This document shows, piece after piece, positions 1 to 64,000 of a DNA stretch of 64,000 nt. Position numbers and translations under genes: made by a program. The notes under the pieces were generated by a model. It worked only from the letters and a program-made list of their open reading frames with translations. It searched no databases and was not told where the DNA came from. Positions within the stretch are counted from its first letter, which is position 1, and each line of letters begins with the position of its first letter. Source of the DNA: Bacillota bacterium (lineage in GTDB: Bacteria; Bacillota; Clostridia; Peptostreptococcales; Anaerovoracaceae); NCBI GenBank assembly GCA_017557505.1, contig JAFYYP010000025.1, positions 1-64,000 of the forward strand, written 5' to 3'.

Positions 1-47
1 AAACCAGGTAGCTCATTTTGTTTTATATGAAAGAAAATCTTATGTAT

Positions 48-542
48 CTATCTATTGAACAGGTCCTGTGGAGGAACCTTTGCCCAGATCTTTTTGCTAT
101 CGAACTTTGGATAGTTATAACGCCACTTATCGTAGTCATCTTTACTGATTTCTCCGGCGCGGAACTTTTCGGCAACCGGCGCCCAGTCGCAAACCATTTC
201 AGAGAGGTGGGCAGCGTCTTTCCCCTTCCTTGGATTCACTCTGAAGAGCACTTCACCATCTCTTTCTTCAATAGTAAGTCCATAAAGGTCCTCAAGTGCA
301 AAAAGCGTGTGGATCAGACCGAGGTAAGAATCGATATCAGGAACATTCAATGCATGCGGAGAAACATCCAAAGCATTTGCCAGGGCATAGGTCAGATCCT
401 CTTTTGGCGTACGCGTACCGGCTTCGTATTGTGCCATACGGATATCAGCGGTCTTTTCAGGAAATCCGACCTGTGTTCCAAGATACTTCTGCGTCATCCC
501 GCGCAGATTGCGGATAAAGCGTATTCTTTCTCCAATTGCCAT
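48..542 (-). CDS. XRE-family repressor of the mobile element
   Basis: A 164-residue protein whose first 65 residues form a Cro/CI-type helix-turn-helix (GERIRFIRNLRGMTQKYLG onward), followed by an acidic C-terminal region without a recognised domain. The start is the ATG preceded by GGAGG at 8 bases; an in-frame TTG five codons upstream lacks a ribosome site. It is transcribed divergently from xis/int from its own promoter (TTGACG, 17 bp, TATAAT). Three near-identical 16-bp palindromes lie in the shared intergenic region, one just upstream of its own -35 box and two over the xis promoter. By analogy with phage and ICE switches, it most likely represses xis-int and regulates itself. The regulator-operator pairing is inferred from layout. 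Confidence 0.85.
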   Translation of the reverse strand: MAIGERIRFIRNLRGMTQKYLGTQVGFPEKTADIRMAQYEAGTRTPKEDLTYALANALDVSPHALNVPDIDSYLGLIHTLFALEDLYGLTIEERDGEVLFRVNPRKGKDAAHLSEMVCDWAPVAEKFRAGEISKDDYDKWRYNYPKFDSKKIWAKVPPQDLFNR

Positions 543-574
543 GAGAAGCACCTCCAATGTATGCAGCTGCGTGA

Positions 575-603
575 ATTATAACAAATGAGTTTACGTACGT
601 CAA
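575..603 (-). promoter_or_regulatory. Promoter of the XRE repressor
   Basis: On the minus strand, TTGACG (603-598) and a perfect TATAAT (580-575) are separated by 17 bp, with the start codon 33 bases further on. Operator O1 (612-627) lies immediately upstream of the -35 box. Confidence 0.75.
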
Positions 604-611
604 GAATAACC

Positions 612-627
612 TAAACAAAATTATTTA
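612..627. promoter_or_regulatory. Operator O1, 16-bp imperfect palindrome
   Basis: TAAACAAAATTATTTA fits the shared TAAACA-N4-TGTTTA pattern with one changed half-site base (T to A at the TGTTTA side gives TATTTA). It lies just upstream of the repressor promoter. Confidence 0.6.
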
Positions 628-647
628 GTATTTGTCCTGTAGACCTC

Positions 648-676
648 TTGACATAAACAAATATGCTTAGTATCAT
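648..676 (+). promoter_or_regulatory. Promoter of xis-int operon
   Basis: A perfect TTGACA (648-653), 17-bp spacer and TATCAT (671-676) give a strong consensus promoter. Its whole spacer is operator O2, so bound repressor would physically block RNA polymerase. Confidence 0.8.
654..669. promoter_or_regulatory. Operator O2 inside the xis promoter spacer
   Basis: TAAACAAATATGCTTA, one base off the TAAACA-N4-TGTTTA consensus. It occupies the -35/-10 spacer of the xis-int promoter. Confidence 0.65.
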
Positions 677-686
677 AATAAAGAAT

Positions 687-702
687 TAAACATATATGTT
701 TA
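687..702. promoter_or_regulatory. Operator O3, perfect palindrome after xis start site
   Basis: TAAACATATATGTTTA is a perfect palindrome that extends to 20 bp (685-704, ATTAAACATA and its complement). It lies just downstream of the expected transcription start of xis-int, 33 bp from O2. Confidence 0.65.
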
Positions 703-737
703 ATGTATAGCCATCATTTTAAGAAAGGAGAACATTT

Positions 738-947
738 ATGGCAAGCAGCAATTTTATGAAAGCAGAGGATGTTGCAGAGGAACTTGGCATCTCGCAGGCA
801 TATGCGTACAAGATCATTCGCCAGCTGAATGCAGAGCTCGAAAAGAAAGGCATCATTACGCTCGCAGGCAGAGTGAGCAGAAGGTATTTCACAGAGCGGC
901 TGTGCTACGGAGAAGTTGATGCCAAAACAGAGGAAAGGAGAGGATAA
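738..947 (+). CDS. Small HTH protein, excisionase-like
   Basis: A 69-residue protein with a single N-terminal helix-turn-helix (MKAEDVAEELGISQAYAYKIIRQLN), the MerR-like or excisionase type that reads a short DNA motif. It is preceded by AAGGAG and followed after one base by the integrase start, the usual xis-int arrangement. The likely role is a recombination directionality factor bending att DNA so that the integrase excises the element; a purely regulatory role is possible. Size and position match excisionases of clostridial elements. No catalytic residues are expected. Confidence 0.75.
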   Translation: MASSNFMKAEDVAEELGISQAYAYKIIRQLNAELEKKGIITLAGRVSRRYFTERLCYGEVDAKTEERRG

Positions 948-948
948 C

Positions 949-2034
949 TTGGCTGTTTACAAAGACGGGAACAAGTGGCGATCTGTGTATCGTTATACGG
1001 ACTGGCAGGGACAGCGGAAGCAAACGCAGAAAAGAGGTTTTGCTACAAGGCGGGATGCTCTGACATGGGAGCGAGAGCAACTGAATAAGGTAAATGCCGA
1101 TCTTGATATGTCATTCAAAAGTTTTGTGGAACTGTATGCCGAGGATATGAAGAGCCGGGTCAAGGAAAATACCTGGGAATCCAAAGAGCATATACTGCGG
1201 ACAAAAGTGCTTCCGTATTTCGGGAATCGAAAGATCTGTGAGATTCAATCGAAGGATATTATTGCCTGGCAAAATGAGATGATGAATCATAAAAACAAGA
1301 ATGGCAAACCCTATTCCCCGGTCTATTTAAGAAACCTGCACACACAACTCAGTGCAGTATTCAATCACGCTGTCAAGTATTATGGCCTCCACGAAAATCC
1401 TGCATCGAAGGTCGGAAACATGGGCAAATCCAAATATCGGGAAATGCTTTTCTGGACACAGGAGGAATATTCCAGGTTCGCCGCCGAGATGATGGATAAA
1501 CCGGTTTCCTACTATGCTTTTGAAATGCTTTATTGGTGCGGGATCCGGGAAGGTGAACTTCTTGCACTCACCCCAGAAGACTTCGATTTTAATAAGGGAA
1601 CCGTCAGGATCAATAAGTCTTATACACGGTTGAACGGACGCGATATCATTACTGACCCCAAAACCCCTAAAAGCAACAGAGTCATTCAAATGCCGGACTT
1701 CCTTATAGAGGAAATGAAGGACTATATTCAGCGTCTTTACAAAATCGGTCCGAAAGACCGGCTCTTTGAAGTCACAAAGTATTACCTGATCCATGAGATG
1801 GATCGCGGTGCTGCGGCTGCGGGCGTTAAACGGATCAGAATCCATGATCTGCGGCACAGTCACATATCCCTACTGATCCAGTTGGGATATTCAGCTGTTG
1901 CGATTGCCGACCGGGTCGGCCATGAAAGCATTGAGATCACATACCGCTATGCACATCTCTTTCCAACGACGCAAAGCGAAATGGCCAAGTCTCTCAGTGA
2001 TTTAAGGAAAGGAGAAGAAAGCAATGTCAGTTAA
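949..2034 (+). CDS. int: Tyrosine recombinase / integrase
   Basis: A 361-residue site-specific recombinase. It has an N-terminal arm-binding region (residues 1-50), a SAM-like core-binding domain (about 55-150) and a catalytic domain with all expected residues: R200 in CGIREGE, K238, H299-x-x-R302 in HDLRHSH, H325 in GHES and the nucleophile Y334 in YRYAH. The start chosen is TTG, one base after the xis stop and downstream of AGGAAAGGAGAGG; it gives the family's typical AVYKDGNKW start. An upstream ATG inside xis is less likely. The enzyme should integrate and excise the element at att sites. The left att is outside the window; candidate right-end repeats lie near 12.5 kb. Confidence 0.95.
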   Translation: MAVYKDGNKWRSVYRYTDWQGQRKQTQKRGFATRRDALTWEREQLNKVNADLDMSFKSFVELYAEDMKSRVKENTWESKEHILRTKVLPYFGNRKICEIQSKDIIAWQNEMMNHKNKNGKPYSPVYLRNLHTQLSAVFNHAVKYYGLHENPASKVGNMGKSKYREMLFWTQEEYSRFAAEMMDKPVSYYAFEMLYWCGIREGELLALTPEDFDFNKGTVRINKSYTRLNGRDIITDPKTPKSNRVIQMPDFLIEEMKDYIQRLYKIGPKDRLFEVTKYYLIHEMDRGAAAAGVKRIRIHDLRHSHISLLIQLGYSAVAIADRVGHESIEITYRYAHLFPTTQSEMAKSLSDLRKGEESNVS

Positions 2035-2350
2035 GATCTACGACGGTCATGGCCGATGGCGGAATAAAATCGTCGCGTTCCGTATGTCACCTGAGGAAAA
2101 TGAACAGATCAATGTCGCTGTAGCATTATCGGGGCTGACCAAGCAGGAGTATTGCATACGACGGTGTCTGAACCGCGATGTTATCGTACAGGGCAACCCG
2201 AAAGTGTATAAGGCACTGCGAAATCAACTCGCCGCCGTACTGGATGAACTGAAGAGGATCGAATCGCCCGGTGAACTTAGGGATGAATTGCTGGATAACA
2301 TCGCGCTGATCACCCGGACGCTGGAAGGAATGAAGGAGGAGACAGAATGA
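2024..2350 (+). CDS. MobC-like relaxosome accessory protein
   Basis: A 108-residue protein with the layout of plasmid mobilization MobC proteins: an N-terminal segment resembling a ribbon-helix-helix (KIVAFRMSPEENEQINVAVALSGLTKQEYCIRR begins at residue 15), then a helical tail. Such proteins bind near oriT and help the relaxase open the strand. It overlaps the integrase end by 11 bases with AAGGAGAAG as ribosome site, and its own end overlaps the following ATPase gene, so the genes are translationally coupled. The family assignment rests on pattern and context, since these proteins diverge strongly. Confidence 0.65.
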   Translation: MSVKIYDGHGRWRNKIVAFRMSPEENEQINVAVALSGLTKQEYCIRRCLNRDVIVQGNPKVYKALRNQLAAVLDELKRIESPGELRDELLDNIALITRTLEGMKEETE

Positions 2351-3483
2351 TGGATGAAAAAAGAATGACCGCCCCATACCCATCTGTTGGTGCAGATGAA
2401 GGGCGGTCACTCACCAAACCTGGTGATAGTTTATCCGAATATGCCTTGAATTGCAAGTATTCAGAGGCGATTGAAAACGAATGGATGAAACGGCTTCCCT
2501 CATATATCGAAACCGTATCCATGTCAGAATTGTTTGATAACGTGTATAAAAACAAGACACCGATCATAGATGGTTTGCTCTGCCCGGGCATGTATCTTTT
2601 CGTCGGAGCGCCAAAATTGGGGAAGAGCTACCTGATGGCGCAGATCGCTTACCATGTCAGTACAGGAATGCCGTTATGGGGGTACCCTGTGCGGAAGGGA
2701 ACGGTTCTGTATCTCGCTCTGGAGGATGATTATGGGCGGCTGCAGGAACGCATGTACCGTATGTTCGGGACAACGGAAAATGAAAACCTGTTCTTCTGCA
2801 TCTCCGCAAAACAGATGGGAAACGGTCTTGATGATCAGCTCAAACGCTTTATCCAGGAGCACCCGGATACGTCGCTTGTCATCGTGGATACACTTCAAAA
2901 GGTCAGAGAAGCTGATGGGGAGAAATATAGCTACGCAAGCGACTATCAGATCATTACCCGGTTCAAAACTTTTGCGGATCTTTTTGATATTTGTTTCATG
3001 GTGGTTCACCACACGAGGAAACAGCGGGCGGATGACTCTTTCGATATGATCTCCGGTACGAACGGGCTGCTTGGTGCCGCGGACGGCGCGTTCCTCCTCC
3101 AAAAGGATAAGCGTACGTCCAGCGTCGCCACCCTCGAAGTCTCCGGAAGAGATCAACAGGACCAGCAGCTGTTCCTGGTCCGGAACGAAGAGTCCCTCTG
3201 CTGGGAACTGGATCATGTAGAAACAGAATTATGGAAGCTTCCTCCGGAACCGCTGCTTGAAGAGATCGCAAAGCGTATCACTACGGACGATCCGGAATGG
3301 TCCGGCAGTCCGACAGAGCTTTGCAGCTTCCTTGGCGTAGACATGAAAGCGAATGCGCTTACGCAGAAGATGAATGTCAACGCTGGGCGTTTGATGCAGG
3401 AGTATGGGATCCAATACTGGAACAAACGCACTCACGCAGGCCGCCAGGTCGGTCTCCGTCTGGTGCCGCGTGACGATGCGTGA
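2347..3483 (+). CDS. RepA-like AAA/RecA-fold ATPase
   Basis: A 378-residue protein with a RecA-type ATPase core: Walker A GAPKLGKS at 87-94, LYLALEDD at 121-128 and Walker B LVIVDTLQKVR at 177-187, followed by a VVHHTRK sensor-like segment. This is the RSF1010 RepA/AAA_25 helicase pattern, common in mobilizable elements between mobC and the relaxase. It probably unwinds DNA at the element's replication or transfer origin. The C-terminal 80 residues resemble a winged-helix DNA-binding part but are not clearly assignable. The gene overlaps the upstream mobC-like gene, and short GTGACG repeats begin inside its last codons. Confidence 0.8.
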   Translation: MMDEKRMTAPYPSVGADEGRSLTKPGDSLSEYALNCKYSEAIENEWMKRLPSYIETVSMSELFDNVYKNKTPIIDGLLCPGMYLFVGAPKLGKSYLMAQIAYHVSTGMPLWGYPVRKGTVLYLALEDDYGRLQERMYRMFGTTENENLFFCISAKQMGNGLDDQLKRFIQEHPDTSLVIVDTLQKVREADGEKYSYASDYQIITRFKTFADLFDICFMVVHHTRKQRADDSFDMISGTNGLLGAADGAFLLQKDKRTSSVATLEVSGRDQQDQQLFLVRNEESLCWELDHVETELWKLPPEPLLEEIAKRITTDDPEWSGSPTELCSFLGVDMKANALTQKMNVNAGRLMQEYGIQYWNKRTHAGRQVGLRLVPRDDA

Positions 3484-3497
3484 CGGTCGTGACGATG
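3470..3497 (+). repeat. Three GTGACG-type direct repeats
   Basis: GTGACGATG, GTGACGGTC and GTGACGATG follow at 3470, 3480 and 3489, across the end of the RepA-like gene. Short phased repeats next to a Rep/relaxase pair suggest iterons or part of oriT. Confidence 0.45.
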
Positions 3498-3508
3498 TTT
3501 TTGGTAGC

Positions 3509-3535
3509 GGTGGCGGTCTCAAAAAGACCGTCACC
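3509..3535. other. Hairpin in candidate oriT region
   Basis: An 11-bp inverted repeat (GGTGGCGGTCT and AGACCGTCACC, one mismatch) with a CAAAA loop lies between the Rep-like gene and the MOBV relaxase. Relaxase nick sites are typically beside such hairpins. The rest of 3484-3677 has no convincing gene. Confidence 0.4.
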
Positions 3536-3677
3536 ATCGACACGGACCGACACGCATCAACCCCCTCGGAGAGCGCAACAGCACCTTTTGATGGCTCTGC
3601 TGTCAAAAGTGCTTTTGCGTTACTTTCGCAGAAAGTAACAAAGGCTCGTTGCGGGGCAGCATAGAAAGGAGATCAGT

Positions 3678-4850
3678 ATGAAAAGAACAATAAGCGCTGA
3701 AGTGGGGAAGGGCTCGGTAGATCATAATTGCAGAAAGTTCATCGCAGCCAATGTGGACCAGGAGCGTACCCACCTTAATATCAATTATTGCAACGAGCCG
3801 ATCAGGCAAATCTATCATGAGCTGTTTGATGAGGCTTTGGCACGGTATAACGCCAAACAGACACGCACCGATAGGCAGATCGAAGACTACTACGAGAAGA
3901 TCTGTTCAGGAAAGCAGGAGAAACCCTTTCATGAATTGGTCATACAAATCGGCAATAAAGATGATACGGGATCTGCAACTGAAATCGGGGAAATGGCGAA
4001 GGGGATGCTGGATGAATACTACCGGGACTTCCAAGAACGCAATCCAAATCTGCATGTATTCTCCGCTCATCTGCACATGGATGAAGCTACGCCGCATATC
4101 CACATCGATTTTATACCTGTAATCAGTGGGAGCAGCAGAGGTCTGGATACGCGGGTCTCGCTGAAGAAGGCGCTGGAGGCGCAGGGTTTCCGCGGCGGCA
4201 CCCGAAGCGCGACAGAATGGAACCTGTGGGTACAGTCCGAAAAGGAGCAGCTTGCTCGGGTCATGGAAAGACATGGCTTCGAGTGGGAACAGAAAGGAAC
4301 CCACGAAAAGCACCTTAGTGTGATCGAGTACAAGAAGCAAGAGCGCGCAAAAGAACTTGCAGCCATGGAGGAAATGCTGGCAGAGAAAACGGACGAGTTC
4401 AGCACACTGGCAAAACGAGTCAATAGTCTAGCTGATGGAAAACAGGAATACAAAGACTTAGAAGAAAGGTTATACCACGATCAGGAATATCAGCTGCCGG
4501 AGCCAACTGCCCTGATGACAGCGAAGGCATACAAGACCAAAGTTGCAGACCCGCTTGTAAAACATCTGAAAAAGTACCTGAAAGGTCTTCTGACGCGATA
4601 TTATATGGCGGTCGATAAGAATTACCACCTCGGTCAGAATAACGAAAAATTGAAGAAAGAGAATAAAGCCTTGGCAGAAAGCAATAGTCAGTTGAAAGAT
4701 GAAATCGCGATCCTTCGGAAGGAGAATAAAGCTTATTCACTTCTGCGGAAAGCTCTTGGAAATGAACAACTTGAAGCTTTGATTGTGCAGATGAAAGTGA
4801 TGCGGTTACAAAAAGAACAGAGTCATAGCAAAATGCATGTCATGAAATAA
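3678..4850 (+). CDS. MOBV-family relaxase (Mob/Pre type)
   Basis: A 390-residue DNA relaxase that should nick oriT and pilot the single strand into a helper transfer channel. Motif I is visible as DHNCRKFIAANVDQERTHLN (from residue 15) and the metal-binding histidine motif as HLHMDEATPHIH at 131-142, the HxDE-x-x-PHxH signature of the MOBV (plasmid recombination enzyme) class. Residues from about 220 to the end are strongly helical, with a predicted coiled coil rich in K, E, Q and N, as usual for the family. AAAGGAGAT precedes the ATG. A candidate oriT with repeats and a hairpin lies directly upstream. Confidence 0.9.
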   Translation: MKRTISAEVGKGSVDHNCRKFIAANVDQERTHLNINYCNEPIRQIYHELFDEALARYNAKQTRTDRQIEDYYEKICSGKQEKPFHELVIQIGNKDDTGSATEIGEMAKGMLDEYYRDFQERNPNLHVFSAHLHMDEATPHIHIDFIPVISGSSRGLDTRVSLKKALEAQGFRGGTRSATEWNLWVQSEKEQLARVMERHGFEWEQKGTHEKHLSVIEYKKQERAKELAAMEEMLAEKTDEFSTLAKRVNSLADGKQEYKDLEERLYHDQEYQLPEPTALMTAKAYKTKVADPLVKHLKKYLKGLLTRYYMAVDKNYHLGQNNEKLKKENKALAESNSQLKDEIAILRKENKAYSLLRKALGNEQLEALIVQMKVMRLQKEQSHSKMHVMK

Positions 4851-4950
4851 CAGAAATCAGAATTATAATCTTGTGTCACTTTTTGTCTTCCTAAATCGTT
4901 ATATTAATAGAAAGGGGAATTTTATTAGGAGGAAAAAGGCTTTGTAACTT

Positions 4951-4989
4951 AACAGTTCTGTAATTGATATCTGGGTTCGGTTTGATAGA
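4951..4989 (+). repeat. Direct repeat, left copy (cargo boundary)
   Basis: About 39 bp starting AACAGTTCTGTAATTGATAT. The first 23 bases match the copy at 10615 with one difference, and GGTTTGATA follows at the same spacing in both. The two copies are 5,664 bp apart and enclose the XRE/PadR cargo operon. Confidence 0.6.
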
Positions 4990-5112
4990 CTAAGCCAACG
5001 TGGATGAAAAGTGTTGCACCATGAATCCATCAAGCGGAGAAGGCTTCGCAACAAACTCTTGCGTGACATTTCCACCCTCATTCTCTATGCTATAAGGGAA
5101 AGGAGCACGCCG

Positions 5113-5760
5113 ATGAGCGCAGTATCGAAAAATCTGAAGCGGATCCGCCAGGCGAAGGGCATGACCCAGGATCAACTAGCCGACGCGCTGCATGTGACCC
5201 GTCAGGCCGTCAGCAGTTGGGAGACCGGCCGCAGCGAGCCGGATATCGAAACGCTGCTGGCATTGGCAGAGGCGCTGGGCACCAACGCGGACGAGTTGAT
5301 CTACGGGCCAAAAGCACCGCAATATGCGCCGATGCAGAGAAAATATAAGATCTGCTGCATCGTTTTTTCCTTGACCTGTCTGGCAGGCTTTGCCGCAAGG
5401 ATCTGGCTGCAGCCGTGGCTGATCGCCTACAAAGGCCGCACGTTCGATTTGCGGCCATACTGGATCTATCTGACAGCGCTGATCCCGCTGTTCTATGCCG
5501 CGGGCGGAGCATTGCTGGGGTCATTACTGTCCCTGGGAGTCGACCTGCGACTCAGACGGCCCTTGCGCGTTGTCTGCCTGGTCCTTGGATTCGGCTGTCT
5601 GGTGCCGATCCTGACGACGGCGGTGCAGTTTATGGCCCAGGGAGACTTTCAGCTCATCTTTCCCTTTGTCTATAGAACGATGGATGGTTTTCTGGTCTGG
5701 TCGAAACTCCTGCCATCCCTCGGGGGTTTTCTGCTGTTCCTCGGGTTTAACTACCGCTAA
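5113..5760 (+). CDS. XRE regulator with four-helix membrane tail
   Basis: A 215-residue protein with an N-terminal Cro/CI helix-turn-helix (residues 5-60; VTRQAVSSWETGRSEPD is the recognition region). Four hydrophobic segments follow at about 75-97, 117-145, 152-176 and 190-212. The ATG is chosen because AAAGGAG lies 8 bases upstream; longer in-frame starts have no ribosome site. Membrane-tethered XRE proteins of this type are common in Clostridia beside small membrane-protein operons and probably sense an envelope or lipid state. It stands 100 bp before the PadR promoter in the same direction, so the two regulators may act on the same cargo. Its ligand is unknown. Confidence 0.8.
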   Translation: MSAVSKNLKRIRQAKGMTQDQLADALHVTRQAVSSWETGRSEPDIETLLALAEALGTNADELIYGPKAPQYAPMQRKYKICCIVFSLTCLAGFAARIWLQPWLIAYKGRTFDLRPYWIYLTALIPLFYAAGGALLGSLLSLGVDLRLRRPLRVVCLVLGFGCLVPILTTAVQFMAQGDFQLIFPFVYRTMDGFLVWSKLLPSLGGFLLFLGFNYR

Positions 5761-5794
5761 TGACGAGGATCCACTTTACCTAAATACAAGAACC

Positions 5795-5823
5795 TTGACA
5801 TACCTCGGTGTCCGATGTATTCT
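5795..5823 (+). promoter_or_regulatory. PadR operon promoter
   Basis: TTGACA (5795-5800), 17-bp spacer and TATTCT (5818-5823). It lies within a large dyad that probably is the PadR operator. Confidence 0.75.
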
Positions 5824-5853
5824 ATGAACAGGAAATACATTGAACATCGAGGT
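5802..5853. promoter_or_regulatory. PadR operator dyad
   Basis: Two 20-bp arms (5802-5821 and 5834-5853) are inverted copies: ACCTCG-N7-ATGTATT facing AATACAT-N7-CGAGGT. The ATGTAT/ATACAT core is like known PadR-family operators. The dyad covers the promoter spacer, the -10 box and the padR ribosome site, so binding would shut off the operon. Confidence 0.7.
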
Positions 5854-5860
5854 ATATATT

Positions 5861-6199
5861 ATGAAATTCGACAAAAGCCTGCTGTCCGGAAGTACACAGC
5901 TGCTGGTCCTGAGTATCGTGGCACAGGAGGACGCCTACGGATACGAGATCATCACAAAGTTGGCGGAAAAGTCTGAGCACGCCTTCGAAATGAAGGAAGG
6001 CACGCTGTACCCAGTACTGCACAGCCTAGAAAAAGACGGTTACCTGACGGCTTATGAACAGGAAACAGCTGGCGGCCGCAAGCGCCGGTATTATCATGTA
6101 ACGGACAAGGGCCTGAAGGAACTCGCCGCGCAAAAAGAACAGTGGAACGCCTTTGCTGCCGGGGTCGGCAGAGTGCTGGGCGAGGGGAGTCCCGCATGA
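5861..6199 (+). CDS. PadR-family transcriptional repressor
   Basis: A 112-residue winged-helix protein of the short PadR type. STQLLVLSIVAQEDAYGYEIITKLAEKSEHAFEMKEGTLYPVLHSLEKDGYLTAYEQETAGGRKRRYYHVTDKG contains the canonical GTLYP and GGRKRRYY signatures. The ATG is preceded by GAGG at 8 bases; an upstream TTG in frame is within the operator. Its last codon overlaps the start of the next gene (ATGA), so repressor and membrane proteins are made from one coupled message. PadR repressors commonly control adjacent membrane proteins with a HAAS/permease-prefix domain, which is what follows. The inducer is unknown. Confidence 0.92.
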   Translation: MKFDKSLLSGSTQLLVLSIVAQEDAYGYEIITKLAEKSEHAFEMKEGTLYPVLHSLEKDGYLTAYEQETAGGRKRRYYHVTDKGLKELAAQKEQWNAFAAGVGRVLGEGSPA

Positions 6200-6996
6200 G
6201 AAGCATTGAGGAGTGGACGCAGCAGGCGACGGGTCACATCCGCTTTGCCCCGGACCGCAAGGTCGTGGCAGAGGAACTGCGCGCTGCCTACGAGGATCAC
6301 CGGGACGCGCTGCTCGAGGCGGGTGAACGCCGCGAGCGGGCTTCGTTTCTTGCGCTACAGGCTCTGGGTGACCCGGACGAAGCCGGCGAACTGCTGTCGA
6401 AAGTGCATACGCCGTATCTGGGCTGGGCCTGGAGGGCGAGCCGCTGGGTGCTGCTGGCCGCGTGCATCCTGCTGTTCATCGCGCTGGTCCGCATCATGTG
6501 GGGAGATCTTCCGAACGGGTTTTACCGGACAAGCATGCCCTACCCGGTGTCGGAGGTAGCGAAAGAGGACAGCGTGTATTCCATAATCCGAAACGGGTCC
6601 TCGACGGATGCGGTAAGATCCGGGTCCTACACGTTCCGCGTGGAAGAGTCGGTGATCATCCAACATCCGAACGGCAACCTGGCCTGTATTCTGCTGCAGG
6701 TCCGCTGCCCGTTCTGGCTGGACAAACCAAACGATTTGCCGGTGCGCCTTTTTGCATATGGAGACGGCCGGTTATATGAGAATTACCTAACAAGCGAAAC
6801 ACCTCATGCGATGACGGGTTGGATGGTGTTCGACGGTCCTGTCTCAGAAACATTTCTGTTGGAAAAGACGCTGGGTGTGCAGCGTTACTGGGTCACGCTG
6901 TGCGATGTTCCGGAGGACCTTGCGCAGGCAGAGATCTGTTACGACCACGGTGGTACACGCTTTTCGCTGACGGTGCATTTCGGGGAGGGAAGCTGA
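6196..6996 (+). CDS. Permease-prefix/HAAS-domain membrane protein, copy 1
   Basis: A 266-residue protein. Residues 1-72 match the helical prefix found with PadR regulators (EEWTQQATGHIRFAPDRK start, then EELRAAYEDHRDALLEAG and a GDPDEAGELL turn). One membrane helix follows at about 78-97 and then an extracytoplasmic domain of roughly 165 residues, with no enzyme motif seen. A second, clearly related protein is encoded 680 bases after this gene ends, so an ancestral pair has been duplicated. ATGA overlap with padR and TGATG overlap with the next gene indicate strict co-translation. By analogy, it may sense or build a membrane complex. The function is unknown. Confidence 0.75.
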   Translation: MRSIEEWTQQATGHIRFAPDRKVVAEELRAAYEDHRDALLEAGERRERASFLALQALGDPDEAGELLSKVHTPYLGWAWRASRWVLLAACILLFIALVRIMWGDLPNGFYRTSMPYPVSEVAKEDSVYSIIRNGSSTDAVRSGSYTFRVEESVIIQHPNGNLACILLQVRCPFWLDKPNDLPVRLFAYGDGRLYENYLTSETPHAMTGWMVFDGPVSETFLLEKTLGVQRYWVTLCDVPEDLAQAEICYDHGGTRFSLTVHFGEGS

Positions 6997-7667
6997 TGCG
7001 CAGGATCAAATGGACAACAAAGATGCGCCTGATCCGCAACGGCATCCTGATCGTCCTGCTGCTTCTTTTGGTCTGGATCGCGGCCGGCACTCCTGCCCTG
7101 ACTGCAAAAGGCGCGTTTCGCCGCGCCATGCAGGAGAATCTGACGCCCCAGGTGCAGCCGGAGGTCGTCATCAGGCATGACCGGGTCACCGCGATCCTGG
7201 GAAAAGACCGGGATGTTTGGTATCAGGTTGCCGTGAACCGTAAATGGTTGATCTTCTGGCAGCACTACAGCGAGATGACGGAAACAGAAGACACGGAAGA
7301 TGTCTGTATCGTACCGCTGCTGATGAAGGAGATGCTGCTGTACGGCGGCAGATCGGGCGGTATCTATTACGACAAGTGGCGCGTGCCTGATATGGCTGTC
7401 CGCGCGCAAGGCGCGAGCGCGGCGCTGTCCGTGACGGTGGACGGCTATGAGCGCGCACTGGATTTTGAGGGCATTCAGGACGGCTGGTTCTGCTTTTCCT
7501 TTGTCCGGGATCCGGTCGGGCCAAATAACTATAATACTTTCGTGGAGGACTACAGGCGTTATATGGATGGTGAACTTGGCATACCAGCCGACCCCCACGG
7601 ATGCTTTACCTTCGAGTCCTACGACGAGTCCGGCAACGTGCTGCAGAAGGGTTCGCGGGAATTTTAG
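6996..7667 (+). CDS. Single-pass membrane protein of unknown function, pair copy 1
   Basis: A 223-residue protein with a basic N-terminus, one membrane helix (about 17-34, ILIVLLLLLVWIAAG), the conserved segment GAFRRAMQEN and a large outside domain ending FESYDESGNVLQKGSREF. The second copy (213 residues) in the same operon shares the N-terminal pattern PAL-K-GAFRRAM-ENL, the middle GWFCF block and the C-terminus FESYD-x-x-G-x-V-x-Q-x-GxREF. I recognise no family. The start codon overlaps the preceding stop (TGATG). Because each A-type protein is followed by a B-type protein, the two probably act as a complex. Confidence 0.7.
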   Translation: MRRIKWTTKMRLIRNGILIVLLLLLVWIAAGTPALTAKGAFRRAMQENLTPQVQPEVVIRHDRVTAILGKDRDVWYQVAVNRKWLIFWQHYSEMTETEDTEDVCIVPLLMKEMLLYGGRSGGIYYDKWRVPDMAVRAQGASAALSVTVDGYERALDFEGIQDGWFCFSFVRDPVGPNNYNTFVEDYRRYMDGELGIPADPHGCFTFESYDESGNVLQKGSREF

Positions 7668-7676
7668 AGGATCGGG

Positions 7677-8549
7677 ATGAGCGGTCTATTTACGGATCAA
7701 AGGGAAATCTCATATCAGCAGACGCGGAATAATCCTGCGCGCAGCATCGGGGAATGGACCTGGCGCGCGACGGGTCATATTCGCTTTGCCCCGGACCGAA
7801 AACCGGTGGAAGAAGAGCTGAAAGCGCAGTACGAAGACCATCGTGATGCTCTCCTAGAAGCGGGCGAAAGCCGTGAGCGGGCTTCGTTCTTCGCGCTTCA
7901 GGCCATGGGTGACCCGGACGAAGCCGGCGAGCTGTTGGCGAAGGTCCACACGCCTTGGCTCGGGTGGGCCTGGAAGGCAAGTAAAGTACTGGCGGTGGTC
8001 ATGGTCATCGCGTTGCTGATCAGCCAGGCAGTATACCGCAACACATATATTTGGGCGTATTTCGAAGAAGATGAGTTTGAACCTTATATCCTGTCGCAGG
8101 AAGCGCTTCAGAGCGGCAGGTACGAGGTCGTGCGGGAGGGCACAGGCGGGCAAACGGCACACATCGGAGACTATCGTATCCATATTACGGACTGGAAGGT
8201 AATGCACCGCTTTCCGGGAACACAGCCGGAAGAGTATCCCGTAGTCATCTGTCTGGAAATGAATACGCTGCCTTGGTTGGGTTGGTCGAATGCGTTTGCA
8301 AAGTACCTGCGTGCAGAGGATAATCTCGGAACGGTTTATCGCAACTGGCCCTATGAAAAACGGACGGAAGAGACAGATGCTCTGGATCCTCAGTTTGCTT
8401 TGGAATCCAGAGGGTTTTCTTTTTGGACGCATCGGTTCTTTTTTCTGCTTCAGCCCTGTGATCCTTCCATTGAGTGGGTGCGCTTTTCCTATGATCACGG
8501 CGGCACGTCTTTATCCTTTACAGTTCCCTTGACGGAGGACACGCCATGA
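7677..8549 (+). CDS. Permease-prefix/HAAS-domain membrane protein, copy 2
   Basis: A 290-residue paralogue of the first A-type protein. It carries the same TGHIRFAPDRK, EEL-A-YEDHRDALLEAGE-RERASF and GDPDEAGELL blocks, but with a 24-residue N-terminal extension. One membrane helix (about 103-120) is followed by an outside domain that has diverged much more than the prefix. Strong identity in the cytoplasmic prefix with divergence outside suggests a conserved internal partner and a different external ligand. It starts 9 bases after copy 1 of the B-type gene with a weak GAGG-like site. Confidence 0.72.
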   Translation: MSGLFTDQREISYQQTRNNPARSIGEWTWRATGHIRFAPDRKPVEEELKAQYEDHRDALLEAGESRERASFFALQAMGDPDEAGELLAKVHTPWLGWAWKASKVLAVVMVIALLISQAVYRNTYIWAYFEEDEFEPYILSQEALQSGRYEVVREGTGGQTAHIGDYRIHITDWKVMHRFPGTQPEEYPVVICLEMNTLPWLGWSNAFAKYLRAEDNLGTVYRNWPYEKRTEETDALDPQFALESRGFSFWTHRFFFLLQPCDPSIEWVRFSYDHGGTSLSFTVPLTEDTP

Positions 8550-9187
8550 AGCAGAGATCCCAAAAGCAGAACACGCGTTCCCGCCTGATCCGCAATCTTG
8601 CAATCGCCTGCATTGCATTCCTGCTGATCTGGATCCTGGCAGGCATGCCTGCTCTCACGAAAAACGGCGCATTTCGGCGCGCCATGCATGAAAACCTGAT
8701 CCGCGGCGTCCGGCCGCAATACACCATCGCTTCCGACCGGGATATGGCGGTGATGGGTGAAAAAGACAGCACAATGTACCAGGTACAAGTATGGCGGCAG
8801 GGCGTCTTCTGGTACCATAATGCAGAAATTGCAGAGACTCGGGCATCCGAAGGGCTGTATATCGTTCCGCTGCTGGGGTACGGAGATATAGAAGACGCGG
8901 GAGATATCGCGGTGCTGGCGGAAGGTACAGACGCAAGATGCAGCATCATGTTGGATGGTTCAGACTATGCCTATCCGTTGACCCTTTTGGAGTGCCAGAA
9001 TGGCTGGTTCTGCTTTGCCTGGCGTGGAACGGACGAGACAAGCCCGATGTGGGGCCTGATCCATTATGGCAATTGCCGCCGGATAGATGTGAAGACGCCT
9101 GGAACAAAAGATTATCACGGTTTGATCCTATTCGAATCCTACGACATGAATGGCATCGTAGTGCAGCAAGGCGCAAGGGAGTTTTGA
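8546..9187 (+). CDS. Single-pass membrane protein of unknown function, pair copy 2
   Basis: A 213-residue paralogue of the first B-type protein, with one membrane helix at about 18-36 and the shared GAFRRAM and GWFCF blocks and C-terminal FESYD motif. The start overlaps the previous stop (ATGA). The upstream coding end holds a GGAGGACACGCC ribosome site. No catalytic or metal site is visible. The tandem duplication of the A-B pair within one PadR operon is its main clue. Confidence 0.7.
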   Translation: MKQRSQKQNTRSRLIRNLAIACIAFLLIWILAGMPALTKNGAFRRAMHENLIRGVRPQYTIASDRDMAVMGEKDSTMYQVQVWRQGVFWYHNAEIAETRASEGLYIVPLLGYGDIEDAGDIAVLAEGTDARCSIMLDGSDYAYPLTLLECQNGWFCFAWRGTDETSPMWGLIHYGNCRRIDVKTPGTKDYHGLILFESYDMNGIVVQQGAREF

Positions 9188-9196
9188 GGTATAAGT

Positions 9197-10627
9197 ATGT
9201 CCCTTCGTAAAACCGAGAAAACAATACTATGGATTCTTGTGCTTTCCATCCTCCTCTGGCAAGGGTACAGAGTATGGAGGGACTGGCCGGTTTATGGTTC
9301 ACCTATGGCAGTGGTCGATTCTTTCGATGAGTTGAAAGAGTATCTCGAACAAAGCGGGCGGGTGTTTGTGCTGCCGGAACCGTTCTGGGAAGATGAATCG
9401 CAGGCATCGTACGAAGTCGGACTCGACGGACGGACCAGAAAGGCGCGTGCAACGGGGTATTCGATCGGGGTCAATTGCGATGATATTCAAAAGGGCGTTT
9501 CGTTCAGTTACGTCAAATCTTCCCCTTACCCGGCTGAGATCCGTTCCGAAAACTATACATATGAGACATATAAGACGTTTTATTCGGCCTGCAATCTGGG
9601 CCCTGTCCAGATCACTGCTTCCGCCATGGTTCCAAAGGAACACTTTGCGGGCAGCGACGGGGAGGAACTGGAGCGGTCTGTGCAGGAATGGACTTATGCG
9701 CATTGCGAAGAACTTGTAAATGCATATCTTCAGATCGAACCGGAGGCTGCTTCGACAGCGATGCCGGAGATGCTGCAGGCCTTCCTGGACGGCGAGGCGC
9801 TGCTGGAGCGGGCCGGTCCGCTTCCCCTGCAAAAGGGCCGCGCGCCTTATACGCTGACAGAACTGGCGCAGGGCTGGCAGGACAGTCTGGCGGACCAGAA
9901 CATCGAGAAGCCCCTGACGCAGACGAGCTACGCTCTGGTTGACTTTATGGAAGACGGGGAACCGGAACTGGCGCTGCGCTTCATGTTCGGCGAGGAAGAA
10001 GACGCCTGTATCGTACAGACTGTTCTGAAGGAGTCGGACGGCGTGCTGCGGGAAGTGATGAGCTGCACGGGGCAATGGGAGATCAATCCGTATGGTTTCT
10101 TCCGGGAAAGCTCTTGTTTGGACGGGGTCTTGGAAACGGAGATCGATGGCGGCTTTTTCCGGACTGATCTGGAACCTTACGGAGGGGAGAAGGTGACCTG
10201 TTATACGGAGATCCGCTATTCCGGATTATCGCAGCCGTATATTCCGTTGCTGTACCTGAGTGTAGATTCGACGCTGCAGGACCTTCCGTCCGACTATCCG
10301 CAGGATATCGCAGAGGAGGAACGAACGGGTCCGTATACGCTTCATGTCTATTATCTTTCCAATCCGGAGGGCGTATGGCCGACCTGGCCTTTCTACGCTT
10401 TTTCGAAAGAGGAAGACGGTACGGAGCATCCCGCAGAACCGCAGGCTTCGTATCTTGAGTGGTACCGGTCTGCCGGGATAGACGTGCGTACCATGGACGA
10501 AGCGGAAGAAGGCATCATTGCCTGCTATGAGGCCTTCGGCATTGCGGCGGATCACTGGAATGACCCGCCGATCATATGGATCCCCCTGCAAGCGATGGGG
10601 CCCGGCCCATCTGTAACAGTCCTGTAA
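9197..10627 (+). CDS. Large membrane-anchored protein of unknown function
   Basis: A 476-residue protein with one N-terminal membrane helix (residues 9-25, ILWILVLSILLWQGYRV) and a long outside region, acidic and rich in E, P, Y and W. The central part (about 215-330) has alternating hydrophobic strands with repeated D/E-G turns, suggesting a beta-rich or propeller-like fold, but no family is recognised. It is the last gene of the PadR operon, nine bases after the second B-type gene. Its stop codon lies inside the right copy of the cargo-flanking direct repeat, so it ends exactly at the segment border. Confidence 0.65.
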   Translation: MSLRKTEKTILWILVLSILLWQGYRVWRDWPVYGSPMAVVDSFDELKEYLEQSGRVFVLPEPFWEDESQASYEVGLDGRTRKARATGYSIGVNCDDIQKGVSFSYVKSSPYPAEIRSENYTYETYKTFYSACNLGPVQITASAMVPKEHFAGSDGEELERSVQEWTYAHCEELVNAYLQIEPEAASTAMPEMLQAFLDGEALLERAGPLPLQKGRAPYTLTELAQGWQDSLADQNIEKPLTQTSYALVDFMEDGEPELALRFMFGEEEDACIVQTVLKESDGVLREVMSCTGQWEINPYGFFRESSCLDGVLETEIDGGFFRTDLEPYGGEKVTCYTEIRYSGLSQPYIPLLYLSVDSTLQDLPSDYPQDIAEEERTGPYTLHVYYLSNPEGVWPTWPFYAFSKEEDGTEHPAEPQASYLEWYRSAGIDVRTMDEAEEGIIACYEAFGIAADHWNDPPIIWIPLQAMGPGPSVTVL

Positions 10628-10653
10628 TTGATATCTGTAATTGGTTTGATATA
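10615..10653 (+). repeat. Direct repeat, right copy (cargo boundary)
   Basis: Copy of the repeat at 4951 (AACAGTCCTGTAATTGATAT onward). It overlaps the stop codon of the 476-residue protein gene. Confidence 0.6.
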
Positions 10654-10686
10654 TTAGAACTAGGGGAGTGAAAGGAGATCAGCCGC

Positions 10687-11574
10687 ATGAAAAAGAAAAG
10701 TGTTATTGGGATCCTTGCCGCTGTGATCTGTGCGGTAGCGCTGATTTATATTTTTCTTTGGCCTCACCCTTTATATGATATTGCCTGGCTCGGCGTCAGC
10801 CACGGAGAACCGGATATTGTTCGGATCGTACGGGATGCGTTTGGCGAAGAAGCCCCTCTGACATACGATGTTACGCTTTCTGATTCGGATTCTGCTGCAT
10901 TTCTGGAGGATATGCGAAATGCTTCCGTCCGGTTTCCTTTCTTTGGAAGGATGGACAGGATTTCATCAGACTACTATCGGATCATGCTGGGAAATCAGAA
11001 TAATGTCTGGTCGGAAATAGAGATCACTAATAACGGAACGATAAATCAGGAGGCGCCGGCTAATCGCAGATGGGGCAACGGAACGTTTCTCCTTTATCGC
11101 AAGGATGCGGAAGGGTTTCTTCAGATCTGCAGAGAATGGACAAGCCCGGACGGCAGATATCCGGGATTGGCATTCTTGCAGGAATTCTTTGCGATCAACA
11201 AGGACGGACGGGCGGATAACGTCTGGCTGGACGCTCCGGACGGTGTGTACAGTACAGGGGACAGTATATTTGCGCTTTATCAGGGTCTGGAACGCTATAT
11301 GACGGAACGCGGATTCAGCAAGATCCTTATGGAAAGGTCGCTGTACAAGCTGGAATACGTCTGTAAACAGAAAGGTAAAGATTGGTATTGCGGTTCTATA
11401 GAAGTCGCTCCGGCTTCGGAACCCGGCAATTACTTTTACAGCGCAGTCCTTGTCGAAGGCGCGTCCGGCAACAATGAGGAATTTTGGATCACCGGCAATT
11501 ATTCTATTGGAGAGGACGGCCTTGTTGACAGCTTCTATATCGACTTGTCCGGTGAGATCTTAAAGGAAGACTAG
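10687..11574 (+). CDS. Membrane-anchored protein of unknown function (295 aa)
   Basis: A 295-residue protein with a lysine-rich start (MKKKSV) and one membrane helix at about 6-25, then an outside domain containing many Y/W and D/E residues. No cysteine lipobox is present, so it is an anchored rather than lipidated protein. AAAGGAGAT lies upstream of the ATG. It is followed after 12 bases by a frameshifted gene in the same direction. I recognise no family. Style and position suggest the same envelope cargo as the PadR operon, although the direct repeat places it outside that segment. Confidence 0.6.
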   Translation: MKKKSVIGILAAVICAVALIYIFLWPHPLYDIAWLGVSHGEPDIVRIVRDAFGEEAPLTYDVTLSDSDSAAFLEDMRNASVRFPFFGRMDRISSDYYRIMLGNQNNVWSEIEITNNGTINQEAPANRRWGNGTFLLYRKDAEGFLQICREWTSPDGRYPGLAFLQEFFAINKDGRADNVWLDAPDGVYSTGDSIFALYQGLERYMTERGFSKILMERSLYKLEYVCKQKGKDWYCGSIEVAPASEPGNYFYSAVLVEGASGNNEEFWITGNYSIGEDGLVDSFYIDLSGEILKED

Positions 11575-11586
11575 AAGAGGCTTGTT

Positions 11587-12007
11587 ATGTACAAAAAGAA
11601 TCTATGGCTCGTTATAATCGTGATCTTTCTTGTGCTGGTCTTGCTTCCCGTAACACCACAGCGGGCGGTGCGTTTATGGCTGGTCAAAGATTTTCAGCCG
11701 GCAGCTGCTTTCCGGGTGAAATTGCAGTCGGATCCGGTTGCGATCTCAGAGTATGACCAACCGCGGTATACGTCTGAAAATATGGAGCGGTACAGGGTAG
11801 ACACGGAACATTATCTGCCGCTTTGGATGGACACGAAGAATCCAATGATCTATTGGGATATTAAAAAGAGCGGAATCTTCTATTCCGCGGAACCCGGTGG
11901 AGCAGGCTGATTATGAAATGTTTTACGCGCACTATGCAGATACGCCGGATCTGACGATTGAGATGGTCACATCGCTTATGGATAGCAAACTGGGATGGAG
12001 CGAGTAA
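11587..12007 (+). pseudogene. Frameshifted single-pass membrane protein gene
   Basis: The first 103 codons encode an N-terminal membrane helix (LWLVIIVIFLVLVLLP) and an outside domain, then run into TGA at 11908. In the next frame, from CCG at 11894 to TAA at 12005-12007, a further 37 codons read smoothly (PVEQADYEMFYAHYADTPDL at the start). Removing one C from the CCC at 11893-11895 restores a single frame of about 139 residues. This is either a recent inactivation, a sequencing error at a C run, or rarely a recoding site. No slippery-site stimulator was seen. The protein family is unknown. Confidence 0.6.
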
Positions 12008-12016
12008 TTAAGAAAT

Positions 12017-12211
12017 ATGGATAAAACTATCATTCTAAAAGCAATTAGCATTATCTTGGCAATAATAGCAGTTTTCGCGCTCTTTAGCGCTATTACAGTC
12101 AAGAGTGTCGGCTTCTTTGATTTAAGCAATATTGTGAGAACCAGCTCCGCTATTATGGCTTTGGTATGCTTTATACTTGCTTACGTTATATGGCAAAAGG
12201 CGAAAGATTAA
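12017..12211 (+). CDS. Small two-helix membrane protein
   Basis: A 64-residue protein almost entirely made of two membrane helices (about 7-28 and 42-59) joined by a short KSVGFFDLSNIVRTSS loop. The ribosome site is weak (AAGAAAT). It lies in AT-rich DNA with the next small gene, in contrast to the GC-rich cargo to the left, consistent with acquisition from another source. No function can be assigned. Confidence 0.5.
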   Translation: MDKTIILKAISIILAIIAVFALFSAITVKSVGFFDLSNIVRTSSAIMALVCFILAYVIWQKAKD

Positions 12212-12226
12212 AGGATCATAAAATAG

Positions 12227-12460
12227 ATGGGAAACAATAGTATGGACCCATTACGGATTGAAAAACATTTCCAAATCGCCTGTGCGATCGCTGCTGTTCT
12301 GATACCGAAAATAGGGTGGAACCCATTGCTCATACTGATTTGTATCCATTCGGTATGGTATGGCTTTCAGAAGAAAGACATCGTTGTTCGGATATTCCAC
12401 TATGGATTATCCATTGTTTTATCAATGATCATAATTTTTAATATCTATAATTCTCAATAG
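12227..12460 (+). CDS. Small hydrophobic protein of unknown function
   Basis: A 77-residue protein with two or three membrane helices (about 17-45 and 52-72). AAAGGATC lies 11 bases before the ATG; a second ATG five codons later is also possible. It is 15 bases after the previous small membrane protein and in the same AT-rich style, so they may be co-expressed. Family unknown. Confidence 0.45.
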   Translation: MGNNSMDPLRIEKHFQIACAIAAVLIPKIGWNPLLILICIHSVWYGFQKKDIVVRIFHYGLSIVLSMIIIFNIYNSQ

Positions 12461-12763
12461 AATGTTGGAACTATTGGGGGCTCTATCTGAATATGATATG
12501 GTATAATCTTAATGGCAACATCATGGCAACGATAAATCGGATAGCCTCTATCCGATGGAGAAAATAGAGAGCCAAAATAATACACAACACATTTCCTAAA
12601 CAAATTTGTTTAACGTCCGCTTGCCAAGAGCGAGTGGGAATGACCATATTTGCTGAGATCTGTCCGCTTAAACAGCGGGCAGATTTTATTTCAGATCCTG
12701 TTGGACATTTGCTGGACAGCCTGGGCTATAATAGAACCAGCATGATAAAGGAGGAACATGGTT
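12461..12763. other. Element right-end region without genes
   Basis: This non-coding, AT-rich stretch holds a doubled ATGGCAAC (12512-12519 and 12523-12530), an 8-bp hairpin (12536-12543 with 12549-12556, loop GCCTC) and operator O4. Close direct repeats like the ATGGCAAC pair resemble integrase arm or core sites, so this is the best candidate for the right att region. The core cannot be fixed without the empty site or the left end. Confidence 0.4.
12597..12612. promoter_or_regulatory. Operator O4, perfect palindrome at far end
   Basis: TAAACAAATTTGTTTA is a perfect 16-bp palindrome matching O1-O3 of the repressor/xis region almost 12 kb away. No strong promoter overlaps it. Confidence 0.6.
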
Positions 12764-14389
12764 ATGCCTAAGATGAAGTCAAATACAGAGCGGGCGGCAC
12801 ACCTGATACAGGCCTATATGGACTCGAACAACGGAGCCCTGCCCGACGAATATGTTCAGTATATCCAATCCATGAAGTCGTCTTTAACGGCGGCGGAGGA
12901 AAGGTATAATAACGAGAACCGGCGCAAACCGCTCGCTTTTCAGGTCCTGAAGTACAGATACGATAAGCTGGACAAGGATCTGAAAGAAACGGCAGACTAT
13001 ATCAAGGCCGGAAACGTCGATCCGAAAAAACTGTATGAAAAGCAGAGAGCGGTCGCCAACACCGTCGGCGCCATCCGGCAAACACACGAAGAGATCCGGG
13101 ATGTGCTGGATGACCCGGAGAACCAGGATCATGAAGAATACACAGGTCTTTTCGGCGGATACGATCACAGGAAGCTCACGGAGCTGGAACCTGTAAAGGG
13201 TCAGAACATCATGAAGATGTCCGGCGAGACCAAGTCCGCGGCGAAATGGATCGAATCGGTCTATGACGAAATGAAAGAGCCCATCAGCGTGACCGAGGAA
13301 AACGTTGCGCTCATCCTCGCAGCACGGCAGCTGGGCAACGCTGTGTACGACCATCCGGCGAATATCAAGAATACGAGGCTCAGCGAGGCGGAGCTCCGCA
13401 ATCATGCCAACAAACTGATGGCAACGCCGGAATTCAAGGAATATTTCAAGACCGTCGAAAACCTTGATTTCAAGAAGACCGTCAAACACGGGCACGGCGG
13501 CTATCTGGAAAAGAGCTTCGAGGATTTCCTGGTGAAGAAGAACAGCGGAGAGGCGCTGGACTTCGACGTGAACGACCGCTATCAGAGAGCGATCGACGCC
13601 GCCAATCCGAAACCGAAAGATCTTTCCGAACTGTACGATTACAAGAATTTCGGCGAATACTTCGAGAAGAACAAGGGCAATGTGGTGACGTCCAAAGAGG
13701 TCCATGCTGCCAGAATGGCTGCGGCAGACTTCTACCACAGACAGGATCCGAACGCTCCCTTCGATAAGAAAGCTCTGGATCAGAAGGCGCGCAGCTTCAT
13801 GAAAGATCCTGCGTTCAAGGTGATGATGGCCATGCCGGGCAAGGCGGACATGATCGCGAACGGCGACGCGCCCGGCTTTGCGGCTTCGGTCAAGAACATG
13901 AGCGACGCCTGCCGTTCCATGCTGAATGAAAACGGGGAATTCGAGCACGCCGGTTATTCCGATATCTCCATGGACCGCCTGCGGAAGAGAACCGAGGAGA
14001 ACCCGGATCTGAAATCCGTCGTGGACAGCGTCGATGCGCTCAAGCAGGGGAAAAAGGAGCCGAAGGACGTCCTGAAGACGCTGAATACCATCATGGAGTA
14101 TCAGGACAAGCATATGAACGAGGACAAGCTCGGCGCAGCCGGCAAGGATATGAACGATACGCTGCGCCTGCTCCATGAGCTGACGGCCGGAACGGCGATG
14201 AACGGCATCGTGAAGACGCAGATCGACAAGGTCAACAATGCCCGGAATCTCAAGGAGGGCGACAGGGCATACGTCACGCACGACTTCATCGCAAAAGAGG
14301 GCAGAGAAGCGGATGAACAGCTGCAGAAGGAGCTCGACGGAAACGATCTCAACAAATCCTTCGATCTCGGTCATCAGCCGATCGCCTGA
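12764..14389 (+). CDS. Large soluble helical protein with internal duplication, unknown
   Basis: A 541-residue, highly charged protein without signal peptide or membrane helix. Two internal modules (about 175-262 and 305-383) resemble each other: an LAARQ/ARMAA helix, an acidic-proline turn, then KLMATPEFKEYF matching SFMKDPAFKVMM. This points to duplicated helical bundles with a DPAFK/TPEFK signature. The second ATG is chosen because AAAGGAGG sits 9 bases upstream, against only 3 for the first. A TATAAT box is 33 bases upstream. The strongly biased, lysine- and aspartate-rich composition is typical of abundant cytosolic or secreted-without-signal clostridial proteins. No function can be named. 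Confidence 0.7.
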   Translation: MPKMKSNTERAAHLIQAYMDSNNGALPDEYVQYIQSMKSSLTAAEERYNNENRRKPLAFQVLKYRYDKLDKDLKETADYIKAGNVDPKKLYEKQRAVANTVGAIRQTHEEIRDVLDDPENQDHEEYTGLFGGYDHRKLTELEPVKGQNIMKMSGETKSAAKWIESVYDEMKEPISVTEENVALILAARQLGNAVYDHPANIKNTRLSEAELRNHANKLMATPEFKEYFKTVENLDFKKTVKHGHGGYLEKSFEDFLVKKNSGEALDFDVNDRYQRAIDAANPKPKDLSELYDYKNFGEYFEKNKGNVVTSKEVHAARMAAADFYHRQDPNAPFDKKALDQKARSFMKDPAFKVMMAMPGKADMIANGDAPGFAASVKNMSDACRSMLNENGEFEHAGYSDISMDRLRKRTEENPDLKSVVDSVDALKQGKKEPKDVLKTLNTIMEYQDKHMNEDKLGAAGKDMNDTLRLLHELTAGTAMNGIVKTQIDKVNNARNLKEGDRAYVTHDFIAKEGREADEQLQKELDGNDLNKSFDLGHQPIA

Positions 14390-14414
14390 TGTGAGGACGG
14401 GTGGAGGAAAAAGT

Positions 14415-15335
14415 TTGCTGAAACTTGTTGCAATAAACGAACAGAACTGGCTGGAGGTAAGACCTCTGTCGGTCGGTACGGACCAGGAGGGCTTTCTGGA
14501 CAGCGCCGTGGGCATCCTCGCGAGAGGCTACGTCTACCGCAGCCAGCGCGCCAGGGTGCTCGGGATCGAGCGTGGTGGCGAGATGATCGGAGTCGCGCTG
14601 GTGAAGGATCTGGATGAGGAACCGGCCTGCTACGATCTGCAGCAGTTTATGGTCGACGCCCGCTGGCAGGGGAAAGGCTATGGCACGGAGGCGCTGCGCC
14701 TGATCCTGGCCATGCTGGAAGGGGAGAGAAAGTACGACTGTGTAGAGGTGTGCGTCAAAAGGACGGACGCCGCCGCGCTGCGTGTCTACGAAAAGGCAGG
14801 CTTTACGGACACCGGTTACGTGGACGAGGCTGCGCCGGATTGTCTGAATTTGATGTTCCGTTTTGAAAAAGGCGCAGAAATGAGCGACCTGAAGATCGTA
14901 AAAGTGGATAAAGATACGCCTCTGGCAGCGGAATTCCTGCAGTTCGTCGAAAACTGTTCTTGGGTCGAGGTGAAGGACCACATCGCGGAGAAGGTCCGCA
15001 CGTGGGACTTTATAGACTGGGAGACCATGTTCGCCGCCGTGCAGAACGGGAAGATCGTCGGCATGGCGTCTGCCCTGAAAACGGATTATTATCCGCTTCC
15101 GGAGATCTTTCCCTGGGTGTCTTGCGTCTTTGTGTCCGAGGAGTACCGGGGTCGGCGGATCAGCGGAAAACTGATCGATGGCGCGAACGGCTATCTGAAG
15201 GCGTGTGGTTTTACACGAAGCTACATTCCGTCGGAATACATGGGTCTCTACGAACACTATGGCTATCGCTACCTGAAAGACATAGTGAATTACGGCGGCG
15301 GTACCGACCACTTGTTTGTAAAAGAGTTTGAATAA
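14415..15335 (+). CDS. Double GNAT acetyltransferase
   Basis: A 306-residue protein made of two GNAT domains. The first (about 1-155) has the acetyl-CoA loop VDARWQGKGYGTEALR and VYEKAGF. The second (about 158-306) has VFVSEEYRGRRISGKLID and LYEHYGYRY. The start is taken as TTG, seven bases after GGAGG; no suitable ATG exists and longer frames run into the upstream gene. An ATG at the domain junction lacks a ribosome site, supporting a true fusion rather than two genes. The substrate is unknown: the first half resembles spermidine/RimI-like transferases, the second general GNATs. A rho-independent terminator follows. Confidence 0.85.
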   Translation: MLKLVAINEQNWLEVRPLSVGTDQEGFLDSAVGILARGYVYRSQRARVLGIERGGEMIGVALVKDLDEEPACYDLQQFMVDARWQGKGYGTEALRLILAMLEGERKYDCVEVCVKRTDAAALRVYEKAGFTDTGYVDEAAPDCLNLMFRFEKGAEMSDLKIVKVDKDTPLAAEFLQFVENCSWVEVKDHIAEKVRTWDFIDWETMFAAVQNGKIVGMASALKTDYYPLPEIFPWVSCVFVSEEYRGRRISGKLIDGANGYLKACGFTRSYIPSEYMGLYEHYGYRYLKDIVNYGGGTDHLFVKEFE

Positions 15336-15356
15336 ACAGCACTGTATGCACGATCA

Positions 15357-15380
15357 GCCCCGGCCATCCGGGGCCTTTTT
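15357..15380 (+). terminator. Terminator after double GNAT gene
   Basis: GCCCCGG, loop CCAT, CCGGGGC, then TTTTT. Confidence 0.85.
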
Positions 15381-15446
15381 GTGATCCGGAGAACAATAAA
15401 ACCGCAGCACAGCGGATTGTGTTGGGTTCACTGAAATATAACATCA

Positions 15447-15573
15447 ATGATAAGAAAACAGATGATGGATCGCCTTCATTCGGTCGCAGACCCTGTTGAT
15501 TCCAGGGGAAAACAAAAGGAAATGCCTTTTTTGGAGCAATGGACAATAGAATGTGGAAGCATTTTCTTATCAT
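15447..15573. repeat. 12-bp inverted repeats around a gene-free spacer
   Basis: ATGATAAGAAAA (15447-15458) and its exact complement (15562-15573) enclose 103 bp. The 360-bp gap between the GNAT and sigma genes holds no credible gene; this could be a small decayed inverted-repeat element or chance. Confidence 0.35.
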
Positions 15574-15696
15574 CAGAAAGCGGATTCGGCAAAAACGACA
15601 CAATCACCTGCGCGGGGGAAATTGCTCTTTCTCTGCGAAACCATGTAAGATAGAGACATAAAATCCGTCTATAAGAGTGAGAGGGGGAAACACTTT

Positions 15697-16257
15697 ATGG
15701 ATGACGAAAGGATCGTCGCTCTGTACTGGGACAGAAACGAGCAGGCGATCGAAGAAACAGCGCACAAATACGGAGCGTATTGCGGACAGATCGCCCGGAA
15801 CGTCCTGGACAGCGGGCCGGATGCGGAGGAGTGCGTCAACGACACCTGGCTGCACGCTTGGAACGCCATGCCGCCGCAAAAGCCTTCACTGCTGGCCGTG
15901 TTCCTCGGGCGGATCACGCGCAATCTGGCCTTCGACCGCTGGCGCAGGAACCGTTCGGAGAAGCGCGGCGGCGGGCAGATCGACCTGGTGCTGGACGAAC
16001 TGGCGGAATGCGTGTCCGGCGCCGATGACCCGGCACATGCTGTCCAGGCGCAGGAACTGGCGAAAGAGATCGACAGCTTCCTGGCCGGGCTGTCGGAAGA
16101 CAAGCGGGCGATGTTCCTGCAGCGCTACTGGTACGCGGACAGCATCCGGACGATCGCGCGACGTTTTGCCATGAGCGAGAACAACGTCTCCGTGACGCTC
16201 AGCCGCCTGCGGGGGAAACTGAAAACACATTTGCACGAAAGGGGTTATGACTCATGA
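15697..16257 (+). CDS. ECF-type RNA polymerase sigma factor
   Basis: A 186-residue sigma-70-family extracytoplasmic-function factor. Region 2 spans about 20-90 (PDAEECVNDTWLHAWNAMPP and LGRITRNLAFDRWRR) and region 4 about 125-180 (DKRAMFLQRYWYADSIRTIARRFAMSENNVSVTLSRLRGKLK in outline). GAGAGGGGG stands before the ATG. The last codon overlaps the start of a membrane-anchored serpin gene (ATGA), the position where ECF anti-sigma factors usually sit. It probably directs a stress or protease-response regulon, held in check by that partner. A possible promoter (TTGCTC, 18 bp, TAAGAT) lies upstream. Confidence 0.93.
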   Translation: MDDERIVALYWDRNEQAIEETAHKYGAYCGQIARNVLDSGPDAEECVNDTWLHAWNAMPPQKPSLLAVFLGRITRNLAFDRWRRNRSEKRGGGQIDLVLDELAECVSGADDPAHAVQAQELAKEIDSFLAGLSEDKRAMFLQRYWYADSIRTIARRFAMSENNVSVTLSRLRGKLKTHLHERGYDS

Positions 16258-17711
16258 AGAAAGAAGATCTGTTCGATCTGCTTGGGGGAGCGGACGAAAA
16301 AGAAGTGATGAACGCACGGGAATACCGCGCGCAGAAAACCCGGCCTGCCTGGGTGAAATGGGCTGCGCTGGCGGCCTGCGTCGCACTTGCCTTCGGCGCG
16401 GTGGTCGGCTATCCGCTGCTGTTCTCCGGCGGGTCACCGGAGGTGGCGGGGAACTATCCGCCCGGCGTGACCGTCGTCAGCGCCCAGACGCCGGATCCGG
16501 TGTCTGCTGAAATGGACAACCAGCAGTTCATCGAAAGCGACGCGCACTGGAACTGGTGGCAGGCGTACCGGGAGAAGGTGGCCGAATCGACGCCGCTGCA
16601 GGAAGGCCTGAACGGCTGCTATACGTCCGTCATGGCACAGCTGCTCGAGGCGGAAGACGAGAACACGGTCGCCTCTCCGCTGAACATCTACATCGCGTTC
16701 GCTATGCTGGCGGAGACGGCAGACGGCAACACGCGGCAGCAGATCCTGGACCTACTCGGATCACCTGATATCGAAACGCTGCGGCAGAACGTGCGGACGA
16801 TCTGGCAGAGCAACTATGTGGATACGCCCATGGTCAAGAGCCTGCTGGCGAACTCCCTGTGGCTGCGCGAAGGCGATAACTTCAACGAGAAGACGCTGCA
16901 GATCCTGGCGGAAAACTATCTGGCCTCGTCCTTCCGCGGACAGCCCGGTTCCGACGAGATGAACAAGGCGCTGCAGCAGTGGACGGACGCGAACACCGGC
17001 GGCCTGCTGAAGGAATATACAAAGGATCTGAAACTGGATCCCTCCATGGTGGCGGCGATCATGTCCACGCTGTATTACAAGGCCATCTGGAGCAACGAAT
17101 TCTATGCAGAGGACAACACGCAGGAGATCTTCCACGGCACGAAAGGAGACACGGATGCAACGATGATGCACCGCTCTGACACGATGTTCGTGTACCGCAC
17201 CGATGCGTTCACTGCGGTCAGTCTGGGACTGATCGACAGCGGCTCGATGTTCTTCTACTTGCCGTCGGAAGGCACGGACGTGAATTCTCTAGCCTCCGAT
17301 CCGGACGTTCTGAACGCGATCTGGCACGACAACGATCCGACGGACGAGGGCTGGGCCGTTCCGCTCGTCAACCTGTCCGTGCCGAAGTTCAAGGTCTCGG
17401 CAAAGACGGATCTGTTGGACGCCATGAAGGCTCTTGGCCTGACCGACGCGCTGGATCCGGGCACTGCGGACTTCACCCCGCTGCGGGAAGAAGGCGAGAA
17501 CCTGTTCATCAGTACGGCGGAGCATGCAGCCACGGTCGAGATCGACGAGAACGGCGTGACAGGCGCAGCCTATACGATGATGGCCTACGGCGAAGGCGCG
17601 CTGCTCGTTGAAGAGGAGATCGACTTCGTCCTGGACCGCCCGTTCCTGTTCGTGGTCACCGGCATGGACGGCTCCGTCCTATTCTCCGGCATCGTAAGAA
17701 ATATCGAATAA
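16254..17711 (+). CDS. Membrane-anchored serpin with anti-sigma-like N-terminus
   Basis: A 485-residue protein. Residues 1-35 (MKKEDLFDLLGGADEKEV start) look like the short cytoplasmic peptide of proteins paired with clostridial ECF sigma factors. One membrane helix follows at about 37-60. Residues 100-485 are a full serpin fold outside the membrane: ASPLNIYIAFAML near the start, LANSLWLRE in the middle, the hinge VEIDENGVTGAAYTMM near 433-448, then the exposed loop and the C-terminal DRPFLFVV and LFSGIVRN strands. Serpins trap proteases by irreversible loop cleavage. Fusing this to a sigma-binding tail suggests direct sensing of an external protease. A terminator follows. Confidence 0.85.
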   Translation: MKKEDLFDLLGGADEKEVMNAREYRAQKTRPAWVKWAALAACVALAFGAVVGYPLLFSGGSPEVAGNYPPGVTVVSAQTPDPVSAEMDNQQFIESDAHWNWWQAYREKVAESTPLQEGLNGCYTSVMAQLLEAEDENTVASPLNIYIAFAMLAETADGNTRQQILDLLGSPDIETLRQNVRTIWQSNYVDTPMVKSLLANSLWLREGDNFNEKTLQILAENYLASSFRGQPGSDEMNKALQQWTDANTGGLLKEYTKDLKLDPSMVAAIMSTLYYKAIWSNEFYAEDNTQEIFHGTKGDTDATMMHRSDTMFVYRTDAFTAVSLGLIDSGSMFFYLPSEGTDVNSLASDPDVLNAIWHDNDPTDEGWAVPLVNLSVPKFKVSAKTDLLDAMKALGLTDALDPGTADFTPLREEGENLFISTAEHAATVEIDENGVTGAAYTMMAYGEGALLVEEEIDFVLDRPFLFVVTGMDGSVLFSGIVRNIE

Positions 17712-17729
17712 ACTCTGAAAGAGGCGCAA

Positions 17730-17758
17730 AGCCTCGGGCAGTAAAGCCCGGGGCTTTT
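17730..17758 (+). terminator. Terminator after sigma-serpin operon
   Basis: AGCCTCGGGC, loop AGTAAA, GCCCGGGGCT, then TTT. Confidence 0.85.
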
Positions 17759-17785
17759 GTATTATTGTCTATATTGCATATAATG

Positions 17786-17814
17786 TTGAAATAATTTCGG
17801 GAAAGGAATATAAT
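17786..17814 (+). promoter_or_regulatory. Promoter of radical SAM gene
   Basis: TTGAAA, 17-bp spacer, TATAAT; start codon 43 bases downstream with GGAGG. Confidence 0.75.
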
Positions 17815-17856
17815 ACTCGAAGCCCATAAAACTACCTTAGTTATGGAGGAAAAACA

Positions 17857-19203
17857 ATGAACCTGAAAGACAGCGTACGGACCATGGCGATCCGCCAGGC
17901 CATCAAGTACCTGGAAAAGGATCCCGCAAACAACATCCCGAAACTCGTCGACTGGGTCGACCGTTTCGACGTCACCGGCCAGCTCGACAAGCACATGAAG
18001 GCCATCAAGCCCGTCCTGAAAGATCCGGACAGCAACTGGTCCAAGCTCATCCTCAGTATCTATACCGATATCGACCAGGGCGTGCGCATGAAGCTGTTCG
18101 AAAACTTCGTCATCAACGCGTCCATCCTCGGCGGCGAGCGCCAGAGAGAATGCGAAGCGAAGTACGACTGCAACATCCCCTGGGCCATCCTGTTCGACCC
18201 GACGTCCGCCTGCAACAAGCACTGCATCGGCTGCTGGGCTGCGGAATACGGCGCGAAGATGAACCTCACGTACGAGGAGATGAGCAGCATCGTCTCGCAG
18301 GGCAAGGAACTCGGCACGTACTTCTATCTGATGACCGGCGGCGAACCCCTCATCCGCAAGAAGGACATCATCCGCCTGTGCGAAGAGCACAACGACTGCG
18401 TGTTCAGCACGTTCACGAACGCATCGCTGATCGACGAGGAATTCGCCCAGGACATGCTGCGCGTGCAGAACTTCATCCCCGCCATCTCCATCGAAGGCTT
18501 CGGTGAAGCGACGGATGCGAGAAGAGGCGAGGGCACGTACGACGACACGCTGCGCGCCATGGACATCCTGCGCAGGAACCGCCTGCCGTTTGGCATCTCC
18601 TGCTGCTACACGTCCGCGAACGCGGAGGTCATCGGCAGCGAGGCCTACATGGACAAGATGATCGAAATGGGCGCGAAGTTCGCCTGGTTCTTCACCTATA
18701 TGCCGGTCGGCAAGCAGGCCGTTCCGTCCCTGATGGCGACGGCCGAGCAGAGAGAGTTCATGTATCACCAGCTGCGCAAGTTCCGTTCGACCAAGCCCAT
18801 CTTCACGGTAGATTTCTGGAATGACGGCGAATACGTCGGCGGCTGCATCGCGGGCGGCAGAGCTTACCTGCACATCAACGCGAACGGCGACGTCGAACCC
18901 TGCGCGTTCATGCACTATTCGGATACGAATATCCGCGAGCATACGCTGCTGGAAGCCTATCAGAATCCGCTGTTCATGGGCTACCGCCGCAACCAGCCGT
19001 TCAACAAGAACATGCTGCGTCCGTGCCCGGTGCTCGACAATCCCGGCCGCCTGACCGCGATCGTGGAAGAATCGCAGGCCAAATCCACGGATTACTCCGA
19101 CGTCGAGACCGCAAAGGAATACTCCGACAAGTGCGTCGAAAAGGCCGCCCTGTGGGCGCCTGTGTCCGAACGGCTCTGGACCGAGTCGGGTCACGAACTG
19201 TAA
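17857..19203 (+). CDS. Radical SAM protein with C-terminal SPASM-like cysteines
   Basis: A 448-residue radical S-adenosylmethionine enzyme. The [4Fe-4S] site CNKHCIGC has C119, C123 and C126; the SAM-contacting TGGEP motif is at about 165. C-terminal cysteines in GGCIAGG, EPCAFMH and PCPVLDN resemble a SPASM auxiliary-cluster domain. The N-terminal 110 residues are a helical extension without a known role. The family is widespread in Clostridia but uncharacterised; no precursor peptide or partner gene lies next to it, so a peptide-modifying role is not supported here. It stands alone between its own promoter and terminator. Confidence 0.85.
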   Translation: MNLKDSVRTMAIRQAIKYLEKDPANNIPKLVDWVDRFDVTGQLDKHMKAIKPVLKDPDSNWSKLILSIYTDIDQGVRMKLFENFVINASILGGERQRECEAKYDCNIPWAILFDPTSACNKHCIGCWAAEYGAKMNLTYEEMSSIVSQGKELGTYFYLMTGGEPLIRKKDIIRLCEEHNDCVFSTFTNASLIDEEFAQDMLRVQNFIPAISIEGFGEATDARRGEGTYDDTLRAMDILRRNRLPFGISCCYTSANAEVIGSEAYMDKMIEMGAKFAWFFTYMPVGKQAVPSLMATAEQREFMYHQLRKFRSTKPIFTVDFWNDGEYVGGCIAGGRAYLHINANGDVEPCAFMHYSDTNIREHTLLEAYQNPLFMGYRRNQPFNKNMLRPCPVLDNPGRLTAIVEESQAKSTDYSDVETAKEYSDKCVEKAALWAPVSERLWTESGHEL

Positions 19204-19224
19204 GGGTTATTTGAAAGATTTTAT

Positions 19225-19258
19225 GGTCATCATCCGGAAGGGTGATGACCTTTTCTTT
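19225..19258 (+). terminator. Terminator after radical SAM gene
   Basis: GGTCATCA and TGATGACC arms, then TTTTCTTTT. Confidence 0.85.
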
Positions 19259-19310
19259 TGCCTGCCATTTTACATTCCGTAAAAAATATTAAATTATTTG
19301 TAAAATATAC

Positions 19311-19339
19311 TTGACATAGTGTAAAGCAAAGCGTATAGT
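19311..19339 (+). promoter_or_regulatory. Promoter of small XRE operon
   Basis: TTGACA, 17-bp spacer, TATAGT, 49 bases before the start codon. Confidence 0.8.
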
Positions 19340-19387
19340 AGTGCCAGAAACAAACCAGAGGATCCTTTCAAAGGGGGAAGAAAATAT

Positions 19388-19597
19388 ATGAAGAACTTAA
19401 AACTTAAATCTGCCCGCGCGGCCAAAGACCTGTCTCAGGGCGACCTGGCGCAGATGTGCGGCGTATCGAGGCAGACCATCAACGCCATCGAAAAGGGCGA
19501 CTACAATCCGACGATCAACCTGTGCATCGCGATCTGCAAGGCGCTGGGAAAGACTTTAGACGAACTGTTCTGGGAGGACGAAAAAGATGAAAGATAA
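19388..19597 (+). CDS. Small XRE regulator (YozG-like)
   Basis: A 69-residue stand-alone helix-turn-helix: SARAAKDLSQGDLAQMCGVSRQTINAIEKGDYNPT is the canonical short Cro-like domain with the YNPTINLCIAICKALG tail. Proteins of this size are typically the cytosolic partner of a membrane protein encoded downstream, as here, where the two genes overlap by 11 bases. A consensus promoter and GGGGG ribosome site precede it. It likely represses its own operon; the signal is unknown. Confidence 0.88.
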   Translation: MKNLKLKSARAAKDLSQGDLAQMCGVSRQTINAIEKGDYNPTINLCIAICKALGKTLDELFWEDEKDER

Positions 19598-20060
19598 GAA
19601 GAATATGCTGGATGAAAGACAGGAGCAGATCATGCTGCAGATCGAGCACGTTGGCTGCTGGATCGCTTACTGGGGTCTGCTGATCTCCATTCTCGTGCAG
19701 GAGATCGTTTACCACGGGGACTTCCGCTATGTACTGGGCGAATGGATCGTATTTCTGGCACTGTGCGTCTACGTGTTGGTCGGGTGCATCAGGAACGGCC
19801 TGTGGGACCGCCACATCAAGCCCACGATGAAGAACAACGCGATCGCCTCGCTGATCGCTGCCGGGGTCATCTTCCTGTTCACCTTCATCATGGTCAGCCG
19901 CAACTTCCCGGGCAAACCGGTCGGCGCTGCTGCCGCGGGCCTGTTCGCTGCCGTCGTCGTCTTCGTTCTCTGCCTGATCGCGCTGACCATGGCAAAGAGA
20001 GCCACGGAGAAGAAGCAGGCGCAGCTCGAAGCCGAGTCCGAAGAGGAAGACGAAGAATAA
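19587..20060 (+). CDS. Four-helix membrane protein (DUF6773-like)
   Basis: A 157-residue protein with four membrane helices (about 25-42, 52-70, 88-104 and 112-135) and a very acidic tail. Its start DERQEQIMLQIEHVGCWIAYWGLL resembles the DUF6773/DUF3169 group regularly paired with small XRE regulators in Firmicutes. The gene overlaps the regulator gene, so they form a two-gene unit closed by a terminator. It may sense the membrane or modulate the regulator; no experimental function is known to me. The family name is a moderate-confidence call. Confidence 0.7.
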   Translation: MKDKKNMLDERQEQIMLQIEHVGCWIAYWGLLISILVQEIVYHGDFRYVLGEWIVFLALCVYVLVGCIRNGLWDRHIKPTMKNNAIASLIAAGVIFLFTFIMVSRNFPGKPVGAAAAGLFAAVVVFVLCLIALTMAKRATEKKQAQLEAESEEEDEE

Positions 20061-20109
20061 AACTTGCCTGGACTGCCGCGACCCGGTGAACTTGTGACCC
20101 ATAGAATCA

Positions 20110-20136
20110 AAACCTGCCGTTTCCCGGCAGGTTTTT
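20110..20136 (+). terminator. Terminator after XRE/membrane pair
   Basis: AAACCTGCCG, loop TTTCC, CGGCAGGTTT then TT. Confidence 0.85.
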
Positions 20137-20154
20137 GCTTTTGGAAAGATCATT

Positions 20155-20191
20155 GTTAAGCAATTATACAAGAGACCAAGATGCGCTTAAC
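20155..20191. repeat. GTTAAGC-N23-GCTTAAC unit A
   Basis: Inverted heptamers 30 bp apart, the left limit of the orphan-gene island. Unit B begins exactly 95 bp later. Confidence 0.8.
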
Positions 20192-20249
20192 AGTTTTTTC
20201 TAAGGCTAGACATAGGTGTATACGCTGCTTCAGGCTAAGTTGCCACGTC

Positions 20250-20286
20250 GTTAAACATTTGTATATAAGCTGGGTAAAAGCTTAAC
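20250..20286. repeat. GTTAAGC-N23-GCTTAAC unit B (one mismatch)
   Basis: GTTAAAC at 20250 and GCTTAAC at 20280, the same 30-bp offset. Exactly 95 bp separate it from units A and C. Confidence 0.75.
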
Positions 20287-20344
20287 TATATCAGGGAACA
20301 TTACGTTTTGCTTTGAGTCAATTGCCAGGGTCATCGCAGTTTAT

Positions 20345-20381
20345 GTTAAGCGACATGCCATGCGCGACAGCAACGCTTAAC
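20345..20381. repeat. GTTAAGC-N23-GCTTAAC unit C
   Basis: Lies 23 bp beyond the stop codon of the orphan nuclease-like gene. Apart from the heptamers, it shares no clear sequence with units A and B. Confidence 0.8.
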
Positions 20382-20404
20382 ATTGAAGCATCTGGCGTTT
20401 GCCC

Positions 20405-21283
20405 TTACGATAGATTTCCCGGAAAGTACATTGCATCGATCGATGCCCGGACCAGATCTATGCTGATTCCGCCGTATTCGTCATCAAACGTCACGAACAG
20501 GTTTTTCCCCAGTACGATGCCGGCTCTTCTATAGAGGATCAGTCTACGGATCGTATCTGCGGTATATCCTTCATCCTGCAATCCCAGGTGTTCATGGTAA
20601 ATGAAACGGCCGTCTGCCCGTACGCCGCGAATATCCGGCGATACGAATTCTCCGTCGATCTCAAGTACCTCATCGTAATGATAGTAGATCCCCTTGCGGT
20701 CATATTCACTCGTAACCAACACCTCTGATTTCGATCTTGCCCAGAATCCGCGGTTAGCGCGGTGAATCTTATGTTCGAGTTTCTTGGTGTTCTCCCGGTA
20801 AGGCAGTTCTGCCCATTCCTGTGCGCTTATGCCTTCTAACTGCAGCGCAGGAGTTCCCGGACGCACGAATGGATTCCGGGATGGATTCGGCCATTTTCCG
20901 GTATTCTGCAACGCCGGATTCGTGAGGTCCCGGATGTCGAGCGTGTCAAAATGCTTCGGCAAACTCCTGAGCAGAGCTGTTTCATCTAAAGATATGCTGG
21001 ACGCAAGAGCGCGTTCGAGCTGCCTGATATTGATATCGATCCGGTCGAGTTCTTCCAGAAGATATGCTTTCCTCGCCAACCGGCAAACGAGTTCTTTGTC
21101 CCGGCCGATCCCTTTCGGCTTTTTCCTGCTGTTAGGCGGAGCGATATCGAAGCAGGACCTCCGTGATCCATTGGAAGAGATCATCAACTTGCCCTCAGGC
21201 ATTTTATTTAGTTCAATGTTAAGCATTCGTCGTTGCTTCTTTAAGCTGCTTAACAATTGCTCTATCGCTTTATATCCAGCCAT
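20405..21283 (-). CDS. Orphan nuclease-like protein, PD-(D/E)XK-type pattern
   Basis: A 292-residue protein. The N-terminal 100 residues are helical (LEELDRIDINIRQLERAL). The C-terminal part matches a poorly described clostridial family with RSKSE at 183-187, E208, SPDIRG with D217, and YHEHLG with E231 and H232, an order compatible with a PD-(D/E)XK nuclease core. The start ATG has GAGG 9 bases upstream and lies behind a consensus promoter. The gene is AT-rich compared with both neighbours and alone on its strand, so it is probably acquired. Five GTTAAGC-N23-GCTTAAC units flank it or lie within its first 22 codons. The nuclease activity is inferred. Confidence 0.7.
   Translation of the reverse strand: MAGYKAIEQLLSSLKKQRRMLNIELNKMPEGKLMISSNGSRRSCFDIAPPNSRKKPKGIGRDKELVCRLARKAYLLEELDRIDINIRQLERALASSISLDETALLRSLPKHFDTLDIRDLTNPALQNTGKWPNPSRNPFVRPGTPALQLEGISAQEWAELPYRENTKKLEHKIHRANRGFWARSKSEVLVTSEYDRKGIYYHYDEVLEIDGEFVSPDIRGVRADGRFIYHEHLGLQDEGYTADTIRRLILYRRAGIVLGKNLFVTFDDEYGGISIDLVRASIDAMYFPGNLS
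21218..21254. repeat. GTTAAGC-N23-GCTTAAC unit D, inside coding sequence
   Basis: Spans codons 10-22 of the orphan gene, so the spacing is kept within a reading frame. Confidence 0.8.
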
Positions 21284-21317
21284 GGATGACAACCTCATAA
21301 ATTGACAATATATGGTA

Positions 21318-21346
21318 ATTATAGAGGGGCTAATACAGAATATCAA
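21318..21346 (-). promoter_or_regulatory. Promoter of orphan nuclease-like gene
   Basis: TTGATA (21346-21341), 17-bp spacer and TATAAT (21323-21318) on the minus strand, placed between repeat units D and E. Confidence 0.75.
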
Positions 21347-21405
21347 GTAAAAATAGAGATATATGGATTTGTAAGTCGGTTTATTTTTCCCATCGGACAA
21401 AAAAT

Positions 21406-21442
21406 GTTAAGCGGTTGAGGATAGCTTTGCAATGTGCTTAAC
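21406..21442. repeat. GTTAAGC-N23-GCTTAAC unit E
   Basis: Right limit of the island, upstream of the orphan gene's promoter and 188 bp from unit D. Confidence 0.8.
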
Positions 21443-21555
21443 AGTGCGGGCCGAGAGAGGGGCAAGACATGCTCTTGCTTGTTTCACCGCTTCATTTTTG
21501 ATATCTTAATATTGAGAGAAATACAGCATGAAAACCGTATAGGAGGACAGGACCC

Positions 21556-22749
21556 ATGGCAAACATCCAGACAGACGTTCTATATACCAGAGAATACCGC
21601 GACAACGCGATCAATCTGGGCAAACCCGAGGCATTTCCGTACTATCCGGCGACCGCGTTCGGTTCGACCGCGTTCGAGGAGATCAAGACTGCATATAAGC
21701 AGGGCTACACGTACATCCGCACGAACAATCCCGACCGCGACGTGCTCGCAGGGCTCATGACCAAGCTCGAAGCGCCCGGCATGGATGCGAAGAGCACGGT
21801 GCTCTCGTCCGGCATGGCTGCCATCACAGCAACGTGCGCGGCGCTTCTGAAGAGCGGCGACCACATCGTCAGCAACCGCTGCCTGTACGGCGAGACGCTC
21901 GAACTGTTCGACTTCATGTTCGGCAAGTTCGGCGTGGAGACGACCTACGTGAATTTCTCGGATCTCGACGCGGTCCGCGCGGCCGTCAAGCCCAACACGA
22001 AGATGATCTACACCGAGATCTGCGCGAATCCGACCATCGACCTCGTCGACCTGCCCGAACTCGTGAAGATCGCCAAAGAAGCCGGCGCGCTGCTCGTCGT
22101 CGACAACACGTTCTGCAGCCCGCTGTCCATCCGTCCGCTCGAATGGGGCGCGGACATCGTCATCAACTCGCTTACGAAGTTCCTGTCGGGTCACTCGGAC
22201 ATCCTGCTCGGCAGCGTCACGGCGAAGCCGGAGCTGATCGAGAAGATCTACGAATTCTCGCTGTTCATGGGGTCGCCTGCGGATCCGTTCCCCGCATTCC
22301 AGATGATACGCGCGCTGGAGAGCGCCCCGATGCGCATCGAACGGCAGATGTCCAATGCGGCAAAGCTGGCCGCGTACTTCGAGACGGACCCGCGCATCGT
22401 CAAGGTCAACCATCCGTCCGTCGACAGTTTCCCGCAGAGAGAACTGGCAAAGAAGCTCTGGAAAGACGACGAGAAGATCACGGGCATGATGAGCGTGGAA
22501 TTCTGCACGGAGGACGACGCGAAGATCGACGCGTTCATGAAGAAACTGAAGTTCGTGCATTACGCGCCGACGCTGGGCGGCATGCGCACGACGATGAGCC
22601 ACCCGGTGACGTCTTCGCACAACACGACGCCCGATCCAGTGCGCCGGGCCATGGGCATCACGCCGGCCCTGATGCGCATCTCCATCGGCATCGAGAACAT
22701 CGACGACCTGATCGAGGATTTCAGACAGGCGATGTCAGAACTGGAATAA
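21556..22749 (+). CDS. Cys/Met metabolism PLP-dependent enzyme
   Basis: A 397-residue fold-type I pyridoxal-phosphate enzyme of the cystathionine gamma-synthase family. Visible are TYIRTNNPDRDVLAG, the cofactor-stacking SSGMAAI, VVDNTFCSP and the Schiff-base lysine in NSLTKFLSGHSD. Members include cystathionine gamma-synthase, O-acetylhomoserine sulfhydrylase and methionine gamma-lyase; sequence alone does not decide, though the length fits the lyase/CGS group better than the 430-residue sulfhydrylases. It would handle sulfur amino acid synthesis or breakdown in the cytosol. AGGAGGAC precedes the ATG. It is monocistronic with a bidirectional terminator after it. Confidence 0.88.
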   Translation: MANIQTDVLYTREYRDNAINLGKPEAFPYYPATAFGSTAFEEIKTAYKQGYTYIRTNNPDRDVLAGLMTKLEAPGMDAKSTVLSSGMAAITATCAALLKSGDHIVSNRCLYGETLELFDFMFGKFGVETTYVNFSDLDAVRAAVKPNTKMIYTEICANPTIDLVDLPELVKIAKEAGALLVVDNTFCSPLSIRPLEWGADIVINSLTKFLSGHSDILLGSVTAKPELIEKIYEFSLFMGSPADPFPAFQMIRALESAPMRIERQMSNAAKLAAYFETDPRIVKVNHPSVDSFPQRELAKKLWKDDEKITGMMSVEFCTEDDAKIDAFMKKLKFVHYAPTLGGMRTTMSHPVTSSHNTTPDPVRRAMGITPALMRISIGIENIDDLIEDFRQAMSELE

Positions 22750-22791
22750 GTATCTTCGGACCGGACAAACACGCTCGGCCGCTGCAATCGA

Positions 22792-22822
22792 AAAGAGATC
22801 CTGTTTTCAGGATCTCTTTCTT
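22792..22822. terminator. Bidirectional terminator
   Basis: AAAGAGATCCTG, loop TTTT, CAGGATCTCTTT, between two convergent genes. Confidence 0.85.
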
Positions 22823-22835
22823 TGTTTATCGTTTG

Positions 22836-23705
22836 TTATTTGTAATCGAATCCGCTGGGCTCGTTCAGGGGCCGCTCCAGCAGTTCAGGATGCGCGAAGA
22901 TGTGCTTGACGAGCTTTAAGCTGCGGGCGAAATAGAACCCGTCGCCGATGCGCTCGTCCACCGTGGCGCCGATGTCGACGACGTCGCGGATCTCCTTGTG
23001 GCCGTCTTCCATCAGCATCTCTTCCTTGTGCAGCGTTCCGATGGTCACCATGACGGAGTTCGTTCCGTAGTTGTTCAGGTGATGGTACACAGCCGGGCAC
23101 TTGATGGAGCCGAGGTTGCTGACGAGGATCGAGGAATAGTTCGGGTCACCGTCGGTGATGAACTTCGGGTTGAGTCCCCAGAAGTCCAGGTAGCGGATGA
23201 TGCGCACGAGGAAGGCCATCAGGAAGCGGGGCATGGCTGCGAACTTGTCGAGCAGCTCGTCCACGCCGCCGGTGGCGACCTCGCTCTTGCGGGTCTCCTT
23301 GACTTCGCCCATGATCCACTCGGACACCTCGTTTACCGTATCCGTCGGCTTGGGGATGAAGTACAGCAGCGCTTCGGCCGATCCGTCCACGAACGTGCGC
23401 CTTGCAACGAACGAAAGAGAGATCTCCTTGCGCTCGTAGATGGCCCATCCCTGGATGAAGCGGTTCATCGTCGGGCGTTCCATCAGCATGCGGGCGAGGG
23501 CCGTGATCGCGCAGTGGAAGATGGTCACCTTGCGCTCCGTGCGGCCTTCGTTCTTCTTTTCCAGGTATTTGATGAGTTCCGTCGCGTCGATCTTGTCGTT
23601 CAGATAGACTTCGCTGCCCGTTCTCTGCGGCAGCAGCGCGGTCATGACGGTCTGAAGGCCTGGCGCCTTGACTCTTTTGCCGTCTCTGCGGTCTCCGAAT
23701 GCCAT
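22836..23705 (-). CDS. Lipoamide-acyltransferase (E2 catalytic domain)-like protein
   Basis: A 289-residue protein resembling the catalytic domain of 2-oxoacid dehydrogenase E2 enzymes and chloramphenicol acetyltransferase: KVTIFHCAITALARML near 68, SILVSNLGSIKCPAVYHHLNNYGTNS near 195-220 and a VDERIGDGFYFA stretch near 258 in place of the usual DHRxxDG. There is no lipoyl or E1-binding domain, so it is not part of a dehydrogenase complex. Its start overlaps the stop of an acyl-AMP ligase gene (TAATG). The likely role is transfer of the acyl group made by that ligase from CoA to an unknown acceptor. The changed active-site motif leaves activity uncertain. Confidence 0.75.
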   Translation of the reverse strand: MAFGDRRDGKRVKAPGLQTVMTALLPQRTGSEVYLNDKIDATELIKYLEKKNEGRTERKVTIFHCAITALARMLMERPTMNRFIQGWAIYERKEISLSFVARRTFVDGSAEALLYFIPKPTDTVNEVSEWIMGEVKETRKSEVATGGVDELLDKFAAMPRFLMAFLVRIIRYLDFWGLNPKFITDGDPNYSSILVSNLGSIKCPAVYHHLNNYGTNSVMVTIGTLHKEEMLMEDGHKEIRDVVDIGATVDERIGDGFYFARSLKLVKHIFAHPELLERPLNEPSGFDYK

Positions 23706-25450
23706 TACGATGCCTCCTTGATCTTCTTCAGTTCTTCCTCTTCGAGGATGCGGTAGGCGACTTTGCCCACCAGGGTCTTCGGCAGTTCCTTGCGGAATTC
23801 GATCTCCTTGGGCAGGGCGTATCCCGCGACGTGCTGCGCCATGTGGGCCATCAGCCTTTCCTTCGTTTCTTCGCTTTCCTGGCCGTGCTTCTTCAGCACG
23901 ACGTAGGCCTTGACCTTCTGGCCTCTGCGTTCGTCTGGGATGCCGATGATGCAGCTGCAGTCCACGAGGGGATGCGCGTCCAGCACGTTTTCGAGCTGGC
24001 TGGGATAGACGTTGTAGCCGTTCGTGACGATCATGCGCTTCATGCGCTGCGAGAAGTACACGTAGCCGTCCTCGTCCATATAGCCGAGGTCGCCGGAGTA
24101 CAGCCACAGGTCGCCGTCGGAGCGTCTGCGCATCGCCTGCGCGGTCTCTTCCTCGTTATGCAGGTAGCCGAGCATCAGCGTCGGCCCCTTCAGCACGATC
24201 TCGCCCTCTTCCCTTGGCGCGCATTTTTCATCCGTGCCGGGTTTGACGATGTCGTAATACGTATCCGGGAAGGGCAGTCCGATGGAGCGCTCCCGGTATT
24301 CGTCTCGGGGAGTGAGGCAACTGGCCGTGACGCACTCGGTCAGACCGTAGCCTTCGCGGATCTGGCACTTGGCGCCGCGGTTAGCGAGGAATTTATCCAC
24401 GCGCTTCTTCAGTTCGACGGTCAGCGAATCGCCGCCGCAGAAGCACCCGCGCAGCATGCTCAGATCGGCCGTTTCCAGCGCCGGCGCGTGCAGCAGGGCG
24501 TCGAACAGCGTCGGCACGCCTGCGATGAAGTTCGGCCTGCGCTTGATGAGCATGTTCGAATACGTCTTGATGTTGAACGTCGGCATCAGGATGCAGCACA
24601 GACCGTGCGTCAGCGCGGTGTGGATGTTGATGCCCAGACCGAAGCCGTGGAACAGCGGCATGCAGCTGAGGATGGTCATGCCGGGCTCGAACTGCTCGCG
24701 GATCGCCTCGACCGCCTGCAGCGCGAGCGCGTTGAAGTTCAGGTCCGTCAGGCAGATGCCCTTGGGCTGCCCGCTCGTACCGCCGCTGTACAGGATGACG
24801 GCCGTACGCTTCGCGTCGAAGCGGCAGACAGGCAGTTTTTCGCGGATCGCCTTTTCGCCCTTGAGCTTTTCGGCGGCCATGACGGACGTCCACAAGACGT
24901 CTTTGCTTCCGGTGCGCGGGAATTTTAAGTGTTTACGGCCTTCCTTTAGCATGTAGGCCGCGGCGAGATGCACCGGCAGCTCGTCCTGCATGCGGCAGAC
25001 GATGATGCGCACCGGGTGGTCCGCCTGGTCAGCCGCCATGCGCACCTTTTCATAGAACATGTCGAGGGTCACGACCCAGGGACTGTCGGAAACGTTCAGA
25101 TAATAGACGATCTCGGACACTGCGGACAGCGGGTGGATCATGTTGGCGATGGCGCCGATGCGGTTGACCCCGTAGAACGCAGTCATGGCCTGCGGCACGT
25201 TGGGCAGGCAGATCGTGACAGGACAGCCTGCGCCGATGCCCAGCTTCATGAATGCGGACGCAGCCGCTTCGATATCGTTGATGAAACTTTTGTAGGATAC
25301 TCTCCTGCGGTAAAACTCATAAGCAGGGGCGTCCGGAAAATCCTGCTTCACCTCTTCTATCATCTGGAACATCGTGATGGACGGATAATCCAGATGACGG
25401 CGGGGCGGCTGGTCCAGGTCCTGCTTCAGAAAAAATCGTTCGTTGATCAA
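23705..25450 (-). CDS. Acyl-AMP ligase / acyl-CoA synthetase
   Basis: A 581-residue member of the adenylate-forming (ANL) family. Seen are the ATP loop YSGGTSGQPKG near 217, the GYGLTE motif near 363, the YSGDLGYMDEDGY hinge region near 448 and the C-terminal catalytic lysine context PKTLVGKVAYR. It activates a carboxylic acid, most likely a fatty acid, with ATP and then CoA. The start is TTG five bases after AGGAG; no ATG is suitable. A minus-strand TATAAT lies upstream. The following gene, overlapping by one base, is an acyltransferase-like protein; this two-gene unit recurs in Clostridia as far as I recall and may build acylated lipids or metabolites. Confidence 0.88.
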   Translation of the reverse strand: MINERFFLKQDLDQPPRRHLDYPSITMFQMIEEVKQDFPDAPAYEFYRRRVSYKSFINDIEAAASAFMKLGIGAGCPVTICLPNVPQAMTAFYGVNRIGAIANMIHPLSAVSEIVYYLNVSDSPWVVTLDMFYEKVRMAADQADHPVRIIVCRMQDELPVHLAAAYMLKEGRKHLKFPRTGSKDVLWTSVMAAEKLKGEKAIREKLPVCRFDAKRTAVILYSGGTSGQPKGICLTDLNFNALALQAVEAIREQFEPGMTILSCMPLFHGFGLGINIHTALTHGLCCILMPTFNIKTYSNMLIKRRPNFIAGVPTLFDALLHAPALETADLSMLRGCFCGGDSLTVELKKRVDKFLANRGAKCQIREGYGLTECVTASCLTPRDEYRERSIGLPFPDTYYDIVKPGTDEKCAPREEGEIVLKGPTLMLGYLHNEEETAQAMRRRSDGDLWLYSGDLGYMDEDGYVYFSQRMKRMIVTNGYNVYPSQLENVLDAHPLVDCSCIIGIPDERRGQKVKAYVVLKKHGQESEETKERLMAHMAQHVAGYALPKEIEFRKELPKTLVGKVAYRILEEEELKKIKEAS

Positions 25451-25493
25451 AATAACTCCTGATTGAATACACAAAAATAATAGACCAAACGTT

Positions 25494-25499
25494 ATTATA
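25494..25499 (-). promoter_or_regulatory. Extended -10 of the acyl-ligase operon
   Basis: TGGTATAAT on the minus strand, with only a weak TTTTCA -35 17 bp upstream. Confidence 0.5.
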
Positions 25500-25534
25500 C
25501 CACGCCCGGGCTGTTCTGAAAACGGCAGACTTCT

Positions 25535-25563
25535 TTGACTTTGCCCAGCCTCTGTAATACAAT
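25535..25563 (+). promoter_or_regulatory. Promoter of sugar-acid operon
   Basis: TTGACT, 17-bp spacer, TACAAT, 57 bases before the alcohol dehydrogenase start. Confidence 0.7.
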
Positions 25564-25620
25564 TTAATCGGTAAAAGTTGTTTCAAAATCTGTTTTTATC
25601 ATAGAAAAAGGAGAAGAGCG

Positions 25621-26808
25621 ATGTTCAATTTCAACTACTACACACCGACGCAGGTCGTATTCGGAAGAGATACCGAACTGGAAGCGGGCCGCCTCGTCAA
25701 GAAGTACGGCGGCACCAGCGTGCTCGTGCATTACGGCGGCCGGAGCGCGAAGAGAAGCGGCCTGATCGACCGCGTGAAGAAGGCACTGGAAGACGAAGGC
25801 ATCCAGTACTGCGAGCTGGGCGGCGTCGTGCCCAATCCGCACCTCGGCAAGGTGAGGGAAGGCGTCGAACTGGCGAAAGCGAACGGCGTGGACTTCATCC
25901 TGGCGGTCGGCGGCGGTTCCGTCATCGACTCCTCCAAGGCCATCGCCTACGCGCTGGCTGACCTGGATCACGACGTCTGGGAGCTGTTCGCGCATACGAG
26001 AAGCGCCGTCGGCTGCCTGCCTGTCGGATCCGTCCTGACCATCGCGGCTGCCGGCAGCGAGATGTCCGCGAGCTGCGTCATCACGAACGAGGAAACGGGT
26101 GAGAAGAGAGCCTACGACGACGATATCGTCCGCCCGAAGTTCGCGATCATGAACCCGGCTCTGACGGTCACGCTGCCCGATTACCAGACACAGGCGGGCT
26201 GCACGGACATCATGATGCATACGATGGAGCGCTATTTCAACCAGGGCGGCACGCTCGAGCTGACCGATGAGATCGCCGAGGGCCTGCTGCGCACCGTCAT
26301 GAAATATGCGAAGATCCTGCACGAAGATCCGTCCAACTACGACGCCAGAGCGGAGATCATGTGGGCCGGTTCGCTGGCGCACAACGACCTGACCGGCTGC
26401 GGCGCGGCAAGCGGCGGCGACTGGACGTCCCACATGCTCGAACACGAGATGGGCGGCATGTTCGACGTGACCCACGGCGCAGGTCTTGCGGCCATCTGGC
26501 CGTCCTGGGCGAGATACGTGTATAAGGACTGCATGGACCGTTTCGTGCAGTTCGCGGTCAACGTCATGGGCGTAGACGTGGGCGGCAGAACGCCGGAAGG
26601 CATCTGTGAAGCGGGCATCGCGGCGATGGAGAATTTCTACCGCAGCATCGGCATGCCCACGAACATGAAGGAACTGGGCATCGAGCCCACGGACGAACAG
26701 ATCAGAGCCATGGCAGCCGGCGCGGCTAGGGCGTGCGGCGGCAGCAGAGGCACGGCGAAGCTGCTGTTCGAAGAAGACTTCGTCAAGATCTACGAGAACG
26801 CGAGATAG
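25621..26808 (+). CDS. Iron-containing alcohol dehydrogenase (BDH type)
   Basis: A 395-residue group III alcohol dehydrogenase. The NAD(P)-binding AVGGGSVIDSSKAIAYAL is near 98 and the metal-ligand region spans D and H in GCTDIMMHTMERYF (about 198-211) and H in SHMLEHEMGGMFDVTHGAGLA (about 272-292). It resembles NADPH-dependent butanol dehydrogenases that reduce aldehydes. It heads a four-gene same-direction cluster with two UxaA-type dehydratase parts and a DHDPS-family aldolase. In that setting it probably reduces the aldehyde released by the aldolase, or oxidises the sugar alcohol/acid feeding the route. GGAGAAGAGCG is the ribosome site. Confidence 0.9.
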   Translation: MFNFNYYTPTQVVFGRDTELEAGRLVKKYGGTSVLVHYGGRSAKRSGLIDRVKKALEDEGIQYCELGGVVPNPHLGKVREGVELAKANGVDFILAVGGGSVIDSSKAIAYALADLDHDVWELFAHTRSAVGCLPVGSVLTIAAAGSEMSASCVITNEETGEKRAYDDDIVRPKFAIMNPALTVTLPDYQTQAGCTDIMMHTMERYFNQGGTLELTDEIAEGLLRTVMKYAKILHEDPSNYDARAEIMWAGSLAHNDLTGCGAASGGDWTSHMLEHEMGGMFDVTHGAGLAAIWPSWARYVYKDCMDRFVQFAVNVMGVDVGGRTPEGICEAGIAAMENFYRSIGMPTNMKELGIEPTDEQIRAMAAGAARACGGSRGTAKLLFEEDFVKIYENAR

Positions 26809-26816
26809 GTAGTTTT

Positions 26817-27086
26817 ATGAACGTCATGATCATCGACCCGAAGGACAACGTGGCCGTCGCGGTCGAACCCGTTAAGAAAGGCGAGGCGCTCGAAGCGCGC
26901 GGGGGACTGCTGGGGGTCACCGCGCGGGAAGACATCACGATCTACCATAAGATAGCCATCCGCTCCATCGCCAAGGGCGAGCCCGTCGTCAAGTACGGCG
27001 AGCACATCGGTCTGGCGAAGGCGGACATCGAACCGGGCAGCCACGTGCACACGCACAACGTGGCGGACCACCGCGAAGCGCTGTAG
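26817..27086 (+). CDS. UxaA-family dehydratase, small (SAF) subunit
   Basis: An 89-residue protein equal to the N-terminal SAF domain of altronate/galactarate dehydratases, with KGEALEARGG, IYHKIAIRSIAKGEPVVKYG and the characteristic HVHTHNV near 78-84. In E. coli UxaA this domain is fused to the catalytic part; here it is a separate gene lying 9 bases before the large subunit, the split arrangement also seen in SuyA/SuyB sulfolactate lyases. It probably lids the active site of the large subunit and binds the acid substrate. Confidence 0.88.
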   Translation: MNVMIIDPKDNVAVAVEPVKKGEALEARGGLLGVTAREDITIYHKIAIRSIAKGEPVVKYGEHIGLAKADIEPGSHVHTHNVADHREAL

Positions 27087-27095
27087 GAGGAAGGC

Positions 27096-28259
27096 ATGGT
27101 ATTTCAGGGATACAGAAGGCCGGACGGCCGCATAGGCGTCCGCAACAAAGTCCTCATTCTACCCGTTTCCGCCTGCGCGTCGGATACGGCCCGCATCGTG
27201 GCGTCACGGGTCGAAGGAACCGTGACCTTCAACAACCAGAACGGCTGCTCGCAGGTCGGCGCGGACCAGCAGTTCACGATGGACGTCATGGCAGGGTTCG
27301 CGGCGAATCCGAACGTGTACGGCAGCGTCGTCATTTCGCTGGGCTGCGAAAACTGCCAGATGGACATGGTCGTCGACGCGATCCGCAAGAGGACAAACAA
27401 ACCTCTTGTGCAGTTCATCATCCAGGAGTGCGGCGGCACGCTGAAAACGGTCGAACTGGCGGTGCAGGCTGCGGAAAAAATGGTCGAAGAAGCCTCGAAG
27501 GTGAAAAAAGAGACGTTCCCGCTGAGCGAACTTATCGTTGGTACGGAATGCGGCGGCTCTGATCCGACCAGCGGCCTGGCGGCCAACCCCCTGATCGGGG
27601 AAATGAGCGACCGGCTGGCTGCAGCGGGCGCCACGTCCATCCTGTCCGAAACGACGGAATTCATCGGCGCGGAGCACATCCTGGCTCGCAGAGGCGTGAC
27701 ACCTGAAGTCTCAGCTCAGATCTACGACATCGTGCACCGCTATGAAAAAGCCCTGCAGCTCGTCGGAGAAGAAGTCCGTGCGGGCAATCCGTCGCCGGGC
27801 AACAAGGCCGGAGGGCTGACAACGCTCGAAGAAAAGTCTTTAGGCTGCATCCACAAGGGCGGTCACAGTCCCGTGAACGCGGTGTATGACTACGCGAAGC
27901 AGGTCGAGCCGCACAAAGGGCTCGTCATCATGGACACGCCGGGCAACGACCCGAGTTCCGTCGCGGGCATGGCGGCAGGCGGCTGCCAGGTCGTCGTGTT
28001 TTCCACGGGCCGCGGCACGCCGACGGGCAACCCCATCGTGCCGGTCATCAAGATCACGGGCAATAAGCTGACGTACGCGAACATGAAGGACAACATCGAC
28101 ATCGACGCGAGCCCTGTGCTGTACGGGCCGCAGACGCTCGAGGACATGGGCGACGTGCTGATGGAAGAATTGATGGAAGTCTGCAGCGGCAAGCTCACGA
28201 AGGCGGAAGCGCTCGGCTACACGGAAATGGCCATCGCGCGCGTGTGCAACTACGTATAA
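27096..28259 (+). CDS. UxaA-family dehydratase, large catalytic subunit
   Basis: A 387-residue D-galactarate/altronate dehydratase-type protein. GYRRPDGRIGVRN begins it; cysteines in NNQNGCSQVG, SLGCENCQMD and GTECGGSDPTSG probably hold the metal or Fe-S site, and GTPTGNPIVPVIKITGN is near the end. These enzymes dehydrate sugar acids to 2-keto-3-deoxy acids; SuyB homologues instead split sulfite from sulfolactate. Because a keto-acid aldolase gene follows 9 bases on, dehydration of a hexonic or hexaric acid is favoured. AGGAGGAAGGC stands before the ATG. Confidence 0.9.
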   Translation: MVFQGYRRPDGRIGVRNKVLILPVSACASDTARIVASRVEGTVTFNNQNGCSQVGADQQFTMDVMAGFAANPNVYGSVVISLGCENCQMDMVVDAIRKRTNKPLVQFIIQECGGTLKTVELAVQAAEKMVEEASKVKKETFPLSELIVGTECGGSDPTSGLAANPLIGEMSDRLAAAGATSILSETTEFIGAEHILARRGVTPEVSAQIYDIVHRYEKALQLVGEEVRAGNPSPGNKAGGLTTLEEKSLGCIHKGGHSPVNAVYDYAKQVEPHKGLVIMDTPGNDPSSVAGMAAGGCQVVVFSTGRGTPTGNPIVPVIKITGNKLTYANMKDNIDIDASPVLYGPQTLEDMGDVLMEELMEVCSGKLTKAEALGYTEMAIARVCNYV

Positions 28260-28268
28260 GGAGAGAGA

Positions 28269-29165
28269 ATGAACAAAGCAGTCTATTACTGTCCTGCGGT
28301 CACGTGTTTCGACAGGGACAGGGAATTGGATCTCGAAGCCCAGAAGAACGTCTACCGGCACGTGCTGGCCGGAGGCATCGAAGGCTTTATCGTCATGGGC
28401 AGCATCGGCGAGTTCATCTATATGAGCACGCAGCAGAAACGGCAGCTGGCGGATCTGGCCATCGCGGAGCTGAAAGGCAAGGCGAAAGTCATCATCGGCA
28501 CGGGCGGCACGCGCCTGCAGGAAGTCGTCGATTTCTCCAACGAAGTGCTGAACAAAGGCGCGGACGCAGTCATCATCGTCGCGCCGTACTATTTCGGGCT
28601 CACCCCTCCGGAACTGGAGCGGTACTACGACCTGTGCGCGGACAATATCCACGGCGACATCTTCCTGTACAATTTCCCGGCGGCGACGGGCGGCGACATC
28701 TCTCCGGATCTGCTGGTGCGCCTGCTGAGAAAGCACAAAAATATCGCAGGCCTGAAGGACACCGTGCCGGGCTTCCCCCACACGCGTCAATTGATCGACG
28801 CAGTGCGGCCGGACTTCCCGGACTTTGTCGTGCTTCAGGGCTACGACGATAATTTCTTCCACAGCGCTTTTTCCGGCGGCAACGGCTGCATCGGCGGCCT
28901 GTCCAATCTGTATCCGGAAGTGGCTGCAGCTGCTGCCAAGGCGTTCAACGCCGGCGATTTCGCGGAATGCGCACGGCTGCAGAAAAAGCTGAACAAACTG
29001 TTCCAGCTCTACGCGATCTCCGATCCGTTCCACCCCGTCATGAAGCGGGCTATGATGCTGCGCGGCGTCGCGATGCAGCCTTACTGCTGCGAACCCATGC
29101 CGCTGGCTACGGAAGAACAGACGGAAAAGATCAGGGCGCTGCTCGCAGAAGTGGACGCGATGTAA
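28269..29165 (+). CDS. DHDPS-family 2-keto-3-deoxy acid aldolase
   Basis: A 298-residue class I aldolase of the DapA/NanA fold. It has GSIGEFIYMS near 47-56 in place of the GTTGE motif, the tyrosine in IFLYNFPAATGG near 133 and the Schiff-base lysine in IAGLKDTVPG near 161. True DapA has TTGE and a downstream Arg for semialdehyde binding; neither is seen, so lysine synthesis is unlikely. With the upstream dehydratase, it should cleave the 2-keto-3-deoxy acid into pyruvate and an aldehyde, which the cluster's Fe alcohol dehydrogenase can reduce. AGGAGAG is the ribosome site. Confidence 0.85.
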   Translation: MNKAVYYCPAVTCFDRDRELDLEAQKNVYRHVLAGGIEGFIVMGSIGEFIYMSTQQKRQLADLAIAELKGKAKVIIGTGGTRLQEVVDFSNEVLNKGADAVIIVAPYYFGLTPPELERYYDLCADNIHGDIFLYNFPAATGGDISPDLLVRLLRKHKNIAGLKDTVPGFPHTRQLIDAVRPDFPDFVVLQGYDDNFFHSAFSGGNGCIGGLSNLYPEVAAAAAKAFNAGDFAECARLQKKLNKLFQLYAISDPFHPVMKRAMMLRGVAMQPYCCEPMPLATEEQTEKIRALLAEVDAM

Positions 29166-29669
29166 CTAACGGGCATATTCCTTCGCCTGCTCCACGTAGT
29201 GGGCGGAGGATTTTTTAATGCCCGCGATCTCTTTCGGCGTCAGCTGCTTTACGGCTTTCGCGGGGCTTCCGAGGATCAGCGACCCGTCCCCGAACACTTT
29301 GCCGCTCGTGACGAGCGCGCCTGCGCCGACGATGCAGTTTTTGCCGATGACCGTGCCGTTCAGGATCATGGCTCCCATGCCGATCAGGCTGCCGTCCCCG
29401 ACGGTGCAGCCGTGCAGGATCGCCCCGTGGCCCACCGTAACGCCGGCTCCGACCGTCAGCGGAAAGCCTTCGTCCGCGTGCAGCACGCAGTTGTCCTGGA
29501 TGTTGCTCTCTGCGCCGATCTCGATATGCGGTCCGTCTCCGCGGATCACCGCGCCGAACCAGACGGAACTGTCTTTCTGAAGGGTCACGTCGCCGGTAAG
29601 GACTGCCGTTTCCGCAACGAAAGCGGCCTTTTCTGTGTCCGGCGTCCTGCCGCCGTAGGGGATGATCAT
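29166..29669 (-). CDS. Gamma-class carbonic anhydrase-like protein
   Basis: A 167-residue left-handed beta-helix protein of the YrdA/CaiE type with hexapeptide repeats. The metal-binding histidines are visible in NCVLHADEGFPL and VGHGAILHGC. Members bind Zn or Fe; some are carbonic anhydrases, many have no proven activity. The catalytic loop of archaeal Cam is absent, as usual for bacterial homologues. It lies tail to tail with the aldolase gene with no spacer. AAAGGAGG precedes the ATG and an extended -10 (TGGTATAAT) lies about 40 bases upstream. Confidence 0.88.
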   Translation of the reverse strand: MIIPYGGRTPDTEKAAFVAETAVLTGDVTLQKDSSVWFGAVIRGDGPHIEIGAESNIQDNCVLHADEGFPLTVGAGVTVGHGAILHGCTVGDGSLIGMGAMILNGTVIGKNCIVGAGALVTSGKVFGDGSLILGSPAKAVKQLTPKEIAGIKKSSAHYVEQAKEYAR

Positions 29670-29776
29670 AGGGTGCCTCCTTTGCCGTTAGGTGATTCAT
29701 TATACCACGGAATGCGGGCAGATGACGGCGGCAATCGAATCGTGTAGAATAACAGGTGGATGAAGGAGGGCTTTTT

Positions 29777-29914
29777 ATGAAACCGGTATTCGGCATCGAC
29801 TGGAACGGCGACGGCCAGCTCGACTGGCAGGACGCGGCCATCGATATGGCGATCATGCAGGAAGAGATGGACCGCGGGCAGGAAGAAGACGAAGAGGACG
29901 AAGAGGAGCTCTGA
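29777..29914 (+). CDS. 45-residue acidic microprotein with EF-hand-like loop
   Basis: The protein starts MKPVFGIDWNGDGQLDWQDA: D-W-N-G-D-G-Q-L-D-W-Q-D fits a calcium-binding EF-hand/dockerin loop, followed by a helix and a tail of almost only D and E. AAGGAGG lies 9 bases upstream of the ATG, and the RNA phosphodiesterase gene starts three bases after the stop, so it is very probably translated and co-expressed. There is no signal peptide; it would act in the cytosol. No family name is known to me. A single loop normally needs dimerisation to bind calcium well. Confidence 0.65.
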   Translation: MKPVFGIDWNGDGQLDWQDAAIDMAIMQEEMDRGQEEDEEDEEEL

Positions 29915-29917
29915 TCT

Positions 29918-30427
29918 ATGAGCCTTTTTATCTCCGTCAATTTCGATGAGAAGACAAAACAGAACATCGCCGCCGTGCAGCGCCGGCTGAAGAAATTCGG
30001 GCACGGTCGCTTTTCGCGTGAGGAGAACTTCCATCTGACGCTCGCGTTCCTGGGCGAAGTACCTGAAGAGCGCGTGGCGGACGTGAAAGCGGCGATGAGC
30101 CGGGTGACCGTGCCGGAAATGACGCTCGTCTTCCATAAAACAGGGTGTTTTCGCCGGGACAGCGGCGAGATCTGGTGGATCGGCGCGGAAGAAAACGAGA
30201 CGCTTTCCGCACTGCAGCGCGATTTGATGAAGGAATTGAAAGCAGCCGGTTTCCGGCCTGATGATCACGGCAGATTCCGTCCTCACATCACGCTGGCGCG
30301 CGAGATGCACGCAGGCAGGCCCGGCCCGGAAGCTTTGCTGCCCGAACCGTTTTCCGCGCATGTCGGCAGCATCCACCTGATGCTTTCGCACCGTCCGGAT
30401 GGCAAGCTGACGTATACGGAGCTGTAA
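29918..30427 (+). CDS. thpR: RNA 2',3'-cyclic phosphodiesterase
   Basis: A 169-residue member of the 2H phosphoesterase superfamily. Its two catalytic motifs are clear: HLTLAFLG near 43 and HITLAR near 124. The enzyme opens 2',3'-cyclic phosphate ends of RNA, and was formerly annotated as 2'-5' RNA ligase. Length matches the family. It follows the acidic microprotein by three bases and ends before a promoter for a lipoprotein pair. The biological substrate in bacteria is unsettled. Confidence 0.92.
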   Translation: MSLFISVNFDEKTKQNIAAVQRRLKKFGHGRFSREENFHLTLAFLGEVPEERVADVKAAMSRVTVPEMTLVFHKTGCFRRDSGEIWWIGAEENETLSALQRDLMKELKAAGFRPDDHGRFRPHITLAREMHAGRPGPEALLPEPFSAHVGSIHLMLSHRPDGKLTYTEL

Positions 30428-30441
30428 AGTGCAATTTCCTG

Positions 30442-30470
30442 TTGGCTATGCCCGTATCCTCTGCTATAAT
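30442..30470 (+). promoter_or_regulatory. Promoter of lipoprotein pair
   Basis: TTGGCT, 17-bp spacer, TATAAT. Confidence 0.65.
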
Positions 30471-30500
30471 ATCTAGGCAGTTATTTTTTCGGAGGAACTC

Positions 30501-30959
30501 ATGAAGCGTTTCTGGTGCCTGCTCCTTGCCCTGCTGCTGGCCTGTTCGATGGCCGCATGCAGCGCGAAGGCGCCGGCGGAAACAACTGAAGAACCCGTGC
30601 AGGCGGCTGATGCAAGCCGGATCGATTATTCCAGTCAGCAGACGGCCAAACCCAATCCGGACGACACGTTCGCGGCGACTTATCAGATCGTGCGCATCGA
30701 GACGGTCAACGGGGAAGGGTCCGCGGACGAAGCGACCATGCAGAACATCCGCGACCGCGGCTACCGCACGCTGCTGGTTCTGCAGGAAGACGGCACCGGG
30801 GTCATGGATCTGCGCGGTGAACTGACACCCTTTGTTTACGACGATGACAACGGAGTCATCACCATGAACAATCAGACGTCGCAGATGACCCTGTACGAAG
30901 ACGGCACCCTGGTGATCCAGGACAAGGCCGGCACGATGTATCTGGAGCTGATGCCTTAG
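30501..30959 (+). CDS. Small lipoprotein, paralogue 1
   Basis: A 152-residue protein with a lipoprotein signal: a basic start, a leucine-rich helix and the lipobox MAAC with the lipidated cysteine at about residue 20. The mature part contains YQIVRIETVNGEG, then DDGTG-like QEDGTGVMDL and short strands, an all-beta domain shared with the next gene. AGGAACTC precedes the ATG. It should be held on the outer face of the cytoplasmic membrane. Its role is unknown; similar domains occur in clostridial proteins of unknown function. Confidence 0.8.
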   Translation: MKRFWCLLLALLLACSMAACSAKAPAETTEEPVQAADASRIDYSSQQTAKPNPDDTFAATYQIVRIETVNGEGSADEATMQNIRDRGYRTLLVLQEDGTGVMDLRGELTPFVYDDDNGVITMNNQTSQMTLYEDGTLVIQDKAGTMYLELMP

Positions 30960-30973
30960 GGCTGGAGGATAAT

Positions 30974-31351
30974 ATGAAAAAGACGATAAGCATTTTACTG
31001 ATCCTGGCCATGGTCCTGCTGCTGGCTGCATGCAGCAAACCGGCGGAAGAGAAGATCGACTACACCGGAACGTACGACGTGGTCCTCATCGAAGCGGGCG
31101 ACCAGTCCGTATCGGCAGAAGAACTGCAGAACCTCCGTGAGCTTGGCTACGAGGCCATCATGAGCTTTGCGGACGACGGTACCGGCCTGATGAGCATCGG
31201 CGGAGAAGAAAACGATTTTACGTACGACGCGGAAGCCGGCACCATCACGATGAACGGTCTGGAATCCAAGATGGAATTCAACGAGGCCGGTCAGCTGGTC
31301 ATCCTCGAGGACGGCGCCTCGATGACCCTTGAAAAAAGAGCCGAAGAATAG
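30974..31351 (+). CDS. Small lipoprotein, paralogue 2
   Basis: A 125-residue lipoprotein with lipobox LAAC (cysteine at about 20). Its mature part aligns with the preceding protein: TYDVVLIEAG with TYQIVRIE, ELQNLRELGYEAIMSF with MQNIRDRGYRTLLVL, DDGTGLMSIGG with EDGTGVMDLRG, and a final strand block. So the two genes arose by tandem duplication. GGAGGATA is the ribosome site. A bidirectional terminator closes the unit. Confidence 0.8.
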   Translation: MKKTISILLILAMVLLLAACSKPAEEKIDYTGTYDVVLIEAGDQSVSAEELQNLRELGYEAIMSFADDGTGLMSIGGEENDFTYDAEAGTITMNGLESKMEFNEAGQLVILEDGASMTLEKRAEE

Positions 31352-31368
31352 TTCTTAAAAAGAAAAGA

Positions 31369-31398
31369 GCGGATGTCCCGCAGCGGGGCATCCGCTTT
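31369..31398. terminator. Bidirectional terminator between lipoproteins and dipeptidase
   Basis: GCGGATGTCCC, short loop, GGGGCATCCGC, T tract to the right and A tract to the left. Confidence 0.8.
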
Positions 31399-31407
31399 TG
31401 TATTGTC

Positions 31408-31434
31408 GTAAGACAGGAGAACCGTCCCCGTGTC
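31408..31434. repeat. REP-like repeat, single copy
   Basis: GTAAGACAGGAGAACCGTCC and the following CCGTGTC match one arm of the 30-bp inverted repeat at 36357-36420. It abuts the stop codon of the dipeptidase gene. Confidence 0.7.
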
Positions 31435-32892
31435 CTATGCGTCCGCTCTGGCGTAGGCGTTCTTCATCTGGTTGCTGCGTTCGTACAGCACCTTGTTCAG
31501 CAGATCGTCAGTCTTTTCCTTCACCATGGCGGCGATCTTCTCGTTCGCTTTTTCCTGCATGCGGACGGCGGTCGCGTTCGTCTTATGAGACAGGCTTTCG
31601 AATTCTTTGTCCGTCTCCTTGATGATCTTCCAGCCTTCGGCCTGCACCGCGATCTGGTAGCGCTCGATGTGCACCTTGCACTTCGCGTAGCTGGCGTCCG
31701 CCATCGCCGCGATGACACGGTTCGCCCAGTAGAAGCTCTCGGTCGTCACCTTTGTCGTGGTATTCGCGAAATATTCCGGCGTCTTGTTCACGTTGGCGTA
31801 GAACGGCACGAACGCGTTGAACACGTTGCTGCCCATGGCGACCCATTCCAGGATGCGGATCGATTCGGGCTTGTCCGGACGGATCTGGGTCAGCGACAGG
31901 AAATTGTTGCGGTTGATGCCGATGGGCCGCAGTTCGCCCTTGTGCAGGGGCTCGCTGCTGCTGGCATACGGGTCGTACATCGTGCCCTGGTAGTGCGAGG
32001 ACAGCACGTATTTGACGTCCTCCACCGTGATCTTTCTCTCCGGCGCCATGCAGAAGGGGATATCGTCGCTCTTCGGCGTAAAGTCCGCGTGCTCGCCGTC
32101 CCAGAAGTAGGTGTTCCGGTTGAAATACCGCTCGATGTACCAGGAACGCGGCGTGTTGTAGACGTGGTCCGCATCGCTGTGGGATCCGAAGGCCGACCTT
32201 GCGTCGAACGGGTCTCCTTCGAAGGCCAGATCGAGGTGGTTGGCTGCAATGAACTCCTTGATATCCGCGCTGGCCATGTGCTCTTTCTGCTCGCCGACGG
32301 CGTCGTCCAGATCGAATTCGTCGAGGTTGAAATAGTTCGGACCGACCGCGTAGCAGTCGTCCGGCACCCGGCGCGCGATCCAATGATGGCCGCCGACGGT
32401 CTCGAGCCACCAGACTTCGTCGAGATCGGAGAAGGCAATGCCGTTCATCTCGTAGGTGCCGTACGTCTCGAGCAGCATGCCCAGGCGCTGCACGCCTTCG
32501 CGGGCGGAACGGATATACGGCAGGACGAGTGTCACGATGTCTTCTTCGCCTATGCCTCCTTTTTCGAACGGGTCGCCCGACAGGACGCGCTCGTTGGACG
32601 TCAGGGTCTCGGTCGCGGTCATGGAGACGCCTGCGGTGTTGACCCCCGCAGCGGACCAGTTGCCTTCCGACGGATCGGCGTTCGGCATGGCTGTGTAGCG
32701 CATGGGATCGTCCGGCAGGTCGATCTCGACCTTAGAAATGACAGACACGTATTTTCTCGGCTGTTCTTCGGGCTTGACGACGATGAACTTCTTGGGTGCG
32801 AAACCCGTGCCGCCGGAATCTTCGTTCCGCGCGATCATCGTGGAGCCGTCGAACGTGGCGTTCTTACCTACTAAGAGAGTGGTGCAGGACAT
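31435..32892 (-). CDS. C69-family dipeptidase
   Basis: A 485-residue N-terminal-nucleophile peptidase of the PepD/U34 family. It starts MSCTTLLVGKNATFDGSTMIARNED, with Cys3 becoming the catalytic N-terminal residue after processing. N-E-D near 23-25 and GVSMTATET near 88 are typical. These cytosolic enzymes hydrolyse a broad range of dipeptides and help peptide-fermenting anaerobes use protein. AAAGGAGG lies before the ATG and an extended -10 (TGGTATACT) upstream. The gene is monocistronic; its 3' end touches a REP-like repeat. Confidence 0.9.
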   Translation of the reverse strand: MSCTTLLVGKNATFDGSTMIARNEDSGGTGFAPKKFIVVKPEEQPRKYVSVISKVEIDLPDDPMRYTAMPNADPSEGNWSAAGVNTAGVSMTATETLTSNERVLSGDPFEKGGIGEEDIVTLVLPYIRSAREGVQRLGMLLETYGTYEMNGIAFSDLDEVWWLETVGGHHWIARRVPDDCYAVGPNYFNLDEFDLDDAVGEQKEHMASADIKEFIAANHLDLAFEGDPFDARSAFGSHSDADHVYNTPRSWYIERYFNRNTYFWDGEHADFTPKSDDIPFCMAPERKITVEDVKYVLSSHYQGTMYDPYASSSEPLHKGELRPIGINRNNFLSLTQIRPDKPESIRILEWVAMGSNVFNAFVPFYANVNKTPEYFANTTTKVTTESFYWANRVIAAMADASYAKCKVHIERYQIAVQAEGWKIIKETDKEFESLSHKTNATAVRMQEKANEKIAAMVKEKTDDLLNKVLYERSNQMKNAYARADA

Positions 32893-33016
32893 GGTGGTTC
32901 CTCCTTTGCTGTTCTTCTATCTGTAAGTATACCACTTTTTGCCGTTTCTGTGCGATCTGGCATTCTTATGGGACACTTCGTCTGCGATGATACAGGTGCA
33001 AAAGGAGGTGAGCAGT

Positions 33017-33508
33017 ATGACAAGAATATTTTTCGACATGGACGGCGTGCTGGCTGAGTACAGACAGGTGCCGGAAGAAGAATACAAGCGCAAGGGTTAC
33101 TTCGCGGAACTGGCGCCGCAGCCCGAGGCTCTGCAGGCGCTGGCAGCCCTGGCGGAAGACCCGCGCTACGAGGTGCACACGCTCTCGGCTGTCTATGCGG
33201 ACAACCCCTACGCGGAAGGCGAAAAGAGGGAATGGCTGCGGAAGAATCTGCCCGAAAGCGCGCTGCGCAACCTCACGAGTCTGTTCTGCTTCTGCGGCGA
33301 GAGCAAGGCGGACGCGGTGCCCGGCGGCATACGGCCGACGGACATCCTCGTGGACGACTATAATGGGAATCTGCGCGACTGGGCGAAGCAGGGCGTCGCG
33401 ATCAAGATGCTGAACGGCATCAACGATAAGCACAGATCCTGGCAGGGGCTGCGGGCAGGGGGCAGCAGCGCCGACATCGCGGATACGATACGGCAGGCGG
33501 CAGGCTGA
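33017..33508 (+). CDS. HAD-superfamily 5' nucleotidase-like phosphatase
   Basis: A 163-residue HAD protein. The nucleophile motif FFDMDGVLAEY near 5-15 is clear and ILVDDYNGNLRDW near 114-126 is motif IV. The compact form with no large cap and the DDYNxNL motif resemble 5'(3')-deoxyribonucleotidases. It probably dephosphorylates a small nucleotide or phosphoester in the cytosol. The start is the ATG preceded by AAAGGAGGTG at 7 bases. A terminator overlaps its 3' end. Confidence 0.82.
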   Translation: MTRIFFDMDGVLAEYRQVPEEEYKRKGYFAELAPQPEALQALAALAEDPRYEVHTLSAVYADNPYAEGEKREWLRKNLPESALRNLTSLFCFCGESKADAVPGGIRPTDILVDDYNGNLRDWAKQGVAIKMLNGINDKHRSWQGLRAGGSSADIADTIRQAAG

Positions 33509-33524
33509 CTGTCGCCTGTTTTTT
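33494..33524 (+). terminator. Terminator overlapping HAD gene end
   Basis: CAGGCGGCAG and CTGTCGCCTG arms (one mismatch), then TTTTTT. Confidence 0.75.
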
Positions 33525-33573
33525 GTTTCCGTGGTAAAATGGAAGCAGGAAAAGAACCGAAAGAGAGGTCCTC

Positions 33574-35037
33574 ATGAGCGATATCAAGAAATTAACGATC
33601 CTGCACTCCAACGACATGCACGGCGCGTTCCTGCCGGAGGTCAAAGACGGCAAAGAGACCGGCGGGCTCACGCGCTTGTCCGGATATATCAACAAGGTGC
33701 GCGGCGAAGAGAAAAACGTCGTGTACGCCATCGCGGGCGACATGTTCCGCGGATCCATCATCGATTCCGAATACCAGGGTCTGTCGACGATCGACCTCAT
33801 GAACATGCTGCGGCCCGACGTGGTCACCGTGGGCAATCACGAGGCGGACTACGGCATGGCGCACCTGCTGTTCCTTGAAAAATGCGCGAAGTTCCCCATC
33901 ATCAACGCGAACCTGTTCGTGACCATGAACAACGCCCGTCTGTTCCGGCCTTACCTCAACCTAGACATCGATGGCATGCGCATCCTGTTCATCGGCATTT
34001 TGACCGAGGAGGTGCTGGCGTCGACCAAGGGGGAGAAGATCATCGGCACGTTCATCGATGTGGAAGAGGCTGCCAAGGAGGTCGGCATCATCTGCGACAA
34101 CTACCGCACGACGAAGACCGACATGACCGTTCTGCTCACCCACATCGGCATCGAGTCGGACCGCGAACTGGCGAAGCTGCTCGACCCCGACTGGGGCGTG
34201 GACCTGATCATCGGCGGTCACTCGCACACATTTCTGGAGGAACCGGAGATCGTGAACGGCGTGCCCATCATCCAGGCGGGCACGGGCACAGGCATCATCG
34301 GGCGGCTCGATCTCGAGGTGGACTGCGACGCAGACACCATCACGGATCTGAAGTGGCAGTGCGTGCCCATCGACGAGGATACGGCGCCGAAAGACGGGAT
34401 CATGGAGGAACTGCTGGACGCTTATCGCACGGAGACCGATACGAAATACAAGAGGGTCGTGACCCGCTGGGCCCGCAAACTCACGCATCCGTGCCGCTAT
34501 CAGGAGACCGAGATGGGCAATCTGTACGCGGACGCCATCGCCTGGGAGGCCAGCTTCGACATCATGATGATGGGCTCGGGCAGCATCCGTAAACAGGAGC
34601 TCGGGCCGGTCATCGAATACCAGGATATGCTCGAGAATACGCCGTACGACGACGTGCTGACCATGTTCGAAGTGACCGGCGAACAGTTCCGCCGCATGAT
34701 GCAGTTCATCCTGCGCGACGAGGCCTGGGAAGGACGCACGGAGTTCTACCAGTTCTCGAAGGGCTTCCACGTCAAGTACCGCAAGTCGACGCACACGATC
34801 GAGGAGTTCACGTGGCAGGGGAAGGAGATCCAGCCCGAAGACCGCCTGAGGATCGCGCTGCAGTCTTACCATTACAAGAACTTCGACGAATTCCTGAACG
34901 TGCCGCTCGAAGAGGTGAAGCAGAACATGCGTCCGCGCGTGGTGGCGACGTCGGTGAACAACATCATCGAGGAATACTTTGCGACGAACGATAACCTCGA
35001 CGCGCACGTGGAAGGGCGCATCGAGATCGTGGAGTAG
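33574..35037 (+). CDS. Metallophosphatase / 5'-nucleotidase
   Basis: A 487-residue two-domain protein. The N-terminal calcineurin-like domain has LHSNDMHGAFLP near 10, GDMFRGS near 54, GNHEADYG near 89 and GGHSHTF near 214, all metal ligands present. The C-terminal 5'-nucleotidase domain (about 310-487) includes GSGSIRK and NTPYDDVLTMF. Most relatives (UshA, YfkN) are exported, but no signal peptide is seen here, so it should act inside the cell on nucleotides or cyclic phosphodiesters. GAAAGAGAGG precedes the start. The next HAD gene begins three bases after its stop. Confidence 0.9.
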   Translation: MSDIKKLTILHSNDMHGAFLPEVKDGKETGGLTRLSGYINKVRGEEKNVVYAIAGDMFRGSIIDSEYQGLSTIDLMNMLRPDVVTVGNHEADYGMAHLLFLEKCAKFPIINANLFVTMNNARLFRPYLNLDIDGMRILFIGILTEEVLASTKGEKIIGTFIDVEEAAKEVGIICDNYRTTKTDMTVLLTHIGIESDRELAKLLDPDWGVDLIIGGHSHTFLEEPEIVNGVPIIQAGTGTGIIGRLDLEVDCDADTITDLKWQCVPIDEDTAPKDGIMEELLDAYRTETDTKYKRVVTRWARKLTHPCRYQETEMGNLYADAIAWEASFDIMMMGSGSIRKQELGPVIEYQDMLENTPYDDVLTMFEVTGEQFRRMMQFILRDEAWEGRTEFYQFSKGFHVKYRKSTHTIEEFTWQGKEIQPEDRLRIALQSYHYKNFDEFLNVPLEEVKQNMRPRVVATSVNNIIEEYFATNDNLDAHVEGRIEIVE

Positions 35038-35040
35038 AAC

Positions 35041-35724
35041 ATGACCCTGAAAGATACGAAACTCATGATCTTCGACATGGACGGCCTGCTGCTCGATACC
35101 GAGCGGCTGATCGTCGACGCCTGGGATAAGCTGGCGCAGGAAGAAGGGCTGGACCGCGGGCAGATCCGCAGGACCTGCATCGCCTGCATCGGCATCAATC
35201 TGCAGGCTGTGGAACAGGTCGTCAGGGAAATGCTCGGGGAAGACTTTCCGTACTGGACGTACCGCGCAGAAATACACAGACGGATCACGGAAGAGCTGAA
35301 AGGCGGCCCCATGCCCGTGAAGAAAGGCGCGTTCGAGCTGCTGGAATACCTGAAGCGGACCGGCATGCCCGCCGTCGTGGCTTCTTCAAGTCCGAAGGCG
35401 GTCGTCGAGGTTGAACTGAAAGACGCAGGGCTCCTGCCGTATTTCGAAAACATTTCCGGCGGGGAGGACGCGGCGCGCAGCAAACCCGCTCCCGACTTAT
35501 TTTTAAAGGCGGCCGCCTCGATAGACGTACCGCCTGAAAACTGTCTCGTATTGGAAGATTCGTACAACGGCATCCGTGCGGCGCACGCTGCGGGCATGAT
35601 GTCCGTCATGGTGCCCGATCTGCTGCCGCCGACGGAAGAAATGGCGCAGCTGTACACCGCGCTGGCGCCGGATCTCGGCGCGGTCGCGGAGATGCTTCTC
35701 GAAACCTTTCTGAACTATTCGTGA
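35041..35724 (+). CDS. HAD hydrolase, beta-phosphoglucomutase-like
   Basis: A 227-residue HAD subfamily I protein with a helical cap. Motif I is IFDMDGLLLDTE near 10, motif II VVASSSPK near 116, the lysine is in SKPAPDLFL near 150 and motif III is LVLEDSYNGIRAA near 170. It could be a sugar-phosphate phosphatase or a phosphomutase; the sequence does not decide. It is coupled to the upstream nucleotidase (three-base gap) and its end overlaps by ten bases with the convergent thiamine diphosphokinase gene. Confidence 0.87.
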   Translation: MTLKDTKLMIFDMDGLLLDTERLIVDAWDKLAQEEGLDRGQIRRTCIACIGINLQAVEQVVREMLGEDFPYWTYRAEIHRRITEELKGGPMPVKKGAFELLEYLKRTGMPAVVASSSPKAVVEVELKDAGLLPYFENISGGEDAARSKPAPDLFLKAAASIDVPPENCLVLEDSYNGIRAAHAAGMMSVMVPDLLPPTEEMAQLYTALAPDLGAVAEMLLETFLNYS

Positions 35725-36338
35725 TCGCAGATCAGCAGCAGCCGGCCTTCTCTGACGGAGACGGCTGCTTTTTTATTAGGCAAAGGCTCGTTGCTCGTCG
35801 CGTACTGGAACGAGCAGGGAATCTCGGCGTCCTCGAGTTCGTATTTCGCGTTCCGTATCGTGACCCCGTGCGCCGATCCGTCGATGTTCACGAGCGAGAA
35901 AAACGCCCATTCCGGCTCGATTTCCACGGGAGTGCGGGAAACTAACCGCACGACGGAGAAATCGTCCGCTATCGTCCCGTTTTTGCCCTTCTCGGCCAAA
36001 TATAAAAGGGAGTAGACGTTCACCATGGTGTGGTCGAGCCGTCCGCCGAGCGCTCCGGCGAGCAGGAAGTCGTCGAAGCCCCTTCTGATGCCTTCCTTCA
36101 CGGCGAACATCGTATCCGTGTCGTCTTTCACCGTGGGCAGCACGATGGTCTCGATCTCTGTCTCCGGCTTTTCGTGCGAGTCGAAGTCGCCGATGATCAG
36201 ATCGGGCTGTCTGCCCAGTTTTTCCGCATGGCAAAGACCGCTGTCGCAGTAGATGAAGAAGTCGTCTTCCTGCAGCAGCGGTTTGATTCTGTCGTATCGT
36301 CCGATCGGGGCGCCCCCGACGATGACACATCGTTTCAT
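35715..36338 (-). CDS. Thiamine diphosphokinase
   Basis: A 207-residue enzyme that transfers pyrophosphate from ATP to thiamine to make the active cofactor. Seen are CDSGLCHAEKLGRQPDLIIGDFDS near 31-54, the acidic VKDDTDTMFAV near 69 and GGRLDHTMVN near 98, the canonical active-site motifs, plus the C-terminal beta-barrel. Several thiamine-diphosphate users are in this cell, including the phosphoketolase in this window. It is monocistronic, convergent with the HAD gene. A REP-like hairpin lies just upstream of its start. Confidence 0.93.
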   Translation of the reverse strand: MKRCVIVGGAPIGRYDRIKPLLQEDDFFIYCDSGLCHAEKLGRQPDLIIGDFDSHEKPETEIETIVLPTVKDDTDTMFAVKEGIRRGFDDFLLAGALGGRLDHTMVNVYSLLYLAEKGKNGTIADDFSVVRLVSRTPVEIEPEWAFFSLVNIDGSAHGVTIRNAKYELEDAEIPCSFQYATSNEPLPNKKAAVSVREGRLLLICDHE

Positions 36339-36356
36339 AAGCTATTCTCCAATTCC

Positions 36357-36420
36357 GTAAGACACGGGGACGGTTCTCCTGTCTTACGCATAAGACAGGA
36401 GAACCGTCCCCGTGTCTTAC
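36357..36420. repeat. REP-like perfect 30-bp inverted repeat
   Basis: Arm 36357-36386 (GTAAGACACGGGGACGGTTC, then TCCTGTCTTA) is exactly complementary to 36391-36420, with a CGCA loop. A part-copy follows at 36421-36431 (CCGTGTCTTAC). One arm recurs at 31408. Confidence 0.85.
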
Positions 36421-36433
36421 CCGTGTCTTACTG

Positions 36434-37180
36434 TCACTTGAGTTCAAAGAATTCCAGGATCGCTTCCGCGGTCCGGTCCCATTGCATCTCCGGAAGGATC
36501 GCGGCTTCGCCGTCGCCTTCCTGCTGCCCATAGCTTCCGAACTGGGCGTGGTTGCCGCCTTCGATCACGAGTTCCTGCGCATCGTCCGGCAGGTTGGCCC
36601 GGTCTTTTTCGTAATTCTCCCGGTTCAGCACGCCGTCTTCCGATCCGTAGACCGACAGGACGGCCAGATCATCCGGCAGCGGTTTCGTGGCATAAGCCGC
36701 CAGCAGGACGAGACCGTCCAGTTCCTCCGCATGCTCCGCTGCGTAGTTTGCCGCCATAGCTCCGCCCAGGGAATGACCGCCGAGGCAGATCTTCTCGTAG
36801 TCTGCCGTCTCTTCCAGCACTTCGTTCGCTTTGTTCGCACCGAAGACCGCAAGGCGGAAGGGCATCCGGACGAGGAACACGTCCATGCCGTTTTCCGCGA
36901 GCTGTCGCAGCAGAGGCGCATAAGCTTTCTCTTCTATCTTGCCGCCCGGATAGAAGATCAGCAGGGCTTCCGTGCCGGGACCGTCGAACAGTATGCCGGT
37001 CTGCGAAGAAGTCACCGCTGCGTGATCATCGCTGCGCAGCGCCATCTTCGCCGTGCGGTCCGCGTGATAATAGTGCTCAGTGTAAAAGAAAAAGAGCGCA
37101 AGCACGACAGCGATGAGGATGACGGCCGTGGAGAAGCTCTTTCTTCCTGCGTTCTTTTTCTGTATCTGTTCTGTTTTCAT
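36434..37180 (-). CDS. Membrane-anchored alpha/beta hydrolase
   Basis: A 248-residue protein with a basic start and one membrane helix at about 15-34, then an alpha/beta-hydrolase domain. The nucleophile elbow is GGHSLGG near 124-130, the acid residue probably D in VYGSEDGVLN near 168 and the histidine in EGGNHAQFG near 203. The family resembles dienelactone hydrolase-like esterases facing the outside. The chosen start has GGAAGAGG ten bases upstream; an earlier in-frame ATG directly abuts that site and is unlikely. Its 3' end touches the REP-like hairpin. The substrate is unknown. Confidence 0.83.
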   Translation of the reverse strand: MKTEQIQKKNAGRKSFSTAVILIAVVLALFFFYTEHYYHADRTAKMALRSDDHAAVTSSQTGILFDGPGTEALLIFYPGGKIEEKAYAPLLRQLAENGMDVFLVRMPFRLAVFGANKANEVLEETADYEKICLGGHSLGGAMAANYAAEHAEELDGLVLLAAYATKPLPDDLAVLSVYGSEDGVLNRENYEKDRANLPDDAQELVIEGGNHAQFGSYGQQEGDGEAAILPEMQWDRTAEAILEFFELK

Positions 37181-37229
37181 GCGCGTCATACCTCTTCCAT
37201 ACCATTTTAGCACAGAAGAGGCGTTCCGT

Positions 37230-38303
37230 TTACAGTCTCGCTAAGATTGCGTCGCCCATCTCCGAGCAGGAAAGGCAGGTGCAGCCTTCGCTCATGATGT
37301 CCGCAGTGCGGTATCCTTCGCTCAGGACCTGGTCGACGGCTTTTTCGATCGCATCCGCTTCTTCGGCCATGCCGAAGGAGAAGCGCATCATCATGGCGAC
37401 GGACAGGATGCAGCCGCAGGGATTGATCTTGTTCTGTCCCGCGATGTCCGGCGCGGATCCGTGGATGGGCTCGTATACGCCGCAGGTGCCGTCTCCCAGC
37501 GAGGAAGAAGGCGCCATGCCGATGGACCCTGCGATCTGCGACGCTTCGTCGGACAGGATGTCGCCGAACATGTTCTCGGTGACCAGTACGTCGAACTGGC
37601 TCGGATCCTTGCAGATCTGCATCGCGCAGTTGTCGACGAGCATGTTGGAGTATTCGACCTCGGGATATTCCTTCGCCAGTTTCTCCATGGTGGCGCGCCA
37701 CAGGCGGGACGTGTCGAGAACGTTCGCCTTGTCCACGCTGCAGACCTTCTTGCGGCGCTTCATCGCGGATTCGAACGCCACTCTGCCGCAGCGCTCGATC
37801 TCGTGCTCCGTGTATTCCATGACGTCCACGGCCTTCTTTTCGCCGTTTTCCATCTCAGAAGTCGTGTGGCTGCCGAAATAGATGCCGCCGGTCAGCTCGC
37901 GCACGATCATGATGTCGATGCCCTTGGCGACGATGCTCTCCTTCAGCGGGGAAGCGCCGGCCAGCTGCGGCCAGATCTTCGAGGGACGGATGTTCGTATA
38001 CAGGCCCATGCCGGAACGCAGGCGCAGCAGGCCTTTTTCGGGGCGCATGGGCACGGGCACGCCGTCCCATTTCGGCCCGCCGATGGCGCCGAGCAGCACG
38101 GAATCCGATGCCTTGCACTTTTCGAGCTCGGAAGCAGGCAGGGGATCGCCGTACTTGTCGATGGCTTCGCCGCCCATGGCGACGTCGGTGTACGCGAATT
38201 CGTGGCCGTACTTTTCCGCGATCTTATCCATGACGCGGACTGCCTGGGTCACGATCTCCGGGCTGGAGCAGTCGCCCCAGATGAGCGCGATGTTCTTCTT
38301 CAT
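37230..38303 (-). CDS. leuB: 3-isopropylmalate dehydrogenase
   Basis: A 357-residue beta-decarboxylating dehydrogenase, third step of leucine synthesis. Typical blocks are [25 protein letters not shown] near 92, the arginine-rich substrate site, [15 protein letters not shown] near 130, [33 protein letters not shown] near 225 and the NAD loop [14 protein letters not shown] near 284. It is the last gene of the leuACDB operon and overlaps leuD (ATGA). Expression should follow leucyl-tRNA charging via the T-box. Confidence 0.96.
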
Positions 38304-38791
38304 TGCTGCGCCTCCTTGATGGAATTCATGAGGCCGCCGGCCGCGATGATCTTCTGCAGGAAGGCGGGGTAGGGCTGAGCCTTAAAGGTCGCACCTGTCG
38401 TCTCGTCTAAAATCTCGCCGGTATCGAAGTTGACGCTCACCTTGTCGCCCGCTGCAATGGCGTCCGCCGCCTCTTCGCACTCGAGGATGGGCAGGCCGAT
38501 GTTGATGGCGTTGCGGTAGAAGATGCGGGCGAAGCTCTTCGCGATGACGCAGTCGATGCCGCTGGTCTTGATGACGAGCGGGGCGTGCTCTCTGGACGAG
38601 CCGCAGCCGAAGTTCCAGCCCGCGACCATGATGTCGCCCTGATTTACCTTCTGGATAAACGACGTGTCAATGTCTTCCATGCAGTGCTTCGCCAGTTCCT
38701 GCGCGTCCTGCGTGTTCAGGTAGCGTGCGGGGATGATGACGTCGGTGTCGATATTGTCTGCGTATTTGAATACGGTTCCTTGTGCTTTCAT
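38300..38791 (-). CDS. leuD: 3-isopropylmalate dehydratase small subunit
   Basis: A 163-residue swivelling domain of isopropylmalate isomerase. The hallmark [10 protein letters not shown] lies near 61-70 and the start has [18 protein letters not shown]. With LeuC it converts 2- to 3-isopropylmalate. The short form pairs with the 420-residue LeuC as found in Clostridia and Archaea. GAGGAGGCAAGCC precedes the ATG. Confidence 0.96.
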
Positions 38792-38809
38792 GGCTTGCCT
38801 CCTCGCGCG

Positions 38810-40078
38810 TTATTCTTCGAAATACTCTCTCGGGTCCACGATGCAGCCCGCGATCGCGGATGCCGCCGCCGTTTCCGGACTGGCCAGGTAGACTTCGCTC
38901 TTCACGTGACCCATGCGGCCGACGAAGTTGCGGTTCGTCGTGGAAACGCAGCGCTCGCCTTCGGCCAGGATGCCCATGTAGCCGCCGAGGCACGGTCCGC
39001 ACGTCGGGGTGGACACGACGCAGCCCGCGTCGAGGAAGGCCTCGGTGTAGCCGCGCTTGATGCATTCTTTATAGATCTCCATGGTGCCCGGAATGATGAT
39101 GCCGCGGATACCGTCCGCGATCTTGCGGCCTTTCAGCACCTTGTACGCGGCCTCCATGTCGCCGAGTCTGCCGTTCGTGCAGCTTCCGATGACGACCTGG
39201 TCGATCCTGATGTCTTTCCCTTCGCTTGCCGGGTGCGTGTTCTCGGGCAGGTGGGGGTAGGAGACGGTGCTCTCGAGCGTGGAAAGATCGATCGTGATGG
39301 TCTGCTCGTATTCCGCGTCTTCGTCCGCCTTGTAGATTTTCCAGGCTCTCTGGCTGCGTCCGGTCAGGTACGTCGAGCACTTGAGGTCCACGGGGAAGAT
39401 GCCGTTCTTGGCGCCCGCTTCGATGGCCATGTTGCAGATGGTCAGGCGGTCGTCCATGTCGAGGGAGGCCACGCCTTCGCCGGTGAATTCCAGCGATTTG
39501 TACAGCGCGCCGTCGACGCCGATGAGGCCGATCAGGTGCAGGATTACGTCCTTGCCGGATACCCAGGGACGCAGGCTCCCTGTGAGTTCGACCTTGATGG
39601 CTGACGGCACCTTGAACCACGTCTTGCCCGTCGCCATGGCAGCCGCCATGTCCGTGGAGCCGACGCCGGTGGAGAACGCTCCGACCGCGCCGTACGTGCA
39701 GGTGTGGCTGTCCGCGCCGATGATGCAGTCGCCTGCGGTCACGATGCCCTGTTCGGGCAGCAGCGCGTGCTCGATGCCCATCTTGCCGACGTCGAAGAAG
39801 TGTTCGATGTCGTACTGATGCGCGAATTCGCGGCACTGCTTGCACATCTGCGCCGACTTGATGTCCTTGGCGGGCACGAAGTGGTCGAGCACGATGTTGA
39901 TGGTGGACGGGTCACAGACGGACGTGAAACCCGCCTTGTTGAATTCGTTGATCGCGACAGGCGTCGTGATGTCGTTGCCCAGGATCACGTTCAGCTGCGC
40001 TTCGATCAGCTGGCCCGCTTCGACGGTCTCCAGCCCGGCCGCAGCCGCGAGGATCTTCTGTGTCATTGTCATTCCCAT
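38810..40078 (-). CDS. leuC: 3-isopropylmalate dehydratase large subunit
   Basis: A 422-residue aconitase-family protein holding the [4Fe-4S] cluster. Cysteines are visible in [13 protein letters not shown] near 300 and [13 protein letters not shown] near 360-370. [24 protein letters not shown] near 124 is the substrate region. The length is that of the LeuC2/HacA type. AAGGAGGCAAGCG stands before the start. It is cotranscribed between leuA and leuD and is oxygen-sensitive, as befits an anaerobe. Confidence 0.96.
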
Positions 40079-40090
40079 ACGCTTGCCTCC

Positions 40091-41782
40091 TTAATCGTGC
40101 ATGCCCGGACGCGCCAGGCCGTCTTCCAGTTCGTTGACCGCGGACAGCATGGCTCTGCCGCTGGCGCGGATGATGTCGGTGTTGGTGCCTACGCCCCAGG
40201 ATACTCTGCCGTCGTCCCAGCGGAGTTTGATGTAGCAGCAGGCTCTGGACTTGGAACCGAAGTCCAGCGAGTGCTCGGAGTAGTTCTCGATCGTGAACTT
40301 CAGGCCGGTCGCTTCCTTGACCGCGTTCGTCAGAACGTCGAGGCGGCCGTTTCCGCTCGCGTGCACCTGACCCTTGAACTGCGGCGAGTTCACGACGACT
40401 TCGCCTTCGAAGCTGCCCTCGTCGTCCTTCGTATACCAGTAATCGTCGATGTCGATGGGGCTGAACCGGTTGAGGTACGTGTGGCTGAAGATCTCGTAGA
40501 TCTCATGCGGCGACAGCTCCTTGTGCAGCATGTCGGATACGTCCTTGACCCGGTAGCCGAAGTCCTCGCGCAGCTGGCGCGGGAGCACGAAGCCGTAGTT
40601 CTGTTCGAGCACGTATTCCACGCCGCCCTGGCCGCTCTGGCTGTTGATGCGGATGACGTCCGCGCTGTACGTGCGGCCGACGTCCTGCGGGTCGATGAGC
40701 AGATACGGGCAGTCCCAGCGGTGCTTGCCGTTCTCTTCGTGGTAGCGCATGCCTTTGGCGATGGCATCCTGGTGGCTGCCGGAGAAGGCCGCGAACACGA
40801 GGCTGCCGGCGTAGGGCTGTCTCGGGTTGACGTGCATGCGGGTCAGCCGCTCGTACGTCTTGCAGATCTCGGGCATGTCGGAGAAGTCGAGACCCGGATC
40901 GACGCCCTGGGCGTACATGTTCATCGCGATGGTGATGGCGTCCGCGTTGCCGGTGCGCTCGCCGTTGCCGAACAGGCAGCACTCGACGCGCTGCGCACCC
41001 GCGAGGATCGCGAGCTCGGAATCCGCGACGCCCGTGCCTCTGTCGTTGTGCGTGTGTACGGACAGGATGACGGAATCCCTGTATTTCAGGTGCTTGCTGC
41101 ACCATTCGATCTGGTTGGCATATACGGAGGGGAGGCTCATCTCGACCGTAGCGGGCAAGTTGATGATCATCGGCTTGTCCGGCGTGGGCTGCATGATGTC
41201 CAGCACCGCGTTGCAGACGTCCACCGCGTAAGGCATCTCAGTGCCGGTAAAGCTTTCAGGAGAATATTCGAACAGGAAATTGCCCTCGTATTCCTGAGAC
41301 AGCTGCTTGACGAGCTTCGCGCCGTCGGTCGCGATCTTCATGATCTCTTCCTTGCTCATGCGGAAGACCTGCTCGCGCTGCGCGACGCTCGTGGAGTTAT
41401 AGAAATGGATGATGGCTTTCGGCGCGCCCTGGACCGCCTCGAACGTCTTGCGGATGATGTGGTCGCGGCACTGGGTCAGCACCTGGATGGTTACGTCCTG
41501 GGGGATCATGTCGTTCTCGATCAGCGTACGCAGCAGCTTGTACTCCGTTTCGCTGGCGGCGGGGAAGCCGACTTCGATCTCTTTGAAGCCGATCTTCAGC
41601 AGCATGCGGTAGAACTCGAGCTTCTCATCCAGCGACATCGGGATGATCAGGCTCTGGTTGCCGTCGCGCAGGTCCACGCTGCACCAGCGCGGCGCCTTTT
41701 CGATGTGATCCTTCTTGTACCATTCGATCTCGTCCATGGGCACCGGGAAATACCCGATGCCATACTTACTTACGTCCATCAT
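40091..41782 (-). CDS. leuA: 2-isopropylmalate synthase
   Basis: A 563-residue enzyme making the first committed leucine intermediate from 2-ketoisovalerate and acetyl-CoA. The TIM barrel has RDGNQSLI near 37, the metal-binding HTHNDRGTG near 235-243 and GNGERTGNAD near 263. The C-terminal part (about 420-563) is the allosteric leucine-binding domain, including the SGQGGVEYVLEQ linker. The length fits the long LeuA type 2. The ATG is chosen with AAAGGA nine bases upstream; a longer TTG start would sit inside the T-box terminator tail. The T-box directly precedes it. Confidence 0.95.
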   Translation of the reverse strand: MMDVSKYGIGYFPVPMDEIEWYKKDHIEKAPRWCSVDLRDGNQSLIIPMSLDEKLEFYRMLLKIGFKEIEVGFPAASETEYKLLRTLIENDMIPQDVTIQVLTQCRDHIIRKTFEAVQGAPKAIIHFYNSTSVAQREQVFRMSKEEIMKIATDGAKLVKQLSQEYEGNFLFEYSPESFTGTEMPYAVDVCNAVLDIMQPTPDKPMIINLPATVEMSLPSVYANQIEWCSKHLKYRDSVILSVHTHNDRGTGVADSELAILAGAQRVECCLFGNGERTGNADAITIAMNMYAQGVDPGLDFSDMPEICKTYERLTRMHVNPRQPYAGSLVFAAFSGSHQDAIAKGMRYHEENGKHRWDCPYLLIDPQDVGRTYSADVIRINSQSGQGGVEYVLEQNYGFVLPRQLREDFGYRVKDVSDMLHKELSPHEIYEIFSHTYLNRFSPIDIDDYWYTKDDEGSFEGEVVVNSPQFKGQVHASGNGRLDVLTNAVKEATGLKFTIENYSEHSLDFGSKSRACCYIKLRWDDGRVSWGVGTNTDIIRASGRAMLSAVNELEDGLARPGMHD

Positions 41783-41805
41783 GTTTTTGATTCCTTTCGT
41801 CAAAA

Positions 41806-42076
41806 AATCCCGTCTCTCAGGAAAAACCTTGAGAGACGGGACATACTAACCGTATTTCCCGCGGTACCACTCCCATTGCTCACGGAATGAGCCGCTCTGC
41901 GCGCGTCGGCCTTTTCAGGCGAACGGCTGTCCCTGTAACGGGGGACGTCCGGCGTCGCTTACTTTTGATTCGGCTCGGCTGCTCGGGGGCCAGTATGTAC
42001 AGATGCCGCGCGCTGCCTCGCACCGTCCGGCAGCTCTCTGGAGCGCGGGAGATCTCTTTTTCTCCCCGTCGTCGCA
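41806..42076 (-). promoter_or_regulatory. Leucine T-box riboswitch
   Basis: On the minus strand the conserved antiterminator core GGAGTGGTACCGCGG (41858-41873 region) and a terminator (GTCTCTCAAGG and CCTGAGAGAC arms plus T6, up to leuA) are clear. Upstream are stem I with the apical CCAGAGAGCTGCC element and the base GACGGGGAG. The specifier is most likely CUG (plus-strand CAG at 41991-41993) followed by G and the closing CCCC, so uncharged leucyl-tRNA would trigger read-through into leuACDB. Confidence 0.9.
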
Positions 42077-42089
42077 TTTATATGTTAAG

Positions 42090-42118
42090 ATTGTAAGCGA
42101 TAAGGCAAAGGATGTCAA
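42090..42118 (-). promoter_or_regulatory. Promoter of leuACDB T-box transcript
   Basis: TTGACA (42118-42113), 17-bp spacer, TACAAT (42095-42090) on the minus strand. Confidence 0.8.
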
Positions 42119-42153
42119 CTAAAAGTTTTGTGCATATTTCACAACAAATGCAC

Positions 42154-42182
42154 TTGATTATTTGTTTTCACCATACTATAAT
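42154..42182 (+). promoter_or_regulatory. Promoter of ilvE
   Basis: TTGATT, 17-bp spacer, TATAAT, divergent from the leu promoter; the start codon is 40 bases downstream. Confidence 0.75.
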
Positions 42183-42221
42183 CAAAACATTACGAAAGAC
42201 ATTACGATCAGGAGGACTATC

Positions 42222-43280
42222 ATGGATATCAAGATCACAAAAACCACGAACCCGAAACCCCTTCCCGACGAATCAAAACTGGGATTCGGTTCCATCTTCA
42301 CAGACCACATGTTCATCATGAAGCATAACGACGACGGCTGGTATGATCCGCAGATCGTCCCCTACGGGCCTATCGCGCTGGATCCGGCCGCAAGCGTATT
42401 CCACTACGGCGGCGAAGTCTTCGAAGGGCTGAAGGCCTACCGCACCGCGGACGGTACGGTTCAGCTGTTCCGTCCCGACGAGAACGCCAAGAGATTCGTG
42501 AATTCCGCCGACAGAATGGGCATGCCCCACGTGGAAGTGGACGACTTTGTCGAAGCGGTCAAGGCGCTGGTCAAGGTCGACGAACGCTGGGTGCCCCACA
42601 AGAAGGGCAATACGCTGTACATCCGTCCGTTCCTGATCGCGGTCGATCCGAACCTGACGCTGCACGGCATCCACGAAGAACTGTTCCTGATCATCCTGTC
42701 TCCCTCCGGCAGCTACTTTGCTGACGGCCTCATCGCGGTCAAAGGCGCGTTCGAGACCGAAGACGTCCGCGCGGTACGCGGCGGCACCGGCTTTACGAAG
42801 TGCGGCGGCAACTACGGCGCAGCGAACAGAGCCATCATGCGCAGCGAAGCGGCGGGCTTCCCCGCTCTGATCTGGCTGGACGGCGTGGAGAGAAAATACA
42901 TCGAAGAAGTCGGCGGCATGAACGTCATGTTCAAGATCGACGGCAAGGTCTATACGCCGGTGCTGAACGGGTCCATCCTGCCTGGCATCACGAGAAAGTC
43001 CATGATCCAGGTCATGCAGGACTGGGGCGTGGAAGTGATCGAAAAGCGCATCTCCGTCGACGAACTGATCGAAGCGGCCAAGGAAGGCAAGATCGAAGAG
43101 GTCTGGGGCGTCGGCACCGCAGCCGTCATTTCGCCCATCTCCTCCCTGACCCACGAAGGCGTCGAATACGTCTTCAACAACGGTGAGGTCGGCGCGTTCT
43201 CCAAGAAGCTCTACGACACGCTGACAGGCCTGCAGTGGGGTGAGATCGAAGACACCTACGGCTGGATCGTAAAGCTGTAA
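42222..43280 (+). CDS. ilvE: Branched-chain amino acid aminotransferase
   Basis: A 352-residue fold-type IV PLP enzyme of the BCAT type II length class. The pyridoxal lysine lies in GTGFTKCGGNYGAANRA near 197; FHYGGEVFEGLKAYR near 62 and the C-terminal GTAAVISPISSL near 305 are characteristic. It performs the last step of leucine, isoleucine and valine synthesis and the first of their breakdown. AGGAGGAC precedes the ATG. Divergent placement from leuACDB but without a T-box suggests different control. Confidence 0.95.
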   Translation: MDIKITKTTNPKPLPDESKLGFGSIFTDHMFIMKHNDDGWYDPQIVPYGPIALDPAASVFHYGGEVFEGLKAYRTADGTVQLFRPDENAKRFVNSADRMGMPHVEVDDFVEAVKALVKVDERWVPHKKGNTLYIRPFLIAVDPNLTLHGIHEELFLIILSPSGSYFADGLIAVKGAFETEDVRAVRGGTGFTKCGGNYGAANRAIMRSEAAGFPALIWLDGVERKYIEEVGGMNVMFKIDGKVYTPVLNGSILPGITRKSMIQVMQDWGVEVIEKRISVDELIEAAKEGKIEEVWGVGTAAVISPISSLTHEGVEYVFNNGEVGAFSKKLYDTLTGLQWGEIEDTYGWIVKL

Positions 43281-43293
43281 AAAAGTTTCGCGA

Positions 43294-43319
43294 AAGCGGT
43301 CCTTCGGGGCCGCTTTTTG
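43294..43319 (+). terminator. Terminator after ilvE
   Basis: AAGCGGTCC, loop TTCG, GGGCCGCTT, then TTT. Confidence 0.85.
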
Positions 43320-43356
43320 TGTATAATAAAGAAGAACATATGTTTCGTGTGGCCCG

Positions 43357-44877
43357 ATGAATGAAAAAAACTGGGACAAGACCTATATCGCCATCGACTT
43401 AAAGTCGTTCTACGCTTCCGTGGAGTGCCGGGAGCGGGGCAGGGACCCCTTAACGACCAACCTTGTCGTGGCCGACCGCAGCCGGACGAGCAAGACCATC
43501 TGTCTGGCGGTTTCGCCTGCGCTCAAAAGCTATGGCATCCCCGGACGGCCGAGATTGTTCGAGGTGGAGCAGGCGGTGCAGCGCATCAACGCGGAGCGTC
43601 TGCAGAGGGCTCCCGGCAGGCGGTTTACGGGCAGCGCGGACAACGTGAACGCCCTGGCGGAAGACCCGTCTTTAAAGCTGGGTTTCATCGCGGCCGTGCC
43701 GCGCATGGCCAAATATATCGAATACAGCACGAAGATCTATCAGATCTATCTGAAATATGCAGCTCCTGAAGACATCCACGTCTATTCCATCGACGAGGTG
43801 TTCATCGACGCGACGCTGTACCTGCGTGCCTCCGGAAAGACGGCGCACGAATACGCGATGACTATCATCCAGGACGTGCTGAAGAACACGGGCATCACGG
43901 CGACAGCGGGCATCGGACCGAATCTGTACCTGTGCAAGATAGCCATGGATATCGAAGCGAAACACATCGCGCCTGATGCGGACGGCGTGCGCATCGCCGA
44001 GCTCGACGAGCGCAGCTACAGGGAATATCTGTGGCCTCACCGGCCCATCACGGATTTCTGGCGCATCGGTCCCGGGATTGCGAAACGGCTGGCAAAGCAC
44101 GGCATGTACACCATGGGGGACGTAGCACGCTGCAGCATCGGCGGCCCGGCGGACGTGCACAACGAAGATCTGCTGTACCGGCTGTTCGGGGTCAACGCGG
44201 AACTGCTGATCGACCACGCCTGGGGATACGAACCTTGCGAGATCAAACACATCAAGGCATATAAACCGGAAGAAAACAGCATCAGCAGCGGACAGGTGCT
44301 CAGCCGCGGCTATACCGTCGAAGAAGCCCGCACGGTCGTGCGGGAAATGGCGGACAGCATGGCGCTGGATCTGGCGGCAAAGGGGCTGACCACGGATCAG
44401 ATCGTGATCTCTCTGGGGTACGACGCGGAAAGCCTGCAGCGAGGCTACGCGGGCGAGGTGCAGTCCGACTGGTATGGAAAGACCGTACCCAAAGGCGCCC
44501 ACGGTTCGGAGAATCTTTCGCGTCCGACCGCATCCACACGCCTGATCTGCGAGGCTGCCATGCGTCTTTTTGACCGCATCGCGGATCCGTCCTGCCTCGT
44601 GCGGCGGATGTACGTTGTCGCAGCTCACACGCAGAACGCCCGGGCCGTCGAAAAAGACGCGGGCGAAGAGCAGCTGGACCTGTTCACGGATTACGGAGCG
44701 GCGGCAGAAGAAAAGAAGAAAGAAGAAGCGGACCTGGCCAAGGAAGGCCAGCTGCAGCAGGCCCTGCTCGCGATCAAGAACCGCTACGGAAAGAACGCGG
44801 TCATGCCGGGCACGAGCTATCAGGAAGAAGCGACCGGCCGCGAGCGCAACGACCAGATCGGAGGGCACAGGAAATGA
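43357..44877 (+). CDS. Y-family DNA polymerase (UmuC/ImuB type)
   Basis: A 506-residue lesion-bypass polymerase. Catalytic acids are in IAIDLKSFYASVECRERG near 12 and YSIDEVFIDAT near 145; the helix-hairpin-helix thumb is RIGPGIAKRLAKHGMYTMGDVA near 230. The 80-residue acidic/charged C-terminal tail probably contains the clamp-binding motif (EQLDLFTDYG near 443). The form with a YolD-like partner is that of B. subtilis UvrX/YqjW. The start has no strong ribosome site. It is likely expressed after DNA damage, but no clear LexA box was identified. Confidence 0.92.
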   Translation: MNEKNWDKTYIAIDLKSFYASVECRERGRDPLTTNLVVADRSRTSKTICLAVSPALKSYGIPGRPRLFEVEQAVQRINAERLQRAPGRRFTGSADNVNALAEDPSLKLGFIAAVPRMAKYIEYSTKIYQIYLKYAAPEDIHVYSIDEVFIDATLYLRASGKTAHEYAMTIIQDVLKNTGITATAGIGPNLYLCKIAMDIEAKHIAPDADGVRIAELDERSYREYLWPHRPITDFWRIGPGIAKRLAKHGMYTMGDVARCSIGGPADVHNEDLLYRLFGVNAELLIDHAWGYEPCEIKHIKAYKPEENSISSGQVLSRGYTVEEARTVVREMADSMALDLAAKGLTTDQIVISLGYDAESLQRGYAGEVQSDWYGKTVPKGAHGSENLSRPTASTRLICEAAMRLFDRIADPSCLVRRMYVVAAHTQNARAVEKDAGEEQLDLFTDYGAAAEEKKKEEADLAKEGQLQQALLAIKNRYGKNAVMPGTSYQEEATGRERNDQIGGHRK

Positions 44878-45101
44878 CGGACCGCTATCTGCCCGGGCGC
44901 GAAGATTACAGCGACATGCTGGACCTGCCGCGTCCCGTATCGAAAAAGCACGTTCCGATGAGCCTGGAAAAGCGCGCAGCCCAGTTCATGCCGTTCGCGG
45001 CGCTCACCGGTTTCGAAGGAGCCGTACAAAAAGCCGGTTTGCTCTTCGAGGAAGAAGCAGACCGGGGCAATGTTGAATTGGTGGAATTCGACGATATTTA
45101 G
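44874..45101 (+). CDS. YolD-like protein
   Basis: A 75-residue small protein of the YolD family, always found beside UmuC-type polymerases in Firmicutes. The signature block RAAQFMPFAALTGFEGAV lies near 34-51, preceded by basic residues. It is thought to be a UmuD-like accessory subunit, though this is not proved. The start overlaps the polymerase stop (ATGA). Confidence 0.9.
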   Translation: MTDRYLPGREDYSDMLDLPRPVSKKHVPMSLEKRAAQFMPFAALTGFEGAVQKAGLLFEEEADRGNVELVEFDDI

Positions 45102-45107
45102 CTGTCT

Positions 45108-45911
45108 TTAACCGTTCGGATGGACGAGGTCTTCCATCTGCTGCCAGGGGATGTCCATAGGCGGCGCCCAGGTGAAGATCTCGGAGTACCACTCCATGTA
45201 TTCGCCTTCGTCGACGAACTTGGGGGAATTGACCCCATCGCTGATCACGTAGACGATGCCGTCGCCGTCCTCGTCATATTCCACGGGGAACTGGTCGTCC
45301 CAGCCTCTTTCTTCCATCGCCGGCAGATAATACTGCGACGCATAGCCCGCCAGTTCGTATTTGCCGGTATTGCTGTCGTAAAGATAGGCGTTGTACGGCC
45401 AGAAGTTATCGGCCTCCGTTCCGTCCCCGTGCGACCAGTCGCTCTTGACGGCCATTCCGTCGCGGTAATACTCGCAGAGGGGGCAGGCCCACAGGAGCTG
45501 GTCGAGTTCACCGGTCTCTTCGTTATAGGCGTAGATGTTTTCCTGTATGCTCGCCATGATGGTCTGCGCGATGCGCACGACCAGTTCGTCCTTGCCGTCG
45601 CCGTCGAGGTCGAAGATGGCATAGCGGTCGGTCCATTCGCCGTCTCCGTACTCCGAATAGGGGATAGATTCCTCGCTGCCGGGCAGCGTGCCCAGATCGA
45701 CGTACGTCTGCACCGCGTCGAGGTAAGCCCGGTCGGCCGTTTCATTGTAAGCAGTGTAGTCGGGGACGGGCTCGGGTTCCGGCTCGGGTGCAGGCTCCGG
45801 TGCAGGAGAAGGTTCGGGCTGCGGTTCGTTCGACCCGGACGTGCAGGCCGTGCTGAAGACGAGCGCGAGCGCCAGCAGCAGGACTAAAAACAGTTTCAGA
45901 TCTCTTTTCAT
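45108..45911 (-). CDS. Lipoprotein with proline/glutamate spacer
   Basis: A 267-residue lipoprotein. The signal ends at STAC (cysteine near 23), followed by a P-E-rich flexible spacer (about 28-52) that lifts the domain away from the membrane. The mature domain begins near 65 and has the aspartate loop FDLDGDGKDELVV near 99 and DEDGDGIVYV near 220, resembling FG-GAP/VCBS-type calcium loops. AAAGGAGAAACG precedes the ATG. Its upstream region is shared with the divergent leaderless amidohydrolase. Function unknown; surface binding is plausible. Confidence 0.75.
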   Translation of the reverse strand: MKRDLKLFLVLLLALALVFSTACTSGSNEPQPEPSPAPEPAPEPEPEPVPDYTAYNETADRAYLDAVQTYVDLGTLPGSEESIPYSEYGDGEWTDRYAIFDLDGDGKDELVVRIAQTIMASIQENIYAYNEETGELDQLLWACPLCEYYRDGMAVKSDWSHGDGTEADNFWPYNAYLYDSNTGKYELAGYASQYYLPAMEERGWDDQFPVEYDEDGDGIVYVISDGVNSPKFVDEGEYMEWYSEIFTWAPPMDIPWQQMEDLVHPNG

Positions 45912-45933
45912 CGTTTCTCCTTTCGCGCCATCC

Positions 45934-45962
45934 TTGCCAGCGCTTTGGCCGGATGGTATAGT
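45934..45962 (+). promoter_or_regulatory. Promoter of leaderless amidohydrolase gene
   Basis: TTGCCA, 17-bp spacer, extended -10 TGGTATAGT. The ATG follows after only nine bases, so transcription should start within a few bases of it. Confidence 0.65.
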
Positions 45963-45971
45963 GACCTTGTA

Positions 45972-46748
45972 ATGAGAAAAATCGATTGCCACACCCATAT
46001 TATAAACGAAAAAGTCAGGGATGCATACTTTTCCCGGACAGACGATATCGCGATCGTGATGCAGTTTCCGCAAAGCATCCTGGACAATCCGGATACGGTG
46101 CAGACGGTGAAGAGCGATGCGCGCCTTTTCCTGTGTCCGTGCGTCGACCTGAAGCGGGACATCGTCCCGCAGCTGCGCAATATCGAAGCGCATATGGACG
46201 ACTGGAAGGTCGCCGGTCTGAAGATCTACACAAGTTATCAGGCAGGCAGCGCGGACGACGGACGCCTGCTGCCCGTTTACGAATTCGCGGAGCGGTTGGG
46301 CCTGACCGTCGTATTCCATACGGGACTATGCTCGTTGGTGCTGCCGTCGGATCAGGATCTGGAAGGCTCTTCCGCGCGCTATATCGCGAAGGCTGCGGAG
46401 ATGTTTCCGGGCGTCAATTTCGTGGCAGCCCACATGGATGACCCGAACGAACAGGCATGCTGTGCGCTCTGCGCGGATCATCCGAACCTGTTCACGGACT
46501 TTTCAGGGCTGTTCGAAGACGGTTACGAAGCGGACTGGGACGTGCTGAAAGTGCGCTACGGCGGCGCGGTCCGGGCTGCGGGGTGCGAAAGCCAACTGTT
46601 GTACGGCACGGACTTCTGCCCGCCGATCGGTCTTACCGACATCGAACGGTTCGACGCCTTCTTTGCGGAACTGTTTACGGAAAAAGAGCGGGAAACCATA
46701 TACTACGATAATGCCCTGCGGGCCTTTCCCAGGCTGGCGGAATTTTAA
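45972..46748 (+). CDS. Amidohydrolase-family TIM-barrel metal hydrolase
   Basis: A 258-residue amidohydrolase-2-type protein. Metal ligands are visible in KIDCHTHII near 3-10, FHTGLC near 117, AAHMDDP near 157 and YGTDFCPP near 210. Relatives include small decarboxylases and lactonases; the substrate is unknown. No Shine-Dalgarno sequence is present, and the -10 box ends nine bases before the ATG, so the mRNA is probably leaderless. A longer frame to the left would start upstream of the promoter -10 and is rejected. Confidence 0.83.
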   Translation: MRKIDCHTHIINEKVRDAYFSRTDDIAIVMQFPQSILDNPDTVQTVKSDARLFLCPCVDLKRDIVPQLRNIEAHMDDWKVAGLKIYTSYQAGSADDGRLLPVYEFAERLGLTVVFHTGLCSLVLPSDQDLEGSSARYIAKAAEMFPGVNFVAAHMDDPNEQACCALCADHPNLFTDFSGLFEDGYEADWDVLKVRYGGAVRAAGCESQLLYGTDFCPPIGLTDIERFDAFFAELFTEKERETIYYDNALRAFPRLAEF

Positions 46749-46769
46749 TATTGTAAAGGAGGCATATCC

Positions 46770-47231
46770 ATGCTGAAAGAAGGAACGAAAGCGCCGGCGT
46801 TCGCATTGCCGGACAAAGACGGGAATCTCGTAAAGCTCGAGGATTTCGCGGGAAAGAAACTGGTCCTGTATTTCTACCCCAAGGACAATACGCCGGGCTG
46901 CACGCGTCAGGCATGCGCGTTCGCGTCGCTGTATGACGGGTTCAAGGATAAGGACGTGGCAGTGGTCGGGGTCAGCAAGGATTCGACGACGTCCCATCAG
47001 AAGTTTGCGGAGAAATACGGTCTACCTTTCGTGCTGTTATCCGATCCTGAGCTGGAGGCGATCAAGGCCTACGACGTCTGGCAGGAAAAGAAGCTGTACG
47101 GCAAGGTGAGCTTCGGCGTCGTGCGCACGACGTATATCATAGACGAAAACGGCACGATCGAAAAGACTATGCCGAAAGTGAAGCCCGATACGAACGCGAT
47201 CGATATCCTGGAGTATCTGGGAAAGCTGTAG
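46770..47231 (+). CDS. bcp: Thioredoxin-dependent thiol peroxidase (Bcp)
   Basis: A 153-residue peroxiredoxin of the BCP/PrxQ group. The peroxidatic cysteine is C44 in TPGCTRQACAF, with C49 as the likely resolving cysteine five residues on. It reduces hydrogen peroxide and organic hydroperoxides using thioredoxin, protecting an anaerobe from oxygen. AAAGGAGGC precedes the ATG. It lies between two amidohydrolase genes in the same direction, 21 bases after the first. Confidence 0.94.
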   Translation: MLKEGTKAPAFALPDKDGNLVKLEDFAGKKLVLYFYPKDNTPGCTRQACAFASLYDGFKDKDVAVVGVSKDSTTSHQKFAEKYGLPFVLLSDPELEAIKAYDVWQEKKLYGKVSFGVVRTTYIIDENGTIEKTMPKVKPDTNAIDILEYLGKL

Positions 47232-47248
47232 CAGACAGGAGGCGTTCT

Positions 47249-48910
47249 ATGAATACCAGATTCGAAACACCCGACCTCATTCTGTATAACGGCAGCATCT
47301 TTACGGCAGACGAGCAGGACAGCATTTGCGAGGCGCTTGCGGTCTGCGGCAATGAAATCGTTGCCACCGGAGACAGCGGTGAGATCCTCGGTCTTGCCGC
47401 GCCTTGGACGAAGCTCATCGACTTGAAGGGACGCAGCGCCATGCCCGGCATCAACGACTGCCACAGCCACCTCTGGCAGGCAGGGCAGACGTTCCAGGGC
47501 GTCGTGCTGTTCGGTATCGACAGCTTCGATATGCTGAAGGAGGAACTCGCGAAGAAAGCCGCATCCACGCCGAAAGGCAAATGGATCACGGGCTGCAGCT
47601 ATATCGAATCGCAGTTCAAAGAGAACCGCAGTTTTACGAAAAAGGAACTGGACGAAGCCGCGCCGGATCATCCGGTGGTGTTCGACCGCGTGTTCGGCAG
47701 CTGCGTCGCGAATTCCCTGGCTCTGCGGCTTGCCGGGATCACGAAGAATACGCCGGATCCGGAGAAGGGCGAGATCGTGCGTGACCTGCTCACAGGCGAA
47801 CCGAACGGAATCCTCCACGGCAACGCTATGATGCTCGTCCGCGCCGCCATGGAGATCCCCAGCGGCATGGCCGGGGACGGCGACGGCGGTCCCACGGTCG
47901 AGGCGTTCGACGGCCTCATCCGCACGGCTCTGCCAGTCTACGCTTCCTATGGCATCACAAGCACGACGGAGGCCGGCGGGTCGCGCAGCCTGGCGAGGAC
48001 CTACCACCGCCTGTACGAACAGGGCGACCTGACCATTCGCATGGCGCTGATGCCCACGTGGTACGGCTTCAACTTCGTGCCCGACGAAGAAATGCTGGCT
48101 CACGTCATCGACGATTACGATTTTGCGGCCGGCTACGGCAACGAATGGATCCGCTACAGCGGGCTGAAGATGGCCATCGACTACGGTCTCACCTCCAAGA
48201 CTGCCCTGAAATCCTGGGCCTACGTCGGCGACGACGGTCCGCGGCAGGTGCCGCTGCGTCTGGATCTGGACAAGCTGGACGGCTATATCAAAACCGCGCA
48301 CGACGCGGGCTGGGACATCGGCATCCACGTCATGGGCGATATCGCGCTGGAACGCGCGGTCGAGGCGATGTACAAGGCCTGGAAGGCGAACCCGAGAGAG
48401 CACCGCCACAACGTCATCCACGCGTATTTTCCGACGGAGAAGGCGCTCGCGATGATGGAGGAGATGGGCATCATGGCTATCGTGCAGGGGTCGTTCATCT
48501 ACGGCGAAGGCGACGGCTATCCCGATCTGCTGCCGCCGGACAAGATCGAGGGCTACACGCCGATCCGCACGTATATGGATCACAACATCCTCTGCGGTCT
48601 GTCCACAGACATGCCCTGCGGCGCGCTCAATCCGTTCTGGAACATGTACAGCGCGGTCACCCGCAAAGCGATGCGCGGCACGTCGCTGGGTACACGCGAG
48701 TGCATCACGGTCAGGGAGGCGGTGAAGATGATGACGTATAACGGCGCCTATCTGACCCGCGAACAGGATATCAAGGGCTCGCTGGAACCCGGCAAACGCG
48801 CGGACATCGCGATCCTGGACCGCAGTCTGGACGGCATCGATCCCGAAGACATCCGCAATATTCAGGTCGACATGACGATCCTGGATGGAAAGGTGATCTA
48901 CAAGAGATAA
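47249..48910 (+). CDS. Amidohydrolase-3 (YtcJ-like) enzyme
   Basis: A 553-residue metal-dependent hydrolase. The first metal pair is in MPGINDCHSHLWQAG near 65-79, further ligands are in GIHVMGDIALERAV near 354 and HRHNVIHAYFP near 382, and DMPCGALNPF near 454 holds the last aspartate. The YtcJ group hydrolyses amide or ester bonds of small molecules with unknown natural substrates. An AGGAGGCG ribosome site sits 18 bases after bcp, so the three genes form an operon. A terminator follows. Confidence 0.88.
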   Translation: MNTRFETPDLILYNGSIFTADEQDSICEALAVCGNEIVATGDSGEILGLAAPWTKLIDLKGRSAMPGINDCHSHLWQAGQTFQGVVLFGIDSFDMLKEELAKKAASTPKGKWITGCSYIESQFKENRSFTKKELDEAAPDHPVVFDRVFGSCVANSLALRLAGITKNTPDPEKGEIVRDLLTGEPNGILHGNAMMLVRAAMEIPSGMAGDGDGGPTVEAFDGLIRTALPVYASYGITSTTEAGGSRSLARTYHRLYEQGDLTIRMALMPTWYGFNFVPDEEMLAHVIDDYDFAAGYGNEWIRYSGLKMAIDYGLTSKTALKSWAYVGDDGPRQVPLRLDLDKLDGYIKTAHDAGWDIGIHVMGDIALERAVEAMYKAWKANPREHRHNVIHAYFPTEKALAMMEEMGIMAIVQGSFIYGEGDGYPDLLPPDKIEGYTPIRTYMDHNILCGLSTDMPCGALNPFWNMYSAVTRKAMRGTSLGTRECITVREAVKMMTYNGAYLTREQDIKGSLEPGKRADIAILDRSLDGIDPEDIRNIQVDMTILDGKVIYKR

Positions 48911-48924
48911 AACGGCACACAAAA

Positions 48925-48952
48925 AAATGGCCCGCGAAGGGCCATTTTTGCT
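48925..48952. terminator. Bidirectional terminator
   Basis: AAATGGCCC, loop GCGAA, GGGCCATTT, with T tracts on both strands. Confidence 0.85.
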
Positions 48953-48960
48953 TGTTTTTT

Positions 48961-50151
48961 TTACAGTAATCCGATCAGCACGTAGATCCAGTGCGCCGCC
49001 ACGCCGGCTGCGATGCCGCCGATCGTGTGAGCGATCAGCGCCTTGCCGGTCAGTTCCTTGCAGTGCAGGCTGTCCATCATGGACGTGTGCGTGCTGAGAT
49101 AGCCGCTCCAGCACATGCACATGGCCGTGAAGACCGCGACGTCTCCGGCCGCCAGCATGCCTTTGGTCGCAAGTCCTGCCGCCAGGGAAATGGCGGCGCC
49201 TGCTGCACCTAATGCGGTCACGGGAACGCCGATGGCCTGCGCGCTGCTGAAGCCGAACAGCGGTTCCAGGATGAAATTCAGTTTCGAAGCGATTGCCGGG
49301 ATCAGCCCGACGCCTTCGTATGCGGCGCCCGTGTACGGCCCCGTGTCCGCAGGCCCGTTCATCAGGATCATAACGAGCGTGCAGATGATGAGAACTCCAG
49401 GCACGATACCCGCGCCGAGTTTTAAGCCGTTCGCGCCGCCGTCCAGCAGAGCGCCCAGGATGCGGTTGCCGAGGTTGCCCTTGCGCACGAGGCGCTGACC
49501 CGGCTCCAGTTCGCCGATCTCGCTGTCATCCAGCGAGGGGAATACTTCCGGGGCTCCGACCTCCGTTCCGTACACCTTCTTTGTAAAGTGCAGCATGATG
49601 CGCGTGCTGAAGACCGCGCCGACCGTCGCGCCGACCAGGCCGACGACGACCGCCTTCACATACGACTCCCCGGTGATGGACGCGAGGGACAGCATGTACG
49701 TGCAGACGATCAGCCCCATGCCGAACGACGTGCCGATATTCGTAAGGGCGGGGAATTGATAAGCCTTGAAATAGTACTTGTAGCGGGGATTGGCCGTGAG
49801 TGCGAGGATGGCCGGATTGTCGGACAGGAACGTCGAGACGATGCCCAGCGACGCGGCGCCCGGCAGGCCGAAGACCGGCCGCATCAGGGGGCGGAGCAGT
49901 CGATCCATCAGTGCGACAAAGCCGAATTCCGTCAGGAGTTCGGATACAGCGCCCATGATGACGCACACCGCGACGATGTATAGGACGGTGTTGATCAGTA
50001 GATCGAACGCTGTTTTCATGATCGTGTTGATCATGTTCGCCATGCCCATCACGTGGGACAGGTAGGCAAAGAACGCAATAAAAATGACAGGGAAGACCGC
50101 GGTCTCCGCACTGAACGTTTTCTTTACCGTATACTTGCTGTCAGGATTCAT
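48961..50151 (-). CDS. Nucleoside-recognition (Gate) membrane protein, CD0519-like
   Basis: A 396-residue polytopic membrane protein with about ten helices. The two Gate/nucleoside-recognition repeats are visible, TFLSDNPAILAL near 107 and GAAGAAISLAAGLATKGML near 325, as in SpoVA/SpmA-like proteins and the CD0519/CD1768 family. It is presumably a transporter or sensor of a small solute; the substrate is not known. GAGGTG lies nine bases before the ATG. The gene is monocistronic, convergent with the YtcJ-like gene. Confidence 0.82.
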   Translation of the reverse strand: MNPDSKYTVKKTFSAETAVFPVIFIAFFAYLSHVMGMANMINTIMKTAFDLLINTVLYIVAVCVIMGAVSELLTEFGFVALMDRLLRPLMRPVFGLPGAASLGIVSTFLSDNPAILALTANPRYKYYFKAYQFPALTNIGTSFGMGLIVCTYMLSLASITGESYVKAVVVGLVGATVGAVFSTRIMLHFTKKVYGTEVGAPEVFPSLDDSEIGELEPGQRLVRKGNLGNRILGALLDGGANGLKLGAGIVPGVLIICTLVMILMNGPADTGPYTGAAYEGVGLIPAIASKLNFILEPLFGFSSAQAIGVPVTALGAAGAAISLAAGLATKGMLAAGDVAVFTAMCMCWSGYLSTHTSMMDSLHCKELTGKALIAHTIGGIAAGVAAHWIYVLIGLL

Positions 50152-50241
50152 CGAATACACACCTCGGCTCCTATCATACACTTTGCGGCAGCTTCCTGCA
50201 AGAATCGGCAGCCGCCCGTTTTTTTTATGCGGCTGTTGTGG

Positions 50242-50247
50242 TAAAAT
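50242..50247 (+). promoter_or_regulatory. Extended -10 for leaderless ecfA1
   Basis: TGGTAAAAT, nine bases before the ATG; no clear -35. Confidence 0.45.
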
Positions 50248-50256
50248 ATAAAAGTT

Positions 50257-51138
50257 ATGAGCAAAGAGACGGTCATACAACTGAAAGACATTTCGTTTTC
50301 GTACTACACCGAGAATGCGGATGGCACGCTGAACACCGACACGGACGTCACGATGAAGCACTCGGAGAAGCGGTTCGCACTGGACGGGGTCACGCTCGAC
50401 ATCGAGCGCGGCAGTTTTGTCGCGGTCGTCGGCAGCAATGGAAGCGGCAAATCCACGCTGGCCAAGCATCTGAACGCGCTGCTGCTGCCCACGTCCGGCG
50501 AAGTGCTGGTGTGCGGCATGTCCACGGCTGACCCGGACAACACCTGGGAGATCCGCCGCCGCTGCGGCATGGTGTTCCAGAATCCGGACAACCAGCTCGT
50601 TTCCTCCGTCGTGGAGGACGACGTCGCGTTCGGGCCGGAAAACCTGGGCGTCGAGCCTTCCGAGATCCGCAGCAGGGTGGACAACGCCCTGAATGCGGTC
50701 GGCATGTACGAGTTTCGCAAGAAGGGACCGCATCTGCTGTCCGGCGGCCAGAAACAGCGCATCGCGATCGCGGGCGTTTTAGCCATGCAGCCGGAGTGCA
50801 TCGTGTTCGACGAACCGACAGCCATGCTGGATCCTTCGGGCCGGGCGGGGATCCTGAAGATCATCCGCGGGCTGCACGAACAGGGCAAGACCGTCATCCT
50901 CATCACGCATTTCATGGAAGAGGCGGCGCAGGCGGAGCGCATCATCGTCATGGATCAGGGAAAGCCCATCCTGGATGAAACGCCCGCAAAGCTCTTCGCT
51001 CACGCGGAGCAGCTGAGCGCGCTCAATCTGCAGATGCCCTTCGGTGCGTCCATGGCGGCAAAGCTGTCGGCACGGGGCGTCGACCTGCCGGAAGGCATCA
51101 TCACGTCGGAAAGGCTGGCTGAGTGTCTATGCGGATAG
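50257..51138 (+). CDS. ecfA1: ECF transporter ATPase EcfA1
   Basis: A 293-residue ABC ATPase. Walker A is GSNGSGKST near 64-72, the Q-loop FQNPDNQLVSSVVEDDVAFG near 108, signature LSGGQKQR near 163 and Walker B CIVFDEPTAMLDPSG near 184, then the switch HFMEE. An insertion of about 15 residues (ENADGTLNTDTD start) near 15-35 is less usual. With EcfA2 and EcfT it forms the energizing module of vitamin uptake transporters. No Shine-Dalgarno sequence is seen and an extended -10 lies nine bases upstream, so translation is probably leaderless. Confidence 0.94.
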   Translation: MSKETVIQLKDISFSYYTENADGTLNTDTDVTMKHSEKRFALDGVTLDIERGSFVAVVGSNGSGKSTLAKHLNALLLPTSGEVLVCGMSTADPDNTWEIRRRCGMVFQNPDNQLVSSVVEDDVAFGPENLGVEPSEIRSRVDNALNAVGMYEFRKKGPHLLSGGQKQRIAIAGVLAMQPECIVFDEPTAMLDPSGRAGILKIIRGLHEQGKTVILITHFMEEAAQAERIIVMDQGKPILDETPAKLFAHAEQLSALNLQMPFGASMAAKLSARGVDLPEGIITSERLAECLCG

Positions 51139-51983
51139 AAGTAAAGGATCTCAGCTACATATACAGCGAAGGCATGCCCTTCGAATCCGTGGCGCTCGAG
51201 GACGTCAGTTTAACCGTGGAAAGCGGCGAATTTGCTGCGGTCATCGGACATACGGGCAGCGGCAAATCCACGCTGCTGATGCACTTGAACGGCCTGATGA
51301 AACCGACGCGCGGACAGGTGCTGGCCGACGGCGTCGACATCCATGAAAAGACGAAGGAGGCCCGCGAAGCCCGCAGAAAAGTCGGTCTGGTGTTCCAGTA
51401 TCCGGAGTACCAGCTGTTCGAAGAGACGGTTTTGAAAGACGTCTGCTTCGGTCCGAAGAATTACGGCTTTACGCCGGAGGAATGCGAGGCGAAAGCGATC
51501 GAAGCCCTGAAGCTCGTCGGCATCGACCCGGACGAAAAGGGCGGCGTCTCTCCGTTCGAACTGTCTGGCGGCGAAAAGCGGCGCGTGGCCATCGCAGGCG
51601 TGCTGGCCATGGATCCGCAGGTGCTGATCCTGGACGAACCGACCGCAGGCCTCGACCCGAAGGGTCACCGGGACATCCTCGATATGGTATGCCGCATCCA
51701 TAAGGAGAAGCATCTGACCATCCTGCTCGTCAGCCACAACATGGACGACGCGGCGAGGCTGGCCGACCGCATCCTCGTGCTTGATAAAGGCCGTCTCGCG
51801 ATGGACGGCACGCCGCAGGAAGTCTTCTCGCATTACGAGGAGCTGCACAGCATCGGCCTCAGCACCCCCTCGTCCTCAGAGCTGCTCCACCTCCTCAAAT
51901 CGAAGGGGTTAAACGTAAATACCAACATCTTCAATGAAGATGAAGCAGTAGAAGAAATACTTAAGGCAATACATGGCGCTTAA
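51123..51983 (+). CDS. ecfA2: ECF transporter ATPase EcfA2
   Basis: A 286-residue ABC ATPase with Walker A GHTGSGKST near 42, Q-loop FQYPEYQLFEETVLKDVCFG near 90, signature LSGGEKRR near 146 and Walker B LILDEPTAGLDPKG near 165. The start is taken as GTG because AAAGG stands eight bases upstream; an ATG two codons later is possible. It overlaps ecfA1 by 16 bases and ecfT by 11. The two ATPases form the heterodimer of the group II ECF module. Confidence 0.94.
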   Translation: MSMRIEVKDLSYIYSEGMPFESVALEDVSLTVESGEFAAVIGHTGSGKSTLLMHLNGLMKPTRGQVLADGVDIHEKTKEAREARRKVGLVFQYPEYQLFEETVLKDVCFGPKNYGFTPEECEAKAIEALKLVGIDPDEKGGVSPFELSGGEKRRVAIAGVLAMDPQVLILDEPTAGLDPKGHRDILDMVCRIHKEKHLTILLVSHNMDDAARLADRILVLDKGRLAMDGTPQEVFSHYEELHSIGLSTPSSSELLHLLKSKGLNVNTNIFNEDEAVEEILKAIHGA

Positions 51984-52782
51984 AGACATCACGCTCGGAC
52001 AATATTATCCCGGAGATTCCGCCATCCACCGTCTGGACCCGCGGACCAAACTCATCGGCACGATCCTTTTCCTCGTGTCGCTGTTTGTCGTAAAGAATTT
52101 CACGGGATTCCTGTTCTGCGCGATCTGCCTTGCCATTCTCGTCAAGATCTCCGGCGTCCCGTTCAGGTATATGGCGCGCGGCCTGAAAGCCGTCATTTTC
52201 CTGATCGTGTTCACTGCGCTCATCAATCTGTTCATGACCCCCGGAACGCCCATCTGGCAGTTCGGCATCCTGAAGATCGCCCGCGAGGGCATCTACCGCG
52301 CCTGCTTTATGGCGATCCGCCTCGTCATGCTCATCTTCGGGTCATCGCTGCTGACCCTCACGACGAAACCCGTGGCGCTCACCGACGGCATGGAACGCCT
52401 GCTGTCGCCCCTGAGCAAAATCGGCCTGCCGTCGCACGAACTGGCCATGATGATGACCATCGCGCTGCGTTTTATCCCGACGCTGCTCGACGAGACCGAT
52501 AAGATCATGAAGGCGCAGACGGCGAGAGGCGCGGATTTCGAGAGCGGCAATCTGAGAGAGCGGGCAAAAGGGCTCATCCCGCTGCTCGTGCCTCTGTTCG
52601 TGAGCGCGTTCCGCATCGCGGCCGACCTGGCTATGGCCATGGAAGCGCGCTGTTACCGCGGCGGAGACGGCCGCACCCGCATGAACGGCATGGCGTTTAC
52701 AAAGCTGGATACCGTCGCGGCCATCCTGCTGATCCTGTATTTCGCCGCGGTCATCGCCCTCGGCAGGCTGCCGTTGTTTTAA
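51973..52782 (+). CDS. ecfT: ECF transporter transmembrane protein EcfT
   Basis: A 269-residue membrane protein with five to six helices, the shared scaffold of ECF transporters. The two coupling motifs with the ARG signature are seen, AQTARGADFESG near 175 and MEARCYRGGDGRTRM near 220. It links the ATPases to exchangeable substrate-binding S components. No S component is encoded here, as expected for a group II system that serves several S proteins elsewhere in the genome. Confidence 0.94.
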   Translation: MALKDITLGQYYPGDSAIHRLDPRTKLIGTILFLVSLFVVKNFTGFLFCAICLAILVKISGVPFRYMARGLKAVIFLIVFTALINLFMTPGTPIWQFGILKIAREGIYRACFMAIRLVMLIFGSSLLTLTTKPVALTDGMERLLSPLSKIGLPSHELAMMMTIALRFIPTLLDETDKIMKAQTARGADFESGNLRERAKGLIPLLVPLFVSAFRIAADLAMAMEARCYRGGDGRTRMNGMAFTKLDTVAAILLILYFAAVIALGRLPLF

Positions 52783-53439
52783 ATGAGACAGAGAAAGGTC
52801 AAAAACAGAGATGAGATCTGCGCGGCCTGCGCAGGCTGGATCGCGGACGATCCCAGCGCGCTGAAGGGCCGCTGGCGCAGCCTCTTCGAAAACCCGCAGC
52901 AGCCTCTGCACGTGGAAATCGGTTCCGGCAAAGGACGCTTCATCTGCGAGATGGCGCGGCTGCACCCGGACGTCAATTTCATCGCCGTGGAAGGCGCGCC
53001 GAAGATCAACGTGCGCATCCTGCAGAAAGCGGCGGAGCTGGATCTGAAGAACCTCGTCGTGCTTATGGAATTCATCGGCAACGCGAGAGATTATTTCGCG
53101 GAAGGGGAACTGGACCGCATCTACCTGAACTTCAGCGACCCCTGGCCGAAGAAGCGCAATATCAAAAGACGCCTGACGCACCGCGACAAGCTGGCAGCCT
53201 ACGAATCCTGCGCGGCGCCCGGCGCACTGCTGCAGCTGAAGACAGACAACGACATGCTGTTTGCTTTCTCGCTGGACGAAATCCACAGCCGCGGTCTGCT
53301 GATCCGCTGGGTCACGCGCGACCTGCACCACTCTCCGTACGCGGCGCGCAACGTGCAGACCGAGTACGAGCAGAAGTTTTCCGGGGCAGGCAAGTCCATC
53401 AACTGTCTGCAGGCGGTGCTGAAGCAGGAACGTGCATAG
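52783..53439 (+). CDS. trmB: tRNA (guanine-N7)-methyltransferase
   Basis: A 218-residue SAM-dependent enzyme that methylates G46 of tRNA. The SAM site EIGSGKGRF lies near 46-54, AVEGAPK near 68 and the hallmark SDPWPKKRN near 121-129; substrate residues TDN and TEYEQKFSGAGK lie near the end. The ATG begins directly after the ecfT stop with no own ribosome site, so it depends on translational coupling. The union of ECF genes with trmB is probably just operon convenience. Confidence 0.94.
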   Translation: MRQRKVKNRDEICAACAGWIADDPSALKGRWRSLFENPQQPLHVEIGSGKGRFICEMARLHPDVNFIAVEGAPKINVRILQKAAELDLKNLVVLMEFIGNARDYFAEGELDRIYLNFSDPWPKKRNIKRRLTHRDKLAAYESCAAPGALLQLKTDNDMLFAFSLDEIHSRGLLIRWVTRDLHHSPYAARNVQTEYEQKFSGAGKSINCLQAVLKQERA

Positions 53440-53551
53440 AAATGCGAAAAGGGCGTTTCTTCTTCGCGCAATTGTGGTATTATTGTCTATAAGGCATAAC
53501 AATAATTTTTTGAGACGGGTCACCGGAAAGGGCACCCGCAAGGAGGATAAA

Positions 53552-54574
53552 ATGGCACTTAAATTAGGAATCAATGGCTTCGGCCGCATCGGCAGCATTG
53601 CGCTGCGCATCGCGCTGCAGCAGCCCGAAGTATTCGACGTCGTAGCGATCGCAAAGCGCGAAGCGGACATCGATTACATGATCTACATGCTCAAGTATGA
53701 TACGGTCTTCGGGCGCTTCCAGGGCAAGGTCGAAAAGGCGGAAGACGGCATGATCATCGACGGCAAGAAGATCCTTGTCTACAGCGAAGGCGACGCTTCC
53801 AAGATCCCCTGGGCTCAGCTCGGTGCAGAATACGTCATCGACGCGACCGGAGCTTACTTAAAGACCGAGGACGCATCCCAGCACCTCATCGGCGGAGCAA
53901 AGAAGATCATCATGTCCGCGCCCGCCAAGGATAAGGTGACCCCGACGTTCGTCTACGGCGTCAACCACGAAGAGTATAAGAGCGACATGGACATCGTTTC
54001 CGCAGCGAGCTGCACCACGAACTGCCTCGCTCCCATGTGCAAGGTCCTGCAGGATAACTACGGCATCGAGAACGGCTTCATGTCCACGATCCATGCCGCG
54101 ACTTCCAAGCAGAAAACCGTCGACGCCAAGTCCGTCAAGGACTGGAGAGCCGGCCGCAGCGTGTTCGGCAACATCATCCCGAGCACGACCGGCGCTGCAA
54201 AGGCAGTCGGACTCGTCATTCCCGAGATCAAGGGCAAGCTGACCGGCATCTCCTACAGAGTGCCCGTCGCGGACGCCTCCGTCGTCGACCTGAACGTCAA
54301 GCTGGTCAAGCCGACGAGCTATGAAGACATCTGCAAGAAGATGAAGGAAGCTTCTGAGACTTACCTGAAGGGCGTTGTCGAATATGTGGACGAAGACCTC
54401 GTTTCTTCCGACTTCATCGGCGACTCCGCTCCGACCGCTTTCGACGCGCGCATGGGCATCGAACTGAACGAATACTGGTTCAAGCTCGTCGCGTTCTACG
54501 ATAACGAATGGGGCTACACCGCGAACATGCTGAGACTGATCGCTCACATGGCGAAGGTAGACGGCAGAGCGTAA
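53552..54574 (+). CDS. gap: Glyceraldehyde-3-phosphate dehydrogenase, type I
   Basis: A 340-residue glycolytic enzyme. NAD-binding GINGFGRIG is at 6-14, the catalytic cysteine is C154 in SAASCTTNC and the histidine is in the following helix region; GSTTG-like PSTTGAAKAVGLVIPE near 210 binds phosphate. AGGAGGATAAA precedes the ATG, which is favoured over longer frames starting inside trmB. A terminator follows, located within the opposite-strand peptidase gene. The last ten codons overlap that gene's 3' end. Confidence 0.96.
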   Translation: MALKLGINGFGRIGSIALRIALQQPEVFDVVAIAKREADIDYMIYMLKYDTVFGRFQGKVEKAEDGMIIDGKKILVYSEGDASKIPWAQLGAEYVIDATGAYLKTEDASQHLIGGAKKIIMSAPAKDKVTPTFVYGVNHEEYKSDMDIVSAASCTTNCLAPMCKVLQDNYGIENGFMSTIHAATSKQKTVDAKSVKDWRAGRSVFGNIIPSTTGAAKAVGLVIPEIKGKLTGISYRVPVADASVVDLNVKLVKPTSYEDICKKMKEASETYLKGVVEYVDEDLVSSDFIGDSAPTAFDARMGIELNEYWFKLVAFYDNEWGYTANMLRLIAHMAKVDGRA

Positions 54575-54957
54575 GCAAGCGTCAGAACCGCAAACACTGC
54601 AATGAAAGGACCGAATGCGATTCGGTCCTTTTTGTGTGCTTTTTTCAGGAGAAGAAGGGCCGCCGCATAGATCCCGCCGGCCAGCATGGAGCCGCAGACG
54701 ATCTGCAGCAGCGCCCGGGGACCCAGACAGAATCCGAGCGCGCTGTACAGTTTGACGTCGCCCATACCCATGAAAGGGATAAGGGCGAGAGGCAGGGCAG
54801 CGGCGAGCAGCCGAGCAGGAATGGCTGCGTCGCTCAAGACTGGCGCAGCCGCCAGGAGAGCCAGCGTATACAGGTTCGGGATCGTATAGCTGCGCAGATC
54901 TTCGATCGAGATGCGGATGAGCCAGAAAACGGCCCAAAGAAAAAATATGGTATCCAT
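54544..54957 (-). CDS. Small A24-type prepilin peptidase
   Basis: A 137-residue membrane protein with four to five helices, the core of type IV prepilin/leader peptidases without the N-terminal methylase part. The two catalytic aspartates are in SIEDLRSYTIPN near 18 and GMGDVKLYSALG near 66. The ATG lies inside the stem of the fba terminator and has no ribosome site, so expression would need read-through or a different start. The 3' end overlaps gap by 31 bases on the other strand. No pilin genes are nearby. Confidence 0.72.
   Translation of the reverse strand: MDTIFFLWAVFWLIRISIEDLRSYTIPNLYTLALLAAAPVLSDAAIPARLLAAALPLALIPFMGMGDVKLYSALGFCLGPRALLQIVCGSMLAGGIYAAALLLLKKAHKKDRIAFGPFIAVFAVLTLAYALPSTFAM
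54605..54634 (+). terminator. Terminator of gap
   Basis: AAAGGACCGAAT, loop GCG, ATTCGGTCCTTT, then TT; it is embedded in the opposite-strand peptidase gene. Confidence 0.8.
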
Positions 54958-54977
54958 AGAAAATGGATACCATATTT
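54943..54977 (-). terminator. Terminator after fba, containing next start codon
   Basis: A perfect 15-bp stem (AAATATGGTATCCAT with its complement), 5-base loop, followed on the minus strand by a T tract. The ATG of the A24 peptidase lies in the distal arm. Confidence 0.75.
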
Positions 54978-54996
54978 TGGTAATTCTGTCAATCTT

Positions 54997-55926
54997 CTAT
55001 CTCTGGCCGCTGGCGTTCAGCACGTTGCGGATCTTGTGCTGCACCATGCGCTTGATGGCGTCCCTGGCCGGTCCCAGATACTTTCTGGGGTCGAAATCTT
55101 CGGGATGCTCGATGAAGTGGCGGCGGATCTCCGCGGTCATGGCCAGACGCAGGTCGGTGTCGATGTTCACCTTGCAGACGCCGTGCTTGACCGCCTCGAG
55201 GATCATGTCTTCGGGCACGCCCTGTGCGCCGGGAATGTTGCCGCCGTACTCGTTGCAGCGGGCGACGAACTCGGGCAGAACGGTGGATGCGCCGTGCAGC
55301 ACGAGCGGAGTGTCAGGGATAAGCTTGTGGATCTCTTCGAGTCTTTCGAAATCCAGATACGGCGTCCCCTTGAATTTGTAAGCACCGTGGCTGGTGCCGA
55401 TCGCGACGGCCAGCGAGTCTACGCCGGTGCGGGCGACGAATTCAGCCGCTTCTTCAGGCACGGTGAACGTGGCGTTGCGCGCGTCGACCTTGATGTTATC
55501 CTCGACGCCTGCCAGTTTGCCGAGCTCGGCTTCCACGACGACGCCGTGCGCGTGCGCGTAGTCCACGACCTCCTTGGTCAGGCGGATGTTTTCCTCGAAT
55601 TCGTGCTTGGAACCGTCGATCATGACGGAAGTGAAACCGTCGTCCACGCACTTCTTGCAGATGTCGAAATCTTCGCCGTGGTCGAGGTGCAGGCAGATGT
55701 CCAGCCCGGTATCGGCGATAGCCGCTTCCACCAGTTTCGTGAGGTAAATGGGCTTTGCGTATTTGCGCGCGCCGGCCGAGACCTGCAGGATCAGCGGGGC
55801 GTTCTCTTCCTGGGCCGCTTCGACGATGCCCTGGATGATCTCCATGTTGTTGACGTTGAAGGCTCCGACTGCGTAGTCCTTATCCAGCGCCTTCGCGAAC
55901 ATTTCCTTTGTGGTTACAAGTGCCAT
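54997..55926 (-). CDS. fba: Class II fructose-bisphosphate aldolase
   Basis: A 309-residue zinc aldolase of glycolysis. It has NVNNMEIIQGIVEAAQEENAP near 24, the zinc motif LHLDHGED near 78-85, and VVVEAELGKLAGVED near 129. The YGTVK/GGxS phosphate loops follow as VLHGASTVLP near 208-217. In the fold TIM barrel all metal ligands appear present. GGAGGTACGT precedes the ATG, 9 bases after the MltG-like gene on the same strand, so both can share a message. Confidence 0.94.
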   Translation of the reverse strand: MALVTTKEMFAKALDKDYAVGAFNVNNMEIIQGIVEAAQEENAPLILQVSAGARKYAKPIYLTKLVEAAIADTGLDICLHLDHGEDFDICKKCVDDGFTSVMIDGSKHEFEENIRLTKEVVDYAHAHGVVVEAELGKLAGVEDNIKVDARNATFTVPEEAAEFVARTGVDSLAVAIGTSHGAYKFKGTPYLDFERLEEIHKLIPDTPLVLHGASTVLPEFVARCNEYGGNIPGAQGVPEDMILEAVKHGVCKVNIDTDLRLAMTAEIRRHFIEHPEDFDPRKYLGPARDAIKRMVQHKIRNVLNASGQR

Positions 55927-55935
55927 ACGTACCTC

Positions 55936-56457
55936 CTACATCATGATATTGATGATCTGCTCGGCAGAACTGCCTTTCGGGATCTTGTAATTGCCGTATT
56001 TCAGCTTCATGGTGGCTCCCATCTCCTCGAGCTTTTCCATAAAGGCGTCGACGTCGCTGATGATGCCCTGCTCTTTCAGGATCTTGGCGATGCCCAGCGC
56101 GGAAGAACCTTTGGGGATCTCCACGAGGTAGTTGCCGTCCGCGTCTGTCTTAGCCGAGGGATTTTCTTCCCCGTCCGGTTCGACGGCGGGCGTCTGTTCG
56201 CCTTCCTGGCCTTCCTCGGGGGTCTGGGTCGAGATGTCTTCCGGATCCTCGTTGAAATCCTCGACGTTCGTCGGCGTCAGGTCCACGTCGGAGAAATCGA
56301 CTTCCCCGGTCTGGGTCTGTCCCTTGTCAGCGATATAATCCGGATAGGCCATGATGTTCGTGACCCGCCAGAAGATGATCGCCCCCGCGACCGCGATGAT
56401 CAGCAGCGCAACGAAGATGTCGTTATAGTCGTAGATCAGATCCTTGATTTTCTTCAT
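55936..56457 (-). CDS. Membrane protein with MltG N-terminal-like domain only
   Basis: A 173-residue protein with a basic cytoplasmic start, one membrane helix at about 16-36, an acidic threonine/glutamate-rich linker (about 50-110) and a C-terminal domain: VEIPKGSSALGIAKILKEQGI and later YGNYKIPKGSSAEQIINIMM. That block matches the LysM-like part of the MltG/YceG lytic transglycosylase, but the catalytic domain with its glutamate is absent. It is either a non-enzymatic peptidoglycan-binding relative or a remnant. AAAGGGGAACC precedes the ATG. It lies just upstream of fba, 9 bases apart. Confidence 0.72.
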   Translation of the reverse strand: MKKIKDLIYDYNDIFVALLIIAVAGAIIFWRVTNIMAYPDYIADKGQTQTGEVDFSDVDLTPTNVEDFNEDPEDISTQTPEEGQEGEQTPAVEPDGEENPSAKTDADGNYLVEIPKGSSALGIAKILKEQGIISDVDAFMEKLEEMGATMKLKYGNYKIPKGSSAEQIINIMM

Positions 56458-56521
56458 GTGGTTCCCCTTTCTGTATAATCCTAATACCATCAATAAGTTT
56501 ATCACATTGCGGCCTTTTATG

Positions 56522-56527
56522 GTATAC
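56522..56527 (+). promoter_or_regulatory. Extended -10 for leaderless rluA-like gene
   Basis: TGGTATACT with the ATG starting about nine bases after it; a weak TTATCA stands 18 bp upstream. Confidence 0.5.
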
Positions 56528-56537
56528 TGATTTAGTT

Positions 56538-57518
56538 ATGAGAGAAGTAACGATCACCGCCAACGACGCAGGACAGCGGCTGGACCGCTTTCTGAAGAAA
56601 TATCTGTGCAACGCGCCGCTCAGCCTCGTGTATAAAGCGATCCGCAAGGACGTCAAAGTCAACGGCAAACGCGCGAAAGAAGAGACGGTCCTCGCGGAAG
56701 GGGACGTACTGCAGCTGTATCTGGCAGACGGCGATCTGGATGCGCTGACCGAAAAGAAGCGCACGCGCGCACCGAAGCGCCAGTTCACGGTCGCTTACGA
56801 AGATGATAACGTGCTGGTCGTCTGCAAGCCGTTCGGTCTGCTCGTCCACGGCGACAGCAATGAAAAGAAAGATACGCTGGCGAACCAGGCGGTGGATTAC
56901 CTGATCGAAAAGGGGGACTACGTGCCCCGGCTGGAAAAGAGTTTCGTGCCTTCCCCTGTGCACCGGCTCGACCGCAATACGACGGGACTCGTCGTGTTCG
57001 GCAAGAACGCGCAGGCTCTGCGGACTTTAAGCGCAGCTCTTGCAAAGGACGAAGGTTTTACGAAATATTACAGCACCATCGTCTGCGGTGCCCTGCGAAA
57101 GGACCTGCATTTAAAGAATAAACTGCTGAAAGATGAAAAGACCAACAAGGTCCGTGTGCTGCCCGAATCCGCGGAGGAAGGCAAGTACATCGAGACGGTC
57201 GTGCGCCCCGTCTTTACGGATGGACGCTTTACTCTCGTCGAGGTGCAGCTTGTCACCGGGCGCAGCCATCAGATCCGCGCGCACCTGAAAAGCGCGGGTT
57301 ACCCGCTCATCGGTGACGCGAAATACGGAGACCGGAGGGTCAACGCGCAGATCGCAGACCGCACCGGTCTGACGACGCAGCTGCTGCATGCAAGACGCCT
57401 CGTCTTTACCGGGCTCGAAGAGCCCCTCGCATACCTGAACGGCGTGTCTGCCGAAGCGCCGCTCCCGCCCCAGTGGGCGTTCATCCAGAAAGAACTATTC
57501 GGCAAGGAGATCCTATGA
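56538..57518 (+). CDS. RluA-family pseudouridine synthase
   Basis: A 326-residue RNA pseudouridine synthase. An N-terminal S4 RNA-binding domain (RLDRFLKKYLCNAPLSLVYKAIRK start near 14) is followed by the catalytic domain with the aspartate D145 in HRLDRNTTGL, and the RSHQIRAHL motif near 243. RluC/RluD types modify 23S rRNA; which site cannot be told. No Shine-Dalgarno sequence is present; the extended -10 is nine bases upstream, indicating a leaderless message. The following lepB start overlaps its stop. Confidence 0.92.
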   Translation: MREVTITANDAGQRLDRFLKKYLCNAPLSLVYKAIRKDVKVNGKRAKEETVLAEGDVLQLYLADGDLDALTEKKRTRAPKRQFTVAYEDDNVLVVCKPFGLLVHGDSNEKKDTLANQAVDYLIEKGDYVPRLEKSFVPSPVHRLDRNTTGLVVFGKNAQALRTLSAALAKDEGFTKYYSTIVCGALRKDLHLKNKLLKDEKTNKVRVLPESAEEGKYIETVVRPVFTDGRFTLVEVQLVTGRSHQIRAHLKSAGYPLIGDAKYGDRRVNAQIADRTGLTTQLLHARRLVFTGLEEPLAYLNGVSAEAPLPPQWAFIQKELFGKEIL

Positions 57519-58135
57519 ACGAGAACGAACTGAACGAAACAGTTGGAACCATAGAACAGCCGGAACAATCTGAGCAGCCTGCTCCGCAGCCGGAAAAAAA
57601 GGGTTTGAGCGAAAACACGAAAGAATGGATCAAAGACATCCTGATCGCCATCGTCGTCGCGTTTCTCGTGCTGCAGTTCATCAAGCCGACCATCGTGCAG
57701 GAGCACAGCATGGAGAACACGCTGGAGCCCAACGACTACCTGTTTATCAGCAAGCAGAGCTACCGTCTGTTCGGCGACCCGCAGCGCGGCGACATCATCG
57801 TGTTCCACAGCGCTCTGACGACAGCCGACGGTTCCGAAAAACTGCTGGTCAAGCGCATCATCGCTGTCCCGGGCGATACGATCTACATCACCGGCGGCGT
57901 CGTCTACGTCAACGGGGAACCGCAGGACGAACCGTACACGAAGGACGGCTACACCGGCACGGAAATGGACGAGATCACGATTCCGGAGGGCAAGCTGTTC
58001 TGCATGGGCGACAACCGGCAGAATTCCCGTGACAGCCGCGATCCGCTGATCGGCCTCGTGGACGAGGATGAGGTTCTGGGCAAAGCCGTGCTGCGTCTGT
58101 TCCCGTTCTCCCGCTTCGGAGGATTGTACGACTGA
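57515..58135 (+). CDS. lepB: Signal peptidase I
   Basis: A 206-residue membrane-bound serine protease that removes signal peptides. One membrane helix lies at about 40-58, with a Q/E/P-rich cytoplasmic start. The catalytic serine is S65 in QEHSMENTL and the lysine K113 in [23 protein letters not shown] near 169 is box E. AAGGAGATCC precedes the ATG, which overlaps the rluA-like stop. It overlaps smpB (TGATG) on the other side. Confidence 0.95.
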
Positions 58136-58584
58136 TGGAAAAACTGATCGAAAACAACAAGAAGGCCAGACACGACTACTTTTTCGAGGATACCTACGAG
58201 GCCGGCGTCGTGCTCACGGGCACGGAGATCAAATCTATCCGGGCCGGCGGCGTCAGCCTGCGGGATTCGTTCGCGAAGGTCGTGAAAGGAGAGGTCTTCG
58301 TATTCAACATGCACATTGCCCCCTACGAAAAGGGCAACCGCTACAACACCGATCCGCTGCGGCCCAAGAAACTGCTGCTGCACAAGGGCGAGATCCGCAG
58401 GCTCGAGAACGCCGTCATGCAGGAAGGCCTGACGCTCGTGCCGTCGAAAGTCTACCTGACCCACAAGGGACTGGTGAAAGTAGAGCTGGCCGTGGCCAGG
58501 GGCAAGAAGTTATACGATAAGAGAGCGGATATCGCTAAGAAGGACGCTGCGAGGAATATGGAACGCAGCATGAAGAACCGGTAA
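58135..58584 (+). CDS. smpB: SsrA-binding protein SmpB
   Basis: A 149-residue small OB-fold protein that binds tmRNA and brings it to stalled ribosomes. It starts [31 protein letters not shown] and has the [15 protein letters not shown] region and the C-terminal basic tail ([18 protein letters not shown]), which mimics an mRNA in the ribosome channel. Its RNA partner ssrA lies 4.2 kb downstream on the same strand. Confidence 0.96.
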
Positions 58585-58595
58585 AGGAGAATCCT

Positions 58596-59072
58596 ATGTC
58601 TTACGAACTCGCAAAAGCATATCTGGAGAAAGTGGGCGGCATGGAATACGTGCACCACAGAGAACTGTACATCGACACCGTGGAAGACGCTGCGAAGTCC
58701 ATCGGCTGCAGCGAAGCGGAGATTGCGAAGTCCCTGACGTTCATGGTCGGCGAGCAGCCCGTCATGATCGTCATGGCCGGCGACACGAAGGTGAACAGCA
58801 GCAAATTCAAGAGCTATTTCCACTGCAAACCAAGCATGATCCCCAGAGATCAAGTGCAGGAACTGGTGGGTCACGAACCGGGCGGCGTCTGCGCGTTCGG
58901 CATCAAGGACGGTATCGACGTGTATCTCGACGTGTCCTTAAAGCGTTTCGAAATGGTGCATTCCGCGGCCGGCGACGACTATACGACGTTCGATTCGAGC
59001 CCGGAGATCCTGGAAAAATATACGCCCTGCAAAGGCTGGGTGGACGTCTGCAAGATCATCGGAGAAGAATAG
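58596..59072 (+). CDS. YbaK/EbsC-type aminoacyl-tRNA deacylase
   Basis: A 158-residue protein of the YbaK/ProX editing superfamily, which hydrolyses mischarged tRNAs in trans, for instance Cys-tRNA-Pro. EIAKSLTFMVGEQPVMIVMAGDTKVN near 42 carries the catalytic lysine region and GHEPGGVCAFGI near 92 the conserved GGxxPFG-like loop. Which tRNA it edits is not determinable. AAAGGAGAATCC precedes the ATG, 11 bases after smpB. Confidence 0.9.
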   Translation: MSYELAKAYLEKVGGMEYVHHRELYIDTVEDAAKSIGCSEAEIAKSLTFMVGEQPVMIVMAGDTKVNSSKFKSYFHCKPSMIPRDQVQELVGHEPGGVCAFGIKDGIDVYLDVSLKRFEMVHSAAGDDYTTFDSSPEILEKYTPCKGWVDVCKIIGEE

Positions 59073-59081
59073 GAGAGAACC

Positions 59082-61427
59082 ATGGACAAGAAGACCTACA
59101 AACAGCTGGACGCCTGGTGGCGCGCCGCGAACTACCTTTCCGCAGGACAGCTCTATCTGCTGGAAGATCCTCTGCTGAAGGAGCCGCTGACCCGCGACAA
59201 GATCAAGAAAAAGATCGTCGGCCACTGGGGCACCGTACCCGGCCAGAACTTCATCTACACGCATCTGAACCGGGTCATCAACGAGTACGATCTGAACATG
59301 ATCTACCTGTCCGGCCCCGGCCACGGCGGCAACGCCATGGTCGCTCAGAACTGGCTGGACGGTTCCTACACGGAGATCTATCCGAACATCACGCAGGATG
59401 TTGCCGGCATGAAGAAACTGTTCAAGCAGTTCTCGTTCCCCGGCGGCATCGCGAGCCACGTGGCGCCTGAGACGCCGGGCTCTATCAATGAAGGCGGCGA
59501 ACTGGGCTATTCCCTGGCTCACGCGTTCGGCGCGGTGTTCGACAATCCCGACCTGATCGCGGCCTGCGTCGTCGGCGACGGCGAAGCGGAGACCGGTCCC
59601 CTGGCAACGTCCTGGCATTCGAATAAATTCCTGAATCCCGCAAACGACGGCGCCGTGCTGCCCATCCTGCACCTGAACGGGTATAAGATTGCCAATCCGA
59701 CCGTCTTCTCGCGCATCTCCCACGAAGAGATCGAAAGCTTCTTCAAGGGCTGCGGCTGGAAGCCTTACTTCGTCGAAGGCTCCGACCCGAAGAAGATGCA
59801 CCCGGCCATGGCGGAAGCCCTGGACGCCTGCATCAAGGACATCAAGGACATCCAGAAGAAGGCGCGCAGCGGCAAGCTGAAGAAGCGTCCGATGTGGCCG
59901 ATGATCGTTTTCCGTTCCCCGAAGGGCTGGACCGGCCCGAAGGAAGTGGACGGCAAGCCCATCGAGAACACGTTCCGCGCGCACCAGGTGCCCATCCCCA
60001 TGGACAAGCCCGAGCACGTGGAGCAGCTGGAAAAGTGGCTGAAGAGCTACAAGCCCGAGCAGCTGTTCAACGAAGACGGCAGCCCGAAGAAGGAACTGAC
60101 CGACTTCGCGCCGAAGGGTGACCGCCGCATGGGCATGAACCCGCACGCGAACGGCGGCAAGCTGCTGAAGGATCTGCGCCTGCCCGACTTCCGCGAATAC
60201 GGCATCGATATTCCGGCCCCCGGCGCAGTCGAAGCGCAGGATATGCTCGTCCTCGGCGGCTACGTGCGCGACATCTATAAACTGAACGAGGAAGCGAAGA
60301 ACTTCCGCATCTTCGGACCGGACGAGACCGCGTCCAACCGCCTGACCAAGGTGTTCGAAGAGACGAACAGAGACTGGAATGCCGAGATCATCGAAGGTGA
60401 CGAATTCCTGGCGCCTGACGGCAGGGTCATGGACTCCATGCTGTCCGAGCATATGTGCGAAGGCTGGCTCGAAGGCTACCTGCTGACCGGCCGCCACGGC
60501 TTCTTCTGCAGCTATGAGGCGTTCATCCGCATCGTGGACTCCATGTTCTCGCAGCACGCCAAGTGGCTGAAGGTCTGCGAAGACCTGCCCTGGAGAGCGA
60601 GCATCGCGTCCCTGAACTACATCCTGAGCTCCAACGTCTGGCAGCAGGACCACAACGGTTTCACTCATCAGGATCCGGGCTTCCTGGATCACGTGGCCAA
60701 CAAGAAGGCCGACGTCGTGCGCATGTATCTGCCGCCTGACGCGAACTGCCTCGTCGAATGCTTCGACCACTGCATCCGCAGCCGCGACTACGTGAACGTC
60801 ATCGTCTCGTCCAAACATCCGAGACCGCAGTGGCTGACCATGGAACAGGCCATCAAGCACTGCACGCAGGGCATTGGCATCTGGGATTGGGCCTCCACCG
60901 ATCAGGGCGAAGCGCCCGACGTCGTCATGGCCTGCTGCGGCGACACGCCGACCCTGGAGACGCTGGCATCTGTCACGATCCTGCGCGAGGCGTTCCCCGA
61001 ACTGAAGATCCGCGTCGTCAACGTCGTGGACCTGATGAGACTGCAGTCCGACAGCATCCACCCGCACGGCCTGTCCGACCAGGAGTACGACGCGCTGTTC
61101 ACGAAGGACAAGCCCGTCATCTTCGCGTTCCACGGCTATCCGACGCTCATCCATGAGCTCGTATATCACAGAACGAACAAGAACTTCCACGTATTCGGCT
61201 ACATGGAAGAAGGCACGATCACGACTCCGTTCGACATGCGCGTGCAGAACGGCATCGACAGATTCTCCCTGACGATGCAGGCGCTGCTGCAGATCGACCT
61301 CGGTGACCGCGACAGCCACCTCATCCAGCTGATGAAGGACAAGCTGGTCGAACACAAGCAGTACATCGCGGAATACGGCGAAGATCTGCCCGAGATCCGC
61401 AACTGGAAATGGACGCCCGCGAAATAG
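59082..61427 (+). CDS. Phosphoketolase (XFP family)
   Basis: A 781-residue thiamine-diphosphate enzyme that splits xylulose-5-phosphate and/or fructose-6-phosphate into acetyl phosphate and a shorter sugar phosphate. The N-terminal block [33 protein letters not shown] near 86 and the cofactor site [21 protein letters not shown] near 166 are characteristic, and [13 protein letters not shown] near 527 is the glutamine/histidine pocket. Length and motifs are complete. It gives ATP via acetate kinase and provides a bypass of glycolysis, which fits a fermentative anaerobe. AGGAGAG lies before the ATG. Confidence 0.94.
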
Positions 61428-62107
61428 AAAAAAAGAAGACACGAAAAGCACTGGCCGCGGCGGTCCTCATTCTGTTGACCGCCGCAGTGCTGGTTTTTTG
61501 CGCAGTTTATTCGGACAGCATCAAACGGGTCGCAACGGATCCGGCCTATGTCCGGGCTTGGTTCCGTGCGCACGAGCCCTACGGGGCGCTGGTCTACTGC
61601 CTGGTGACGATCGTCCAGATCCTGCTGGCTTTCCTGCCGGGAGAACCGCTGGAACTGGCGGCCGGTTACGCGTTCGGCGCCGTGAAGGGCAGCCTACTGT
61701 GTCTTTTGGCTGAAGGGATCGGGAGCGTACTTGTATTACTCCTGGTGCGCCGGTTCGGACCCAGTCTCGTTAGGCTGTTCTTTTCTGACGAACAGCTGGA
61801 ACGTCTGAAATTCCTGCACTATTCGCCGAAACGCCTGCTGTTGTTCGCCATCATCTTCATGATGCCCGGTACGCCGAAGGACCTGCTGTGCTACTTCGCC
61901 GGCCTGACGGATATTGACATCAACAAACTGATCATCATCTGTACGGTCGGCCGCATTCCGTCCATCCTCACGTCGACGCTGGGCGGGAACGCCATCGGCG
62001 ATCAGCGCTATGTGTTCGCGGTCGCCGTCTTTGCGGTCACGGCGCTGCTGAGCGTCGCAGGGATCGCGTTTTATAACTATATCTGTTCAAAACACGAACA
62101 AAAGTAA
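61409..62107 (+). CDS. VTT-domain (TVP38/TMEM64-like) membrane protein
   Basis: A 232-residue membrane protein of the DedA/VTT family with about six helices. The re-entrant motifs are [23 protein letters not shown] near 75 and [17 protein letters not shown] near 151. Relatives flip or scramble lipids such as undecaprenyl phosphate. It overlaps the end of the phosphoketolase gene by 19 bases and is followed directly by the MntP-like gene. Its exact lipid is unknown. Confidence 0.88.
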
Positions 62108-62734
62108 ATGTTCTTAACCGTAGGTTTTCTCATCAACAGCATACTGTTCGGCGTGGCGCTTGCCATGGACGCGTTCTCCGTGTCCGTAGCGGCCGGTCTT
62201 GCGAACCCCGGCATGCAGAAAAGCCGCATGGCCCGAATCGCCGGCACGTTCTGTTTCTTTCAGATCGCCATGCCCCTGATCGGCTGGGTCTGTGTTCATA
62301 CGGTCGCGGAGAAGTTCACGGCGTTTCAGAAGGCCATCCCCTGGATCGCGCTCGTGCTACTGGTGTTTTTAGGCGGCCGGATGATCGCGGAAGAGCTTGC
62401 GCAGAAGGCTGTTCCCGCGGACATGGAAGCGGAGGCGGAGCGCGAAAGAGAAGAGCTTGTGAAAGATCTCGGCGGCGGAGAGCTCGTCGCCCAGGGCATC
62501 GCGACGTCCATCGACGCGCTGTCCGTCGGCTTCACCATCGCGGAGCTGTCCTGGCAGGCTGCGCTGACCGAAGCGCTGATCATCGGCGCGGTCACGTTCG
62601 CGATCTGCATGGGCGGTCTGCGCCTGGGCAGGGCTTTCGGCACGAAACTGGCCGGCAAAGCCGGCATCGTTGGCGGGGTCATCCTGATCGCGATCGGCCT
62701 GGAGATCTTCATCAAGGGCGTGTTCGGTTCCTGA
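62108..62734 (+). CDS. mntP: MntP-type manganese efflux pump
   Basis: A 208-residue protein with six helices and the two MntP repeat motifs: LAMDAFSVSVAAG near 18 and ATSIDALSVGF near 134, whose aspartates are needed for Mn2+ export. A cytoplasmic loop with many glutamates lies between helices 3 and 4. The ATG directly follows the upstream stop and has no own ribosome site. It is the last gene of the run from rluA-like to mntP before ssrA. Confidence 0.93.
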   Translation: MFLTVGFLINSILFGVALAMDAFSVSVAAGLANPGMQKSRMARIAGTFCFFQIAMPLIGWVCVHTVAEKFTAFQKAIPWIALVLLVFLGGRMIAEELAQKAVPADMEAEAEREREELVKDLGGGELVAQGIATSIDALSVGFTIAELSWQAALTEALIIGAVTFAICMGGLRLGRAFGTKLAGKAGIVGGVILIAIGLEIFIKGVFGS

Positions 62735-62753
62735 ATCTGTAATGCGATTGTAA

Positions 62754-62782
62754 TGGTCACAGGTTAGACCCTGTGCTATAAT
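62754..62782 (+). promoter_or_regulatory. Promoter of ssrA
   Basis: TGGTCA, 17-bp spacer, perfect TATAAT, 38 bases before the tmRNA 5' end. Confidence 0.65.
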
Positions 62783-62819
62783 ACCTATGCTTTGGAAGGC
62801 AAAGCACACCTTCCCCCAT

Positions 62820-63178
62820 GGGGGCGTAAAGGTTTCGACGGGGGTGTGGAAGTCGGATAAGCGAGCCGCTGTCGGCCCAGTCAGCGTTAAACAGAGCCCG
62901 TTCAAAAGAAACGATAATTCTAGAAACAATTTCGCATTCGCTGCTTAATTAGCAGCCCGCGCGTCGGCCTCAGTTCGCCTGCAGGCTGAGATCCCGGCGT
63001 CGACTATGCAGGAAACCGTCGAAGGGTGTCCGGACTTCGGGGGAGCAATTCGGACTGGGGAGACCTTTAGCCTGCCTTTTGGCGACTGGAAACCCGAGAA
63101 CTAAACAAAAGGCTGCGCTCGGAGAAAGTCGGGTGGAAATGCTTTCGGACGTGAGTTCGATTCTCACCGCCTTCACCA
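62820..63178 (+). ncRNA. ssrA: tmRNA (transfer-messenger RNA)
   Basis: About 359 nt. The tRNA-like part pairs GGGGGCG at the 5' end with CGCCTTC near the 3' end, followed by encoded ACCA, and the T-arm GTTCGATTC is present. The tag reading frame gives NDNSRNNFAFAA then TAA (62910-62948), preceded by the resume codon, and ends in the AA needed for proteolysis. With SmpB, it frees ribosomes stuck on broken mRNAs and marks the peptide for destruction. A strong promoter and a perfect terminator frame it. Confidence 0.96.
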
Positions 63179-63180
63179 AA

Positions 63181-63220
63181 AGAAAAGACCGGATCGATGA
63201 AGATCCGGTCTTTTCTTTTA
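63181..63220. terminator. Bidirectional terminator between ssrA and pgi
   Basis: A perfect 15-bp stem (AGAAAAGACCGGATC and complement) with T tracts in both directions. Confidence 0.9.
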
Positions 63221-63230
63221 TTAGGAATTG

Positions 63231-64000
63231 CTATTTTCTGCTGAACGTACTCTCCGCTACGGGATCCTTGCAGGAAACGGTAAAGCGCGGATCGTTGGAG
63301 CAGAGGTGGACCATCAGGCGGAAGACGTCGTCCGGTTGTGCGTCGAGCATATCGGCCAGTTCGTCTGCCGTCATGGCGCGGTCTGCGTTGAGAAGAAGCT
63401 CCGCAGCGCGGTTCTTCAGGTCGATCAGGCCGCCGGCTGCTTTCTTGCCGAACTCTACGGCCGGCTGATGATAGGCGTTGATGCCGATCATGATGGCGTA
63501 CATGCTCACAGCCCGTTCGAAGACGGCGATCAGCTGGCCGACGTGGTAAGCGTTCACCTCGGGTATAGTGAGGACGAACGTGCGCTTGCCGTGATCCTCC
63601 AGCGCCTTCTTCGTGCCAAGCATGAAGGCGTTGAGGTAGTCGCCGCTGGTGCTGCCTTCGCCGACGATGCGGGAAGTACCTTCGCGGTCCTTTAATACCT
63701 GCACGAACGTAACGAAGATGTTGTCGGGTCCCGCCACGAGCTGCTGCACGTAGGAGTGCTGATCGCTCGTGCCCTTATTGCCCATCACGGCCAGACCTTG
63801 ATGTACCGCATTGCCCGCCAGGTCGAACTCCTTGCCGAGAGATTCCATCACGAGCTGCTGCAGGTATTTCGCGAAGAGCATCAGCGAATCTTTATAGGGA
63901 AGGACCACCTGCGTGACCCCGCCGATCCCGCCGCTGCAGCGGTACCAGGAGAGCGCCAGCAGAAGCGCCGGATTTTCCGCGGCTTCTTCAGCTCTGCCTA
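63231..64000 (-). CDS. pgi: Glucose-6-phosphate isomerase, C-terminal part
   Basis: About 256 residues at the C-terminal end of phosphoglucose isomerase; the gene runs off the right edge of the window, so its start is not visible. The PGI signature region is clear: GNKGTSDQHSYVQQLVAGPDN, with the catalytic histidine and the lysine/glutamine context, and the upstream block ENPALLLALSWYR. The last 60 residues form a winged-helix-like extension (MTADELADMLDAQPDDVFRL) seen in some Clostridia. It interconverts glucose- and fructose-6-phosphate. Confidence 0.94.
   Translation of the reverse strand, partial: GRAEEAAENPALLLALSWYRCSGGIGGVTQVVLPYKDSLMLFAKYLQQLVMESLGKEFDLAGNAVHQGLAVMGNKGTSDQHSYVQQLVAGPDNIFVTFVQVLKDREGTSRIVGEGSTSGDYLNAFMLGTKKALEDHGKRTFVLTIPEVNAYHVGQLIAVFERAVSMYAIMIGINAYHQPAVEFGKKAAGGLIDLKNRAAELLLNADRAMTADELADMLDAQPDDVFRLMVHLCSNDPRFTVSCKDPVAESTFSRK

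Follow-up and report, generated by a model that had tools for sequence, protein, structure and literature searches.

The nuclease gene at positions 20405–21283 of the window (the whole 64,000-nucleotide stretch of DNA that was analysed) and the paired repeats around it appear to belong to a large family of chromosomal modules, each made up of a nuclease gene and its array. Each nuclease would bind its own phased array, autoregulate, and be linked to dispersed copies of that array in a REPIN/RAYT-like manner, with an unrelated enzyme; we put the probability of this reading at roughly 0.6. Binding, cutting and mobility are read here from sequence. Association, geometry and conservation argue for specific binding, and autoregulation and mobility are what we infer. 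The features of the locus are as follows.

20155..20191, no strand: dyad unit A, GTTAAGC-N23-GCTTAAC, exact match
20250..20286, no strand: dyad unit B, one mismatch
20345..20381, no strand: dyad unit C, exact match
21218..21254, no strand: dyad unit D, within the 5' end of the gene, exact match
21406..21442, no strand: dyad unit E, 188 bp from D, exact match
20405..21283, minus strand: 292-residue PD-(D/E)XK-like nuclease gene (product P0001), with a variable N-terminal part, from a 32-member family alignment
21318..21346, minus strand: probable sigma-70 promoter of the gene, TTGATA-N17-TATAAT, 11/12 consensus positions
20090..21553 (approximate), no strand: stretch missing between the same flanking genes in genome G002, which has ~40 other bp there instead

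A search of the window confirmed the five paired units that the sequence-only reading had reported, four exact and the one at 20250 with a single mismatch, which flank and enter the 292-residue gene. With up to 2 mismatches allowed, 100 shuffles averaged 0.12 such dyads and never gave more than 1. The same search of the whole assembly (2.2 Mb, 56 contigs, 87% complete) gave 7 matches, of which the 2 outside the window locus both carry 2 mismatches, and a reversed control pattern gave 5. The centre spacings of 95, 95, 873 and 188 bp correspond to 9.05, 9.05, 83.1 and 17.9 turns of 10.5 bp, in agreement with the earlier observation that A, B and C (95 bp) and D and E (188 bp) are spaced near whole helical turns. 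The units are also alike only in their heptamers, as had been claimed, their interiors being 13–39% identical to one another, and the unit placed within the first 22 codons is unit D, which covers about codons 10–22. The description of the gene as AT-rich holds solely relative to the window, since the GC content is 46% for the stretch 20150–21445, 50% for the gene and 57% for the window. The candidate promoter (midpoint 21332) lies midway between units D and E (midpoint 21330), in a region where a promoter scan showed no excess over shuffles (2 sites, mean 2.4). At the strictly chosen family loci described below, 15 units fall within the first 120 nt of a coding sequence and 10 of these are centred 41–53 nt from the start codon used; in this count the start of the window gene was placed 5 codons upstream, and its unit would then be centred at 47.

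The PD-(D/E)XK-like signature resides in the C-terminal half of the protein, whereas the N-terminal half varies between members. The family has the catalytic E, PD and E residues of this superfamily, with aligned E187 and D217 each found in 149/149 full-length copies, E231 in 148/149, and K or R at position 247 in 149/149. For the core fold, a profile search of solved structures returned only matches with E values of at least 0.37. The ratio dN/dS between P0001 and its orthologue in sister genome G001 is 0.077, at a dS of 1.23 that is near saturation; by this ratio, the window gene is under purifying selection. The window protein matched nothing in NCBIfam or PHROGs up to an E value of 1 and gave sub-threshold Pfam matches only, and 32 members compared with Pfam and NCBIfam gave weak, scattered matches only. 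The family therefore seems to be nameless.

Family matches were found in 52 of 196 related genomes (the window's own included), and profile matches in 60 of 391 genomes drawn from the class, some of them being the C-terminal domain alone inside long proteins. There are up to 14 matches per genome, some of which are two pieces of one gene. The window's own genome contains a second full-length paralogue (L165), and a search of genome contigs gave a single relative (L006). The relatives include a Bacillota metagenome-assembled genome from goat abomasum. The counts below refer to 149 full-length copies; 10 of 159 loci were dropped for want of a full-length gene, as were second copies of the window locus and of the G001 locus, and any locus retrieved for its flanking genes.

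Around the 149 copies, an unsupervised search for inverted 7-mers that recur (offsets 27–35, with 2 mismatches tolerated) found 107 loci with three or more units of the same inverted arm, where dinucleotide shuffles gave 11.5; at least 4 units were present at 56 loci (0.2 in shuffles), at least 5 at 39 loci (0.0 in shuffles), and fewer than 3 at 42 loci. Six control windows of nine other offsets each gave at least 3 units in 46–82 loci and at least 4 in 15–42, which is above the shuffles partly because the arms of neighbouring units pair, and calls for caution. A strict rule, of at least 4 units or 3 units with at least 39/42 matches, retained 74 loci. These contain 375 units of their own motifs (about five per locus by choice, since the motifs were chosen from the 74 loci themselves), compared to 7 units in 191 same-genome paralogue comparisons, two of which gave 2 units each. 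The recurrence around homologues that the sequence-only reading had envisaged thus holds for the geometry and fails for the heptamer, and each paralogue studied has a private motif within a geometry common to the family. The more alike two proteins are, the more alike their motifs tend to be, although the trend is not strictly monotonic and close pairs are few: similarity goes from ~0.09 below 30% identity to 0.27 at 50–60% (15 pairs), 0.23 at 60–75% (8 pairs) and 0.42 above 75% (4 pairs). Mean information peaks 12–19 bp from the dyad (58/74 loci), within limits set by the scanned offsets of 27–35. A homologue in G567 (L269, 58%) has no array of its own. Two loci have very long arrays, L114 with 24 units at ~53 bp and L181 with 16 at 52 bp; on either side of L114 the units are almost the same as one another, which suggests recent tandem growth. 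A search for protein positions that covary with the motif yielded only modest correlations (top partial correlation 0.27, about residues 35–55 of P0001), which were not relied on.

The strongest sign of complexes on one face of duplex DNA is the spacing between units. The 132 locus-distinct spacings no longer than 260 bp fall preferentially at multiples of 10.5 bp (R 0.687, p about 1e-27, with spacings treated as independent in this and the following p value). Where interiors have diverged (46 loci), R reaches 0.758 at 10.5 bp (91 spacings, p 2e-23), and 10.5 bp is the best period for these arrays in a scan of 5–20 bp. The 28 other loci gave an R of 0.534 (41 spacings), and one spacing per locus gave 0.704 (n=74). 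Such phasing implies that the sites are apparently read as duplex DNA. We propose that the nuclease would sit on the dyads as a dimer or higher oligomer with half-sites ~12–19 bp on either side of the centre, that is, about three helical turns apart, and that whole-turn spacing would place successive complexes on one face in a wrapped or looped assembly. The earlier suggestion that a protein occupies paired sites along one face of the DNA is supported, and the gene product is the probable binder.

All five units are kept in place in G001, with arms of 5/7 and 7/7 identical positions around an interior of 11/23 for unit A, 5/7 and 7/7 around 10/23 for B, 7/7 and 6/7 around 14/23 for C, 6/7 and 7/7 around 20/23 for D (which is coding), and 7/7 and 6/7 around 14/23 for E. 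Between the window and G001, intergenic arms are identical at 50/56 positions, interiors at 49/92 and other intergenic DNA at 155/269 (p 7e-7). An orthologous gene-less array compared between G488 and G567 gave 35/36 for core arms and 95/136 for the rest (p 3e-4), most G488 arrays having been found by their arms, so that arm conservation there is partly ascertained. Arms outlast interiors in the two orthologue comparisons able to resolve it. In a pool of 12 orthologue pairs, 5 of which have no aligned arms, the difference between arms and all else was not significant (p 0.11; arms 286/314, interiors 412/530, other flanking DNA including coding 7830/8834). Arm changes are mostly one-sided: among 2350 cells, 347 are one-sided, 14 compensatory and 18 two-sided non-compensatory, and the two-sided changes exceed the independence expectation (32 vs 18). 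These largely uncompensated changes speak against the processing of folded single-stranded hairpins.

Gene-less arrays of the same motif occur elsewhere in gene-holding genomes of three lineages: the window's genus (G001 and G003), the genus of G488, and G430. The window's own genome has none. Motif scans covered these three, together with single dyads in G220 and G369. Within the window's genus, TGTTAA-N27-TTAACA has 4, 9, 7 and 2 occurrences in the four genomes that carry a gene of the window's specificity (at least 55% identical to the window gene) and none in the four that lack one, a few of the G001 and G003 matches belonging to other sequences or to paralogue L040. At the L040 locus (G003:C324), a complete gene adjoins a fragment of a gene, and the dyads are of the GTTAAGAT type. 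Among 91 genomes outside the genus, 20 gave one or two matches, about the same as for the reversed control. The sequence-only reading had counted the same motif without the gene as evidence against itself. Such copies do exist in sister genomes, and in the genus they are confined to genomes with a gene of cognate specificity, being present in 4/4 with it and 0/4 without. Two solo arrays fetched from each of G001 and G003 have no gene by profile search; in one of these (L212) tblastn gave a weak match of 53 residues, perhaps the remnant of a gene.

The largest set is found in G488, with 41 units (0 for the control) at the gene and at 17 solo loci, the latter accounting for 37 units. A nuclease profile search of the fetched flanks of the 17 solo loci found none, and the nearest homologue among the matches listed is ~7.5 kb away. 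Fifteen of the 17 align to another solo locus, and L248 and L263 align to none. Eleven are homologous over about 172 bp, and 19 pairs among these eleven align over 174–196 bp at 67–81% identity, one of the 19 being aligned over 324 bp at 93.5% with shared flank. Among the ends of the alignments of G488 solo pairs, 59/76 lie within 5 bp of an outer arm. Inspection of 18 array copies by eye revealed no target-site duplications. G430, on one contig, has 14 of 15 matches in three clusters, two of them without a gene (control 3). A TTAGCC motif occurs in 2 of 13 genomes of the G220 genus, both with the gene, which was looked for in those 2. The first arm of the solo array overlaps the stop codon of the preceding ORF at three G488 loci (L253, L255 and L260). 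Additionally, comparison with L267 shows a ~670 bp stretch containing an ORF directly before a G488 solo array (L259:905-1572) that is missing at the orthologous G567 site; we take this ORF to be peptidase E-like.

These patterns suggest that the arrays are dispersed as small elements that do not move on their own: the nuclease, itself conserved, would cut at or near array ends, host repair would copy the array, and the gene could end up between two array copies, the position in which it lies at L148, L072 and L062. Spread of this kind would be slow and nuclease-driven. In the related species G567, arrays are present at two sites orthologous to those of G488, one conserved and one rebuilt, an outcome that slow vertical maintenance would explain no less well than mobility. 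A new kind of mobile-repeat system, in which PD-(D/E)XK nucleases with many private specificities each assemble on phased dyad arrays and copy them through the chromosome as non-autonomous elements, is proposed tentatively, at somewhat less than even odds.

A sequence-specific regulator, whose arrays would be regulon operators at its own and other genes and whose nuclease fold would serve binding or a minor role, is the best surviving alternative, although we consider it unlikely. The bracketing of the probable promoter by units D and E accords with it, as do the arrays kept at the two orthologous solo sites and the upstream bias of the units at the strict loci (246 lie upstream of the gene and 112 downstream; within the coding sequence, 15 fall in its first 120 nt and 2 further on). 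However, rough ORF calls for the 12 G488 solo arrays with assignable neighbours place ~6 between convergent, 5 between tandem and 1 between divergent genes, the full-length homology among solo arrays is unlike that of separately arisen operators, and the catalytic residues are nearly invariant. In the preferred reading of a nuclease bound to its own array, the units around the promoter would also repress the gene, D and E bracketing the probable promoter symmetrically.

Slightly less probable is a homing or transposing element, a self-moving gene whose ends are the arrays. Units occur on both sides of the gene at 19/74 loci. In addition, inspection of 7 loci, chosen because their spacings matched, showed genes between 183–241-bp direct array repeats of 91–93% identity at three of them (L148, L072 and L062), a 52-bp direct repeat at L037 and an inverted repeat at L184. 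In the empty-site comparison proposed by the sequence-only reading, G002 lacks the element between the same flanking genes, but its left flank is itself mosaic and it is not a clean empty site; G003 has a homologue on the other side of the same flanking gene. Against self-movement of the gene, units are one-sided at 55/74 loci, the paralogues are mostly divergent (21 pairs at 60% identity or more among 149 proteins), and the family is nearly absent from the viral contigs, phage and plasmid records searched. Viral scans with P0001, A2 and A4 gave no relative, and a scan with A3 gave 4 domain-only loci.

An anti-phage or anti-plasmid nuclease, parked at its own arrays and released or aimed upon infection, is improbable. 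The C-terminal domain matches the PADLOC candidate PDC-S68 in 32/32 scanned members, and plasmid genes bearing AAA ATPase or RecQ helicase annotations (NZ_AP028130.1, NZ_CP013539.1 and AP018310.1) contain related domains. PDC-S68 and HEAT_CxxC_PDDEXK share a C-terminal nuclease domain with the family, but the PDC-S68 models are ~1200 residues long and matched at their end alone, HEAT_CxxC_PDDEXK matches only about residues 171–256 of P0001, and private dispersed arrays would be left unexplained. The earlier proposal of a defence island is unsupported, only the C-terminal domain matching PADLOC candidate models; as a whole, the earlier interpretation is partly supported. An integron cassette array or a hairpin or RNA repeat (CRISPR-like) is very improbable, for although GTTAAGC and GCTTAAC fit the integron core consensus and the arms could pair, this heptamer is peculiar to the window subfamily and the other paralogues have unrelated arms instead of the one-consensus core sites of an attC array, arm changes are mostly uncompensated, the phasing implies duplex DNA, and the lone Rfam match, at half the gathering score, lies on a terminator left of unit A.

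The known arrangement closest in logic is that of REPIN/RAYT (TnpA-REP, REPtron) systems, described in PMC3116915 and PMC8266576 as single-copy enzyme genes, each beside its own type of palindromic repeat with dispersed extragenic copies. As in those systems, a distinctive enzyme gene adjoins its own repeats (at 74/149 loci by the strict rule and 107/149 by the loose one), and extragenic gene-less copies are dispersed in G001, G003, G488 and G430. The enzyme is PD-(D/E)XK-like here, in contrast to the HUH Y1 enzyme of RAYT, and 0/32 members matched the Y1 HUH transposase domain in Pfam at E of 0.1 or below. Moreover, the repeats here are short-arm pairs ~30 bp apart with 10.5 bp phasing, apparently read as duplex, and many homologous genes are found per genome. 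The private arrays and dispersed gene-less copies thus suggest a system that works like a REPtron without being one, and membership is not claimed because the enzyme differs. A search of open-licence PubMed Central, with terms that were perhaps too narrow, found no description of the nuclease–array pairing. If the reading is correct, the REPIN/RAYT arrangement would have been reached a second time by an unrelated route, in a seemingly nameless family, although its newness would shrink if the system were counted as a kind of REPtron. The 74 homologous proteins with readable, matched target sites allow one to ask how a nuclease family shifts its DNA specificity, and also why bacteria retain dispersed phased arrays; they could conceivably form a natural library of DNA readers sharing one fixed geometry.

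Two other nuclease groups resemble the family in part. Rpn (YhgA-like) nucleases likewise have several genes per genome; we know of no private phased arrays for them, nor of any arrays for DUF790/Bax1. The Rpn Pfam family, whose nucleases are the subject of PMC5350276 and PMC10327210, was matched by 0/32 members at E of 0.1 or below. Weak domain similarity to DUF790/Bax1 was found in 4/32 members (best 4e-5), and the array nucleases have a conserved K or R after the third motif, as is noted for DUF790 in PMC1913061; Bax1 is described as a partner of the XPB helicase in PMC7293015.
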